From: a virus
Length of the DNA: 40,645 bases
Strand: one strand, 5' to 3'
Virus record (IMG/VR): IMGVR_UViG_3300044699_000087
Coordinates: 1 to 40,645 of that record
Part shown: positions 1-40,645 of the stretch, in pieces
How the letters are laid out: each line of letters begins with the position of its first letter
Position numbering within the stretch: the stretch's first letter is position 1
The notes under the pieces: generated by a model
Databases searched by the model: none
What the model saw: the letters and a program-made list of their open reading frames with translations, nothing else
What the model was told of the DNA's origin: nothing
Made by a program: the position numbers and the translations under genes

Positions 1-2477
1 GACCTCGTCGGTCACCAGGTCGGCGGGCACCGACGTTGCGGCGACCACGTCCCCGACGTTGAACCCGTCGAACGCGTCCAACGTCGACTCGTCGGCCGTG
101 TCGATGTTGATCGTGGCCTGGTCGTAGCGTTCCTCCGGCCACGTCGCCTCGTGCAGCCACCACGACGCCTGGTCGGTGACGTGCAGGTCCGACACGACGT
201 TGACCGTGCGGGCACCCTCGTAGAGCACGCCGATGCCGGCACCCGCAGGGTCGGGGTCGTCGTCGCCCGTCGCTGTCAGCTCGATCTGCGACCCCTGCTC
301 CCGGGTCACGGTCACCCGGTTCACGTAGTCCCGGTCGTCGTCGTTGGGAACCAGGTCCCCGACCTCGTCGGTCAACGACAACGCCGCTGCCTGGTTGCGG
401 AGCGTCGCCCCCGACCGGTACGAGATCCCCAACAGGTCGAACGGCTCGCCCACATACCCCTGATCGGCGACAGCGCACTCCTCGAGCAGGTCGAGCAGCG
501 GCTTGGCGCGCTGCGGGCCGAGAGCGACCGCGCCAGCGGCGATCGACGCCGCCCAGCCCCCGCTGGCCGTCCCCACCAGGTGGGGGCCGTCGACGACGAC
601 GGGGACCTGTTCCTCGCGGCACAACCGGAACACGCGGGCGGGGGCCGGTTCCCCGGCGTACGCGGTATCGGCGGGGGCGAGCCACCCGTCGACCGCGCCG
701 GTCGTGATGATGAAGTGCCCGACCGAGATGCCCTCCTGGGCGGCCGAGTCTTCGAGGGTACGTAGCCCGATGGGCCGCCCGGCGGCGAGGCCGAGGGAAG
801 CGAGGGTCCCCGACAGGGCGAACGCCCCGGCGTCGGGGAGGGGACGGAACGACAGGTCGTAGGTGATGTTCAGGCCCGAGAGGCCAATAACGAGCTGAAC
901 GATCATCCACCGGCCGAACATCGACGCGTCTACCCCGGCGGTGGCCGAGAGGACGTTGACGCCGTCGAGGTCCTTCGCGAACAGCGACATGTTGGTGTCG
1001 TCGACACGGATGACCCACTGGGAGGTGGCGCCGCCGCCGCAGTCGATGCGCTGCAGGTCGACGTACTCCGACGCCCCGGCGTCGGGGGGCGACAGGGATC
1101 CGGTACAGGCCCGTGTACTCCCACGTGTCGGTGGGGGCGAGGGGCGGTAGCCGCAGGTTCCACCCGTAGGGCTGGCCACCGGAGATCGTGGGGAGCGCCT
1201 CCGACGCGGCGAGGGTGTCGTCACCGGCGAGGTTCATGGCCATCACGCCGCCGTTGATCCCGCCGACCGTGTAGATCGACGTGGACTCGCGGCCGTCCTC
1301 GAGCGGCCAGTACCCGTAGACGGTGGTGTCGGTGACGGGGTTGGTGATGCGCCGGTAGAGGGCGGAGCGCAGGGGTTTGGCGCCTTGGCGCATGCGGCGC
1401 AGCGGGCCGGCTGCGGTGATGGTGCGCTGGGCGGTCCCGTCGACGTTCTTGCCGGGGTAGGCGCCCTGGTTGGATGCGTACTCGCCGATGAGGCGGGTCT
1501 TGCGGTCGGTGATCGCCGCGGGGCTGGTGATCGTCCATGTCTTGGGGGTGGCGGCGTCATCGGCGAACGACGTGGTGCCGGCGGCTTCGGCAGTGAAGTC
1601 GGCGTCCGCGGCGATGGTGCCGGAGTCGAGGAGCCCGGAGCGGATGAACACGCGGCCGATGCCGCCCGGGTACGGCGAGAACCCGGCGTTGGCGAGGCTG
1701 CCGACCTCGACGGTGGCTGTGGACGAGAAGATCGACGTGGTGCCGCTGTTGATGTCGGCGGCGCCGAACACGTAGGCGGCCTTGCCGGCGAGCAGGTCGG
1801 TGATGGTGCCCTTGAGGACGTAGAAGGTGGCGGTGTTGCCGCCGGCGCCGTTGTTGACGTCGAACTCGAGTGCCCAGGTGAGCCACCCGGCGGTGGGTGT
1901 CGGGACGGCCAGTTCGGTGACGGACTCGCCGGTGGTAGCGGTCCCGTCCGCGGACCACTGCCAGTTGATGGTGCCGGTCTGGCCGCCGAGGACACGCCAC
2001 GACCGCTGGCCCGCCGCGCCCCACTTCCCGGCGATCTCGTAGGCGCCGCCGTTGGGGGCGGGGCGCAGCGGTGCCCGGAACTGGATGGCGATGGCGAAGT
2101 CACCGGTGATGTCGAGCGACGCCGCGTCGGGTGTGGACGCCCGTGATGTGGAGGTGCCGTCGACGGCGAGCCAGGAGGCGCCGGCGTTGACGCTGTGGAC
2201 GTAGGACCATCCCGCGGCCGATGCCGGGGTACCAGTCGCCGGTTGCTTTGCGGGGAGTGAGGGAGCCGAGGGTGACGCCGGTGTCGCCGCCGCCGTTGCG
2301 GAGCGGGAACGTCGCGGAGGACGGATCCGCGATGCCTGTGCGCGACGACGACCGGCCGCGGGTGATCGTCACGTTGTTCAGGGCGGTGAGGGCGGACAGG
2401 TCGACCCAGTCCCACGAGAGCGGGTCGGCGGACCGGTCGGGGTTGAACGCCCCTTCCAACTTGCCGGGTGCGGCCAC
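1..2477 (-). CDS. Large minor tail protein with LamG-like domain (5' part; continues at 40645-40244)
   Basis: This is probably a tail-tip or receptor-binding protein acting at the distal end of the virion tail. It starts at a GTG two bases after the tape measure stop. Residues from about 95 to 250 resemble a LamG/concanavalin-like beta-sandwich (for example GDFAIAIQFRAP, then SWRVLGGQTG and WLTWALEFDVNNG). The frame breaks near 2213 (GGG run) and 1090 (run of six C on the coding strand); removing one base at each restores one protein. The frame is open at position 1 and joins exactly in frame with the coding sequence at the right end of the window, giving about 958 residues. Virion location follows from its place after the tape measure; the ligand is unknown. 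Confidence 0.8.
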
Positions 2478-2478
2478 G

Positions 2479-4296
2479 TCAGTTCCAGCCGAGGCCGCGT
2501 TGGACGTCGCCGCCGTGCTCGAAACGGATGCGGTCCCGGAAGTAGTCGAACAAGGCCCGGTCGAGGGGCGAGCCGTCGCCCTGGTAGACGAGCGCCGGGG
2601 CGGCGCCGGCGCCCCCGGCGAGCATCCGTTCGGTGTCGGGGTTCGAGTGCACCCGGGACCCGGGCGCCAGGTCGACGATCTCGGGGCCGTGCTCACCGAC
2701 GAGGACCCGGTTGGAACGGGGTCCGCCCTGCGCGGCGGTCGAGTAGTCCGGGGTGATCCCACCGGACGCGAGGCCGAGAAAGCTGGCGCCGGGGAGGCTG
2801 CGGCCGATGAGCCGGGCGAACGCCTGGATCGTCACGTTCGCGGTCGACCCGTCCAGCTCGCGCAGCCGGTTCCCCGCCGAGATGATCTTGCCCGACGCGT
2901 TGTCCCGGGCTTCCAGGCGGGCCGTGCGGGTCCCCTGGATGCGGTTCGCTTCGTCCGCGGCGTTCTCGAACCGGGTGGCCATCCGCCGGGCCTGGCCCTC
3001 GGTGATCGACCCCTGCTGACGCCAGCGCTCCAGGGCGTTGCGGGCGTTCGACAACGACGCCGGGTGCTCCTTGATCTGCGCCGTCAGGTCCGCTTCCGCC
3101 GACTCCAGGTCCGCGGCAGACATGACCGCGTCGTCCTGCGCGTCGTTGAGGGTCCGCAGCGCGTCGGCCGCCTCCGAGCTGCCCTCGCCGTGCTTGTTCA
3201 CGGCGTCGTGGTAGGCGAGGACCGCCTCGTTCACAGCAGCTTGCGAGTCACGCTGCTGGTTCATGGCGTCGAGCATCCCGAACAGCGGATCCGTGGCCGC
3301 CCTCACCGCGTCGTTGACCCCGCGCACGGCGTCGGCCTCGGCCTTCATGGCCTCGGTCATGCGGTCCGTCGCCGTGACGCCCGCTTCCTCGGCGGCGTTC
3401 TTGTTGTCCAGCTCCGACCGGTACTCGGCGATCTGGTCCTCGGACACCCCGGCGTTCGCGGCCAGCTCCAGGAACTGTTCGGCCTGGTCGTCACCCGCCG
3501 CTTTCGCCCGCTCCCACAGCTCATCGAGCTTCCCGATCGACGCCATCAACCCGATCAGCGACTCGTTCGCCGGGGTCGACGCGTACGTCATGCCCTGGAG
3601 CTTGTTGGACAGGTCGTCGAGGTTCTCCGACGTCTCCTGCTCGTACTGCTGGTCGAGCGCCATCAACCCCGCGGTCAGCGCTCCGATGCCGATCACAGCA
3701 GCGCCGCCGATGGCGACGTTCTTCATCCCGCCCATCTTCTCGGTGAGCCCCGACAGGCTTTTACCGAGGGACTGCACCTGCGGGATGATGAAGTTGTACA
3801 TGGACGACCCGAGGTCGGAGAACACCATCGCCTGTTCTTGGGCGGTGAGCTTGTTCCACTTCATGGCGTCGGTCAGACCGGCGAACCCGTCCGCAGCGCC
3901 CATGGCCCGGGTGTCGAGCTCGTCGAAGCGGTCGCCGACGCCGCCGATGCCTGTCCCGTACTCCTCGACCTTGCGTCCGCCGTCGCCGATGAACTTGTCG
4001 AGCCGGCGGGTCGTATCGCCCATCTGGTCGAGCTCGGCCTCGGCGCGCTGGGCGTCCTTGGCCATGTCGCGGAACCCGCCGCCGGCTTTGGACACGGCCG
4101 AGTCGAGCGACGACATCTGCCGGTCGATGTCCTTGGCCGAGTCGCCCATGTCGTCGAGGCCCTTGGATGCCTGGTCGAGGGGCCGCTCTGCGGCCTTGGC
4201 GGCTTTGCCGATCTTCTCGAGGCCGTCGGCGGCCGAGCCGATGGCATCGCCGGAGTCGTCCTCACCGGTGATGCGGATCTGGATCGGGTCAACCAT
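2479..4296 (-). CDS. Tape measure protein
   Basis: This is an intact 605-residue protein rich in Ala, Asp and Glu, with heptad-like helical stretches from about residue 15 to 130 and again through the middle. There is a short hydrophobic segment near residues 195-215 (VAIGGAAVIGIGALTAGLMA). Such proteins fill the tail lumen and set tail length; at roughly 1.5 angstrom per residue the tail would be about 90 nm. The ATG at 4296 overlaps the end of the frameshifted chaperone by 8 nt, the classic order chaperone then tape measure. The C-terminal region ends in GERMLAGGAGAAP-like linkers and an EHGGDVQRGLG tail. It is fairly short for the family but shows no internal break. Confidence 0.9.
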   Translation of the reverse strand: MVDPIQIRITGEDDSGDAIGSAADGLEKIGKAAKAAERPLDQASKGLDDMGDSAKDIDRQMSSLDSAVSKAGGGFRDMAKDAQRAEAELDQMGDTTRRLDKFIGDGGRKVEEYGTGIGGVGDRFDELDTRAMGAADGFAGLTDAMKWNKLTAQEQAMVFSDLGSSMYNFIIPQVQSLGKSLSGLTEKMGGMKNVAIGGAAVIGIGALTAGLMALDQQYEQETSENLDDLSNKLQGMTYASTPANESLIGLMASIGKLDELWERAKAAGDDQAEQFLELAANAGVSEDQIAEYRSELDNKNAAEEAGVTATDRMTEAMKAEADAVRGVNDAVRAATDPLFGMLDAMNQQRDSQAAVNEAVLAYHDAVNKHGEGSSEAADALRTLNDAQDDAVMSAADLESAEADLTAQIKEHPASLSNARNALERWRQQGSITEGQARRMATRFENAADEANRIQGTRTARLEARDNASGKIISAGNRLRELDGSTANVTIQAFARLIGRSLPGASFLGLASGGITPDYSTAAQGGPRSNRVLVGEHGPEIVDLAPGSRVHSNPDTERMLAGGAGAAPALVYQGDGSPLDRALFDYFRDRIRFEHGGDVQRGLGWN

Positions 4297-4863
4297 GGAG
4301 CGCCACCACCTCGGCGTCTGCGTCGGCGCCTTCCCGCGGGGCCTTCATCGCCTGCTCCAACGCCAGGAGGCGCACCAGCCCGGTCCCCTCGGCCCGCAGA
4401 TCGCACAGCTTGTACTGGGGGAAGGCGCGGAGCAGGTTCAGAAGCATGAGCGGTCCGGTCAGCTCGCCAGGGGCGTCGCCGGGATCTCCGCCAGAGGCGC
4501 GCCACCGTTCGATGGCTGCTCGAAAGGGTCGGCAAGACCGACCTGCGCGTCGATCCACGCGTCGATGATGTGCCGGCGTAGCCGCCACGGCAGGCCGTTG
4601 AGGCTCTCGGCCGTGACCGGGAGGGGTTCGGGCGGGTCGGAGCGGGGCACGTCGAGGTTCCATGACGCGATGGACGCGGCGACGATCTCGTTCATCTCGC
4701 CGACGTGGACCATGTTCTCGTCGTTGAGCAGGTTGCGGCCCCCGGACATGAGCCACAGCACTCGGGTGTAGGCGCCGATGTCGACCTCGCGGGCGGTCAC
4801 CTCGAGCTCGTCGAGCTTGGGGTGGTTGAACACGAGGTCGACGGTGTCGTCGTAGGCGACCAT
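4289..4863 (-). CDS. Tail assembly chaperone, -1 frameshift (GT-like) product
   Basis: Slipping -1 at the heptamer at 4522-4528 joins the first ~112 residues of the short chaperone to a second open frame. The fusion reads ADPF then RAAIERWRASGG and ends in EVVALHG at 4289, about 191 residues. The second frame has no stop over the overlap and encodes a plausible helical T-like domain (LMLLNLLRAFPQYKL). The last codons overlap the tape measure start. Lambda and most siphophages make such a G/GT pair, with the T part contacting the tape measure. Unlike the many homopolymer breaks elsewhere, the short frame here has a proper ending and the shift site fits the X-XXY-YYZ rule. Confidence 0.75.
4459..4863 (-). 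CDS. Tail assembly chaperone, short (G-like) product
   Basis: This 134-residue protein is encoded between the major tail proteins and the tape measure, where lambda G-type chaperones lie. These bind the tape measure and help polymerise the tail tube, and are not normally in the virion. The ATG at 4863 overlaps the stop of a small upstream ORF (TGATG). The sequence is acidic and unlike any enzyme, as usual for the family. A consensus slippery heptamer, CCCTTTC, lies in the zero frame at codons for Asp-Pro-Phe about 24 codons before the stop, so a share of ribosomes should make the longer product annotated separately. Confidence 0.8.
   Translation of the reverse strand: MVAYDDTVDLVFNHPKLDELEVTAREVDIGAYTRVLWLMSGGRNLLNDENMVHVGEMNEIVAASIASWNLDVPRSDPPEPLPVTAESLNGLPWRLRRHIIDAWIDAQVGLADPFEQPSNGGAPLAEIPATPLAS
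4522..4528 (-). promoter_or_regulatory. Programmed -1 ribosomal frameshift site (CCCTTTC)
   Basis: On the coding strand the zero-frame codons are GAC CCT TTC, giving heptamer C-CCT-TTC (XXX=CCC, YYY=TTT, Z=C). It lies inside the overlap of the two chaperone frames and moves ribosomes into the frame that is open to 4289. GC-rich sequence follows, which could form a stimulatory structure, but I did not fold it. Confidence 0.75.
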
Positions 4864-4990
4864 CAGGGGACCGGGAGGGTGCCGTGGTGAGTGGCGTGCC
4901 GACGAGGGCGAGCGTGGCCGCGGCGAACAGGGCGGCCGCGCACCCGATGAGGGCGCGGCGCAGGCCGAGTCGGTCGGTGATGTTCTCCAT
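4863..4990 (-). CDS. Possible small membrane protein, one-base indel assumed
   Basis: An ATG lies 4 nt after the stop of the short tail protein gene and begins a peptide MENITDRLGLRRALIG followed by the hydrophobic CAAALFAAATLALVG, a credible transmembrane segment or signal anchor. As read, the frame runs on into the chaperone region with shadow-like sequence. One missing base near 4895 would give about 42 residues ending in GTLPVP, with the stop overlapping the chaperone ATG as TGATG, matching the local style of gene junctions. Function is unknown. It could also be chance reading in a GC-rich gap. Confidence 0.4.
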
Positions 4991-4993
4991 GGG

Positions 4994-5414
4994 TCAGGTC
5001 CAGGCGGGGACGAGGCCGTTCGCGAGCACGAGCGGGGCGGTCCACGTGAACTCACCCGACTGGGCCCGGGTCAGGGCGTAGTCGGTCGGGAAGAACGTGC
5101 ACGCAGGCGACGAGAACAGGGTCTGACCGGAGATGGCCAGCACCACCGCTCGGGCCACGCTGGTCGACGGGACGGTCTTGAACACGTCGTGCGCCAGGTT
5201 GGAGCCGTCGTCGAACACCCCGGCGGGGGGTGACGGTGGCGTCGGCGAGCAACAGCAGCCTCGCCATCGCCGACTGGCTCAGCGCAGTCACGTCCTGCAC
5301 CCCACGCGGCGTCGCGAACGACAGGGACGTGGTGGACGAGCGGATGTCGCGGGCGGATGCGCTGCTGTCTGCCACGGTGAACGTCGTCCACCCGAGGCCA
5401 GATTCAACGGCCAT
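4994..5414 (-). CDS. Short tail protein, paralogue of the major tail protein
   Basis: This is about 139 residues after removing one G from the run of six near 5220. The N-terminus MAVESGLGWTTF and the internal GVQDVTALSQSAMARL and YALTRAQSGEFTW segments match MAVETGLGQGLW, AMQDITGIDLSATRRL and FTRTQAGEFTF of the larger tail protein at 5989-6754. Shared start, shared core and shared ending motif indicate a duplicated tail-tube fold. A good Shine-Dalgarno (AAGGAG, 6 nt) precedes the ATG. It may be a second tube subunit, a tube-initiator ring or a terminator-like ring. The break makes the exact protein uncertain. Confidence 0.7.
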
Positions 5415-5438
5415 GTCGTCTCCTTCGGTTGGTCAACG

Positions 5439-5989
5439 TCAGCCCTGCGCTCGGTGCAGGGCGTCGAGGTGTTCTGCGGACTCTTCGATCCACAGCTCGG
5501 GGTTGTCGTGGGTGCGGATGGGTGTGCGGCGCGGGTTCCCGCGGATGTCGCCGTCCCGCACGACGTAGAGCTCGGGCCGGTCGAGGGTGCGGCGGTGCTC
5601 GGTGAAGCACGGTGTGCCGGCGGGGAACGTGAACGTCTCGGCGCCGGACCCGTCGACGGTGAGCGTGTACCGGCCGTGGACGCGGGCGGCGACGACCGGC
5701 GACAGGCGGGCGCCCGCGGGGCGGCAGAGGGTGCGGATGCGGCGCGCCCACGCCCGGCCGGTGGCCGTGTGGTCGCAGACGACGTTGAACCCGCCCCGCC
5801 AGGCGGCGCAGTCGACCTCGGCGCACGTGGCGGGGTGGTGTGGGTCGAGCGGGGCGCGGCGATCTGGAACGTGGTGGTGGCCGACGCGGGGAGGTTGGCG
5901 CCGAGACCCATCGTCGAGAACGAGGCGATGGCGTTGCGGCGGATGGGGCCGGTCATCCCGGCGAGCGGGTCGAGGGTCCGGGGGTCCAT
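5439..5989 (-). CDS. Conserved phage protein between major tail protein genes
   Basis: This is about 183 residues if one base is added near 5850. The ATG overlaps the major tail protein stop (TGATG). Recognisable parts are MDPRTLDPLAGMTGPIRR at the start, a middle with four Cys (CAEVDCAAW, VVCDHTATG) and a C-terminal ELYVVRDGDIRGNPRRTPIR block followed by a short acidic tail. I recall similar proteins of unknown function in actinophages at this position. It may be a minor tail-tube or assembly protein, but no enzymatic motif is visible. Confidence 0.7.
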
Positions 5990-6754
5990 CACGGGGCCGT
6001 GAACTCGGTGGCGGTGAGGTTGCGGTTGAACACGACACCGATCACGGCGTTGGAGAACGTGCCGGTGGTGTTGACCTTGAGGTAGCGCCTGACGGTGGCG
6101 GTGCGGCCACCTTCGAGGCGTTCGGTTGCCGATGGCGGTCTTGGCGGTGAACGCCCCGCCGGTGAGGTTCGCGAACGCCGAGTTGTCCGCCGAGTCCTGG
6201 ATGGTGACGGTGACGCTGGTCCCGGTGAACGCGAAGACGTGCAGCCAGGCCTGCCATCGAACGCGGTGGAGGCGCCGCCGTCCTGGTTGAAGTCGACGCC
6301 GGTGGCGGGCGCGGTAGCGGTCGAGTCGGTTGCGCTTCCCGGCGGTGAGGAGGCGCCCCCACTCGACGCCGTAGCCGTTCCCCGACCAGTTCGACGCGAA
6401 CGTGAACTCGCCGGCCTGGGTGCGGGTGAACGGCATGTCGGTCTGCCGGAACCGCCCGGCCCACGCCGGGTCACCGAGGGTCGACCCTGTGATGAGGGCG
6501 ACGTCGTAGTTGAGGACCTGGGAGAAGGCGTTGGCCTTCATGCCCTGGAACGACCCGCCGGTGACGTCGTTGAAGAACTGGTTTATCGTCACCGACCCGT
6601 CGCGCTGGAGCGGCAGGCGGCGAGTCGCCGACAGGTCGATCCCGGTGATGTCCTGCATGGCGGTCGGGCTGTTCATCGACCACGACCCGGTGTCGCCCGA
6701 GCAGTCGATCCCGGCGATCCACAGGCCCTGGCCGAGCCCGGTTTCTACAGCCAT
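5989..6754 (-). CDS. Major tail protein
   Basis: This is about 254 residues once three one-base indels (near 6339, 6257 and 6116) are repaired. It should form the tail tube. It follows the tail-terminator-like gene and precedes the tail chaperones, the usual order. The first half contains AMQDITGIDLSATRRLPL, DGSVTINQFFND and FTRTQAGEFTFASNWSGN; the second half, TGVDFNQDGGAS through TVTIQDSADNSAFANLTGGAF to YLKVNTTGTFSNAVIGVVFNR, resembles an added Ig-like or beta-sandwich domain. A GGAGAG ribosome binding site lies 8 nt before the ATG. The upstream gene ends in the same TGATG. The duplicated short form lies two genes downstream. Confidence 0.75.
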
Positions 6755-7236
6755 CAGGCACTCTCCGTGAGGACGTGGTTGATGATGAGGGGGACGGTGA
6801 TGAGCACGGCCCGGTACTTCTTGCCGTCGTGGTCGAGGTATCCGAACGGGGCGACCATGGGGGTGCCGGCCATCCCGCGGATGTCGACGGAGCGGACGTC
6901 GATGCCGACCGTGTCGACGTCGGTGAGGGAGAACCCGCCCGCGTACCCGGCCATCACGGACACCGCGGCGGACCCGAGCGTCGGGTCGATGTCGTCTTCG
7001 GGGTCGTCGAGCATCGGCATCTGCAACCGCACGTTGAACGTCACCTTGAGCGACGTCGAGGCGAGCCCGGACGTGGTGGGTGCGATCTCATGGAGGAACA
7101 CCGAGCACGTGAGCCCGCGGCCGGGGGCGTTCTTGGGTTCGTGGCCGAGGGTGTTGCGGAACAGGCCGAGGCGCTGCGGGACGGCCCGCACGACAGCCTG
7201 GAGGGCCTGGAACTGGGCGACGGTGAGTCCGCTCAC
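6754..7236 (-). CDS. Probable tail terminator protein
   Basis: This intact 160-residue protein starts at a GTG that overlaps the previous stop by 4 nt (GTGA). It lies immediately upstream of the major tail protein, where lambda U/HK97 gp10-type terminators or tail-completion proteins lie; these cap the tube and join it to the head. Visible segments are LTVAQFQALQAVVRAVPQRLG, LTCSVFLHEIAPTTS and a C-terminal DGKKYRAVLITVPLIINHVL strand region. The assignment is mainly positional; no signature motif is decisive. Confidence 0.55.
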   Translation of the reverse strand: MSGLTVAQFQALQAVVRAVPQRLGLFRNTLGHEPKNAPGRGLTCSVFLHEIAPTTSGLASTSLKVTFNVRLQMPMLDDPEDDIDPTLGSAAVSVMAGYAGGFSLTDVDTVGIDVRSVDIRGMAGTPMVAPFGYLDHDGKKYRAVLITVPLIINHVLTESA

Positions 7237-7624
7237 CCGGTGATCCTCCGCACCGCGTCGGCGACCTCGCGCTCGGCTATCACCGGCGCTTCGCGCTGCA
7301 ACGCCTGCGCGGCACGCCGGAACGAGCTGTAGCCCTTGAACCGGGTCGTGCGGTTGCGGGACCCGACGCCTTCGAGCCACGCCCCGTAGATCACACCGCC
7401 GTCGTTGACCGTCCACGCCGTCCCGGCCGGCTCAGAGCGGATGCGGGACTGGTAGAACCCCCGTCGGGTTCCGCAACGACGACCGCAGGTTTGTCCTGGA
7501 CGATGTCCTCACCGCGGCGGGCGATCAGCTCGAGCGCACGGTCCATGCCCATGGGGATGCCGTCGCCGAGGTTGCGGAGCATGTCGAGCCCGCCGGTGGC
7601 GTCCACTTCGATGGACAGGCCCAT
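7233..7624 (-). CDS. Head-tail connector / neck protein (HK97 gp10-like)
   Basis: This is about 130 residues after adding one G to the run of five near 7460. The start MGLSIEVDATGGLDMLRNLG and the middle GMDRALELIARRGEDIV are helical and precede a strand-rich part (FYQSRIRSEPAGTAWTV, NDGGVIYGAWLEGVG). That pattern, with the R-RTTRFKGYSSFRRA ending, is common in siphophage neck or minor head-tail proteins encoded after the adaptor. It overlaps both neighbours by ATGA/GTGA. The role in joining head and tail is inferred from position and general resemblance. Confidence 0.6.
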
Positions 7625-8670
7625 CACACGGCCCCGATCCGGTTGCGTCCGTGCGCCGTCCAGCACAGGTCACGCAGAGCGGTGAGCGCCCGTCCCGCGG
7701 CTTCGCGCATCGCTTCGCCCTCGCCGACGGTGCGGGCGTACGACGCCTCTTCCTGGGCGACCTGGACCTGCGCCTCGGCGATCGCCAGCGACTCGATGAG
7801 CTGCGGGGCCCGCCATACCGTCAGCGCGGTGGCCGTGTTGTGGGCGGCGGCGGTGGTCCCGTTGGCGCCCCGCTCGACCGTCAGGGTGCGGGAGGCGTAG
7901 ATGTCGGCGCCGGAGGTGTGCTCGGCGAGGGTGGACCCGTTCCAGGCCCGCTGCACGACGCCGTTGTTCCCGGCGATCCCGACCAGGAGCATCTCTTCGG
8001 CGTCGATGAGGATCGACTCGCCCACGTTGAACGCCACACCCGACGTCAGGTTGACCAGCTGGGCGGAGGGGAGGTCGTCGAGGTTGGCGCCGAGGTTCTG
8101 GCCCGAGTCGAGCCAGCCGCGGGCGGTGACGATCATCCGTTCGGACTCGCACACCAGCAGCGAACCGACGCCCATCTTCGAGCCGTCGGTGACGTCCACG
8201 CCGGTCTCGGAGCTGTCGAGGGCTTCAGCGAGGGCGCCGGCGGGCCGCTGGTCGTCCGCGTAGCCCCACAGGCCGGTGAGGGCGACGTTGCGCTGCCAGC
8301 CGGTGGCGCCGCCGTAGGAGGCGTCGGTGTCGAAGTCGGTGTTGACCGACACGAACGGCGGGCCGTCGTTGACCGGTTCGAGCAGCAGATCGGCGACCGT
8401 CAGCGAGTCGCCGCCTGTGGTGGCGGTGGTGAGCGAGATGAGGCCCTGGTTGTCGAGCCACAGGCGCCCGGGGTCGGCGTGGGAGCGGTTCGGGAAGTCG
8501 AAGTAGCGGGTGTCGACCCTGGGGTCGATGTGCGCCCAGTGGAGGAACCCGTCGACGGTCTCGCAGGCGGACAGGACGGCCCGGTCGATCTGCTCGTCGT
8601 CACGCGACGTGGCCTTTGAATCGAGAGCCGTTTTGACGGCTTCCCGTGTGCAGTATCCCGGTCGTCCCAT
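7624..8670 (-). CDS. Head-tail adaptor protein
   Basis: This intact 348-residue protein lies between the capsid accessory genes and the neck protein. The N-terminal third (YCTREAVKTALDSKATSRDDEQI) is typical of gp6/gp15-type adaptors, which are helical and bind the portal ring. The middle is beta-rich (GVGSLLVCESERMIVTARGW, NVGESILIDAEEMLLVGIAG), as in long actinophage adaptors. The C-terminus returns to helix (LAIAEAQVQVAQEEASYARTV). The ATG has GAGGGA directly before it, and a gap of 91 bases without an obvious gene separates it from the small gene upstream. Confidence 0.7.
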   Translation of the reverse strand: MGRPGYCTREAVKTALDSKATSRDDEQIDRAVLSACETVDGFLHWAHIDPRVDTRYFDFPNRSHADPGRLWLDNQGLISLTTATTGGDSLTVADLLLEPVNDGPPFVSVNTDFDTDASYGGATGWQRNVALTGLWGYADDQRPAGALAEALDSSETGVDVTDGSKMGVGSLLVCESERMIVTARGWLDSGQNLGANLDDLPSAQLVNLTSGVAFNVGESILIDAEEMLLVGIAGNNGVVQRAWNGSTLAEHTSGADIYASRTLTVERGANGTTAAAHNTATALTVWRAPQLIESLAIAEAQVQVAQEEASYARTVGEGEAMREAAGRALTALRDLCWTAHGRNRIGAV

Positions 8671-8761
8671 TCCCTCGCACTCGCTTACTGGTGCCAGCTC
8701 TACCCGTGGGTGAGCGGTCAGGGGTATGTGCGAGCGACGCTACGGGTCGGGTGACGCGCGG

Positions 8762-8926
8762 CTACTGCTGGCGCCAGTCACCCCAGGGGCAGAACAGCCG
8801 GCCGTCGGGGCCACGCTCGAGCGGCTCGCCGTCCTGGGGGCAGGCGACGGGCTCGGCGTTTGTCTCTTCGGTGTAGCGCTGTGCCGCTTCCCGGTAGATC
8901 CCGATGAGCGTGCCCCATCCGCTCAT
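8762..8926 (-). CDS. Small Cys-containing phage protein (54 aa)
   Basis: This is a 54-residue gene, MSGWGTLIGIYREAA at the start and CPQDGEPLERGPDGRLFCPW near the end. It has a helical N-terminus and a two-Cys 'CPxDGEPL...GPDGRLFCP' knuckle that I recognise from small proteins in the head-gene region of many actinophages. The ATG overlaps the upstream stop by four bases (ATGA). It may bind a metal or belong to head assembly, but no function is established from sequence. Confidence 0.75.
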   Translation of the reverse strand: MSGWGTLIGIYREAAQRYTEETNAEPVACPQDGEPLERGPDGRLFCPWGDWRQQ

Positions 8927-9123
8927 GGCAGGGCGGCCTCAGCGAGGGAGCGCAGCGTGTCCTGGTCGTCGAGCGACCGGACCGGGTCGAGCCCGTCGGG
9001 CGCCGTGAAGGTGGCCGCGGCGCCGTCGCAGCCCCCGGTGGCGGGGTTGTGGGCCACGGCGCGCCACCGGTCGTCGCCGAGGTACGTGACCTCGCAGGAC
9101 CCGGGGAAGATGAGTGCGATCAC
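8923..9123 (-). CDS. Hypothetical protein in head region (66 aa)
   Basis: This is a 66-residue protein with a GTG start that overlaps the end of the upstream virion protein gene. The first half is strand-like (MIALIFPGSCEVTYLGDDRW), followed by an acidic ending DPVRSLDDQDTLRSLAEAAL. It has no recognisable domain. The overlap with both neighbours supports expression in the head operon. Confidence 0.65.
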   Translation of the reverse strand: MIALIFPGSCEVTYLGDDRWRAVAHNPATGGCDGAAATFTAPDGLDPVRSLDDQDTLRSLAEAALP

Positions 9124-9831
9124 GACGACGTCCTCGACAGGTTCATGGCCACCACCGACACCTCGCCCGTGCTCACCGTGTCGGTGGCGTCATTGACACG
9201 GGTCAGGGTGGCGATCAGCAGCGGCGGGATACCGAACGCCTGCGCCGGGGTCGACACGGCCTGCACGCCCGTCGAGATCGTGTACTTCGCGGTCTGCGCC
9301 GGGTTGGCCGGCACGGCGATCCCGCCGAGGTCGACGGTGGTGGGGGTCGTGTCGAACGCGGGGGCGGACAGGAAGTTGAGCACCACGTACGTGATCGACC
9401 AGTGCGCGTTGCCGGTGCTGGCCGCTTCCTTCGTCCACAGGAAGTTCAGGGACACCTGCGACCAGCCCGCGGGCACCTCACGGGCCCACTTGATGCGCTG
9501 CCCCTTGGTGAGCACGACCCTCGGCACGCCGGCGACGGTGCCGGCGGCCGAGGTCATCGTCCCGTCCGTCGTCATCGACGGGGCGTTCGTGAACGTGAAG
9601 TCGTGGAACGTGTTCAGCGCAGCCGAGATCGCCAGCGTGTTCGCCGTCGTGTTCCCCGTCAGTGTGACCCCGCCGACGGTCATCACCCCGGTCGACTTGA
9701 TCGTCCCCCCCGACAGCCAGGTCCGACGTCGACCCCGGCAACTCGAGGTCCTGGTTGGGCAGGATCTCGGTGTCGGGGGCGACGATGTTCCCGCGGTGGC
9801 TGGCACCTGTGGTCTTGGTGGCCTTGCCCAC
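9120..9831 (-). CDS. Putative virion (capsid-associated) protein
   Basis: This is about 236 residues when the run of seven G (coding strand) near 9708 is read as six. The N-terminus MGKATKTTGASHRGNIVAP is polar; the body is beta-rich (GTIKSTGVMTVGGVTLTGN, NTFHDFTFTNAP, WSQVSLNFLWTKE, WSITYVVLNFLSAPA). That composition fits a head fibre, decoration or minor structural protein. It lies between the capsid accessory genes and the adaptor. It starts at GTG 9831, shortly after the stop of the acidic protein. No specific family was recognised. Confidence 0.6.
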
Positions 9832-9843
9832 GCGGGCCTCCTG

Positions 9844-10206
9844 TCAGCTCGGGGCGCGGTTGCTGTCGGCTTGCAGCTGGTCGCAGCAGGCTTGCAGGTC
9901 GGCCTTGGTGCGGGCGGAGACGATCTGCTCGTCGGGGACGCCGAGCAGGCGGGCGTAGGCCTCCCAGTCGCCCCGGGAGTCGGAGGGCTTGGGCCGGACG
10001 GCCTCGACGGGCTCGTCGGCGTCCTCGCCGTCCTGGGGGTCGTCTCCGGGGTCGCCGTCGTCGGGCTGGTCGGAGGGGGCCGCGGGCGTGTCGTCCCGCG
10101 GCTCACCCTCCTGCCGCCCCGCAACGGCGGACTCGTCGGTCACCGCCGGGGCTTCGGCGTCGGCGACGGCGACGCTGGGGCCGGTGGCGTTGGTGATCTT
10201 GGGCAT
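9844..10206 (-). CDS. Acidic protein with C-terminal SAP/Rho-N-like helical motif
   Basis: From the ATG at 10206 this is 120 residues. It is preceded by a strong GAGGAGG box. Residues about 35-80 are extremely acidic (DDGDPGDDPQDGEDADEP). The last ~35 residues (WEAYARLLGVPDEQIVSARTKADL) resemble the short helix-extended-helix of SAP/Rho-N-type domains found in phage head-region proteins. In the same frame upstream, codons from a TTG near 10307 would add a zinc-ribbon-like CGCG...CPRC segment; the Shine-Dalgarno argues for the internal ATG. It may be a head assembly or DNA-linked factor. Confidence 0.6.
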   Translation of the reverse strand: MPKITNATGPSVAVADAEAPAVTDESAVAGRQEGEPRDDTPAAPSDQPDDGDPGDDPQDGEDADEPVEAVRPKPSDSRGDWEAYARLLGVPDEQIVSARTKADLQACCDQLQADSNRAPS

Positions 10207-10307
10207 GGTGGCCTCCTCAGGCTCCATCGTGTTGGTCCCGCGGCAGCGCGGGCACACGGTGAGGCGTACCCGCCACCGTGCCCCGCAGCCGCAGCGGTGG
10301 ACCAACG

Positions 10308-10766
10308 TCAGGCGGCGACCAGCGTGGCGCCGTTGTCGAGGGGGATCCAGCACAGGTTCCACGTGATGACACCGTCGGTGCCCGCGGAGACGTGCTCGAT
10401 CTGCCCGATGGTCAGCGCGGTGTCGAGGCGGGCCGTGCCGTAGCCGATCGACATGAGCTTGGGCGGGGCCGTGGTGGTGGCCAGCCCGAACTGCAGGACC
10501 GACCCGGCGAGCGTGTCGGTGGTGCCGATGTCGGTGGCGGCGCACATGTCCTGCGTGTCGCCCGTGGTCGGGTTGAACTGGAGCTTGTAGCTGTTCGCCA
10601 CGGTGATCGACGTGGTCACGACGCCCCACATGGCGGTGACGAGCACGCGGCCGGTGGCGACGGTGAACAGGGGGACGGTGGTGGCGGCGAGGGTGCCGGT
10701 GGACTTCGTGGCGACCTGGCCGAGAGCGATGTCCCGGATCTGGCTGCCCTGGATCATGGTGGTCAT
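10308..10766 (-). CDS. Putative decoration or minor virion protein
   Basis: This intact 152-residue protein is beta-rich and low in charge. Segments include LFTVATGRVLVTAMWGVVTT, SYKLQFNPTTGDTQDMC and VITWNLCWIPLDNGATLV. The TGRVLVT element recurs in the protein at 39764-40234, hinting at a shared strand motif. The ATG overlaps nothing but lies 3 nt after the upstream stop and has GGAG 8 nt before it. It fits a capsid decoration or fibre subunit by position just after the capsid gene. Confidence 0.6.
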   Translation of the reverse strand: MTTMIQGSQIRDIALGQVATKSTGTLAATTVPLFTVATGRVLVTAMWGVVTTSITVANSYKLQFNPTTGDTQDMCAATDIGTTDTLAGSVLQFGLATTTAPPKLMSIGYGTARLDTALTIGQIEHVSAGTDGVITWNLCWIPLDNGATLVAA

Positions 10767-10768
10767 GG

Positions 10769-11191
10769 TCAGGCTCCGATCGCGGGCAGGTTGGCGGGCG
10801 AGCGCTGCGACTTGAGGTCCGTGGTGATGATCACGACGGTCCCGGTGCTCGACGACGCCACCTTGATGTAGTCGTAGGTGTCCGACAGCTCGGCACCGGA
10901 GACCTCCAGCACAGCCACAGGCAGCGCCGTGGTCGTGGTGGCCACGCTGCCCGAGGTGGGGGCGGCGGTCGCCCACGTGGTCGCACCAGCGGCGCCGGCG
11001 TTGACCCAGATCTGGGTCAGGGTGGCGAGCGCCTGGGCGCCGGTGCCAGCGGCGTCCTTCGCTTCGGTGAGCGTGAACGTCTCGGCGTTGCCTCCGACGC
11101 ACAGGAACACCGCGTTCTCTGCGTCACGCATGTTCACGTAGACGTTGTCGGCGGTGGGCAGGAAGTTCACGAGACGGCCTAGGGCCTGCAT
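10769..11191 (-). CDS. Capsid-associated protein downstream of the major capsid gene
   Basis: This is a 140-residue protein with its own strong Shine-Dalgarno (AAGGAGGGG) before the ATG. The sequence is rich in Ala, Thr and Val with alternating strands (ADNVYVNMRDAENAVFLCVG, DTYDYIKVASSSTGTVVI). It directly follows the capsid gene after a hairpin. Such genes often encode head decoration proteins. An apparent in-frame fusion to the capsid protein exists only because a run of six C in the capsid gene shifts its frame; the RBS shows this is a separate gene. Confidence 0.65.
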   Translation of the reverse strand: MQALGRLVNFLPTADNVYVNMRDAENAVFLCVGGNAETFTLTEAKDAAGTGAQALATLTQIWVNAGAAGATTWATAAPTSGSVATTTTALPVAVLEVSGAELSDTYDYIKVASSSTGTVVIITTDLKSQRSPANLPAIGA

Positions 11192-11232
11192 TTTTCCCCT
11201 CCTTGACGGGGGTTGATTGCCGTGTTGGATGA

Positions 11233-11264
11233 CCCCGGGCCGGGGTGTGAATGCCGGCCCGGGG
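11233..11264 (-). terminator. Hairpin after the capsid gene
   Basis: A perfect 11-bp inverted repeat, CCCCGGGCCGG and its complement, encloses a 10-nt loop in the gap between the capsid stop (11278) and the next gene. There is no U tract on either side, so it may be a partial or processive terminator, or an mRNA-stabilising hairpin that raises capsid mRNA relative to downstream genes. Confidence 0.6.
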
Positions 11265-11277
11265 GCGGGACTACCTA

Positions 11278-12739
11278 TCAGGCCCGGACGGCGACCTTCA
11301 CGAACGGCGACAGCGTCGCGCTGCCCTGCTTGGGGGGTGATCGCCGACTCGATCAGCGGCCGACCATCGACCCGCTGGATGAACCGGTACGCGGTGAGGT
11401 CGTTCTGGAACCGGAAGTGCGGCGACGACTCGGCCTGCATGACCTGCCGGTCACCGATCGCGTAGTACGACAGGTCCACGAAGTTGATGTCGCCCGCGGA
11501 GCCGACGGTGGGGACCTTCTCGGTGAAGGTCACGGGGCGGCCCAGGATCGTCATCGGCGGGCCCTCGGCGCCGTTGTTCAGCCAGATGGCCGAGCCGCCG
11601 GTACCGACCGACAGGGCCATGGTGGCCAGCTCGGGGAACGAGTCGATGTTCGCCACCCACTCGGCGTTCCCGAGGCTCGAGGGGAGCATGCGGGCGTACG
11701 CCTTGACGATGTTCTCCCACACGATCGTCGTGGCCGGCTGCCCGGTCTCCTTCGTCACCGACACGGCGGCCGGGCTGTTCAGCCAGCCCAGGGGCTCGCC
11801 GGAGCCGGTGCCGTTCATGAACCCGTCGTCCTCGTACCAGGCCATCGCGCGGGGGTACGCCTGGTTGAAAAACGCACCGAACGCGGTGGCGTCGGCGACG
11901 AGCTCGTTGGGGACCTCGGCGTACGCCGTCAGCTTCTTGGCCTCGAGGCGGATGCGCCGGAACTTGGCCTGCGACTCGGTGAGCGATGCGCCCTCTTCGG
12001 TCCAGTAGCAGACGATCCCACCGAACACCGACGAGGCGTTGCTCGTGGAGTCGACGCCGGGGATGGTGACCGACAGGGTCTCCATCGGGATCACCGTCGC
12101 ACGAGGCCGCGTCACCGACTGCTCGAGGGCGATCATCATCACGTCGGAGCGCATCGACTCGGGGATGAGGAACCCGCCGTCGGACGGGACGACCGAGCCG
12201 TAGTCGTTGCGGATCTTGTGCATCGCCTCGAGGGCGGCGGTGCGCTTGGCCCGGTCGCCCGGGAGCTTCTCGTGCTGGAAGTTGATGGCCTGGAGGAACT
12301 CCGCCGCGTTGTCGAACAGGTCGGCGTCGTCGAGGCGGGCACCGGCGGCCGTCTTGTTGAACAGGGCGTTGCGGGCACCCCAGCCCGCGGAGCCGGGGGC
12401 GCCGTTGCTGGGACGCTGGTCGAGCCGGTTCACGCCGGTGGCGCGGCCCTTGCCTGCCTTCTCGTCCTTCAGGCGCCACGCGAGCTGGCGGTCCATCTCT
12501 TCCTTGGCCTCGGCGGCCAGCTTGGGCCGCTCCTGGTCGAGGATCTTGGTGACGGACGCCTGGACCTCGTCGTTGACCCGCTTCTGGAAGTCGGGGTCGC
12601 GGCGCTGCTGGTCCTTGACGTAGTTCCCGATCCAGGTGGCCAGGGCCTTCGGGTCCTCGTCGAGCTTGGCCAGCTGGGCCTTGTCGTTGAGCATCTCCTC
12701 CAGCTCGGTCGAGCTGGTGGGGATCAGCAGATCGGTCAT
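11278..12739 (-). CDS. Major capsid protein, HK97 fold
   Basis: This is about 486 residues when the run of six C near 11334 is read as five, giving the ending ITPKQGSATLSPFVKVAVRA. The first ~165 residues are charged and helical (LEEMLNDKAQLAKLDEDP, KRVNDEVQASVTKILDQ), as in the delta or scaffold domain that the head protease removes. The rest has HK97 hallmarks: GGFLIPESMRSDVMMIALE, YAEVPNELVADATAF, DGFMNGTGSGEPLGWLN and a late RVDGRPLIESA. The ATG overlaps the protease stop and is served by AAGGAGG within that gene. A hairpin follows the gene. Confidence 0.92.
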
Positions 12740-13713
12740 CGGTTCGCGGCCTCCTTGACGGCCCGTAGGAGCGAGAGAGCCTTCGGGGGCTCGGGTTGGG
12801 GTGTGGCCGTGGCCACGAGAGCTGCGAGGACCCGGGGAGCGCCGTGCGCGGCGGGTGCCTCTTCGGTGGTCTCGGCGGGCGGGTCGAGGTACTCGTCGGC
12901 GAGACCCGCGTCGAGCGCTTCGGCGGCGGTGTACCAGGTCTCGGCGAGCATCCGGGCCCGCCAGGTGGGCACGTCGTCGCCGGCCCGGTTGGCGTACACC
13001 CCGGCGATGACGTCGCTGATCTTGTCGAGCAGCGCCGCCATCTGGTGCATGTCCGTGGCGTTGCCGAGGCAGAACCCCGAGGCGTCGTGGATCATGATCA
13101 TGGCGGCCGAGTCGATGCAGATCGGGTCGCCGGCCATGGCGATCACCGAGGCGATGCTCGCAGCCACCGAGTCGATGGAGACGGTGATGTCGGCGGGGTG
13201 GGCGGCCAGGGCACGCTTGATGGCGATCCCCTCGAACACCTCACCGCCCGGCGAGTTGATGTGGACGTTGATGCGGCTGGCGGTGACGTCAGCGAGGGAC
13301 TCAACGACCTCAGCAGCGCTGATCCCCCAGTACCCGCCCCAGCTGTCGATGGTGTCGTAGATCCACAGTTCGGCCTCATCGGCGGTCTCGTTGACCAGCC
13401 GCAGCTTCGGTGCGTCCGCCACGAGAGCGCTGTCGGGGAGGGCTTCGCACACGACACGGCCGACGAGCTCGGACGCGGCGATCTCGGGGTGGCGGCCCCG
13501 GTACGCCCGGACGCGGGTCGCGGAGACGGCGCGGGCGCGGGTGAGGGCGGGGGTGTTGCGCTGCTCGGCGGCTTCGGCCATCTCGCGGAGCTCGGCGGCG
13601 GTCCCGCACACCAGGCCGTCGCCTGGTGCGCCCGCGGTGGTGTCGTTCTTGGCCCACCGGGCCGCGGCGCCCTTGCGGCCGGCGGCGGCCCGCTTCTCGG
13701 ACAGGTCGCTCAT
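12736..13713 (-). CDS. Head maturation protease, ClpP-like (S14 type)
   Basis: This 325-residue protein should cleave the capsid scaffold domain inside the prohead. The fold marker NSPGGEVFEGIAI is at about residues 153-165. The AAS motif with the likely nucleophile Ser is near residue 186 (SVAASIASVIAMAG), and MIHDASG carries the likely catalytic His near residue 209. The N-terminal ~100 residues are an extra charged domain beginning SEKRAAAGRKGAAARW. It lies between portal and capsid genes, the usual place. The last codons overlap the capsid start. Confidence 0.9.
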   Translation of the reverse strand: MSDLSEKRAAAGRKGAAARWAKNDTTAGAPGDGLVCGTAAELREMAEAAEQRNTPALTRARAVSATRVRAYRGRHPEIAASELVGRVVCEALPDSALVADAPKLRLVNETADEAELWIYDTIDSWGGYWGISAAEVVESLADVTASRINVHINSPGGEVFEGIAIKRALAAHPADITVSIDSVAASIASVIAMAGDPICIDSAAMIMIHDASGFCLGNATDMHQMAALLDKISDVIAGVYANRAGDDVPTWRARMLAETWYTAAEALDAGLADEYLDPPAETTEEAPAAHGAPRVLAALVATATPQPEPPKALSLLRAVKEAANR

Positions 13714-13750
13714 CGGCGGTGAACGTACGACCCGGGTGACGCGCGGCAGG

Positions 13751-15073
13751 TCAGAGAGCGGGCGGGAGTGCGCGGGGCCGCGGCATCCGTGCCCTGATCC
13801 GCAGCCGCGCCGCGGGCTCGGCCGGTTCCTCTTCCTCGTCGTCGTCCTCGCCGGGCGGCAACGGCATCACCGGGGCCAGCTGCGCCGGGGCAGGCTCGGG
13901 CTCGTCCCGCGGCAGGGCGGGCAGCCCGAACGCCTGCAGCGTCTCGTCCCAGTCGGCGCCGGCGTTGATCAGGGCGAGGGCCATGTCCACGTTCGCCTGC
14001 TGGGCGAGCCGCTCGGACTCTTCGTCCTTCGCCGGGTTCTGGTAGCAGAACTTGAGCTGCGGGTCGGCGTCGAACAGGGGGAGCAGCTTCTCGTTGAGCG
14101 CCCCCGCGATGCGGTCCAGGCGGGGGGTGAGGATGTCCTCTGCGAACAGGATGCGGGCAGCGACAGCGTTGGCCCGGTTCACATCGTCAGCGAGCCCGAG
14201 GCTGGCCTTGTGGATGGTGAACGCCTCACGGATCATGTCCCGGCTGGTGTTGACCAGCTGCTCGAACTGCATGTCCCGCTGGGTCATCTTCCGTTCGACC
14301 CACTCGGCGTTCTCCAGCACACCGACCCGGTGCGCGGCGGCGACGCCCTGGTGCTGCTCGCGCCACCGTTCCTGCCAGCGCTTGAACTCGGGCTCGCTGA
14401 GCGTCTTCTTGAACACGACGAACCCGCCGGGCTCGGCGCTGTTGATGAAGAAGTTGCGGTTCCACTCGACCCCGAACCTCTGCGAGTCGGCGATCCGCAT
14501 GCTGGCCTGGACCGGCCCCAGCCCGCGGTACGGGTCGAGCGGGTCCGGCATCTTCAGCTGGATCACCTCGTCCACACCCAACGGGATGAGGTTGCCGTCA
14601 GGCGCCCGGTACACGTACCCGGAGATGAACTCGTACGGGTCCGGCACGGGGGCCATGCGGTCGGGGCGGATCGGCCACAGCTCGAGCGGCAGGGACGAGC
14701 GGGGGTCGCGGCCGATGACCCACCATGCTTCGCCGGTGAGGTCCAGGTGCTGCTGGAAGATCTCGACGAACCCTTGGCGGGACGTGAACGGGTTCGGGCG
14801 ATCCCACAAATCGATGGCGGCGTGCTTCTCGACGGGGACCGGCTCGCCCTTGTTCGGGTTCCTGCTACGGCGCCGGACGAGCTCCCACTCGACCTTCGCG
14901 GTGCCTGTGGACGTCTTGTGGACAATCCCGAACAGGGTGCCGACGGCGCCCATCATCTGCATCTGCGCGACCTTGTCGCCGCCCTGGCCGCCGCCACGGC
15001 CGGCGAGGGCACGCCCGGCGGCTGCGGCGAGGGGGACGGGCGCCCGGGCGACGAGCGAACGCAGCGACTTCAC
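13751..15073 (-). CDS. Portal protein
   Basis: This is about 440 residues from a GTG that overlaps the upstream stop by GTGA. Portal rings form the packaging vertex and DNA channel. Phage portal features include DLTGEAWWVIGRDP, PLELWPIRPDRM, the GLGPVQASMRIAD turn, WNRNFFINSAEPGGFVVF and IREAFTIHKASLGLAD. The C-terminal ~60 residues are Pro/Glu/Asp rich (PPGEDDDEEEEPAEP) and end in a basic RLRIRARMPRPR tail. It is preceded by terminase genes and followed by the head protease. Confidence 0.92.
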   Translation of the reverse strand: MKSLRSLVARAPVPLAAAAGRALAGRGGGQGGDKVAQMQMMGAVGTLFGIVHKTSTGTAKVEWELVRRRSRNPNKGEPVPVEKHAAIDLWDRPNPFTSRQGFVEIFQQHLDLTGEAWWVIGRDPRSSLPLELWPIRPDRMAPVPDPYEFISGYVYRAPDGNLIPLGVDEVIQLKMPDPLDPYRGLGPVQASMRIADSQRFGVEWNRNFFINSAEPGGFVVFKKTLSEPEFKRWQERWREQHQGVAAAHRVGVLENAEWVERKMTQRDMQFEQLVNTSRDMIREAFTIHKASLGLADDVNRANAVAARILFAEDILTPRLDRIAGALNEKLLPLFDADPQLKFCYQNPAKDEESERLAQQANVDMALALINAGADWDETLQAFGLPALPRDEPEPAPAQLAPVMPLPPGEDDDEEEEPAEPAARLRIRARMPRPRALPPAL

Positions 15074-15339
15074 GACGCCTCGTCGTCGGACAGCAGGTCG
15101 TCGGCCACGATCAGCCCGGCGGCGAGGGTCAGCCAGCCGAGCGGCTCCCAGATTTGCCATGCCGCATGGCAAACAGACCCGCCCGCACCCAGGTAGAGCA
15201 GGGGACGGCGGGCACGTGCCGTGATGCCATGCACGACGGTGCGGGCCCGGCCCGAGCGCAGCCCGGCGAACAGGCGGGTGGTGCCGCGGGGCCGGCGCAG
15301 GACGGGGCGGTCGATGGCGGCTTGCACGCCCGGCAGCAT
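15070..15339 (-). CDS. Small membrane protein between terminase and portal genes
   Basis: This is an 89-residue protein from the ATG at 15339, 20 nt after the previous stop. The N-terminal half is basic (RRPRGTTRLFAGLRSGRAR). The second half has hydrophobic stretches (LLYLGAGGSVCHAAW and PLGWLTLAAGLIVADDLL), suggesting one or two membrane passes and an acidic tail. Its stop overlaps the portal GTG. The function is unknown; it is an odd place for a membrane protein in a packaging cassette. Confidence 0.65.
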   Translation of the reverse strand: MLPGVQAAIDRPVLRRPRGTTRLFAGLRSGRARTVVHGITARARRPLLYLGAGGSVCHAAWQIWEPLGWLTLAAGLIVADDLLSDDEAS

Positions 15340-15358
15340 GCCCGCCGGGTGCCGCGCG

Positions 15359-15643
15359 TCAGCCCGCGGCGTCCTCTTGGGCGTCGTCGTACGCCGACTG
15401 GATCTCCTTCGAGATCGCACCGCTGTCCGCGACGTCGTAGCCGTTCGCACGCGCCCACACCCGGATCTTCTGCGTCCGCGTCGCCCCGTCGTCCGCCTCG
15501 ACAGCGGCGACCTCGGCCTCGAGCTCGCCCTCGTCGACGTTGCCGGCGTCGTCGGCCGAACAGTGCGGGCACCGGTCGAGGCCGACGGCGTAGCGGGTGG
15601 TGCACTCACGGCAGACACGCAGCATGCGGGCAGGGTAGGTCAC
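15359..15643 (-). CDS. Zinc ribbon protein with Lsr2-like C-terminal domain
   Basis: This is a 94-residue protein with two parts. Residues 11-28 form a four-Cys zinc ribbon (CREC and CPHC). An acidic linker leads to residues 58-88, RTQKIRVWARANGYDVADSG and the helix after it, which match the C-terminal DNA-binding domain of the actinobacterial nucleoid protein Lsr2 (IRxWAxxNGYxVxxRGRI). The Arg-Gly-Arg that inserts into the DNA minor groove is replaced by Ser-Gly-Ala. It might therefore compete with host Lsr2 in partner contacts rather than bind AT-rich DNA. The GTG start overlaps the terminase stop by four bases. Confidence 0.75.
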   Translation of the reverse strand: MTYPARMLRVCRECTTRYAVGLDRCPHCSADDAGNVDEGELEAEVAAVEADDGATRTQKIRVWARANGYDVADSGAISKEIQSAYDDAQEDAAG

Positions 15644-17056
15644 GTCAGCCAGCGGATACCGGGCTCACCGAACTCGGCCAGAGCGTTGAACGCCGTCGCT
15701 GCGGCGTCGACCTGGTCGTCGTGGCTGCCACGCGGGAAATCGGTGTGCTCCGACACGAAACGGGCGTTCCACTCGCCCTCCACGATCAGGACGTTCCCCG
15801 CCTGCTGCTGCGCGGCGTAGCTGTTCGCCCGGATCTCCTTGTTCCCCGTCACCGGGTTCGCCGACGCATCGAACCCCGCCATGTGCGCGATCAGCTGCTG
15901 CGCCTGGTCCTTCCCGGCCTGGCCCGGGTCCTGCGGCAACTTCACCATCGTCCCGTCAGGGTCCCCCGCCGCGGCGGAGCGCATCTTCTGGCGCCACGTG
16001 TGTCCGTCCCACTGGCCACGCTCCACATGACCGATCACGAACCGGCCGTCGAACAGGCGCCCGACCCGCACCCCGACCGTCCAGTCCCCGCCCCCTTCGG
16101 TCGCGGCCAGGTCCCAGCCGCGGCACCACGTGACGTCGTCGGGCAGCTCGTGGGCCTTGACGAACCGCCACTTCGCTTCGGGGAACACCGACCCGCCCGC
16201 TTCGTTGGGGCGCTGCTGCACCTGCGCGTTCCACACCGCGCCGCCCATCAACAGGGACAGCTGCTTGCGCTGCTTCGTCAGTTCGGACACCGGCCACCGT
16301 TCGGGCCACAGGGCCTCGCCGAGCTCACGCCCGAGCGGGTCGGTGTCGGGGTCGTCGCAGAACCCGGGCATCCGCAGCGCCGACCACTCCTCCGGTGACT
16401 CCTCGACGAGGAACCCGGCGGGGGTCGTTGGCGTGCCACCGGGCCAGCGCCATGAGAGCGGCGCCGCCGGGTTCGATCCGGCCGAACATGGTGCCGACGA
16501 GCCACTCGTTGACCTTGGCCCGCTGCACCGGCGACATGGCGGCCTCGTAGCCCTTGAGGGGGTCGTCGATGACCATGAGGTCGGCGCCTTCGCCGATGGG
16601 TGTCCCACCGACACCGACGGTGATCATCCCGCCGGTGTCCCCGTCGATGTCCCACCGGGACGCGGACTCGGAGCGGCGGGACACGCGGACGTCGAACATG
16701 TGGCCGTGCTCGGTGACCATGTCCCGCACGGCGCGCCCGCGGCGTTCGGCGAACTCGGCGGTGTGCCCACCCCAGATGACCCGCTTGTCCGGGTTGGTGC
16801 AGAGGTAGTGGGCGACGAACCGCTCGAGGTACTTCGTCTTGCCGTGGCGGATGGCGACTTCGAGGATGAGGCGGGTCGCGGCGGCGATGGTGGCTTGGGC
16901 GTGTTCCTCCATGACGTGGAGGTGGCGGGGCGCGTCGTATTTGCCCCGGCCGGTGTGGACGGCCCAGGCGAGCGGGGAGGTGCGCCAGGGTTCGTCTGGT
17001 GGCGGCGGGGGGTCTACGAGGTCAGCGGCGAGCGCCCACGGCGACGGGGCAGGCAC
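15640..17056 (-). CDS. Terminase large subunit
   Basis: This is about 471 residues after reading the run of five C near 16425 as four, which restores RWHANDPAGFLVEE. The ATPase part has a Walker A-like IRHGKTKY near residue 70 and Walker B LMVIDDP. The nuclease part has WDLAATEGGGDWT and a late SHDDQVDA, acidic residues of the RNase H-like fold. It drives DNA packaging and cuts concatemers. As in many actinophages the small subunit gene is not adjacent but lies about 2 kb upstream, separated by miniprotein genes. Confidence 0.9.
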
Positions 17057-17065
17057 ATCAGCCCG

Positions 17066-17233
17066 TCACTTCGGCTGGTCCTCGCCGAAGCGCCAGAACG
17101 CCACGGTCATGTGGTTGTCCATGGCGTAGCGCAGCGCCTCGACCTCGGTGTTGAACACCTGTGCGCCGCCGGACCAGTCGTGGTGGTAGGCGACCCACAC
17201 GCCGCCGTGGCTGATCATGCGCGGGTCGCTCAT
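17066..17233 (-). CDS. Conserved small phage protein (55 aa)
   Basis: This 55-residue protein contains GGVWVAYHHDWSGGAQVF, EVEALRYAMDNHM and TVAFWRFGED. This WVAY...VF..E.EALR.A....M.V.FW.FGE pattern occurs as a small protein of unknown function near actinophage terminase genes. The ATG overlaps the upstream stop by ATGA. No catalytic motif is visible. Confidence 0.75.
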   Translation of the reverse strand: MSDPRMISHGGVWVAYHHDWSGGAQVFNTEVEALRYAMDNHMTVAFWRFGEDQPK

Positions 17234-17661
17234 GTCTCGGGCCCGGTGATGAGCTCGGCGCCTCGGGCGATCATGGTGTGCCCGCGGCGCAGCACGGTCG
17301 CCACGTGCGCCGGGATGTTGGCGACCGGGTCGGCGTCGGACCCGCACTCGCACGGCTCGGCCTTGTCGTCGGGGACGGGGACACGTTCGATGTCGCAGCC
17401 GGGGCAGTGCCAGCCGGAGGGCGGGTGGACGACGGGGCCGCCGTCGTTGGTCATGAGCCGCATCACGACCCACCCGGCCTGGTCGCCTTCCTCGCCACCG
17501 GCGAGCGCTTCGACGGTTTGGAGGGTGACGTCGTAGCCCCGGTAGAACACGGCCCAGCCCAGACCGCCGTGGCCGTGACGGACGCCGACGTGGTGGGCCC
17601 CGAGCGATGGGCCGGTCAGTTCGGGCGGCAGGTCCGCGGTCTCACACGTCAGGCAGGTCAT
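17230..17661 (-). CDS. Hypothetical protein with zinc-binding Cys pairs (143 aa)
   Basis: The protein begins MTCLTCETADLPPELTG, giving one Cys pair, and has a second cluster near residues 85-106 (CPGCDIERVPVPDDKAEPC followed by ECG). The centre (GWAVFYRGYDVTLQTVEALA and AGWVVMRLMTNDGG) is probably a small alpha/beta domain. The Cys pairs suggest a structural zinc. It is part of a chain of ATGA-overlapping genes upstream of the large terminase. Function is unknown. Confidence 0.65.
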   Translation of the reverse strand: MTCLTCETADLPPELTGPSLGAHHVGVRHGHGGLGWAVFYRGYDVTLQTVEALAGGEEGDQAGWVVMRLMTNDGGPVVHPPSGWHCPGCDIERVPVPDDKAEPCECGSDADPVANIPAHVATVLRRGHTMIARGAELITGPET

Positions 17662-17870
17662 CGGTCACCGTTCCAGATCGAGGCGCTCTCAACGGTCCAG
17701 CCGTCGTCCCTGTAGCTCTCCAGCTTGACCCGCAGCTCGTCGAGGGCGGCGAAGGCGCTGACGGGTGCCGGGGTGGTCTCGTCGGTCAGGGCGAAAGTGA
17801 GGGTCTCCTCCGACCCGTTGAATCCTCCCGGCCTGCGGGTGAGGGTGGCCGAGTGCAGGTAGCGGCTCAT
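17658..17870 (-). CDS. Hypothetical protein (70 aa)
   Basis: This 70-residue protein has strands (YLHSATLTRR, EETLTFALTDE) followed by a helix FAALDELRVKLESYRDDGW and a final strand VESASIWNG. The small alpha/beta pattern recalls short phage proteins with no assigned role. It overlaps both neighbours by four bases, which supports its being translated. Confidence 0.65.
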   Translation of the reverse strand: MSRYLHSATLTRRPGGFNGSEETLTFALTDETTPAPVSAFAALDELRVKLESYRDDGWTVESASIWNGDR

Positions 17871-18226
17871 GTCGTGGTCTCCTGGGGTTGCGGGGCGACA
17901 GTGGCCCAGCCGGGCGTGTCAGTGGGACTGATCAGACCGGCGTCGACCATCTCCTGACGCAGGGCGTCACGTCCCTCGTCGGTGATCTCCCAGCACCAGG
18001 CGTTGGTCTGCGACCGGCCGAGGCGCCTTGCCAGCCCCTTGTCGGCCAGGGAGCGCAGGACGTTGGCCGAGCGCTCCCCCTCCTTGATCGGACGGCGCTG
18101 GTGCGGCGCCACGTCTTCGAGGAAGGCGACCCGCTCGGCCACCTCCTGCGTGGACATCGGCGCCTCGTCACGGCGCTCGCGGCCGCGGCACAGGGCCACG
18201 AGGTGTCGGCGTTGGACTGGTCCCAT
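17867..18226 (-). CDS. Winged-helix DNA-binding protein
   Basis: This is 119 residues from the ATG at 18226 (overlapping the upstream stop). Residues about 22-85 look like a winged helix: STQEVAERVAFLEDVAP, then ERSANVLRSLADKGLARRLG, then wing strands TNAWCWEITDEGRDALRQEM. This resembles MarR/PadR-like or phage wHTH proteins in which 'LADKGLVRR...WEITDEGR' is typical. It may regulate the leftward operon. No partner or ligand is indicated. Confidence 0.7.
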   Translation of the reverse strand: MGPVQRRHLVALCRGRERRDEAPMSTQEVAERVAFLEDVAPHQRRPIKEGERSANVLRSLADKGLARRLGRSQTNAWCWEITDEGRDALRQEMVDAGLISPTDTPGWATVAPQPQETTT

Positions 18227-18672
18227 CAGGCGGTCTCCATGCTCGGGATATTGGACTCTATCAAGGTGGCCGTCATGGGTGTCGTGAGCAGGGACTTTCG
18301 CTCTCTGTAGCGCTTTGCCGCTACCGGTGGGCACGGGGCGCAGCAGCGGTCACCTCGGCTATCCCGTCGGTCCAACGGGTGGCCCGCAGGGCACCGCTCC
18401 TTGGAGGCGTTCGCCAACGCTGCGCCGTGTAGACCGGAGCGCCACAGGTCCCACACCTCGACGGGATGGAACCCGGCCTTGCACGCCCACTCGTCCGCCT
18501 GGTCCCTCGTGAGACCGAGGGCCCGGTACCGGTTCACCGACGACCGGTGGATGCGCAGCGCGACGGACAGGCCGGCGGTGTCGTCGGGCGCCAGGCCCAG
18601 CTTGCGGGCCAGCGGGGCGAGCGGGAACGGCCGCAACGTCGACGACGCCTGCTGCACCTGCATCCAGGTCAC
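18226..18672 (-). CDS. HTH protein with C-terminal Cys-rich finger
   Basis: This is a 148-residue protein. The N-terminal half (LAPLARKLGLAPDDTAGLSVALRI, HRSSVNRYRALGLTRDQADEW) looks like a helix-turn-helix that reads a codon-like hook such as 'SVNRYRALGL'. The second half has ERCPAGHPLDRRDSRGDRCC and APC before a basic KRYRERKS tail, a C-x-x-G-H...C...C finger common in phage DNA-binding or HNH-like miniproteins. No HNH catalytic His is evident, so I call it DNA-binding only. Confidence 0.65.
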   Translation of the reverse strand: MTWMQVQQASSTLRPFPLAPLARKLGLAPDDTAGLSVALRIHRSSVNRYRALGLTRDQADEWACKAGFHPVEVWDLWRSGLHGAALANASKERCPAGHPLDRRDSRGDRCCAPCPPVAAKRYRERKSLLTTPMTATLIESNIPSMETA

Positions 18673-18863
18673 GTGCCCTCGATGCGGTAGATGCCCATCC
18701 CGCGGTGCGTGTAGGTGTCGACCACGAAGTCGGGCCGGAACGGGTCACCAGCGGCGAGGTTGATGGGCAGCAGCCGCGGGACGTTGAGCCGTGGCGGCGG
18801 CGGGTCCGGCACGGTCACCCGCTTGACGATCTCCAGCTCCCGTCCGAACAACGTCACCTCCAT
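18669..18863 (-). CDS. Hypothetical protein (64 aa)
   Basis: This is a 64-residue protein from the ATG at 18863. It begins MEVTLFGRELEIVKRVTVPD, has a Pro-rich turn (PPPPRLNVPRLLP) and ends VDTYTHRGMGIYRIEG. Its start and the 12 bases before it lie in one copy of a 30-bp direct repeat that also covers the start of the next gene upstream, so the two proteins share a MxVTLF start. The fold is probably beta. Function is unknown. Confidence 0.6.
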   Translation of the reverse strand: MEVTLFGRELEIVKRVTVPDPPPPRLNVPRLLPINLAAGDPFRPDFVVDTYTHRGMGIYRIEGT

Positions 18864-18875
18864 CACACGGCCTCC
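18846..18875. repeat. 30-bp direct repeat, copy 1
   Basis: Matches 19061-19090 at 29 of 30 positions by eye. It covers the last codons and stop of the upstream gene, the junction, and the first five or so codons of the gene at 18669-18863. The unit begins GAACAACGTCACC and ends ACGGCCTCC on the plus strand. Confidence 0.85.
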
Positions 18876-19081
18876 CGCCACCGACCGGGCGACCCATCCC
18901 GCCGAACCCCTGGGGCTCGACGAGCGGTCAGCGGCCATGCCCCGGGACAGACGGGCCCGACCGGTCGGGCCGGATACCGCACGAGCCGGCGCCTGATCCT
19001 GCGGCAGCCGCCTGAGTGGCCGAGCGGCCGCCATGGCCACTGGCACCGCGGGCACCGGCTGAACAACGTCACCCCCATCAC
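18863..19081 (-). CDS. Possible zinc-finger miniprotein in a repeat-flanked cassette
   Basis: This frame encodes about 71 residues from the ATG near 19078. Its first 30 residues, VTLFSRCPRCQWPWRP and HSGGC, give a Cys-Cys-His-Cys finger. The rest is Arg-rich and may be less constrained. The whole frame lies between two copies of a 30-bp repeat, and its last codons (EAV stop) come from the repeat, exactly as at the end of the terminase small subunit gene. It may be a recent small insertion. Coding status is moderate. Confidence 0.5.
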   Translation of the reverse strand: MMGVTLFSRCPRCQWPWRPLGHSGGCRRIRRRLVRYPARPVGPVCPGAWPLTARRAPGVRRDGSPGRWREAV

Positions 19082-19090
19082 ACGGCCTCC
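19061..19090. repeat. 30-bp direct repeat, copy 2
   Basis: Second copy, 215 bp from the first, covering the terminase small subunit stop and the start of the small finger ORF. The two copies allow exact gain or loss of one gene-sized cassette by recombination without disturbing the flanking genes. Confidence 0.85.
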
Positions 19091-19626
19091 ACCATCTCCA
19101 GGGCGCCCCGTGCCGCGGCACGCACCTCCGGCGCATCCGGGTCCAACCCCAACGCCGCAGCGAACCGCTGCAACACACCAGCGATCTGCGCGCCCATCTG
19201 CTCAGCCACACGCACCTGCCGCTCCTCCACCCCAGCGTCCAACGCCAGCTTGGCGGTGCGGCCAGCCAACGTCACCCACCTCTCGTACACCACCGTCTCC
19301 ACGCCCTTGGGCATGTCGTCGGCGTCCAGGCCCGACACCATCGCCCCCAACACGGCGACCATGGCGTAACAGCGGTGGACCTGTTCGAGCAGGATGTCGG
19401 TCGTCGAACGGCCCGCAGCCTCGACTTCGAGGTCGGCGAGCAGGGGCCCGATGCGGCCCTGGACGTCAGCGGCCTGCAAGCGGCGTTGGGCGGCGGCCCT
19501 CACGGCCGGGATGCCGCCGCCGTGGATCTTGCATACCGTCCCACCTGGGATCGCGGCGCGTTTGCATCGCTCGCCGGACTGTTTCGACTTGGCTGTGCAG
19601 CGACGCGACTCATCCATGACAGACAC
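19078..19626 (-). CDS. Terminase small subunit (probable)
   Basis: This is a 182-residue protein with an N-terminal zinc knuckle (RRCTAKSKQSGERCKRAAI, GTVCKIHGGG), a signature of small terminase-type proteins in actinophages. Helices follow (RAAAQRRLQAADVQG, TDILLEQVHRCYAMVAVLGA, ERQVRVAEQMGAQIAGVLQRF). The subunit would recognise the packaging site and stimulate the large subunit. The start is GTG at 19626; an in-frame ATG lies three codons on. About 2 kb of small genes separates it from the large subunit. Some databases leave this family as hypothetical. Confidence 0.7.
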   Translation of the reverse strand: MSVMDESRRCTAKSKQSGERCKRAAIPGGTVCKIHGGGIPAVRAAAQRRLQAADVQGRIGPLLADLEVEAAGRSTTDILLEQVHRCYAMVAVLGAMVSGLDADDMPKGVETVVYERWVTLAGRTAKLALDAGVEERQVRVAEQMGAQIAGVLQRFAAALGLDPDAPEVRAAARGALEMVEAV

Positions 19627-19653
19627 TGAGAGTGGTCGGGTCCATGAGATGCG

Positions 19654-20145
19654 TCATGCCGTCCCCTGGTGGGCACGCGGCTGGTCGTCGGGGTCGTGGC
19701 CCCAGTCGGGGTGGTCCATGGCGTCGCCTTCGTCGACAACAGCGACGTGGTGGTCGACGAGCTGGTGGTGGCCTGCCCCGGGGATGTGGATGGTGAGGGC
19801 GGTGTAGTCGCCGTGTTCGCTGCCGAAGTCTTCGGCGTCGGTGACGTGGCCGTGGAGGCTGGGGGCACGGAAACGCTCGATCTCGGCCCAGCCCTGTTGG
19901 ATCCGGACGCCGAGCGCGGTGTTCTGCTCGCGCAGCCGCTCGATCTCGGCCAGAGCGTCATGCAGGTCCGTGAGGCGGGCGTCGTCGGTGGGGCTGGGGC
20001 GGGCAGGCAGCAGAGCCATCACGGCGTCGGTGATGCGGGTGATTCGAGAGCCAGCATCCGCCGGCTCCCACTTGAAGACTTCGAGCACGGCCGCCATCAC
20101 CTGCTCTCGGGTGGGGCCGGGTACCGGCTGGGTGGGGTCAGGCAC
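19654..20145 (-). CDS. Hypothetical protein with coiled-coil centre (163 aa)
   Basis: This 163-residue protein has an N-terminal helix (TREQVMAAVLEVFKWEP), then a coiled coil near residues 55-95 (DLHDALAEIERLREQNTALG, RIQQGWAEIERF) and a His/Asp-rich C-terminus (IPGAGHHQLVDHHVAVVDEG, DHPDWGHDPDDQ). The His/Asp tail might bind metal. No family is recognised. It overlaps the methyltransferase gene upstream by 8 bases. Confidence 0.65.
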   Translation of the reverse strand: MPDPTQPVPGPTREQVMAAVLEVFKWEPADAGSRITRITDAVMALLPARPSPTDDARLTDLHDALAEIERLREQNTALGVRIQQGWAEIERFRAPSLHGHVTDAEDFGSEHGDYTALTIHIPGAGHHQLVDHHVAVVDEGDAMDHPDWGHDPDDQPRAHQGTA

Positions 20146-20874
20146 GAACGGCTCCGTTCATGGCGCTCAGCCGCAGAGCCGTTGCCTCGCAGTAGCTCTC
20201 GTCCAACTCGACGCCGATAGCCCGGCGGCCCTCGATCGCCGCCGCCACGAGCGTGGACCCGTGACCGGCGAACGGGTCGAGGACGGTCTCACCGAGGCAC
20301 GACGATGACTCGATCAGCTGACGGAGCAAGAAGACCGGCTTCGCTGTCGGGTGCGGCTTGAACCGGTCCTCCATCTGGCCGGCGTTCGGTCGTGGCACCC
20401 GGATGACGCTCTGTCGTCTCAGCCGGGCAGCAAGCCGTCCGTCGCCACGCTTGCGTCCGGACGGGCGGGAGACGTAGACGCCGAAGGTGATCGGTTCCCA
20501 GCTCGGACCCCACGGACAAGTGAGGTCACCCGAGCCGAGCATCTCCTTGTCCCACACCAACTCACAGGTGCCGCCGATGGGCAGGTCGGTGAGCGCGGGT
20601 CGCCCGAAGATGTAGAGATGACGCTGCTCCCGGATGAGGGGAGCAGCGAGAGTGATCGCCTCTCGGATCAGGACGTCAGCGGTGTCGTCGTCACCAGCGA
20701 TCCAGGGAGGGCGTTCACTCGGCGCCCGCTGCGGAACCCGACCCCGTAGGGCGGGTCCGTCACCAAGAGATCGACCGAGTCCCGTGCGAGCAACGGCAGG
20801 ACCTCGCGGCAGTCGCCGTGGTAGAGCACCACCGTGCCGTCGTCGAAGTACGGGGTCGGCTCAGGGCTGGCCAT
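20138..20874 (-). CDS. DNA methyltransferase, DPPY type
   Basis: This is about 245 residues with one base added to the CCC run near 20714, which gives VNAPPWIAGDDD. Motif IV is DPPY at residues 40-43 (LLVTDPPYGVGF). Motif I, DPFAGHGST, is near the C-terminus, followed by RRAIGVELDESYCE, which binds S-adenosylmethionine. This order is that of beta-class N6-adenine or N4-cytosine methyltransferases; DPPY favours adenine. No restriction enzyme is adjacent, so it is an orphan that could protect phage DNA. The middle contains a target-recognition-like part, RRQSVIRVPRPNAGQ. Confidence 0.85.
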
Positions 20875-21097
20875 CGCCGGCCACCTCGATCCCGACCAGG
20901 TCGCCGTCCTTGAACGTGGGGCGGCTCGGGGTGAGGCTCGTGGTCCACCTGCGGTACCAGACCTCGCGATTCAGGTCCACGCCAAGCACGGCAAACGGCT
21001 CCCAGCCGTCGTCGTAGAGCAGCAGCTCGATTCGGGGATCGCTGCCCCACGAGACCCGACGGATCTCCCACTTGCGGTCCGCTTCGTGGTCACTCAT
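20861..21097 (-). CDS. Hypothetical protein (78 aa)
   Basis: This is a 78-residue protein from the ATG at 21097. It is strand-rich (WEIRRVSWGSDPRIELLLYD, WEPFAVLGVDLNREVWYR) and ends in an acidic turn DGDLVGIEVAGDG. It overlaps the methyltransferase start by 14 bases. No domain is recognised. Confidence 0.65.
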   Translation of the reverse strand: MSDHEADRKWEIRRVSWGSDPRIELLLYDDGWEPFAVLGVDLNREVWYRRWTTSLTPSRPTFKDGDLVGIEVAGDGQP

Positions 21098-21245
21098 CGC
21101 CGGCCACCTCTTCGTACTCCTCGCCCCAGTCCTCACCGAGGTCGCCGGCCTCTTCGGCCTCGTTGACCCAGATCCCGCACAGGGTCTGCTCGGTCATGTG
21201 GCACAGGTCGTCGATGCAGTACAGGCCGTCACGGCATCTAGGCAT
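21090..21245 (-). CDS. Cys-rich miniprotein (51 aa)
   Basis: A 51-residue protein with four Cys and one His in MPRCRDGLYCIDDLCHMTEQ and TLCG, followed by an acidic tail EAGDLGEDWGEEYEEV. The spacing suits one bound zinc. I recall similar 'C..C..DDLCH....LCG' miniproteins in actinophages. Function is unknown. It overlaps both neighbours by 8 bases. Confidence 0.7.
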   Translation of the reverse strand: MPRCRDGLYCIDDLCHMTEQTLCGIWVNEAEEAGDLGEDWGEEYEEVAGDE

Positions 21246-21789
21246 CGTCGGCCACCTCCGTCGGCTGGTCGGCCCAGCGCCAGCGGTACAGGTCGCCGTT
21301 CGGTGCCTCGTAGGTCTGGCCCACCGGCAGGCCGGGGTCGGCGGCGAACAGCTTCCAGTGGGCGTGGTCGGGCAGGTCCCACCACGTGGCGCCATGGTCC
21401 TTGCTGATCTGGACGAGACGTGGACGCTGGTCCTCGTTCGGCTGGTCGGTGGCCCGGTGGGGGTCGTGCCACGCTGCACCGCAGCCACGGGCACCTTCCC
21501 CGCCGCACTCGGGGCAACGGTCGGTGGCCCGGACGACACGCACACGGGTACCGGGCGGGTCGTCGAACCGCTGGAACACCATCGACATCTCGGTGCCGTC
21601 GCTTCGGTAGGTGCCGCTCGGACCTGTCGGGCCTTCCCAGACGACGTGGTCGGTGGTGGGTTGGGCTCGGGCGGCCAACGCATCACGGAGGGCGTCGGCT
21701 CGGGCGTCGAGCTGGGCACCGATCGACGGGTCACTGGTCGTGAGGGCGTCGAGGAGTGCTTGGGCGGCGTCGTGGGTCGGGTCAGCCAC
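21238..21789 (-). CDS. Hypothetical protein with Cys knuckle (183 aa)
   Basis: The N-terminus (AAQALLDALTTSDPSIGAQL, RADALRDALAARAQ) is helical. The middle is strand-like (TEMSMVFQRFDDPPGTRVR). A CPECGGEGARGCG sequence near residue 92 resembles DnaJ-type zinc knuckles but with a single unit. The C-terminus has two aromatic-rich parts (GATWWDLPDHAHWKLF and GDLYRWRWADQP). It is not recognised. The next gene downstream starts inside its last codons. Confidence 0.6.
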   Translation of the reverse strand: MADPTHDAAQALLDALTTSDPSIGAQLDARADALRDALAARAQPTTDHVVWEGPTGPSGTYRSDGTEMSMVFQRFDDPPGTRVRVVRATDRCPECGGEGARGCGAAWHDPHRATDQPNEDQRPRLVQISKDHGATWWDLPDHAHWKLFAADPGLPVGQTYEAPNGDLYRWRWADQPTEVADDA

Positions 21790-21958
21790 GGTCGGTCTCC
21801 AGTCGGGCGAGATCGGATAGGAGCTGGTCGAACCGGTCGACGCTCACCAGCACGGCCACGGTCTCGTCGCCATTGACGATGGCGATCTCTTCGCCGTCCT
21901 CGACGTCTCGGAGCAGTTGCTCCCACTCGTCGTTGATCAGCGGGGTGAACTCATCCAC
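21782..21958 (-). CDS. Phd/YefM-like antitoxin-type protein
   Basis: This 58-residue protein from a GTG at 21958 has EWEQLLRDVEDGEEIAIVNG, then DETVAVLVSVDRFDQLLSDL. That matches the Phd/YefM fold (short strand-helix, then 'E.V.I...G.PVAVLVS.DRY..L'). Typical members dimerise, bind their promoter and neutralise a toxin through a C-terminal tail. The tail here is very short, and neither neighbour looks like a toxin. It may block a host toxin or act as a DNA-binding regulator. Confidence 0.7.
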   Translation of the reverse strand: MDEFTPLINDEWEQLLRDVEDGEEIAIVNGDETVAVLVSVDRFDQLLSDLARLETDRG

Positions 21959-22236
21959 GGTCGGCCTCCAGTTCGTCGAGGGCACGCCGCTCGTCGTCGC
22001 TCATGGGTTCGGCCTGGATGCCCCACTGCAAGGGCAACTGGCGCCACCACTCGTTCTTGACGAGGTCTCGGCCCCCACCCGTCCCGGTAGCGGCGGGCGA
22101 CGGAGCGCATGGCCTCGTAGCGGGCCTGCCAGCCCTCGGCGTCGAGCCGGTAGCGCTCGCGCTGGTCGCTGAGGCGGTCGATGTCCCGCTCGTGGGCGCT
22201 CGGCCCGGTGCCGGGTGTCCGGTACACGCCGGCCAT
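21951..22236 (-). CDS. Small coiled-coil protein (frameshift repaired)
   Basis: This is about 94 residues when one G is removed from the run of five near 22074. It starts MAGVYRTPGTGPSAHERDID, with a helical charged middle (RERYRLDAEGWQARYEAMRS) and an ending KNEWWRQLPLQWG then ERRALDELEADRG. Its ATG overlaps the upstream stop (TGATG) and its stop overlaps the antitoxin-like gene. The unrepaired frame runs into Arg-rich shadow sequence. Function is unknown. Confidence 0.55.
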
Positions 22237-22589
22237 CACGCCGGGCCCAGTGAGGCGGCGACCGTCGAGAGGACGGGGATGCGCCCGTCGGGCCCGGTGC
22301 GTGCCTGGCGGAACACCTTCGGTGCGGGCGGGTCGGGGAACACGGCTCGGCCGATCTCGTTGTATGGGAGCGGCCCGCGGGATCGTCGCGGATTCCTGGC
22401 CCGGTAGGTCCAGGTCTCGGTGTCGTCGGGCTGGTCGAGCCAGGCGGGCCGCTCGAGCGGGGTGACGTCGGTGGTGGGGGGCCGGATGGCGATGCGGGGT
22501 GTGGGCCGGGTGGGCCGGTCGTGGAGGATGGCGACGCAGATGAGGACGCCGATGGCGGCGAGGACGTCGTAGGCGAGCAGGGGGTTCAC
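22236..22589 (-). CDS. Membrane-anchored hypothetical protein (117 aa)
   Basis: The N-terminal ~20 residues (LLAYDVLAAIGVLICVAIL) form a hydrophobic membrane anchor. The rest is Pro/Arg-rich and polar (RPTRPTPRIAIRPPTTDV, WTYRARNPRRSRG) and would be cytoplasmic or external depending on topology. It starts at GTG 22589 overlapping the upstream gene. No homologous family was recognised. Confidence 0.6.
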   Translation of the reverse strand: MNPLLAYDVLAAIGVLICVAILHDRPTRPTPRIAIRPPTTDVTPLERPAWLDQPDDTETWTYRARNPRRSRGPLPYNEIGRAVFPDPPAPKVFRQARTGPDGRIPVLSTVAASLGPA

Positions 22590-22939
22590 GGGGTGCTCCG
22601 TTCAGAGGCGTCCAGCTCGTCGAGCAGGGCGTAGACCTCGTCGACCGTGCGGCCGTCGACGTCGTTCCAGTCGGCGACGTAGTTGACCCAGTCGCCGTAC
22701 TCGCTCGTGAACCCCGTCGCCCTGACGGCCTCACCGATGGAGCGCAGGTGCACGTCGTCGGCGGCCTCGTCGGGGCTGTCGGTGACAGCGGTGTTGACGG
22801 CTCCAACAAGGCAGACTGGGCCGTCGACCAGGGACTTGGCGTACTCAGCGGACGTGTCCCACCGCACGTACGAGCCCTGGTGCCAGCCGCGGCGCTGGAT
22901 CTCGGCCTTGGCCTGCGCCCAGATCGTCGGGTCGGGCAT
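22586..22939 (-). CDS. DUF6197-like phage protein
   Basis: This 117-residue protein has the pattern of a widespread phage/actinobacterial family of unknown function: IWAQAKAEIQRRGWHQGSYV, then PVCLVGAVNTAVTD, then WNDVDGRTVDEVYALLDEL at the end. The 'P.C..GA...A' and 'WND...RT..EV...L' blocks are the hallmarks. Biochemical function is unknown. ATG at 22939 overlaps the upstream stop. Confidence 0.75.
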   Translation of the reverse strand: MPDPTIWAQAKAEIQRRGWHQGSYVRWDTSAEYAKSLVDGPVCLVGAVNTAVTDSPDEAADDVHLRSIGEAVRATGFTSEYGDWVNYVADWNDVDGRTVDEVYALLDELDASERSTP

Positions 22940-23799
22940 CACGCACCGTCCTCGTGTTCGGCGGCCATCGCCGCGGCGTAGCAGGCGTCGCAGAGGAACC
23001 TGACCTCGGTGACTTCGGACCCGTCGGGGTCGAGGTGGTGCTCGGCGACGCCGCCACCAGCGCGGGCGCCGCACTCGGCGCACACCTGGCCGAGGTCGTC
23101 GGTCCCGGGCAGCGAGTCGAGGGCGCGGCGCATGCGGTCGTGGTCGACCTGGGGGATGCCGTGGTCGACGATGGAGCGGAGGTTCGTCAGGACGCCCACG
23201 GCTCGTTCGCGGCTCTCGCCGCGGGCGGCCGGGTCGATGCTCAGCCCGTCGGCCTCGGAGCGCAGGCACACGGGGCAGACGTCTTCGATGGGGCGCCCGA
23301 GGCAGTGCTCGCAGACGGCGTCCTGCGTCCATCGGCAGGTCACGACGTTGTCGTCGAGCGTCAGGCGGTCGGTGCGGGGCAGCTCGAACGGTGTGCGGGC
23401 GCAGCATCGGGTCACGCCGCTGCTGTAGTCGTCGGGCGCCCAGTGCACGATGGAGTCGGCGTCCTGGTCGTACAGCTCGGGTCCGCCGGGCCAGCGCTCG
23501 TAGTCCCAGCCGACGGCCCGTGTGCCCGCGGCGGGGCTGATGGGGCCGACGGCGGCGAGGTCGTCGCGGGACTCCGAGCCGTTCCACGCGGCGAGGCGGG
23601 CACGGCACGCTTCGAGCTCGGCCCGCAGCTTGGCGGTCGACACGTAGACGCAGGAGGCCGTGAGGCACCCCCAGAACGACACCTGTGCCGTTCCGAGGGG
23701 CCAGCGGTCCGCGAGTAGCCACCAGGCGCCGAAACCGACGAGGAAGGCGCACAGGGCGACGAGGGCCATGCCTGCGGTCCAGTTGCGGGGTCGGGTCAT
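22939..23799 (-). CDS. Membrane protein with C-terminal zinc-binding domains (286 aa)
   Basis: Two hydrophobic segments lie at about residues 10-28 (MALVALCAFLVGFGAWWLL) and 38-55. Beyond residue 60 the protein is soluble, with Cys pairs CEHC/CPVC near residues 163-178 and CAEC/CDAC near 240-272. The likely topology is an N-terminal membrane hairpin with a cytoplasmic double zinc domain. It could tether a host or phage factor to the membrane. I recognise no family. The reading frame is intact. Confidence 0.65.
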   Translation of the reverse strand: MTRPRNWTAGMALVALCAFLVGFGAWWLLADRWPLGTAQVSFWGCLTASCVYVSTAKLRAELEACRARLAAWNGSESRDDLAAVGPISPAAGTRAVGWDYERWPGGPELYDQDADSIVHWAPDDYSSGVTRCCARTPFELPRTDRLTLDDNVVTCRWTQDAVCEHCLGRPIEDVCPVCLRSEADGLSIDPAARGESRERAVGVLTNLRSIVDHGIPQVDHDRMRRALDSLPGTDDLGQVCAECGARAGGGVAEHHLDPDGSEVTEVRFLCDACYAAAMAAEHEDGA

Positions 23800-23975
23800 C
23801 GGAGATCCTTCACGTACTCGCGGAGCCAGATCAGGGCGCTGTAGGTGGCGCCGAACAGGGTGGCCGACGGGATGAACGGGTGGGGGCCGCCCGGCTCGAT
23901 CAGAGTGACCTCCAGCAGGACCAGCGAGCCGAGAGCGGCGGTGATGGACAGGGCGAGCATGGCGAGGGCGGCCAT
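23796..23975 (-). CDS. Small membrane protein (59 aa)
   Basis: A 59-residue protein with a long first membrane segment (ALAMLALSITAALGSLVLLE) and a weaker second (SATLFGATYSALIWL) before a basic-acidic tail REYVKDLR. Short two-segment proteins of this size are typical of phage membrane miniproteins and holin-like factors, but it is far from the endolysin gene. It overlaps both neighbours. Confidence 0.65.
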   Translation of the reverse strand: MAALAMLALSITAALGSLVLLEVTLIEPGGPHPFIPSATLFGATYSALIWLREYVKDLR

Positions 23976-24115
23976 CAGATCAGTCCGTCGTCTTCGTGGG
24001 GCCACTGCGGGAGCGTGGCGTCGATGCGGGTGATGCGGCGGCCGAGCCGGTACCCGGCGACGAAGGCGAGCGGGAACGTCGTGGCGAACCCGAGAGCGAA
24101 GGCGAGCACGTTCAC
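23975..24115 (-). CDS. Small membrane protein (46 aa)
   Basis: This 46-residue protein from a GTG at 24115 begins VLAFALGFATTFPLAFVAG, a single membrane segment, followed by YRLGRRITRIDATLPQW and an acidic tail. It overlaps the upstream stop by GTGA and the downstream ATG at 23975. Likely a single-pass inner membrane miniprotein of unknown role. Confidence 0.6.
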   Translation of the reverse strand: MNVLAFALGFATTFPLAFVAGYRLGRRITRIDATLPQWPHEDDGLI

Positions 24116-24369
24116 GACGCACCGTCGCAGGCGCACGGGCCGGCGAAGCCCTTGCACTGCCAGATCCCGGTGTCGAGGTCGTAGCCCCACTCGGGCGTGT
24201 CCTCGCCTATGAGGCCGCGGAGCATGATCTCGCAGCCCTCGCCCTTCTCGTCGCCGCCGGGGTGCCACCCGGCGTCGTGGTCGACGGTGCAGCGGGCGCA
24301 GAGCTGGGCGCGCAGCATGTCGCCCATCGTCCCGTTCGAGGGGCGGGTGCCCCACTCGGTGGCCATCAC
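24112..24369 (-). CDS. Cys-rich hypothetical protein (85 aa)
   Basis: The protein has MLRAQLCARCTVDHDAGWHP, then GEGCEIMLRGLIGED and a final CKGFAGPCACDG. The 'RAQLC.RC..DHD......GDGCEI..R' layout is familiar from small actinophage proteins that probably bind one zinc. It is part of the ATGA-linked chain that begins at the 24.9 kb promoter. Function is unknown. Confidence 0.7.
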   Translation of the reverse strand: MMATEWGTRPSNGTMGDMLRAQLCARCTVDHDAGWHPGGDEKGEGCEIMLRGLIGEDTPEWGYDLDTGIWQCKGFAGPCACDGAS

Positions 24370-24890
24370 CGGGCCGCCTGGGCGAACGGGGCGAACAGGT
24401 CGGCTTCGGTGGTCTCGGGCTGGGGGGCGATGGCGGCCATCGTGGTCCGGTAGCCGGCGCTGTCCCGCGGGGAGCGCTGGGCCTTCTGGCGGTCCCAGGC
24501 GGCGGCGCTGTCGCTACCCGGCTCGAACGGGTTCTCGGGGTGGTCGGCGAGGATGCGAACCAGCTCCGGCACGGAGGTCTCAGTGACGGCCGCGACCTGG
24601 GCGGTGGGGGCGACGAACGTGGGGTAGGCCTCGGCCACGGCGTCAGCGTCGTTGTCGGCGGCGATGAGCAGGCCGAGGATGCGGGCCACGGCGTCGATCG
24701 TGGCCTGCGAGTTGGGGGCGTGGACCTTGCGGCCCGCCTCGATGCTGGCCAGCTCGGCGACCATCGACCAGCCCGCGGCGGGCAGCTCGAGGGCGTTGAC
24801 GACGGTGGCGCCGTGGGCGTGCAGGACAGCGGCGAGGGCCTGGGCCTTCGCGTTGCGGGCTCGGGCTTCGTGGGTGGTGGCGGTCTCCAT
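24366..24890 (-). CDS. Hypothetical protein, first gene of the leftward operon (174 aa)
   Basis: The ATG at 24890 lies 7 nt after a TAAGTT -10 box, so the mRNA is probably leaderless and this is the first gene of the long leftward block. The N-terminal half is helical and Ala-rich (EARARNAKAQALAAVLHAHG, QATIDAVARILGLLIA); the rest includes VPELVRILADHPENPFEPG. It does not match a DNA-binding family I know. An alternative ATG at 24911 would fall inside the promoter and is unlikely. Confidence 0.65.
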   Translation of the reverse strand: METATTHEARARNAKAQALAAVLHAHGATVVNALELPAAGWSMVAELASIEAGRKVHAPNSQATIDAVARILGLLIAADNDADAVAEAYPTFVAPTAQVAAVTETSVPELVRILADHPENPFEPGSDSAAAWDRQKAQRSPRDSAGYRTTMAAIAPQPETTEADLFAPFAQAAR

Positions 24891-24897
24891 GCGGAAC

Positions 24898-24926
24898 AAC
24901 TTACCTTGCATCCCCAGCGATTGCAA
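24898..24926 (-). promoter_or_regulatory. Leftward promoter, leaderless type
   Basis: On the minus strand there is TTGCAA (24926-24921), a 17-bp spacer, and TAAGTT (24903-24898); the ATG at 24890 begins 7 nt after the -10 box. The spacing fits a sigma-70/SigA-type promoter with transcription starting at or next to the start codon. Confidence 0.65.
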
Positions 24927-24934
24927 GCTACTCT
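24906..24934 (+). promoter_or_regulatory. Rightward promoter, leaderless type
   Basis: On the plus strand there is TTGCAT (24906-24911), a 17-bp spacer, and TACTCT (24929-24934); the ATG at 24941 follows after 6 nt. It overlaps the leftward promoter. TTGCA occurs three times (24906, 24921, 24935) at 14-15 bp steps, which may also be a regulator's binding sites. Confidence 0.65.
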
Positions 24935-24940
24935 TTGCAC

Positions 24941-25174
24941 ATGGCCACTGAGACCGCTACCCGCCCCGCCCACGGAACCCGCCTCCTCGTCACCTTCGCC
25001 GGCGGCGAGGGCTACGACGCCGAGGTCGCCGTCGGCCGCGTCACCGAGACGTACCCCGACGGCATCGACATCACCTGCGACGCCAAGACCCTCAGCCACG
25101 ACCCCGGCGACGTGTTCACCGTGTTCGACACAGAGCAGGCCGCCGGGCGCGTCACCCTCGAGGTCCTGACGTGA
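24941..25174 (+). CDS. Hypothetical protein (77 aa), leaderless
   Basis: This is the first gene of the short rightward block. It begins MATETATRPAHGTRLLVTFA, is strand-rich (YDAEVAVGRVTETYPDGIDI) and ends with TEQAAGRVTLEVLT. The start is set by its position 6 nt after a -10 box and the absence of a Shine-Dalgarno. The fold may be a small beta-barrel. Its stop overlaps the next GTG. Confidence 0.65.
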   Translation: MATETATRPAHGTRLLVTFAGGEGYDAEVAVGRVTETYPDGIDITCDAKTLSHDPGDVFTVFDTEQAAGRVTLEVLT

Positions 25175-25326
25175 CCGTCGAGCACTCCACCGACCACGGC
25201 CGCACCTGGCAGGCCATCACGCCCCACGACCGGTCGCCGCTCGTCGCCATCCTCGCCGAGCTGGCGCCCTACGAGATCCACGACGACGGCATGGGCAACC
25301 TGTACCGCTGGAGGGACGATGCCTGA
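25171..25326 (+). CDS. Hypothetical protein (51 aa)
   Basis: A 51-residue protein from a GTG overlapping the previous stop (GTGA). It reads VEHSTDHGRTWQAITPHDRS, then LVAILAELAPYEIHDDG and MGNLYRWRDD. The ending 'DGMGNLYRW' suggests a beta hairpin. Unknown function. Confidence 0.6.
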   Translation: MTVEHSTDHGRTWQAITPHDRSPLVAILAELAPYEIHDDGMGNLYRWRDDA

Positions 25327-25507
25327 CTTCGATCCCGACGAGCTCGTCACGGTCGCCACGATCGCCGAGCGCCACCAGGTCGGCGTGAACGCCGTGTACA
25401 CGTGGCGGCACCGTGGGCTGCTGCCCGACCCGGTGCAGCGGTACGGGAACGTGCTGCTGTGGCGCTGGCGCGACGTCGCCGGCCGCCCGACCGGGGAGGG
25501 CGCGTAG
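25319..25507 (+). CDS. MerR/excisionase-like HTH protein (62 aa)
   Basis: The protein consists almost only of a helix-turn-helix: LVTVATIAERHQVGVNAVYT, WRHRGLLPDPVQRYG, then the wing NVLLWRWRDVAGR. This fits MerR-like or AlpA/Xis DNA-binding domains, in which the wing ends with a Trp-rich strand. Being the last gene of a short rightward unit facing the replication block, it may act as a regulator of one of the divergent promoters. Confidence 0.75.
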   Translation: MPDFDPDELVTVATIAERHQVGVNAVYTWRHRGLLPDPVQRYGNVLLWRWRDVAGRPTGEGA

Positions 25508-25529
25508 GCTCGCCCCGGAGTTCCCCAGC

Positions 25530-25563
25530 ACGATCCCCCGCTCCGGTCCGAGCGGGGGATCGT
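25530..25563. terminator. Bidirectional terminator hairpin
   Basis: A perfect 14-bp stem (ACGATCCCCCGCTC and its complement) surrounds a 6-nt loop CGGTCC between the converging genes ending at 25507 and 25568. The GC-rich stem is symmetrical and could stop transcription from both sides; there is no long U tract. Confidence 0.75.
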
Positions 25564-25567
25564 CGCG

Positions 25568-25846
25568 TCAGGGGTCGAGTGCGTCAGCCCGCGGCGGCCA
25601 GGGGCCCACGGGCCGACCGGCCGAGCGCAGCAGGTCGTGGTCCGCCACAGACAGGAAGCCCATGGCGCCGAGGATGGACAGCTCGTCGTCATCGAACCCG
25701 GCGGCGAGGGTGCCGAGCCAGAGCAGGCGCTCGGCGCGCTGGTGGAGGCGTCGGGCGTCGTTGAACCTGTCGCCGATCTCGGAGAGCCGGTGCTTGGTGA
25801 ACTCGTCGAAGTCGTCTCTGGACAGGCAGCGCTTCCTGCGGCTCAT
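25568..25846 (-). CDS. Hypothetical protein, last gene of the replication block (92 aa)
   Basis: This 92-residue protein is basic at the N-terminus (MSRRKRCLSRDDFDEFTKH), then helical (IGDRFNDARRLHQRAERLL, DDDELSILGAMGFLSVADH). Its ATG overlaps the stop of the replication initiator gene. In lambda-like phages the gene after O encodes a helicase loader; this protein is far too short for a P homologue, but a helper of replication is possible. No domain is recognised. Confidence 0.6.
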   Translation of the reverse strand: MSRRKRCLSRDDFDEFTKHRLSEIGDRFNDARRLHQRAERLLWLGTLAAGFDDDELSILGAMGFLSVADHDLLRSAGRPVGPWPPRADALDP

Positions 25847-26553
25847 GCCTGCCCCCTGTGGATAACTTCGGGCGACAGCGCGCGCGGGTCACGAAGCCAC
25901 TCTCGTGAGCTGGGTTGGATTGACCCAGTGCCCTGCGCGACCGGGGGGCGTACGGGGGGAGAGTCGCTTCTCCCCCCGTCTGCGGCGCGGGTCGGGTCGG
26001 GGCACGCGCCGCGTGCGGTAGCCGAGGCTGGTGGCCCTTGACCTGAGCCGCGCGCGCGACTGTCGAGCGGGATGACATCGGCACTGCCTGACAGACCAGA
26101 CGGCGCGACGCTGTGACCAGGGCGAACACCGTTCCGCAACGGATGCTCCGTCCGTTCGCTCCGGACGTTCCGTCCGTTGCGGTCCTCGGCGCGCAACGGA
26201 AGGGATCGTCCGTTGCGCGCGCGGCCCTGCAACGGATGCTCCGTCCGTTGCGACGGGCTCAGGTGGACCACCTCGAGGTAGTCCAGGACGGTCACGCTGC
26301 CCGGGTACCCGCGGACCCACCGGCACTCGATCAGCCCGCGGTCCTCGAGCTGGCGCAGGCGCGGCCGGAGGTTGCGCGCCGAGAGGCCCAGGAGCGGGCC
26401 CAGGTCCTCCTGTGTGCCCTTCCACGTCCCGGTGCGGTGGTCGACCTCGAGCACGAGCCCCGTGAGGATCAGGCGCTCCATCGGCTCGAGTCCGTGGGCG
26501 TCCATGAGGGCGCGGAGTCGTTCGGGGCGGACGCCGACGAACCGCTCGGTCAT
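25843..26553 (-). CDS. Replication initiation protein, lambda O-like (winged helix plus internal iterons)
   Basis: Residues 1-95 form a winged helix: MERLILTGLVLEVDHRTG, TQEDLGPLLGLSARNLRPRL, then RQLEDRGLIECRWVRGYPGS. The next ~55 residues are an Arg/Asn linker with repeated peptides (RTEHPLQG, RNGRSLPLR, RTEHPLRNG) because the DNA contains four inverted-repeat iterons. The C-terminal ~80 residues are Pro/Ser-rich without a clear fold. Lambda O has the same plan: N-terminal origin-binding domain, ori inside its gene, C-terminal partner domain. The initiator role is inferred from that architecture and gene position. 236 residues, frame intact. Confidence 0.7.
   Translation of the reverse strand: MTERFVGVRPERLRALMDAHGLEPMERLILTGLVLEVDHRTGTWKGTQEDLGPLLGLSARNLRPRLRQLEDRGLIECRWVRGYPGSVTVLDYLEVVHLSPSQRTEHPLQGRARNGRSLPLRAEDRNGRNVRSERTEHPLRNGVRPGHSVAPSGLSGSADVIPLDSRARGSGQGPPASATARGACPDPTRAADGGRSDSPPVRPPVAQGTGSIQPSSREWLRDPRALSPEVIHRGQA
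26136..26251 (-). repeat. Iteron array inside the initiator gene (putative origin of replication)
   Basis: Four 23-24-nt units on the minus strand begin near 26251, 26216, 26180 and 26158. Each has a left arm (G/C)(C/G)AACGGACG and a right arm resembling TCCGTTGC, so each unit is itself an inverted repeat; the unit at 26190-26219 extends to 11-bp perfect arms. Units recur at steps of 35, 36 and 22 nt. No AT-rich unwinding element was noticed close by. Confidence 0.75.
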
Positions 26554-26717
26554 GACGCCGCCGTGGCGGCGTCGACCTCGAGTGCCGCGGCGATCAGCTC
26601 GCGGGCGATGGCGGAAGCGCTGACGTCGCGCTCGAGGGCGCGGCGCTCGATCTCTTCGGCTTCGGCGGGCTTGAGGTAGACAGCGATCCGCTGCCGACCA
26701 CCGTACGTGGCTGCCAT
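26550..26717 (-). CDS. Ribbon-helix-helix protein (55 aa)
   Basis: The ribbon strand is RQRIAVYLKPAEA, followed by helix A EEIERRALERDVS and helix B SASAIARELIAAAL, the pattern of CopG/Arc-type dimeric repressors. The gene lies just before the initiator and overlaps it by ATGA, which suggests control of replication gene expression in the manner of plasmid CopG. A TAGGCT box 6 nt before the ATG suggests a leaderless internal promoter. Confidence 0.8.
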   Translation of the reverse strand: MAATYGGRQRIAVYLKPAEAEEIERRALERDVSASAIARELIAAALEVDAATAAS

Positions 26718-26721
26718 CGGC

Positions 26722-26991
26722 TTAGCCTAACCCGTTCCCGGTCCAGCAGTCGACGCAGACGGACAGGTCCGGGCCCTTGTACCGGCGCGCCCGCGTGTTG
26801 AACACCGGGACCATCCCCCGGAACTCGAGCGCCGGCCGCCCGCACGCCTGGCACAACCAGCCCTCATCGTCATGGGCAGGGTGGGTGCGGGTCGCCTGCG
26901 CCCACCCGTCGGCCCGTAGGTACGGCTCGTAGCGGCGGTCCCCCGCGGCGACGGCACGCCGGGCGAAGTCCTCCGACGGGCGGTCAGGCAT
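26722..26991 (-). CDS. Zinc-binding hypothetical protein (89 aa)
   Basis: The protein begins MPDRPSEDFARRAVAAGDRR and ends with two Cys pairs: CQACGRPALEFRG near residue 50 and SVCVDCWTGNG near 80. This four-Cys treble-clef-like finger suggests zinc binding and perhaps DNA or RNA contact. It overlaps the methyltransferase end. Function unknown. Confidence 0.7.
   Translation of the reverse strand: MPDRPSEDFARRAVAAGDRRYEPYLRADGWAQATRTHPAHDDEGWLCQACGRPALEFRGMVPVFNTRARRYKGPDLSVCVDCWTGNGLG
26724..26753 (-). promoter_or_regulatory. Possible leaderless promoter for the RHH-initiator genes
   Basis: TAGGCT lies 6 nt upstream of the RHH ATG on the minus strand; a weak -35 (TCGACT) occurs 18 bp further upstream. 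The TAGGCT is within a small palindrome TTAGGCTAA, overlapping the stop codon of the upstream gene. Evidence is modest because the -35 matches only four of six consensus bases. Confidence 0.45.
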
Positions 26992-28219
26992 CGCCGTCGT
27001 CCACGGTGAGGAACATGCCGACCCTGTCGCGGGCGAGGTCGGCGTTGCGGGAGTCGAGGTCGATGCCGATGGAGTCGCGGGACATGCCGGAGGCGACGGC
27101 CAGCGTGGTGCCGGAGCCGGCGAAGGGATCGAGGACGAGGCCGGGGCGCCAGATGTTGTGGCCGCAGTCCGACCAGCCCACGGTGCTGCGGTCAGCGCAG
27201 CGGTTGCCGTGCGTGCCTGCGCCCCCGTCGTTGATGACCGGGTCGCGAACCTTGTCAGGCCACTCGGTCGGCTCGACGATGCGCCGCGACGGCTGCCCGC
27301 AGGTGATGCAGACCTTGCGGGGGCACATGGAGTCGATGAGCCGCTTGGGTAGCTCGGGCGGGAAGACGGCGTAGTGGGCGCCCGCGTAGCCGCCGGGGGT
27401 GATCTCCCACCAGTCGAGCGGCGGGGCTCCGGCGGGGTTGTTGAGCCGGTCCTGGCGGTGATGGCCGGACGGCGAGCCGTTGTTCTTCGCTGAGGGCGGG
27501 GTGCCGTCGGCGACGGTGAGGGTCTTGGCGGCGAGGGGCTGGCGGACGGCGTCGAGGTCGAACCACCGGTCACGTGCCCGGGTGGCCACGGTGATGTAGC
27601 TCGTGGCCGGCCGGTACTTGTCGGCCAGCGCACCCACCGGGGGGTTGGGACGCACCCAGGCGACCATGTTCCGGATCCGCCACCGACCCGCGGGTGAGTC
27701 AGGGCCGCGCCGGTCGAGGACGTTGTACCCGTAGGCGAGCGACAGCAAGTAGGCCTCGGGGATGCCGCACAGCGACTTCTCCATCGGCCAGCCGGTTGAG
27801 GTATCCCGTCGAGCGGGCGGCGTCACGCCGTTGGCGATGTAGCCCTCGCGTCGAGTCTCACGGACACGTCGACCAGACCCGTCGAATTTCGGCTGCCCCT
27901 CGCGGAGTCCGTCGGCGGTGTAGTCCCCGCCCCCGCCCCCGCCCCCACTGCCGGCGTAGGTGTCGCCGAGCTCGACAGCGATCGACCCGTGCGGGGTGAG
28001 CAGCCGGCCCCACTCGGCGGTCAGCTCGAGGAGCGTGTGGATGAACTCGGCGGGGGTCGGCTCGGAGCCGATCTCCTTGCCCTTGTCCGGGTGGTCGGCG
28101 GGCAGGTAGCTGCGCAGCGCGAGGAACGGGGGCGAGGTGACGACGAGGTCGACGGACCCGTCCGGTAGCTGCGCCATGCGCTCCCGGACGTCGCCCACTA
28201 GGTAAGTGGCGGTGCTCAT
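26984..28219 (-). CDS. DNA methyltransferase, TSPPF type
   Basis: This is an intact 411-residue enzyme. Motif IV is TSPPF at residues 28-32 (DLVVTSPPFLALR) and motif I DPFAGSGTT lies near residue 370, followed by IGIDLDSRNADLA. The S/T-PPF form with motif IV before motif I is typical of N4-cytosine beta-class enzymes. A Gly run (SGGGGGGGD) is encoded by a CCCCCG repeat. A Cys cluster (CPRKVCITCGQP and later CADRSTVGWSDC) probably binds zinc near the target-recognition region. No cognate nuclease is present. Confidence 0.9.
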   Translation of the reverse strand: MSTATYLVGDVRERMAQLPDGSVDLVVTSPPFLALRSYLPADHPDKGKEIGSEPTPAEFIHTLLELTAEWGRLLTPHGSIAVELGDTYAGSGGGGGGGDYTADGLREGQPKFDGSGRRVRETRREGYIANGVTPPARRDTSTGWPMEKSLCGIPEAYLLSLAYGYNVLDRRGPDSPAGRWRIRNMVAWVRPNPPVGALADKYRPATSYITVATRARDRWFDLDAVRQPLAAKTLTVADGTPPSAKNNGSPSGHHRQDRLNNPAGAPPLDWWEITPGGYAGAHYAVFPPELPKRLIDSMCPRKVCITCGQPSRRIVEPTEWPDKVRDPVINDGGAGTHGNRCADRSTVGWSDCGHNIWRPGLVLDPFAGSGTTLAVASGMSRDSIGIDLDSRNADLARDRVGMFLTVDDGDA

Positions 28220-28425
28220 GCGTCGTCATCCCGCGGCACCCAGCCCGCGGCGCGTCCCTCGGCCAGGGCACGCAACCGGCGTTCCTGGTCCTCCGCAAGC
28301 GCACCCAGCTCGGTGGGGTCGAGCCGGTCGAGCCGGGGCGGCCGGTGCACGACCGCCCCTTGCTCGGTGAGCCGGCGCCACGCCTCCAGGAGGCGCACGT
28401 GAGGGGCGAGGGGCGGGTCAGTCAT
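28216..28425 (-). CDS. Hypothetical protein (69 aa)
   Basis: A helical, charged 69-residue protein: PHVRLLEAWRRLTEQGAVV, LDPTELGALAEDQERRLRAL, then an ending GWVPRDDD. It overlaps the methyltransferase start by ATGA and the upstream stop by 8 bases. No family was recognised. Confidence 0.6.
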   Translation of the reverse strand: MTDPPLAPHVRLLEAWRRLTEQGAVVHRPPRLDRLDPTELGALAEDQERRLRALAEGRAAGWVPRDDDA

Positions 28426-28732
28426 CGGCCCGCAGCTTCGCCAGTTCCTCGGCGCGGAGGGCGTCGTACTCGTCGGGGTGCGCCCGCGCGAGTCGTCCGA
28501 GGGCGCGGATGCGGGCCTTGGCGCGAGTCAGTGTCATGGCGCTGGTGCACGCCTTGCACTCACGGCGCCGGCCGTTGCGGCTCGTCGCTGACCGTGCGAA
28601 CTGGTCGAGGGGCTTGACGACACCGCAGTTCCGGCAGCATCGCTCGGTCTCGTCGACAGGCGCTCGGTCCTGGCCGCCGGCGACTCTTTCCAGGAGCGCC
28701 CGTTGTTCGTCGGTCCACTCGACGGCGGTCAC
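28418..28732 (-). CDS. Zinc-finger protein (104 aa)
   Basis: From the GTG at 28732, the protein has a helical start (EWTDEQRALLERVAGG), then CCRNCGVVKPLDQFARSATS and RRRECKAC, a classic phage zinc finger ('CR.CG..KPLD.F....R...CK.C') common in actinophage DNA-binding miniproteins. The C-terminus is helical and basic (AKARIRALGRLARAHPDEY). It may bind DNA or a host factor. Overlaps the WhiB-like gene by four bases. Confidence 0.75.
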   Translation of the reverse strand: MTAVEWTDEQRALLERVAGGQDRAPVDETERCCRNCGVVKPLDQFARSATSRNGRRRECKACTSAMTLTRAKARIRALGRLARAHPDEYDALRAEELAKLRADD

Positions 28733-29127
28733 GACGTGGCCCTCCTGCGTGCCTGACGGACGGCGGTGTTGGACCGGGGGATACCGGCCCGCGGGTCGAC
28801 CCGCACCGGCACGCCCGCGGTCCCGCCGAGCCGCTTGCGGAGCTCGCGGCGCTGCTCGGGTGTCGACCCGAACACGCCCTCCGGTTCGTTGATGTTGGCG
28901 GCCACACAGTCCGTGTGGACCTGGCAGCAGGCACACCATTTGGCGACGGCCTCCCGGCACCGCTTGGCGACGGTCTGCCCGCCGGTGGGGTGGTACGGGA
29001 AGAACACGTCGCCGGGGTTGTCGGCGAGGCGGCACAGGGCCCGGTCCTCCCAGTGGCGCTCGATGGCTTCGGGCCGCCGGGCGGCGATGACGGCGGGGTC
29101 GGCCCAGTCGGGCAGGGCGACGGTCAC
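28729..29127 (-). CDS. WhiB-like transcription factor
   Basis: This 132-residue protein has the WhiB iron-sulfur pattern: C32 in DRALCRLADNPGDVFFP, then C65-x2-C68-x5-C74 in WCACCQVHTDC, and the G-turn plus basic helix GVFGSTPEQRRELRKRL at about residues 84-100. Extra Cys occur at 57 and 67. WhiB proteins are restricted to Actinomycetota and their phages and act through the primary sigma factor; phage versions can repress host whiB genes. The GTG start overlaps the upstream stop. The C-terminal basic tail (RSNTAVRQARRRA) may bind DNA. Confidence 0.88.
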   Translation of the reverse strand: MTVALPDWADPAVIAARRPEAIERHWEDRALCRLADNPGDVFFPYHPTGGQTVAKRCREAVAKWCACCQVHTDCVAANINEPEGVFGSTPEQRRELRKRLGGTAGVPVRVDPRAGIPRSNTAVRQARRRATS

Positions 29128-29399
29128 GGCGACCGCTCCTCGTGGTAGCGCTTGAACTCGGCGACCATCTCGGCCCGGGTGGCCGCGCCGACCCCGGTGG
29201 CGTCGGTGAGGACGCCGGGGCTGTCCCCGCCGACGGCGAGGGCGGCTTCGAGGGCGAGGGCGCAACGGCGGCACCTGCCGTCGTAGGCCGCCCACGGGTC
29301 GGTGGGGCGCTCGGGCTGATCGCACGCCCACCAGCCGCCGGGGCCGAGGTCCCAGCCGTGGAGGGGCACGTCGTCGAGCGACGTGGGAGTCCAGGTCAT
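29124..29399 (-). CDS. Hypothetical protein (91 aa)
   Basis: The first half is Trp/Gly-rich (HGWDLGPGGWWACDQPERP) and includes CRRCALALEAALAV, so a Cys pair plus C26 may bind zinc. The C-terminal half is helical (GVGAATRAEMVAEFKRYHEE). It lies between a WhiB-like gene and another hypothetical in an ATGA-linked chain. No function can be named. Confidence 0.6.
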   Translation of the reverse strand: MTWTPTSLDDVPLHGWDLGPGGWWACDQPERPTDPWAAYDGRCRRCALALEAALAVGGDSPGVLTDATGVGAATRAEMVAEFKRYHEERSP

Positions 29400-29767
29400 G
29401 CCGACACCTCGTTGCGCCGCACCCGGTCACCCGCAGCGATAGCGCTGCGGGGCGTCGCGCCATGGGCGTCGAGGACAGCCGTGGTGTCGGCCAGGCTGAC
29501 CACCTCGATCGGGTCGGTCATGGTCCAGTCGACGAGCACGGCCAACGCTGCGGCGGCGCCCATCGCCGTCTCAGGGTCACCGAACTCGGCGGGCAGGGCG
29601 AGGCCGGTGGGCTGGTGGGTGATGACCCACGACTCGCGTGGGGGCTGGTCGTGGACGAAGAGACGGCCGACGACGAGGCCGGGCGTGGCCGTGGTGAACA
29701 CCGTCTTGATGTGCTCGCCTTCGGCGCAGGTGCAGCCGATCACGATGTCGACTCGGGCGCCGATCAT
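29396..29767 (-). CDS. Hypothetical protein (123 aa)
   Basis: The sequence is mixed alpha/beta: VDIVIGCTCAEGEHIKTVFT, GRLFVHDQPPRESWVITH, then an Ala-rich helix TAMGAAAALAVLVDWTM and a final basic segment. Nothing matches a family known to me. Overlaps on both sides by four bases. Confidence 0.6.
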   Translation of the reverse strand: MIGARVDIVIGCTCAEGEHIKTVFTTATPGLVVGRLFVHDQPPRESWVITHQPTGLALPAEFGDPETAMGAAAALAVLVDWTMTDPIEVVSLADTTAVLDAHGATPRSAIAAGDRVRRNEVSA

Positions 29768-30249
29768 CGCAGGCTCTCCACGCTGGCGACGAGCTGCCCG
29801 ACCACGTCGAGCGCCCGTTCCAGCTCGCCCATCATGATCCCGTCTCCCGCCGGGCCGCGGTCGATGACGAGCCGGCGGACGTCCTCAACCCACCGGCCGA
29901 TGGAGTCTGTCTGGTCGCGGGTCAGGACCGCCCCGTGGTCGTGCCCGCCCGCGGGCTCGTACCGGAAGTCCACGACGTCGGCGTCGACCGGCCAGAACTC
30001 GGCCTCGCCGTGGCCCGTCGTCGCGTGCAGGACCCACTGCCCCGGGCGGACGAACACCGTCCGATGGCGGGTCACCACGAGCAGCCCACCGTCGGGGCGC
30101 AGCTCGCAGTTCCCGCCGTTGCCGACGATCCAGTCGTGGATCGCCATGCGGCAGTGCTCTGTCCCGTCGTAACGGATCGTGTCCGCCAAGGTGCGGCGGT
30201 GGCGCAGCATCACCACCGGGTACGTGGCCGTGGTCTCAGACGGGCTCAT
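29764..30249 (-). CDS. Phage protein with 'PGQWVL...EFWPV' domain (161 aa)
   Basis: The centre of this protein (VTRHRTVFVRPGQWVLHAT, EAEFWPVDADVVDFRYEPAG) matches a domain found in many phage hypothetical proteins with the signature 'V.PGDWVV.G..GEFYP..P..F...YEP'. The C-terminal ~50 residues are helical (GELERALDVVGQLVASVESL). It overlaps the end of the RecT-like gene by 14 bases, and its role in DNA metabolism is only suggested by neighbours. Confidence 0.65.
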   Translation of the reverse strand: MSPSETTATYPVVMLRHRRTLADTIRYDGTEHCRMAIHDWIVGNGGNCELRPDGGLLVVTRHRTVFVRPGQWVLHATTGHGEAEFWPVDADVVDFRYEPAGGHDHGAVLTRDQTDSIGRWVEDVRRLVIDRGPAGDGIMMGELERALDVVGQLVASVESLR

Positions 30250-31078
30250 CGCCGGCCGCCTTCGCTCCGTGCTGCGCGGTGATCTCCGCCGCCGACACAC
30301 CCAGCGCCGGGAACTCGTCGTCCACCCGCGTCTCCCGGGCCATGATCGACTTGTACGAGATCGACAGGTTCGCCACGTCGTAGGGCGTCCAGTCCGCCCG
30401 CGGCGCCCCCACCTTCTCCTCGAGCTGGGAGACCTTCACGCCCAGCCCGTCGAACCGTTCGATGGCGTCAGCGATCCGGCGGGGCAGCGCCACCCCACCC
30501 CCGTGCTCGAGCGTGGCCCGGCACAGACCGGTGGCCTCCTCGACCAGCCACGGCGGCAGGACCTTCTTGATCGCCTCCCGCACCCGGCGGCTGCCCTGGT
30601 TGGTCGTCAGCTCGTAGATGTCCCGGAGCTCCTTGAGCTCCTGGGCGCCGTCCTTGCGGTCGCGGAGGTGGGGGACGATGAACACGTGGGCGACGCGGGT
30701 GTTGGACTGGAGGTCCCACGCCCACGCCTGCATCTCGGAGATACCGGCGGCGGGGTCGCGGCGTAGCTCGGTGAGGCCGTGGGTGACGTTGCCCCAGCAG
30801 CGGGCGAGCTCGACCATGAGGTGGACGGTGGGGCCGATGATGGTGGCGCCGCCCTTGCGGTACGAGTAGAAGGCCCGTTCTGCGACGACGGCGAGGCCGC
30901 AGGACTGGCGCATCTCGGCGATGGACGCTTCGGGTTCGCGGGGGCAGGTCTTGGCGGCCTGGACCATGGAGACGACCTCGGCGACGGCGCGGGTCTGTTC
31001 GATGGCGGTGCCTTCGCTGGCGCCTTGGGGGACGGGCCAGGTGTTGGCTGGTGGGCTGGCGGTCTCGCTGTTGCTCAC
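30236..31078 (-). CDS. RecT-like single-strand annealing protein (phage recombinase)
   Basis: This 280-residue protein has features I associate with a large family of phage annealing proteins encoded next to a nuclease: AEMRQSCGLAVVAERAFYSY, RKGGATIIGPTVHLMVELAR, WAWDLQSNTRVAHVFIVP, then RDIYELTTNQGSRRVREAI and a GVKVSQLEEKVG ending. It starts at GTG 31078 with GGAGAG before it, four bases after the nuclease stop. Together the pair would recombine and repair phage DNA like RecE/RecT. Assignment rests on motif pattern plus gene pairing. Confidence 0.75.
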   Translation of the reverse strand: MSNSETASPPANTWPVPQGASEGTAIEQTRAVAEVVSMVQAAKTCPREPEASIAEMRQSCGLAVVAERAFYSYRKGGATIIGPTVHLMVELARCWGNVTHGLTELRRDPAAGISEMQAWAWDLQSNTRVAHVFIVPHLRDRKDGAQELKELRDIYELTTNQGSRRVREAIKKVLPPWLVEEATGLCRATLEHGGGVALPRRIADAIERFDGLGVKVSQLEEKVGAPRADWTPYDVANLSISYKSIMARETRVDDEFPALGVSAAEITAQHGAKAAGDEPV

Positions 31079-31082
31079 TGGT

Positions 31083-31932
31083 TCACTCTCCGTGTTGGGT
31101 TTCGTACCAGGCTGGCAGTTGCAGGTGGGTGACGTCGTCAGCAAAGCCCGGCCACACGTCGGTCTCGACGCACCGGGCGTAGGTGTTGATGGCCATGCGG
31201 TTGAGGGTGGCGCCGATGCGTTGGGCGACGTGGTCGAGCTCGACGACGTGGACCAAATACGGCGGGTCCTTCGCTTGGAACACGAACACGAACCGGGCTT
31301 CGGGCCCGGCGATGTCGAGGGCTTCGCACCCGGCCCGATACCAGTCGTCCTGGCACGCGTAGCCGTGTGACGCGGCGGCGCGGGCGAGTGCGTCGATGTC
31401 GACCGCTGCGGCTGTCTTGTAGTCGGGGACGATGAGGCGCCCCCGCCCGCGGTCGGGTAGCCAGTCGAGGCGTGCCCGTCGCATGACGCCGGTGGGCGTG
31501 TCGCGCCACACGAGGGTCTGTTCGGGTTGGCCGTGGTCGGGGTCGAACAGCAGCGACGCGAACGGGTGGGCGCGTAGGGCGTCGGCCATGGCGTGGACGG
31601 TCTCGTACTGGTGGCGGAGCAACGGGACGGCGCCTTGCTCGCGGACGTCGGCGGCCTCTTCCTTGGCCCGTTTGGTGCGCCAGTCGGGGGCGTCGATGGA
31701 GACGATGGCGGGCCCGCGGCCCAACACGATGGTGTGGGCGGCGTGGCCCAAGTCGAAGTGCGCTTTCGGCTCGGGCGGGTTGTGGCGTTCCCAGTGGTAC
31801 AGGGCGGGGCAGCCGGGTGGGAGTAGCCGGCGGGCGCCGGAACTGGACAGCGACCCGCCCGCGACGGGGGTCACGGTGGTAGGTGTCGGCGTCGATGTCG
31901 GGGTACACGCCCGGCTCGGTGATGAGCGTCAC
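31083..31932 (-). CDS. RecE/YqaJ-like PD-(D/E)XK exonuclease
   Basis: This is about 282 residues when the run of five C near 31870 is read as four, giving a start TLITEPGVYPDIDADTYHRD then PVAGGSLSSSGARRLLP, the standard N-terminus of RecE-type nucleases. The core has FDLGHAAHTIVLGRG, and active-site residues in RARLDWLPDRGRGRLIVPDYKTA (here D-x..DYK, with Lys in the K of YKT). The C-terminal part continues with YRAGCEALDIAG and FVFVFQAKDPPYLVHV. It would resect double-stranded ends for the annealing protein. GTG start overlaps the upstream stop. Confidence 0.8.
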
Positions 31933-32351
31933 TCGTGGCCCACCGGGCACTCGCACAGGTTGCAGTGGTCGCGCCCGTGCTCGCCGCGGGTGTGGCCGCA
32001 CGAGCAGGTGTTCGGCGGCCGGGCGTTGACCACGGCGTCGCGCTGGACCCGGCACCCGCACCCGCGGACGGTGCAGCCCGACATGTCGTGGCCCTCTTCG
32101 CTGTGGGTGCAGATCCCGCATCCACCGGAGGGGAACGGCCCGGTGGAGGCGACCGTGGTGACGGTGACGCCGGCGCCGGCCTGGATGTCGAGCGTGGGCG
32201 GCGTGTTGATGCGCCTCGCCATGTTCCCGACGGCGAGCAGCTGGTGGGCGGCCTCGTCGCACTCGGCCCACGGGATCTCGTCGCAGGTCGAGCGGACGAT
32301 GGCCTGCCCGCGGGACGGGGACCACGTCATCTCGAAGTAGTCGGGCGTCAC
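31929..32351 (-). CDS. Cys-rich hypothetical protein (140 aa)
   Basis: The N-terminal part (FEMTWSPSRGQAIVRSTCDE, ECDEAAHQLLAVGNMARRIN) is alpha/beta. The C-terminal ~60 residues are packed with Cys and His: GGCGICTHSEEGHDMSGC, then GCGCRV and a repeat-like CSCGHTRGEHGRDHCNLC. Two or three zinc sites are likely. The two 'C.CxH..GEH/GHD...C' units look like an internal duplication. No family is recognised. Confidence 0.65.
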   Translation of the reverse strand: MTPDYFEMTWSPSRGQAIVRSTCDEIPWAECDEAAHQLLAVGNMARRINTPPTLDIQAGAGVTVTTVASTGPFPSGGCGICTHSEEGHDMSGCTVRGCGCRVQRDAVVNARPPNTCSCGHTRGEHGRDHCNLCECPVGHE

Positions 32352-32569
32352 GTGGTCTGCTCCTTGCGGTTGGCGGCATAGGTCTCGATGTCGCTGCGGC
32401 GCCACTTGCGGCGGGCCACCAGCCGGCCGTTGACCGTGGCGCTTGTCGTGACGGGCGCGGGGAACCCTTCCTGGCGGGAGAGCTGGTCGGCCCGCTGGGG
32501 TGAGACGCCGAGGATGCGTGCGGCCTCGTAGGTCCCGCAGGTGGGGTCCGTGGGTTCGTCGTTGGGCAT
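32348..32569 (-). CDS. Excisionase/AlpA-like HTH protein, first gene of the early leftward block
   Basis: The protein has a HTH of the MerR/AlpA type: TYEAARILGVSPQRADQLSR, QEGFPAPVTTSATVNGRLV, then RRKWRRSDIETYAANRK. The ATG at 32569 lies 6 nt after the TAGGAT -10 box, suggesting leaderless translation. As the first gene from a divergent promoter with a palindrome over both -35s, it may autoregulate, but no integrase is present, so excision is unlikely to be its job. Confidence 0.75.
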   Translation of the reverse strand: MPNDEPTDPTCGTYEAARILGVSPQRADQLSRQEGFPAPVTTSATVNGRLVARRKWRRSDIETYAANRKEQTT

Positions 32570-32575
32570 GCCGCC

Positions 32576-32603
32576 ATCCTATCGCCCATTGACCAATGGT
32601 CAA
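32576..32603 (-). promoter_or_regulatory. Leftward early promoter, leaderless type
   Basis: On the minus strand there is TTGACC (32603-32598), a 16-bp spacer, and TAGGAT (32581-32576). The ATG at 32569 begins 6 nt after the -10 box. The -35 is a strong match to TTGACA. Confidence 0.65.
32589..32603. promoter_or_regulatory. Palindromic operator TTGACCAATGGTCAA
   Basis: A perfect 6-bp inverted repeat with a 3-nt centre provides the -35 elements of both divergent promoters. A dimeric regulator bound here would silence or activate both blocks at once. I saw no second copy of this full palindrome elsewhere in the window. Confidence 0.7.
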
Positions 32604-32618
32604 GGGTTGTGCGACAGT
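32589..32618 (+). promoter_or_regulatory. Rightward early promoter (weaker -10)
   Basis: On the plus strand TTGACC (32589-32594) is followed after 18 bp by GACAGT (32613-32618), 7 nt before the ATG at 32626. The -35 is good, the -10 poor, but the position relative to the ATG repeats the leaderless arrangement of the other promoters. Confidence 0.5.
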
Positions 32619-32625
32619 GGCGGGC

Positions 32626-32859
32626 ATGACCTCCACCCGCAAGGCCGGACCCGGCCTCCGCTCCAAGGCCAAGACCCGCGCCCAGACCGCCACCGGCCGC
32701 GGGCTGGTGACCAAGCGCAAGGACGGCACCGTCTACCACCAGGACCGCATGCGCTGGCCCGCCGCGCTCGGCACGTTCCGCTACACCGACCAGCCCTCGG
32801 GCGCCACGACCGTCACCACAGTGGGTGACGCCGGCAAGTACGAGGTCCCGGCCCGATGA
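32626..32859 (+). CDS. Basic hypothetical protein (77 aa), first gene of rightward block
   Basis: From the ATG at 32626 the first 40 residues are strongly basic (MTSTRKAGPGLRSKAKTRAQ, TGRGLVTKRKDGTVYHQD), then turn strand-like (LGTFRYTDQPSGATTVTTVG). An upstream in-frame ATG at 32596 lies inside the operator and is rejected. The protein may bind nucleic acid. Stop overlaps the next ATG. Confidence 0.65.
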   Translation: MTSTRKAGPGLRSKAKTRAQTATGRGLVTKRKDGTVYHQDRMRWPAALGTFRYTDQPSGATTVTTVGDAGKYEVPAR

Positions 32860-33029
32860 ACCCCGTCGACATCTACCGGTGCGTGACGATGACCATCTGC
32901 GGCATCGCCCTCTTCGCCTGGTCCATCGCCGAGCCGGGCCACCAGGCGCTCGTGTCGGGCGTCAGCGGCTTTCTGATGGGCAGCGGCATCTACGGCCTCG
33001 CCGTCCGCCCGCGGCGGTCCTACCGATGA
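32856..33029 (+). CDS. Two-segment membrane miniprotein (57 aa)
   Basis: A 57-residue protein with hydrophobic segments CVTMTICGIALFAWSIA and LVSGVSGFLMGSGIYGLAV, ending in a basic RPRRSYR tail that should stay in the cytoplasm. It overlaps both neighbours by ATGA. Function unknown; location in an early block suggests interference with the host envelope or superinfection rather than lysis. Confidence 0.65.
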   Translation: MNPVDIYRCVTMTICGIALFAWSIAEPGHQALVSGVSGFLMGSGIYGLAVRPRRSYR

Positions 33030-33436
33030 CCCCCCGTACCCGCCTGCGTGTCCTCATCGTCGGCGCCTTCACGCTCCTGGCGTTCGCGACGCACGCCGAG
33101 ACCCGAGACCTCAACGTCGTCCCCGCCGCCCAGACCGCCGACGTTCCCGCGGCCGACCTCGTCGCCCGCCACGCCCCCGGCGCCAGCTACCTCGGCGCCA
33201 CCGAAGGCATCGGGCCCGCCGGGTTCTGGTGCGCCGCACGCCGCCCCCACGCCTCCGACGACGTCACCTACGCCGAGTGGTACCACCTCAGCCAGTACAC
33301 GGCCACCACGAACTGCATCGCCACCCACGACAACGGGGCCACATGGCACTTCTACCGGGTGACCGTGTGGGACCAGGACCACGACGGCGTGATCGAGCTC
33401 GTGCAGTGGACGCCGCTCGGCCCGTGGTGGACGTGA
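33026..33436 (+). CDS. Exported hypothetical protein with signal peptide (136 aa)
   Basis: The N-terminus MTPRTRLRVLIVGAFTLLAF with ATHA-E is a clear Sec signal peptide (cleavage probably after THA). The mature part has two Cys (GFWCAARRP, TTNCIATHD) that could form a disulfide, and a domain TWHFYRVTVWDQDHDGVIEL. Export of a phage early protein suggests action at the cell surface or in the periplasm-like space, for example superinfection exclusion. No family known. Confidence 0.65.
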   Translation: MTPRTRLRVLIVGAFTLLAFATHAETRDLNVVPAAQTADVPAADLVARHAPGASYLGATEGIGPAGFWCAARRPHASDDVTYAEWYHLSQYTATTNCIATHDNGATWHFYRVTVWDQDHDGVIELVQWTPLGPWWT

Positions 33437-33594
33437 TGGGTTGGTTCAAGAAGGACCCGCCGTCCGACGAGCCGAGGGGCGAGGAAGTCGAGATCAAGGC
33501 CGACCGGTCCCCGATGTTCGGGACCCGTGACCCCCGACGTGACCACGGCCGGATCACCGGCCGAGACGAGACCGCCAACGAAGAGGACGAGTAG
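33436..33594 (+). CDS. Charged hypothetical protein (52 aa)
   Basis: A 52-residue hydrophilic protein, MGWFKKDPPSDEPRGEEVEI at the start and ETANEEDE at the end. It has no hydrophobic core and is probably disordered. ATG overlaps the stop of the exported protein gene (TGATG). Confidence 0.55.
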   Translation: MGWFKKDPPSDEPRGEEVEIKADRSPMFGTRDPRRDHGRITGRDETANEEDE

Positions 33595-33723
33595 ATGCCC
33601 GGTTCCACCTGCAAGTACTGCGGCCAGCCGGTCCGCTGGTCGGGTAGCGCCCAAGCGCTGGTCGACCCCAGCGGCAACAAGACGTGCCCGACGTCGCCGT
33701 CCAAGGCCCACTCGGCGAAGTGA
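33595..33723 (+). CDS. Zinc-binding miniprotein (42 aa)
   Basis: A 42-residue protein: MPGSTCKYCGQPVRWSGSAQ, then LVDPSGNKTCPTSPSKAHSA. A CKYC pair with a later Cys and His gives a possible single zinc site. The ATG follows the previous TAG with no spacer bases. Similar 'C.YCG.P' miniproteins occur in actinophages without known function. Confidence 0.65.
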   Translation: MPGSTCKYCGQPVRWSGSAQALVDPSGNKTCPTSPSKAHSAK

Positions 33724-33766
33724 TGCGCCGATCCTGGCGAGACCCCAGACCACGACAAGGAACACC

Positions 33767-33916
33767 ATGCCCCCTCGTCACTCCACCCACGTCACCCAAG
33801 GTGGCGACCGCCGCAAGTGGCGAGCGTTCTGCTCCTGCGGCGTCGTCAGCCCCGAGTTCGACACCGAGTCAGCAGCGCTCACCTGGGCGTCCCACCACAT
33901 GAGAAGCGGCAGATGA
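33767..33916 (+). CDS. Small hypothetical protein with Cys pair (49 aa)
   Basis: The 49-residue protein has THVTQGGDRRKWRAFCSCGV and SPEFDTESAALTWASHHMRS. The pattern 'W.A.CSCG..S...T...A...A..H' resembles a short zinc-finger/treble-clef half-domain with Cys-Cys and C-terminal His-His. AAGGA lies 6 nt before the ATG, which favours this start over an out-of-frame ATG at 33723. Confidence 0.65.
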   Translation: MPPRHSTHVTQGGDRRKWRAFCSCGVVSPEFDTESAALTWASHHMRSGR

Positions 33917-34035
33917 GCGACGACGAGGTGGCCGCCAAGCGCGCCGAGAAGGAAGCGGCCAAGCAGAGGGCCGCCGAGCACTACGCCAAAGAGGCCGAGA
34001 AGCTGGCCGAGGAACAGAAGGGCAAGGGCAAGTGA
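33913..34035 (+). CDS. Highly charged helical miniprotein (40 aa)
   Basis: A 40-residue protein that is almost all Ala, Glu and Lys (EVAAKRAEKEAAKQRAAEHY) and probably a single long helix or coiled coil, ending KGKGK. Overlaps both neighbours by ATGA/TGATG. Function unknown. Confidence 0.55.
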   Translation: MSDDEVAAKRAEKEAAKQRAAEHYAKEAEKLAEEQKGKGK

Positions 34036-34193
34036 TGGGCCAGGACGACAAGAACAAGCAGGCCGTCGACAAGGGCACCCACCGCCAGCGGGTCAAGCAG
34101 GAGCTGAACAAGGTGTCGGAGCAGCAGCGGACGACGCAGCAGCGCCGCCGCCACGACCGCACCGACGACTCAGGGTCAGAGGAAGAACGATGA
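34035..34193 (+). CDS. Charged helical miniprotein (52 aa)
   Basis: This 52-residue protein is rich in Gln, Lys and Arg (MGQDDKNKQAVDKGTHRQRV, ELNKVSEQQRTTQQRRRHDR) and ends acidic (DDSGSEEER). It may bind nucleic acid or be disordered. Its stop overlaps the ATG of the SGNH hydrolase gene, so the two are translationally coupled. Confidence 0.55.
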   Translation: MGQDDKNKQAVDKGTHRQRVKQELNKVSEQQRTTQQRRRHDRTDDSGSEEER

Positions 34194-34828
34194 GACGTTT
34201 CCTCCTGCTCGTCGTCGGGGTCGCCCTGTCCGCGGCGTGCATCCCCATGCCCGCCCAACCCGCGGCAGCCTGCACCCCCGACCTGCCCGCCGACACGTAC
34301 CTGTTCGGCGACTCCATCACCGCCTGGGCGAAGACCGGGACGTGCGAGCGCTACACCGACGCCGGGATCGGCCTGTCCGTGAACGCCCTCGGCGGCACGA
34401 GGGTCGACCACCACATGCCCACGTTCCCCAACGTCCCCGCCGGGGCGTGCGCCCTCGTGTTCCTCGGGACCAACGACCTCACCAACCTCGACGTCGACAC
34501 CGCCCGGCGCAACGCCCTCGCCGCCATGCGGACCCTGCACGCCACTGGCGCCCGCCGGATCGTGTGGGCCCTCCTCGACGAGAACAGCGCGGCGCACCGT
34601 GGCCCCGCGCAGCTGGCCGAGACCCAGCAGTACAACGGGTGGCTCGAGGCCGTCGCCGGGTCGGGCCAGTTCGGTGACGTGCTGGTGGCGTGGGATGGTT
34701 GGCGGACGGCGTCGGCCGGTCACGACGAGTTCCTGTTGCTCGACGAGGGCGACCCGGTGCATCACACGGATGAGGGCGCGGCGGCGTACTCGTCGGCCGA
34801 GCTCGCAGCGCACGAGGCGTGCGGGTGA
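34190..34828 (+). CDS. Secreted SGNH/GDSL hydrolase
   Basis: The 212-residue protein begins with a signal peptide (MRRFLLLVVGVALSAACIPM; a Cys near residue 17 or 28 could be a lipid attachment site). All four SGNH blocks are visible: LFGDSITAW (nucleophile Ser), NALGGTRVD (Gly), FLGTNDLTN (Asn) and a C-terminal DPVHHTDEG (Asp and His). Such enzymes remove acetyl or acyl groups from polysaccharides, lipids or peptidoglycan. An exported phage esterase outside the tail genes suggests modification of the infected cell's surface. Frame intact, with ATGA coupling. Confidence 0.82.
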   Translation: MRRFLLLVVGVALSAACIPMPAQPAAACTPDLPADTYLFGDSITAWAKTGTCERYTDAGIGLSVNALGGTRVDHHMPTFPNVPAGACALVFLGTNDLTNLDVDTARRNALAAMRTLHATGARRIVWALLDENSAAHRGPAQLAETQQYNGWLEAVAGSGQFGDVLVAWDGWRTASAGHDEFLLLDEGDPVHHTDEGAAAYSSAELAAHEACG

Positions 34829-35124
34829 TGGCCGAGCGCCGCATGTTCACGAACGATGTCGGTCCGCTGGTCGACCTCGTGCAGTCGCTGGCCGAGTCGA
34901 TCGGGCAGAAGGCCCGTGTCGACTTCAGCGACCTCACGTACGGAGACGGGCGCACCTACCGGCTGACGGAGGCTCAGCGCCTTCTCTCCGAGGCGTCCTA
35001 CTCCCTGGAGAAGGCGTTCACCATGCTTGTCGGACCTGGTCGCCACGCCTACGAGCCGGGACCGAACGACCGCTGCAACTACAGCCCCTGCCAGCTCCCT
35101 GCCGCCGATCCCATCCACACCTGA
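34828..35124 (+). CDS. Hypothetical protein (98 aa)
   Basis: From the ATG at 34828, the protein is helical (VGPLVDLVQSLAESIGQKAR, RLTEAQRLLSEASYSLEKAF) and ends in a Pro/Asn-rich tail with two Cys (DRCNYSPCQLPAADP). Overlaps the SGNH gene stop by TGATG. No family known. Confidence 0.65.
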   Translation: MAERRMFTNDVGPLVDLVQSLAESIGQKARVDFSDLTYGDGRTYRLTEAQRLLSEASYSLEKAFTMLVGPGRHAYEPGPNDRCNYSPCQLPAADPIHT

Positions 35125-35137
35125 CACAGATGAGCGA

Positions 35138-35445
35138 ATGACTGATCTCCTGCCCGCACAGTCGAGACCATCCACGTCCCGACCCCGCCGTACCCGATGC
35201 CCGCCGTGAGCCCGCGGCGCCCCCAGCCAGCGGCCCGGCAGCGTGGCAGGTGGTCCCCGGTGATCGTCCTGCTCGTCATGGACTGGATGGTCGCCATGTT
35301 CCTGGTCGGGACGGTCCTGTTTCCCGATCCTGTTCCGGTCGACTCGGGTTCCGCCTCGGGTCGTCCGTGCCGTCGCGGTGGTTGGCCCCCCGACTACCGG
35401 CCGGCGGTTCCTCCGTGGCCGCTCACGCCCTCCCCAGCGGCGTGA
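35138..35445 (+). CDS. Single-pass membrane protein (frame repaired)
   Basis: If one C is added to the run near 35155, an ATG at 35138 reads MTDLLPRTVETIHVPTPPYP and continues into the clear downstream frame, about 102 residues in all. That frame has SPVIVLLVMDWMVAMFLVGT, one membrane segment, after a basic region, and a Pro-rich outer part. Without the repair, an ATG at 35197 still yields an 82-residue membrane protein. Function unknown. Confidence 0.55.
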
Positions 35446-35761
35446 AGGGGGCGGCCCGGACAGCGGTCCCCGGCCGACACCGGGGGCCGCCAGCGCCACG
35501 GCTCCACCCGTGGTGCACGATGCTGCGCCCGCCCGCGGTCAGATCCCGGCGCAACGGGGTCCCGCGGGCGGGCCGGCGTCGACGACCACGACGAAGCCGA
35601 CGCCGGCCACCACCGTGACCAGTGTGGCCCCTACGGCCCCTGTGTCGCCGCCTACGCCCGATCCGACCCCGCCGGCCACCGTGGCCCCCACGGACCCGCC
35701 GCCGGACACCACGCCGCCAGAGACGACCCCGACACCACCGAGCACGGAGACCGCCCCATGA
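35442..35761 (+). CDS. Pro/Thr-rich low-complexity protein (frame repaired)
   Basis: About 106 residues if one G is added near 35446, using the GTG that overlaps the previous stop. The C-terminal two thirds is a Pro/Thr repeat-like tract (TTTTKPTPATTVTS, PTPDPTPPATVAP, PPPDTTPPETTPTPP). Such tracts are extended surface stalks or linkers and can be glycosylated in actinobacteria. It follows a membrane protein and may be its extracellular extension if the two are one gene split by error. Confidence 0.5.
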
Positions 35762-35985
35762 TGTACCCGACCCAGCTCGCCGCCGAAGCACTCGCCGCCG
35801 ACGCCGGCCACCAGTGGGACGAGCTGTCGCCCGAGTACCGGCGCCTGTACCTGAATCGGGCCGAGTACGTGTGCAAAGCGATCGTGACCGGCGAGGAAGG
35901 CTGGCAGATCGTGCGTGTCGCCGACTCGTGGGCCGGTGAGAACGGCGGGCACTGCATCCTCGCCGACGAAGTGTGGGCACCGTGA
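35758..35985 (+). CDS. Hypothetical protein (75 aa)
   Basis: A 75-residue protein: TQLAAEALAADAGHQWDELS, PEYRRLYLNRAEYVCKAIV, then a strand-rich ending GGHCILADEVWAP. The 'W..L....R..Y...A' helix is often seen in small phage proteins of unknown role. ATG overlaps the previous stop. Confidence 0.65.
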   Translation: MMYPTQLAAEALAADAGHQWDELSPEYRRLYLNRAEYVCKAIVTGEEGWQIVRVADSWAGENGGHCILADEVWAP

Positions 35986-36368
35986 GCGACACCACCACAG
36001 ACCCCAAGACGCTCGCAGCCATGGACATGCTCCGACGCACCGGGGCCGCCGAAGTCCAGGTCCGCTACAGCGACGACGAACAGCCCACGGTCTGGCTCGC
36101 CGTGTCCCGGTACCGGCTCGGCGGGGACGGGCGGCCCAAGCCCACTGGGCCGATCAACGGTTCCGAGGTTGCCGCCGGACGCAACCCCACGGAGGCGCTC
36201 CTGCGTCTCTGCGAACGAGTCATGGACGGCGGCAGTGCGCCACTGCGCCAAGCCCTCGATGTTCTACGCCGACCTCGACGACAACCCCACCCCCTCGACG
36301 CTGCGTTCTGCATCACGTCGTGGGACCCCGAACTGTCCACCTTCCGGCGCTCCTGCGAGGGCAACTGA
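35982..36368 (+). CDS. Conserved phage protein with C-terminal zinc motif (frame repaired)
   Basis: The intact part reads VSDTTTDPKTLAAMDMLRRT, AAEVQVRYSDDEQPTVWLAV, then NPTEALLRLCERVMDGG. After that, three missing bases between 36226 and 36295 scramble the frame. The other frames supply HCAKPSMFYADLDDNP and CITSWDPELSTFRRSCEG, which together match a familiar actinophage ending 'C.HC.RPt.f........C...yDPEl.tFRR.CEG'. Corrected length is about 129 residues. The Cys pairs probably bind zinc. Function unknown. Confidence 0.6.
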   Translation: MSDTTTDPKTLAAMDMLRRTGAAEVQVRYSDDEQPTVWLAVSRYRLGGDGRPKPTGPINGSEVAAGRNPTEALLRLCERVMDGGSAPLRQALDVLRRPRRQPHPLDAAFCITSWDPELSTFRRSCEGN

Positions 36369-36652
36369 TGGACATCGTCAAGCAGATCACCGATGACCAC
36401 CTCGCCTACTGGCGTGGCTACGACTGCAAGGTCGCCACGTTCACCGCCCCCGAAGAGCAGGCGGTCGGGATCGAACCGGCGGTGGGGATCGTCACCGCTC
36501 CGCAGGACGCCTCGGATCTGGGCATGCCGTGCGTCCGTGTGGCGTGGAAGCCCAACGAGATCGAAGTGGCGCAGCTGGCCAAGGGAGGCACGATCTGGCT
36601 GTCCACCTGGGGTGGGCTGCCGCCGCACATGCTCGAGGTGCAGGAACCGTGA
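36368..36652 (+). CDS. Hypothetical protein (94 aa)
   Basis: The 94-residue protein reads DIVKQITDDHLAYWRGYDCK, VATFTAPEEQAVGIEPAVGI, VRVAWKPNEIEVAQLAKGGT, IWLSTWGGLPPHMLEVQ. The last block 'P...E...L..GG.IWLST.GGLPPH...V' is seen in small actinophage proteins of unknown function. Overlaps both neighbours (TGATG, GTGA). Confidence 0.7.
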   Translation: MDIVKQITDDHLAYWRGYDCKVATFTAPEEQAVGIEPAVGIVTAPQDASDLGMPCVRVAWKPNEIEVAQLAKGGTIWLSTWGGLPPHMLEVQEP

Positions 36653-36921
36653 GCGTGACGATCAACGGTGCCGTCCGCCCGCGGCAACCGTCAGCCCGCG
36701 GCACCGCGGCCGGTGCGCTGGTCAACGTGGCCGGCTGGTTCACGATCGCCGTCGGCCTCTACGCCGGCGTGTCCGGCGCGGTGCCCCTGTGGTTCGGGGC
36801 TGTCGTCGCCGTGATCGCTGTGCCCGCGGCCGGGTGGGATCAGCGCAGCACGAGGATCAGCACGACCACGACCAGCACGACGAACAGCACGAGGACCATG
36901 GGCACGGTCTACCCGCCCTGA
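36649..36921 (+). CDS. Membrane protein, last gene of the rightward block (90 aa)
   Basis: From the GTG at 36649 the protein has two hydrophobic segments (GALVNVAGWFTIAVGLYAGV, VPLWFGAVVAVIAVPAAGW). The final 25 residues are a Thr/Ser-rich string (RISTTTTSTTNSTR) that may result from a repetitive DNA stretch or from a late frame change. A terminator hairpin follows directly after the stop. Confidence 0.6.
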   Translation: MSVTINGAVRPRQPSARGTAAGALVNVAGWFTIAVGLYAGVSGAVPLWFGAVVAVIAVPAAGWDQRSTRISTTTTSTTNSTRTMGTVYPP

Positions 36922-36925
36922 CGCG

Positions 36926-36964
36926 GAACACCCTCGGGCAGGGGTGGGGTGCCGAGGGGTGTTC
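36926..36964. terminator. Hairpin between converging blocks
   Basis: GAACACCCTCGGGCA pairs with TGCCGAGGGGTGTTC with one bulge on each side and a 9-nt loop. It lies just after the last rightward gene (stop 36921) and faces the end of the leftward lysis region, so it may serve both strands. Confidence 0.55.
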
Positions 36965-37027
36965 GTCACGCTGAGACCGCCAAGCCTTCACGTGGACTGG
37001 TGCGCCGACCTTGCCGACGGGCCCACG

Positions 37028-37435
37028 CTAGCCGGGGTGCTGGCCGTTCCAGGTCGCAGGCAGGCCACGGGCCGCCACCCGACGGCGCCGACGCCGGTAG
37101 ATCGCCTGCCCCACCAGCGGATCGCCAGCTTGTTCTGCCACAGCCACACCCCGGTCCCCACCACCGGGATGGCGAGCAGGCAGCCACCGTCCTGGTGCGA
37201 CCGCAGGCGCCACGCCCCGACGAGCACGAGTCGCCCGCAGTCCCCGCACCGGCCGTCCACGCCGATCAGGCCGACGCACTCGGCGAGGTCGTCGTGGAGA
37301 GCGCCCCCGGTGACGTCGAGGCGGTGCCACGCGTCGAGGACAGCGACCGCGTCGGCGAGGTCGACGGGGACGCCATCTCGGCCAGGTGGGAGGCGTAGCG
37401 TCGAGGCTGTCCGCGTGGTGGTGCCGCGGGGTCAC
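37028..37435 (-). CDS. Zinc-finger/HTH-type phage protein (several indels repaired)
   Basis: Reading across three frames gives about 136 residues: MTPRHHHADSLDA, then YASHLAEM, then GVPVDLADAVAVLDAWHRLD, then VDGRCGDCGRLVLVGAWRLR and SHQDGGCLLAIPVVGTG, ending WWGQAIYRRRRRRVAARGL. The C..C...WRLR.HQD.GC pattern is a finger seen in actinophage proteins of unknown role. Three single missing bases are needed, more than for any other gene here except the major tail gene, so the exact sequence is unreliable. The GTG start overlaps the upstream stop. Confidence 0.5.
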   Translation of the reverse strand: MTPRHHHADSLDATPPTWPRWRPRRPRRRGRCPRRVAPPRRHRGRSPRRPRRVRRPDRRGRPVRGLRATRARRGVAPAVAPGRWLPARHPGGGDRGVAVAEQAGDPLVGQAIYRRRRRRVAARGLPATWNGQHPG

Positions 37436-37749
37436 GACTCTGCCGCCCTCACGGTGCGCTTCCCGGTGATGCGCCCGGTCGCGGCGTGGTGCTCGACGGT
37501 CAGCTCACCCGAGTCGAGGACCAGCCCGCGTGCCTCGACCGGCACCGGCGTCACACGGGACACGACCCTGACGGCGGTGGCCACCCAGCCCGCGGCGAGG
37601 ACCAGCCACGCCGACGCCCGCAACGCCACGTTGTCGGGCAGCAACGGCACGAGCTCGGTCGCCAGGACGGTCAGGATCGACTGCACCGCGGCGAGCTGCG
37701 CCGGCAGGGCCCGCAGTAGGGCGTTGTACTTCTCCCAGAGGCCGCCCAT
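37432..37749 (-). CDS. Membrane protein of the lysis region, possible holin (105 aa)
   Basis: The N-terminal part is amphipathic (GGLWEKYNALLRALPAQLAA, VQSILTVLATELVPLLPD); the middle has a clear membrane segment ASAWLVLAAGWVATAVRVVS. The C-terminal 35 residues are soluble and basic at the end. One or two membrane helices and position among lysis genes fit a holin or lysis regulator. ATG overlaps the upstream stop by TGATG. Confidence 0.6.
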   Translation of the reverse strand: MGGLWEKYNALLRALPAQLAAVQSILTVLATELVPLLPDNVALRASAWLVLAAGWVATAVRVVSRVTPVPVEARGLVLDSGELTVEHHAATGRITGKRTVRAAES

Positions 37750-37925
37750 CACGCTTCCGCCAGTGCGTTCCACGCGAACGGCACGGCGAAGAACGCGAGG
37801 CCGAGGGCGAGCAGGCCGACGCGGGGGGACGACACGTTGAGGGCGGCGAGGACGAACAGGATCACCGCGACCAGGAAGAAAACGAACTGGATCATCGGGT
37901 CCATGGCACTCACGGCTAGCAGCAT
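37749..37925 (-). CDS. Two-segment membrane protein, holin candidate (58 aa)
   Basis: A 58-residue protein starting MLLAVSAMDPMIQFVFFLVA and continuing VILFVLAALNVSS, then a second segment VGLLALGLAFFAVPFAWNAL. Two closely spaced membrane helices with a short charged tail are typical of class II holins. It is one of five membrane proteins downstream of the endolysin. No sequence family was recognised, so holin status is positional. Confidence 0.65.
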   Translation of the reverse strand: MLLAVSAMDPMIQFVFFLVAVILFVLAALNVSSPRVGLLALGLAFFAVPFAWNALAEA

Positions 37926-37944
37926 GAGGGGGTCTCCATCGTTG

Positions 37945-38267
37945 TCATCTCGTCGCCAGGTAGACGGCGAGGGCGAGTGACGCCACAGCCACAGCGGAAC
38001 CGACCAGGGCGATGGTGCGGGCGATCGACCCGCGCCGGGTGTCGACCGCTTCTTTCAGCGCCGCGGCCGTGGTGACCCGGGTACGTGCGTCCGCTTCGCC
38101 CTGGTCGAACAGGCGCTGCACGTCGAGGCGCAGCCCCTCGATCGCCTCGGCGGTCCGGTCGATCGACCCGTTGATCTGCCGGAAGTGCTCGTCGTGGCGG
38201 TCGAGTTTCGCGGCGATCTCGCCTGCGGTGTGGCCCCGCTCGTAGTCGGACTTGCGGGGTCGGGCAT
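37945..38267 (-). CDS. Coiled-coil protein with C-terminal membrane anchor (XhlA-like layout)
   Basis: With one C added near 38253, the ATG overlapping the upstream stop gives MPDPRKSDYERGHTAGEIAA and about 107 residues. The middle is a coiled coil (DEHFRQINGSIDRTAEAIEG, LRLDVQRLFDQGEADARTR) and the end is one membrane helix ARTIALVGSAVAVASLALAV. This layout resembles XhlA-type lysis factors, which cooperate with a holin, though sequence identity is not evident. Confidence 0.6.
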
Positions 38268-38575
38268 CAACACCCCCGCGGGTTCGGGAAGGTCGTCGTA
38301 GCCGTCGTGGAGGATCTCGATCGTCGCGGCGTCGGCGCCGGCCCGGACCAGGATGTCGGTCCACATGGCCTCGGCCTCGGCCCTCGAGCTGACCGTGAAG
38401 GCGCACTGGTCGAGCTGGCGTTGGACCCGCTCGGCTTCGAGGTCGGCGACGACCTGCTGGAGCTTGTCGTTCTGCTCGCGGGTGTCGCGGAACCGAGGAA
38501 GGCCAGCACCGAGAAGATGACGACGAACACGACGGTCGGGTGGAGGCGCACCCAGTGCCAGGCGCGGGTCACCAT
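38267..38575 (-). CDS. N-terminally anchored coiled-coil protein (spanin-like layout)
   Basis: About 102 residues after fixing one missing and one extra base. It begins MVTRAWHWVRLHPTVVFVVI followed by FSVLAFLG (membrane anchor), then a coiled coil REQNDKLQQVVADLEAERVQ, then MWTDILVRAGADAATIEIL and an acidic end DDLPEPAG. An anchored helix facing outward is the plan of i-spanins, which help disrupt the outer envelope. Function is a guess from layout and position after the endolysin. Confidence 0.5.
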   Translation of the reverse strand: MVTRAWHWVRLHPTVVFVVIFSVLAFLGSATPASRTTSSSRSSPTSKPSGSNASSTSAPSRSARGPRPRPCGPTSWSGPAPTPRRSRSSTTATTTFPNPRGC

Positions 38576-38658
38576 CCGAGGGCCTTGGCGATCAGGACGA
38601 GTGCCATGGCCACGTAGAGGCACGCGGCGGCCGGTTGTGACGTGGCCCATCCGGTCAC
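38569..38658 (-). CDS. Tiny membrane protein (29 aa)
   Basis: A 29-residue ORF starting at a GTG that overlaps the previous stop (GTGA): MTGWATSQPAAACLYVAMAL then VLIAKALGW. It is essentially one membrane helix. Its stop overlaps the next gene by 7 bases. Single-helix miniproteins of this kind occur in phage lysis regions. Confidence 0.5.
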   Translation of the reverse strand: MTGWATSQPAAACLYVAMALVLIAKALGW

Positions 38659-38931
38659 GGCACCTTGGATGGTGCGTCGGTGCCGTCGCCGTTCGATGAC
38701 ACCGGTTCGCCAGTCTCCGCTTTGATGCGGGCCTTGATGAGGTCGTCGGCCCGGTACGCCAGCGGGAGGGACATGCACGCTGCGACCAGGAACACGTCGC
38801 CCCAGTCCGTCGGGCCCGGCTGGCCGAGGACGTGCGCGTTCCCCCAGTACACGCCGACCGCCCACGACGCCTGCGTTCCTCAGTGCCGGCCAGGCTGTCG
38901 TCCACGGGGTCCGGGTGGACTGTGTCCTCAC
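38655..38931 (-). CDS. Membrane protein downstream of endolysin (frame repaired)
   Basis: About 91 residues with one base removed near 38880: MRTQSTRTPWTTAWPALR, then ASWAVGVYWGNAHVLGQPG, then DVFLVAACMSLPLAYRADDL and IKARIKAETGEP. The centre contains two moderately hydrophobic segments. The GTG start is 19 nt after the endolysin stop. It could be a holin, since it directly follows the endolysin, but no signature is visible. Confidence 0.5.
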
Positions 38932-38949
38932 GCCTCACCGGCCGGGGCC

Positions 38950-39686
38950 TCACTCGGGTGGGCTGGCATCGGGGGGTCTCGCGGGCGTCGAGGGCGTCGT
39001 CGGCCCCGAGCTTGGCGAGCTCACGGATCTTCTGGCGAATCACCGAACGTGGCTCGTCGAGCTCGGTCTCGATCCGGGCGACGACCATGTTGGCGATCTT
39101 GGCCATCTCTGCGTTGGTCACGGGTTCGTCTCCTGTGGCTGCTCTGAGGATGCGGCGCACGTCGAGGGCACCCGGGTCGCCGTGGTCGTTCTCGGGGGCG
39201 TGCTGGTGGCCGAGGATGCCGCTGTAGGCGTTCCACTGGCCCGCCGACAGCCGCTGGTCGGCGCCGGTGCCGTAGGAGGCGGGGTAGGGCGCCCAGTGGA
39301 CGGTGGAGGTCAGGGGGACCCGGTGGCGTGCGGCGATGACGGCGATGACCTCGCGGCCGAACCAGTCGAGGTCTGCGGGGCTGCCGATGGTGGCGGGGTT
39401 GGTGGCGGAGCCGACCAGCTCGATCTGGACGAGGATGGCGCCCTGCCTGTTGGTCTGCACTCCACCGGCGGCGTTGCGGAGGGGACCGGGCGGCCTGGTC
39501 GAGGGGGACGTGTTGGACGACCCGTCGTTTGCGGCAGTCGACGGTGAGGTGTGGCCACGAGTTGTGTTGCCGGTAGGCGCCGATGGCACCCGCGATGGTT
39601 GTCCCCTCGGTGGAGTGGAGGAGGATCTTGCGGGTGGCGCCGGTCATCGTGCCGGCCGAGTTGCCGGCGTGCTGCTCCCAGGCCAT
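38950..39686 (-). CDS. Endolysin, N-acetylmuramoyl-L-alanine amidase (Amidase_2 type)
   Basis: About 244 residues after fixing a C4 run near 39488 and a C6 run near 38966. The zinc ligand His is in KILLHSTEGTT near residue 24; later STVHWAPYPASYG and LGHQHAPENDHGDPG supply the other ligands and the typical H.DPG ending of the catalytic domain. It hydrolyses the bond between muramic acid and the peptide stem. The C-terminal ~60 residues (MAKIANMVVARIETELDEPR) are helical and may bind the wall. A TAGGCT box lies 6 nt before the ATG. Confidence 0.85.
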
Positions 39687-39692
39687 GAGGCA

Positions 39693-39698
39693 AGCCTA
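39693..39698 (-). promoter_or_regulatory. Possible -10 box of a leaderless lysis promoter (TAGGCT)
   Basis: TAGGCT ends 6 nt before the endolysin ATG, identical in sequence and spacing to the box before the ribbon-helix-helix gene. No convincing -35 is visible, so the promoter may need an activator or may be weak. The gap to the upstream tail gene is 77 bases. Confidence 0.4.
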
Positions 39699-39763
39699 CG
39701 GATGGGGTGGCGCGGGGCTATCTATCCGGCGCGCGGCGCGGTTTGGTTCACGTCATCGCCGCA

Positions 39764-40234
39764 TCACGAGCAGGGGATGACGGCGACCTTGCGGTAGATG
39801 AACGTGCCGGTGTTCCCGGACACGCGGTGGTCGAGGCGCACGTTGTAGTCGTCGCCGGGGGTGAGCCCCTCGACGAGCATCGTCATCCCGGCGTGCTGGA
39901 TGGCGCCCCCGGTGTAGGACACGAGCCGGGTCTTGTTGTCGATCACCGACGCCAGGAACGCCGTCCCGGACCCGACCACCGTGCCCTCACGGATATAGGG
40001 GGACAGCTCGCACGCCCCGCCCGCCGTGTTGTTGGCCACCTGCCCCGACCACGTCACCAGCACGCGGCCAGTGGTGGGCGCCACGAACGCGACACCGCAA
40101 TCCGCGTACGACCCCGACGCCGCGGTGATCCCGAACGTCGTGATGGTGACCGTGTAGCTGCCCGACTGCTCATCGGACACGGCGGGAGGGGTATCGCCAG
40201 CACGGACGGTGGTACCGGCGGACAGGTCGGACAT
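39764..40234 (-). CDS. Putative tail fibre or surface protein (156 aa)
   Basis: The protein is beta-rich: SGSYTVTITTFGITAASGSY, FVAPTTGRVLVTWSGQVANN, then IQHAGMTMLVEGLTPGDDYN. The layout resembles C1q/TNF-like jelly rolls common in tail fibres and spikes, where 'TGRVLV...' and 'PGDxYxVRL' strands occur. It follows the large minor tail gene, so it probably forms part of the tail tip. No receptor can be predicted. Confidence 0.65.
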   Translation of the reverse strand: MSDLSAGTTVRAGDTPPAVSDEQSGSYTVTITTFGITAASGSYADCGVAFVAPTTGRVLVTWSGQVANNTAGGACELSPYIREGTVVGSGTAFLASVIDNKTRLVSYTGGAIQHAGMTMLVEGLTPGDDYNVRLDHRVSGNTGTFIYRKVAVIPCS

Positions 40235-40243
40235 CGTGGTCTC

Positions 40244-40645
40244 CTACAAGGATCGGATCGTGGGGCGCCACAGGCGCACATCTGTGCCCGCCGTGACCGT
40301 CTTGTTCACACCGTTGGCGATGGTCGCCGACACCGTGAACGTCTGCACGCTCCCGGCCGGGGCACCGATCGCAGACACGGTCACTTGGGCGCCACCCACG
40401 TTCACGTCGAACGGGAACTCACCGGCCGCGGTCGTCCAGAACTGCCCGGCCGTCACGTCCACGTCCATGCTCGTGTCCGTGCCGGCGTCGAAGTCGGCGT
40501 CGAGGACCGACCCGTCCGTGTCGCGCTTGGCGAGCTCGTCGTCCTCACGCACACCGACCTGCCACGGCCCCGCCGGGCGGGTGTTCGGCTTGATCACCCA
40601 CACGAACGGGTTGAGGGTCTCGGTCCAGCCGTCCACGACCTGCGT
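40244..40645 (-). CDS. C-terminal part of the large minor tail protein (continues from position 1)
   Basis: The frame is open from the window edge to a stop at 40244. It contains the ending typical of actinophage minor tail proteins: a DGWTETLNPFVW segment, DDELAKRDTDGS, and a final VRLWRPTIRSL. No ribosome binding site precedes the internal GTG at 40636. The codon phase at 40645 matches the phase of the tail gene leaving at position 1, and the joined peptide (ADLVTDEV followed by TQVVDGWTETL) reads smoothly. It is therefore annotated as the last 133 codons or so of the same gene rather than a separate CDS. Confidence 0.8.
   Translation of the reverse strand, partial: TQVVDGWTETLNPFVWVIKPNTRPAGPWQVGVREDDELAKRDTDGSVLDADFDAGTDTSMDVDVTAGQFWTTAAGEFPFDVNVGGAQVTVSAIGAPAGSVQTFTVSATIANGVNKTVTAGTDVRLWRPTIRSL

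Follow-up and report, generated by a model that had tools for sequence, protein, structure and literature searches.

In the published accounts we draw on, the tail tubes of phages SPP1, R4C, T5 and P74-26 are each made from one gene, and several variations on this scheme have been described. SPP1 produces a short tube protein, gp17.1, and the longer gp17.1*, which has a C-terminal domain in addition, both reported as the products of a single gene and a translational frameshift and having identical tube domains, and in P74-26 and T5 the tube domain is duplicated, with the copies fused in one chain that in P74-26 forms trimeric rings (PMC10034513, PMC8718954). Tube-fold proteins apart from the main tube protein, such as Alg5 and Alg7, have been described in contractile systems (PMC8894135). 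The gene pair described here, which we call long and short, shares with SPP1 a short tube protein accompanied by a longer one that has a C-terminal domain, and with P74-26 and T5 the duplication of the tube domain. It differs from SPP1 in consisting of two genes whose tube domains have diverged, from P74-26 and T5 in keeping the copies on separate genes, and from Alg5 and Alg7, which are parts of contractile systems, in coming from siphovirus-like phages and prophages.

A layout with two major tail genes is already known. In January 2026, cluster DJ Gordonia phages were reported to carry two such genes one gene apart, their function being left open in that account (PMC12859696); in FortCran, these are genes 22 and 24, with one gene between them and the first the longer, and the DJ pair is 43% identical. 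The same layout is annotated in Chikenjars, and three genes are annotated as major tail protein in Camille. Two major tail proteins have also been noted in Damascus, as a feature common to clusters AM, AU, AW, BI, CC and DJ (PMC11080557). The locus studied here has the same arrangement as cluster DJ, but the middle gene of the FortCran type weakly resembles a chaperone, whereas the gene between long and short, which we call MID, does not look like it; and horizontal acquisition is suggested for DJ in that report, while our data point to an ancient split and a coevolving pair. No sequence link to the tail pairs of DJ and EL phages was found by hmmsearch or hhalign with the Chikenjars and Camille proteins as single sequences, and the two-gene layout may therefore have more than one origin. 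Direct homologues of long and short are present in Streptomyces phage Dagobah (HUN42_00018 and HUN42_00020 of MT711977), in the same order and with one gene between them. This phage, described as a siphovirus by electron microscopy, was the only match among 50,697 phage records, with many more matches in viral contigs, and its record annotates both genes only as hypothetical proteins; the accounts we draw on note neither a tube role nor a pairing. Our literature searches for paralogous, heteromeric or duplicated tail tubes made as two separate subunits found no paper; as far as these searches show, what is new here is the family itself, how strictly its two members are paired, how old their split is and their coevolution at the level of residues.

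The window analysed here is a virus record of 40,645 bases, in which the tail genes follow one another on the minus strand. The run begins with the connector (7624-8670) and a gp10-like gene (7240-7666), followed by a putative tail terminator (6754-7248), placed by synteny with Dagobah HUN42_00017 and with locus L002, the long gene (5989-6754), MID (5439-5990), the short gene (4994-5414), a putative tail assembly chaperone named from its position (4459-4863) and the tape measure gene (2479-4296), which matches the tail length tape measure family phrog_167 with an E value of 3.7e-8. The long gene, encoding a tube domain of about 136 residues and a C-terminal jellyroll, starts with the ATG at 6754 and ends with the stop of its last piece at 5989-5991; the short gene, with a single tube domain, runs from the ATG at 5414 to 4994. 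In Dagobah (L001, 10606-11016) the gp10-like gene comes after short; in the window, and wherever else it was found, it comes before the terminator. Several tail genes between about 5000 and 8700, including long, MID and short (the last with one break), are broken in frame in the window and intact in relatives, and these breaks therefore look like sequence errors of the record. The window's own pieces of long, short, putative terminator and putative chaperone matched no family in PHROGs or Pfam.

Both genes sit where an earlier note on this sequence had placed them, and the likenesses that it had read from the window are there: the MAVE-GLG start (MAVETGLG in long, MAVESGLG in short), a shared core (MQDITGIDLSATRRL / VQDVTALSQSAMARL) and the motif TRxQxGEFT (TRTQAGEFT in long, TRAQSGEFT in short). 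The motif had been taken for an ending, but it closes neither protein: about 20 residues come after it in short, and in long a whole C-terminal domain, some 110-120 residues in length. The genes had also been counted as two genes apart, and a single gene (5990-5439) separates them. The proposed paralogy gains clear support from relatives: a profile built from 34 shorts and one from 32 longs agree over the whole tube domain with an E value of 1.3e-21 (99.4% probability, 33% identity), a likeness beyond chance, and in the window alone, the latter half of short matches the long gene at 6392-6523 (E 3.9e-4). Identity between the long and short tube domains is 39% over 82 homologous columns. In a tree of 232 pairs, long and short are split with support 1.0 and 463 of the 464 tips are in place, the odd one being a 'short' row of locus L150 that is in truth that locus's own long gene. 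Given this split, the duplication is older than the sampled group. Over the same phage pairs, short is the better conserved, with a mean identity of 62.5% vs 50.6% for the long tube domain.

The arrangement of the pair is nearly constant. We counted 411 of the 415 loci, leaving out two window loci, Camille and Chikenjars; both genes are present in 372 of them, always with long first, and these overlapping loci represent 301 distinct protein pairs. The gap between long and short ranges from 15 to 2999 bases, with a median of about 500. Among the 39 loci with one gene, 32 with short only and 6 with long only end, at a contig edge, before the possible place of the partner, taking gaps of up to 3 kb; the one real doubt is L342, with a short gene and no long in the 4.3 kb available upstream. 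To judge from these loci, the pair is an old, nearly invariant module. One subgroup (L020, L052, L058, L059 and L342) has 2-3 kb of other genes between long and MID/short. A profile of MID matches in 392 of the 411 loci; it is absent in L108, L109, L348 and L369, and Gordonia and Microbacterium phages (L207, 11369-11935; L085, 11808-12374) have a protein other than MID in the middle. MID has conserved residues C35, C40, C93 and H99 and a raised coupling to both tube proteins, and the members tried gave no PHROG, Pfam or NCBIfam match. The hosts identified from genome contigs (41 loci) are mostly Streptomyces and other Actinomycetes, with one Dehalococcoidia bin.

Family profiles agree on a tail role for the relatives. 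The family phrog_10528, named 'major tail protein', is matched by 30 of 34 shorts, and phrog_9522, of the same name, by 24 of 32 longs; 6 of the 32 longs match Pfam Phage_TTP_11, weakly. NCBIfam returned nothing for short or for a plain long relative, and sequence searches of the PDB gave no convincing relative (best E 0.76 and 0.3). Structures were modelled from intact relatives with moderate confidence (mean pLDDT of 70.9 for short and 76.4 for long). The leading structural matches have Z scores of 8.3-10.3 for short and 9.7-10.7 for the long tube domain, and the same solved tubes, those of monocin, SaPI1/80alpha, R4C and the gene transfer agent (GTA), stand near the top for both. The best match of short is the monocin cap region (Z 10.3, rmsd 4.6, 120 residues aligned), with R4C at Z 9.6 (rmsd 3.0, 106 aligned) and lambda gpV at about 8.4; the long tube domain reaches 10.7 with SaPI1/80alpha/monocin and 10.6 with R4C (rmsd 2.9, 120 aligned). 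Foldseek gave weaker results, the best for short again being the monocin cap region (E 7.6e-4), and for long the R4C tube (E 2.9e-3), ranked after several unrelated chains. Neck, distal-tail and tube proteins have this fold in common. In relatives and in the window, both genes lie between the tape measure and the terminator, the latter named by position, which is where major tail proteins are expected. The two proteins are thus predicted to fold as tail-tube subunits, and the common fold on which the earlier note had staked its reading is found, in models of intact relatives rather than of the broken window copies; its duplicated tube protein is backed by sequence, predicted fold and gene position together.

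The C-terminal part of long (window 5989-6316; L002, 4430-5191) is confidently modelled as a jellyroll that resembles capsid decoration proteins. Its nearest structure is a Bbp16-like Bordetella phage entry, 3j4u_H (Z 10.5), followed by a chain of the Carin1 capsid particle (Z 8.7), and 8 of 32 longs match Pfam Bbp16 with E values of 0.1 or better; the domain is like the head-cement proteins of phages. This likeness suggests that decoration domains are exchanged between head and tail. Some longs also matched the Shiga toxin B subunit weakly (Pfam E 0.011, NCBIfam E 0.064 or worse, PHROG 851 E 0.042); these matches, far under the curated cut-offs where such are given and within the jellyroll where a place is given, were taken as chance. 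Ten of the 232 longs span at least 400 residues, and in about ten, one more domain, roughly 200 residues long, lies between the tube domain and the jellyroll (L065, 3960-5342; L063, 3560-4936; L013, 1987-3372; and others). In L065, it matches phrog_5313 (E 2.6e-27), and we presume it to be sugar-binding, with a LamG-like fold. Jellyroll and extra domain would most simply be sited outside the tube, as decorations, with short as the bare tube domain.

Correlated change between the two proteins was analysed in 232 of 361 pairs, with near-duplicates and poorly covered rows removed. The L150 row in this set was wrong, and the main test, a mean-field analysis of the long tube domain against short, was rerun without it on 231 phages (effective number 168). 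The 160-phage tree set is also without this row, the 170-phage set possibly has it, and the 231-phage tree, subset, nearest-relative exchange, codon and reverse-coupling tests were kept as first computed. The top coupling joins long column 111 with short column 114 (L111 and S114 below) with a z score of 14.9, ranking first of 17,955 inter-protein couplings, and the maxima in eight shuffled pairings were 3.2-4.0. L111 and S114 are the homologous hairpin tips in the TRxxxG motif; the tip residue is identical in long and short in 145 of 231 phages, where 19% is expected, and the matched residues are of several kinds (D/D, A/A, Q/Q, E/E and N/N). Three of four subsets, like the full set, rank this coupling first, and the fourth ranks it third; it drops to rank 29 when shorts are swapped between nearest relatives. 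Among 116 nearest-relative pairs, the short tip differs in 35 of the 58 in which the long tip differs vs 18 of the other 58 (Fisher p 0.0027). Joint changes at these sites have p 2e-8 on the 231-phage tree and p 9e-6 on the 160-phage tree, an uncorrected value that alone would fail correction for 17,955 pairs. The TRxQxGEFT shared by the window proteins is this covarying hairpin, and is more than inherited likeness, its variable residue changing in step in both paralogues.

A second coupling, this one between non-homologous sites, ties short 118 to long 9 and long 87. Of 16 changes inferred at S118 on the 160-phage tree, 12 fall on branches with a change at L9 and 12 on branches with a change at L87 (p 3e-11 and 4e-10), and F118 occurs in 1 of 142 phages whose long has D9/R87 vs 40 of 89 without. 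The window's own states match at both couplings: Q/Q at the tip, and Q9/T87 in long with F118 in short. In the reverse direction, from the long hairpin to the matching short surface, nothing comparable was found, which speaks against a symmetric alternation of long and short.

Among 16 gene pairs compared on the 160-phage tree, joint changes at p<1e-3 are most frequent for long-short, with 18.2 per 1000 column pairs vs 4.4-13.5 for the others; at p<1e-5, MID-short nearly equals it (8.45 vs 9.11 per 10,000). Single p values as low as 4e-8 also occur in other gene pairs on this tree; such values therefore exaggerate significance, and only the strongest long-short pairs rise above them. In 170 phages common to all, the top-ten coupling of long-short is 6.57 (3.35 when shuffled), that of the other tail-block gene pairs 3.5-4.6 (3.1-3.7) and that of long's own two domains 4.93, with connector pairs at 5.1-5.2 and their shuffles about as high. 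The couplings L34-S125 and L34-S106, although among the ten strongest, did not hold on the tree, where they rarely change together independently (p 0.8 and 0.2), and were dropped; L48-S5 and L5-S5 were kept outside the argument, their tree p values being only 5e-4 and 1e-4. L108-S111, beside the hairpin tip, has a tree p of 4e-2. Overall identity of long and short correlates weakly across phages (r 0.18), below that of short with most neighbours. Local gene conversion found no support from codons as the origin of the matching tips. In three of four regions, the N terminus being the exception, identical codons at homologous sites exceed the prediction from the phage's own usage by about 5 points, and the hairpin does not stand out, its excess being +5.3 points vs +4.5 and +5.6 in other parts of the tube domain. 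Where the sites are homologous, matched residues might also be due to a common partner or environment instead of contact.

We consider it probable, if well short of certain, that long and short are an ancient obligate pair building one two-component tail tube, in which they are in direct contact, the short hairpin lying on the surface of long and the tips being matched. The basis of this reading is homology, predicted fold, co-conservation, fixed gene order and correlated change, the last of which we take as evidence that the subunits share one tube and touch. Coevolution of this kind is an argument that long and short meet in the particle, as both options raised in the earlier note, tube segments and an initiator ring, would require. 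That they are in physical contact, that both are in the virion and that the jellyroll lies outside the tube is what we infer from these observations. In such a tube, which would be common to a large set of siphovirus-like phages and prophages, the short hairpin (residues 114-118) would be packed on the surface of long near residues 9 and 87, and the tips of the two hairpins would have to match within a phage. One-way coupling would fit a definite junction from short to long that recurs along the tube or occurs once, at a boundary.

A single boundary is what the best-surviving alternative proposes: long would form the whole tube and short one ring of six copies at the tip, or the reverse, in the manner of the initiators of contractile injection systems. 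We hold this to be a serious but clearly less likely reading. The Algoriphagus proteins Alg5 and Alg7, separate tube-fold proteins as described there, connect the tube Alg1 to the spike (PMC8894135), and here too a homologue of the tube protein is encoded by a gene of its own. The one-way coupling, from the short hairpin to the long surface only, suits such a ring, and the order terminator, long, MID, short, chaperone and tape measure would put short nearer the tip if gene order follows structure. Against it, the ribosome-binding site of short is strong, resembling those of long and capsid and unlike those of terminator and tape measure: a match of at least 4 is found in 130 of 138 shorts, 123 of 133 longs and 33 of 40 capsid genes, vs 58 of 118 terminators and 17 of 67 tape measures. 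Shuffled upstream sequence of short also scores high (85 of 138), making this a weak proxy, and the strong sites of both genes lean only weakly towards many copies of both. Codon usage also fails to set short apart, with long not separated from short over 127 loci, a comparison of little power as a proxy for copy number because the low-copy connector scores like the capsid gene.

Free mixing of interchangeable subunits with and without a dispensable outer domain, as in SPP1, is improbable. SPP1 tubes are reported to contain gp17.1 and gp17.1*, the latter with an added C-terminal domain, at 3:1 (PMC7666168), and long is likewise a tube domain with an extra domain; the SPP1 forms, though, have one common tube domain, while those of long and short are 33% identical and never interchange on the tree. 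Least likely is that one of the pair is another structural protein of the same fold, from the neck or a distal ring, with correlated change arising through a partner common to both, for example the tape measure: neck and baseplate entries do occur among the structural matches of both models, and the neighbour MID also has raised coupling to both, but each family bears the name 'major tail protein' in PHROGs, tubes make up most of the nearest solved structures of long and short alike, and the coupling of S118 with L9 and L87 links non-homologous sites.

The two-component tube has a stronger form, which we put forward tentatively as rather less likely than the general reading. Hundreds of siphoviruses would have an obligate heteropolymer tube of long and short or mixed rings, with a one-way interface from the short hairpin to long and with tips kept in step by selection, as an unfused counterpart of the T5 and P74-26 tubes. 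The coupled residues offer exact pairs for mutation. The habit of annotating one major tail protein per phage would miss or mislabel one member of the pair, and in Dagobah both are labelled 'hypothetical'. If a large and hardly studied group of phages does build an obligate tube from two genes, this would alter the picture of tail assembly.

Follow-up and report, generated by a model that had tools for sequence, protein, structure and literature searches.

The region between positions 25,843 and 26,553 of the window (the whole stretch of viral DNA analysed here, 40,645 nucleotides long) probably constitutes a lytic replication origin together with its initiator gene, a reading to which we assign roughly three chances in four, with the iterons lying within the gene and the DnaA and helicase of the host being recruited. 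What the sequence establishes is the gene, its iterons, a DnaA box (Table 1), a paired change of the DNA-binding domain and its sites in a relative, and the lack of detectable replication enzymes of the phage's own. The main interpretation of an initial annotation made from this DNA is probably right in its plan, and several of its particulars are revised below.

Table 1. Features of the putative origin region and of its neighbouring genes in the window
Feature	Positions	Strand	Basis or remark
Small gene, 55 aa, probable ribbon-helix-helix (CopG-like)	26550-26717	-	RHH_1 E=0.036, short of the cut-off; coding score
N-terminal winged-helix DNA-binding domain of the putative initiator, aa 1-99	26257-26553	-	Pfam, AlphaFold, codon-position G+C
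Iteron 1, dyad GCAACGGACGGAGCATCCGTTGC	26229-26251	-	Coding-strand repeat
Iteron 2, GCAACGGACGATCCCTTCCGTTGC	26193-26216	-	Coding-strand repeat
Iteron 3, GCAACGGACGGAACGTCCGGAGC, right arm degenerate	26158-26180	-	Coding-strand repeat
Iteron 4, CGAACGGACGGAGCATCCGTTGC	26136-26158	-	Coding-strand repeat
Conserved tail, open frame lacking codon bias, putative cis-acting origin DNA, possibly translated too	25843-26125	-	
Hairpin GGGGGGAGA-GTCGCT-TCTCCCCCC	25954-25977	.	Stem present in fold; inverted repeat kept in L008
Perfect DnaA box TTATCCACA	25857-25865	-	Sole exact copy in the genome; kept in L008
Next gene	25568-25846	-	Start codon overlaps the initiator stop (ATGA)

An iteron array inside the putative initiator gene

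The open reading frame on the minus strand (25843-26553) encodes 236 amino acids, of which the first 100 were confidently modelled by AlphaFold as a winged helix (pLDDT 87.8) composed of helices at residues 10-19, 24-36, 48-54, and 59-71 and a beta wing. This domain precedes the iteron array, and the G+C content at its three codon positions (0.78/0.43/0.96 for residues 1-99) follows the usual pattern of this genome, which fades across the repeats. Comparisons by sequence gave little: the protein has only a weak Crp-type HTH match in Pfam (E=0.0039, short of the cut-off) and no match in PHROG, and known initiators gave no significant match to the winged helix. The best fold matches found by Foldseek were MarR and CodY, with N-terminal domains of plasmid initiators at ranks 12 and 31 and TubR structures also present, none of them at E<=0.001. 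A PDB search with the sequence profile of the protein returned generic transcription regulators almost exclusively.

Four palindromic repeats span 26136-26251, with spacings between their starts of 35, 36, and 22 bp, and the motif CAACGGA/TCCGTTG occurs six times within 114 bp, three times on each strand. A count of six was reached in none of 60 Markov genomes (maximum 5), in none of 2000 codon shuffles of the frame, and in one of 2000 synonymous resamplings. Because these controls so rarely match it, the array is real, beyond chance, and not explained by the protein sequence. The possibility that the repeats are a mere by-product of a repetitive protein was likewise discarded, since synonymous resampling recreates them in only 1/2000 cases. 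Both the inverted-repeat iterons inside the initiator gene and the repeated peptides RTEHPL and RNGR, as initially annotated, were recovered, each peptide occurring twice. A GC-skew shift near 26.2 kb had been proposed as a further check; none was seen in a scan of the genome, where the skew tracks gene direction and flips its sign at ~33 kb. Furthermore, no AT-rich tract lies beside the iterons, whose flanks have ~72% G+C, and no clear AT-rich unwinding element was seen there. The missing skew shift and the missing unwinding element both count against the origin reading. When the iteron pattern was searched in IMG/VR, five single matches were obtained; one of them, L003, carries a separate in-gene repeat array with no related winged helix and was set aside.

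Paired change of the DNA reader and its sites in a relative

Searches with the whole protein or with the 100-residue domain in phages, plasmids, IMG/VR, and GTDB genomes returned a single contig, L008, which had been found through a RecT search and carries the only relative of this exact gene that was found. L008 keeps the initiator gene and the position of the array, and its winged helix is 60% identical; its array consists of a different set of palindromes of the type AAGGGGC...CACCCCTT, including AAGAGGCGAATCACCCCTTA twice, CAAGGGGCAAACCACCCCAAA, and others. Conserved flanks enclose this altered stretch. The winged helix and the repeats therefore appear, from this one comparison, to have changed as a pair. 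Homologues with a conserved winged helix and lost repeats, which the initial annotation had named as the case that would speak against it, were not seen; the array of L008 occupies the same place with a different sequence. Between the winged helices (window 26257-26553, L008 12703-13002), differences are spread nearly evenly over the codon positions (30/27/34), whereas two other genes common to both genomes differ mainly at the third position (15/9/48 and 12/11/45); because of this disparity, we regard the pattern as a sign of rapid amino-acid change in the DNA-binding domain.

In L008, both neighbours of the origin gene are swapped (12480-12706 and 13396 onward) and the downstream ATGA overlap is retained. 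The small upstream gene of the window, which joins the initiator by an ATGA overlap, is replaced by a different small gene, and the counterpart of the downstream gene is a different frame, HNH-like as read from sequence. As the upstream and downstream neighbours were both exchanged for other genes, the boundaries of a cassette become visible. A possible extension of the origin reading, which we put forward only tentatively, is a minimal replicon in which a single winged-helix domain and its iterons form an exchangeable specificity cassette ahead of a conserved DnaA-box segment. Selection would act on this segment as DNA while its frame stays open, so that the "C-terminal half" would be origin DNA and host DnaA would take the place of a phage helicase loader.

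A conserved tail with a DnaA box

The stretch behind the array differs from the domain ahead of it in several respects. Its codon-position G+C (0.75/0.72/0.69) reveals no codon bias, the full-length model falls below pLDDT 50 from about residue 106 onward so that the tail is predicted to be disordered, and a second minus-strand frame is likewise open across it. At the level of DNA, the post-array stretch (window 25825-26120) is 85% identical to L008, with the perfect DnaA box in both. Substitutions in the tail are spread evenly over the codon positions (15/13/14), net length changes preserve the frame, and in both genomes it runs up to the same ATGA overlap with the gene that follows. The simplest reading of the even substitutions is selection on the tail DNA with the frame retained, and the 280 bp after the iterons are probably mainly origin DNA, possibly also translated.

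The absent codon bias, the even substitutions, the disordered model, and the additional open frame would also suit a protein of ~100 residues that ends near the iterons, the rest being non-coding origin DNA kept open mainly by chance. Against this, the length changes relative to L008 keep the frame, both genomes end it at the same overlap, and no in-frame stop codon is present at the boundary of the winged-helix domain; within the origin reading, we consider such a short protein less likely than not. Of the architecture initially described, a winged helix followed by repeats is more secure than a coding linker and C-terminal tail, because codon bias is strong over residues 1-99 and absent in the tail.

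The DnaA box had been overlooked, and it changes the likely mechanism; that it directly borders the likely Shine-Dalgarno sequence of the following gene is a point against the origin reading. A box near the iterons, as is characteristic of DnaA-assisted iteron replicons, is found in the window (25857-25865), in L008 (13376), and at the arrays of two further loci, L017 and L052. The tail also includes a hairpin (Table 1); as a whole, its DNA fold energy is not unusually stable (z=-0.92).

Genome completeness and gene content

Ends 1 and 40645 of the window are adjacent in L008, where the joined ends align gap-free across the junction. Judged from this alignment, the record is a complete, circularly permuted 40.6-kb genome, and gene absences therefore carry meaning. 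The host of the phage is probably an actinobacterium. Six-frame searches found no DnaB helicase, tyrosine or serine integrase, ParA, or IstB/DnaC-type loader, and no DNA polymerase, helicase, or loader was found among the genes scanned with PHROGs, the exception being a methyltransferase fragment with a side match to a "DNA helicase" family (E=2e-5). These searches agree with the initial annotation, which had credited the phage with no polymerase, helicase, or loader of its own; an unrecognised loader may reside among the many small ORFs lacking a family match. Genes present include an exonuclease, a RecT-type gene, a methyltransferase, a WhiB-like gene, and structural genes.

Two separate frames, 20138-20560 (the fragment) and 26984-28219, match DNA methyltransferase families. 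The terminase large subunit (15640-17056) is split into two overlapping frames, 16325-17056 and 15640-16614, which match consecutive parts of one PHROG profile (phrog_38 290-457 and 456-706), reflecting a frameshift, a sequencing error, or a programmed event.

In-gene arrays downstream of RecT in other loci

A uniform repeat scan was applied to 54 loci fetched by RecT alone and not by their repeats. In 25 of the 54 loci it detected arrays downstream of RecT, 26 altogether, of which 24 lie inside a same-strand ORF, preceded by 84-297 codons and followed by 50-194. Since 11 arrays in 322 kb upstream of RecT compare with 26 in 435 kb downstream, the positional bias alone is modest; the striking part is the central placement of the arrays within genes. 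When ten candidate initiators (nine with in-gene repeats and gene 58 of Rhodococcus phage Mbo4) were scanned with PHROG, seven matched families named for replication initiation, including O-like and replisome-organizer families, L012 matched only a "DNA binding protein" family, and L022 and L039 had no match. Gordonia phage Jambalaya shares the order of the window, namely exonuclease, RecT, methyltransferase, small HTH gene, and "replication initiation protein", the last of which also bears repeats in its linker. Boxes of the type TTNTCCACA occur only nine times across 22 array-bearing loci, and four loci (L008, L017, L043, L052) have one within 600 bp of the array. This proximity is suggestive only, because the 600-bp limit was set after seeing the data and L008 and the window cannot count as independent. 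Two of these loci encode putative initiators (L052 14365-15027 and L017 15102-16268) with in-gene iterons and an in-gene DnaA box CCTGTGGATAAC that translates as the peptide PVDN.

These loci bear on two other explanations of the array. The winged-helix protein could be a transcriptional regulator, possibly of itself, with the repeats serving as operators for the downstream operon or its own gene; in favour of this, regulators of transcription (MarR, CodY, Lrp, Crp) head its fold and sequence matches, and its gene sits between a coupled small DNA-binding gene upstream and a following gene whose start overlaps it by ATGA. However, the repeats lie 300-420 bp within the frame and not at a promoter, a DnaA box is conserved close to them, and in-gene arrays of the same syntenic slot occur mostly in proteins of replication-initiation families, so that we judge a purely regulatory role improbable. 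Even further from likelihood stands a partition centromere (TubR- or ParR-like) of an extrachromosomal prophage: TubR structures occur among the fold matches and no integrase was found, but the domain search found no ParA, TubZ and ParM are absent among the scanned genes, and the matching arrays of related loci sit in replication-initiation proteins.

A recognition rule in a separate initiator family

How a winged helix might read palindromes within its own gene can be illustrated by a separate family, seeded by seven of the loci (L022, L034, L039, L041, L044, L048, and L051; alignment A4) and extended by further searches to 47 distinct members (L066-L120), most of those with a named host being Streptomyces prophages. 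Each member carries approximately five in-gene 21-bp palindromes of the form TTCGGG-N9-CCCGAA, and in 45 of the 47 members the final base of N9 can be predicted from a single recognition-helix residue. Aspartate goes with C (20/22), serine or asparagine with A (10/10), and arginine with G (15/15), both exceptions being aspartate with A. Chemically, Asp-C, Asn-A, and Arg-G are well-known pairings. The rule was spotted on seven sequences and then tested on further ones, holding in 13 of the 14 genome sequences newly added. According to the tree, the residue class has changed about nine times, and among independent evolutionary pairs the base was opposite to the rule in none, the well-supported pairs numbering two to four, too few for significance. 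Because a comparison of the winged helix of the window with the profile of this family was not significant, we use the family as an analogue and not as a homologue; as such, it supports the view that winged helices of this kind read the palindromes within their genes.

Proposed mechanism and its meaning

From these elements we infer that the protein binds the iterons, that the region is the origin, and that DnaA and the host helicase are recruited. In our model of the origin, the winged-helix protein would bind the four iterons just past the sequence of its own DNA-binding domain, probably as one dimer per palindrome, and assemble, on negatively supercoiled DNA, a nucleoprotein complex. With host DnaA bound at its box, this complex would open the DNA, after which the host helicase, primase, and polymerase would be brought in. 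With no loader and no structured C-terminal domain seen, host DnaA at the neighbouring box would most likely supply the link to the host helicase, and recruitment of both is favoured because the tail is predicted to be disordered, lacks codon bias, and contains the box. The small DNA-binding protein encoded upstream may regulate expression of the initiator, reminiscent of plasmid pMV158, in which copG regulates repB expression.

In the limited open-access literature searched, origins of actinobacterial phages are few, and those found are plasmid-prophage origins. The signature described here, in which palindromes cluster mid-gene a few kilobases past RecT, singles out a candidate origin with its reader in roughly half of the loci examined. 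Furthermore, the exchange seen in nature between the window and L008, together with the residue-base rule of the 47-member family, gives directly testable predictions, and both suggest how related phages and plasmids might escape cross-recognition of their origins.

Comparison with known systems

In lambda O, the DNA-binding domain comes first, and the putative initiator of the window is similarly organized, with a DNA-binding domain ahead of four inverted-repeat iterons in mid-gene. The four iterons of lambda are 19-bp imperfect inverted repeats in the middle of the initiator gene O, to whose protein they add residues (PMC7466680). Unlike lambda, the window has no AT-rich tract beside its iterons, its tail is predicted to be disordered with no P-binding domain, no P-like loader was found, and a DnaA box is present. 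Of the initial description as lambda O-like, the plan of in-gene iterons stands, whereas kinship and a lambda-like interaction domain in the tail are not supported: neither the PHROG family "replication initiation O-like" nor Pfam Phage_rep_O showed similarity, with the sub-threshold Crp-type HTH as the only hit.

A second parallel is offered by the RepA_N initiators of plasmids. Among the fold matches, Foldseek lists the initiator N-terminal domains 4pql and 4pt7, which we take to be of the pSK41 type; the resemblance is structural and not below E=0.001. In pSK41-type Rep proteins, a winged-helix N-terminal domain binds four Rep boxes located centrally in rep, the origin encodes a linker that replication can do without, the N-terminal domain is exchangeable between plasmids (pPR9) with the rest kept, and a DnaD-like C-terminal domain binds primase (PMC5703833). 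The window shares the winged helix and the four central in-gene repeats, and its difference from L008 is comparable to the pPR9 exchange; unlike pSK41 Rep, its initiator has no RepA_N match in Pfam, no other significant sequence match, and no predicted DnaD-like or other C-terminal domain.

Among phages, SPP1 also carries origin repeats (oriL) inside its initiator gene 38, as the window does; SPP1 encodes its own helicase gp40 and loader gp39 and has a second origin, oriR (PMC6316719), whereas none of these was found in the window. Jambalaya gp60 (PHROG 3171, "replication initiation protein"), alike in its gene order and linker repeats, belongs to a different family, being 437 residues long with direct repeats of ~12 bp. 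For RepA-type mycobacterial prophages, which are maintained as plasmid prophages with parABS, the authors considered an origin possibly within repA, citing lambda O; the part of their account drawn on here describes no iteron set inside the gene, in contrast to the window (PMC7157519).

Origins inside initiator genes are, then, already known from lambda, SPP1, and pSK41-type plasmids. What would go beyond these, as far as the sequences indicate, is a tail acting as conserved DNA rather than as a domain of the protein, a DnaA box, and a reader replaced together with its sites. By analogy, and while matching the sequence definition of none of them, the initiator of the window probably works like lambda O, SPP1 gp38, or pSK41 Rep.
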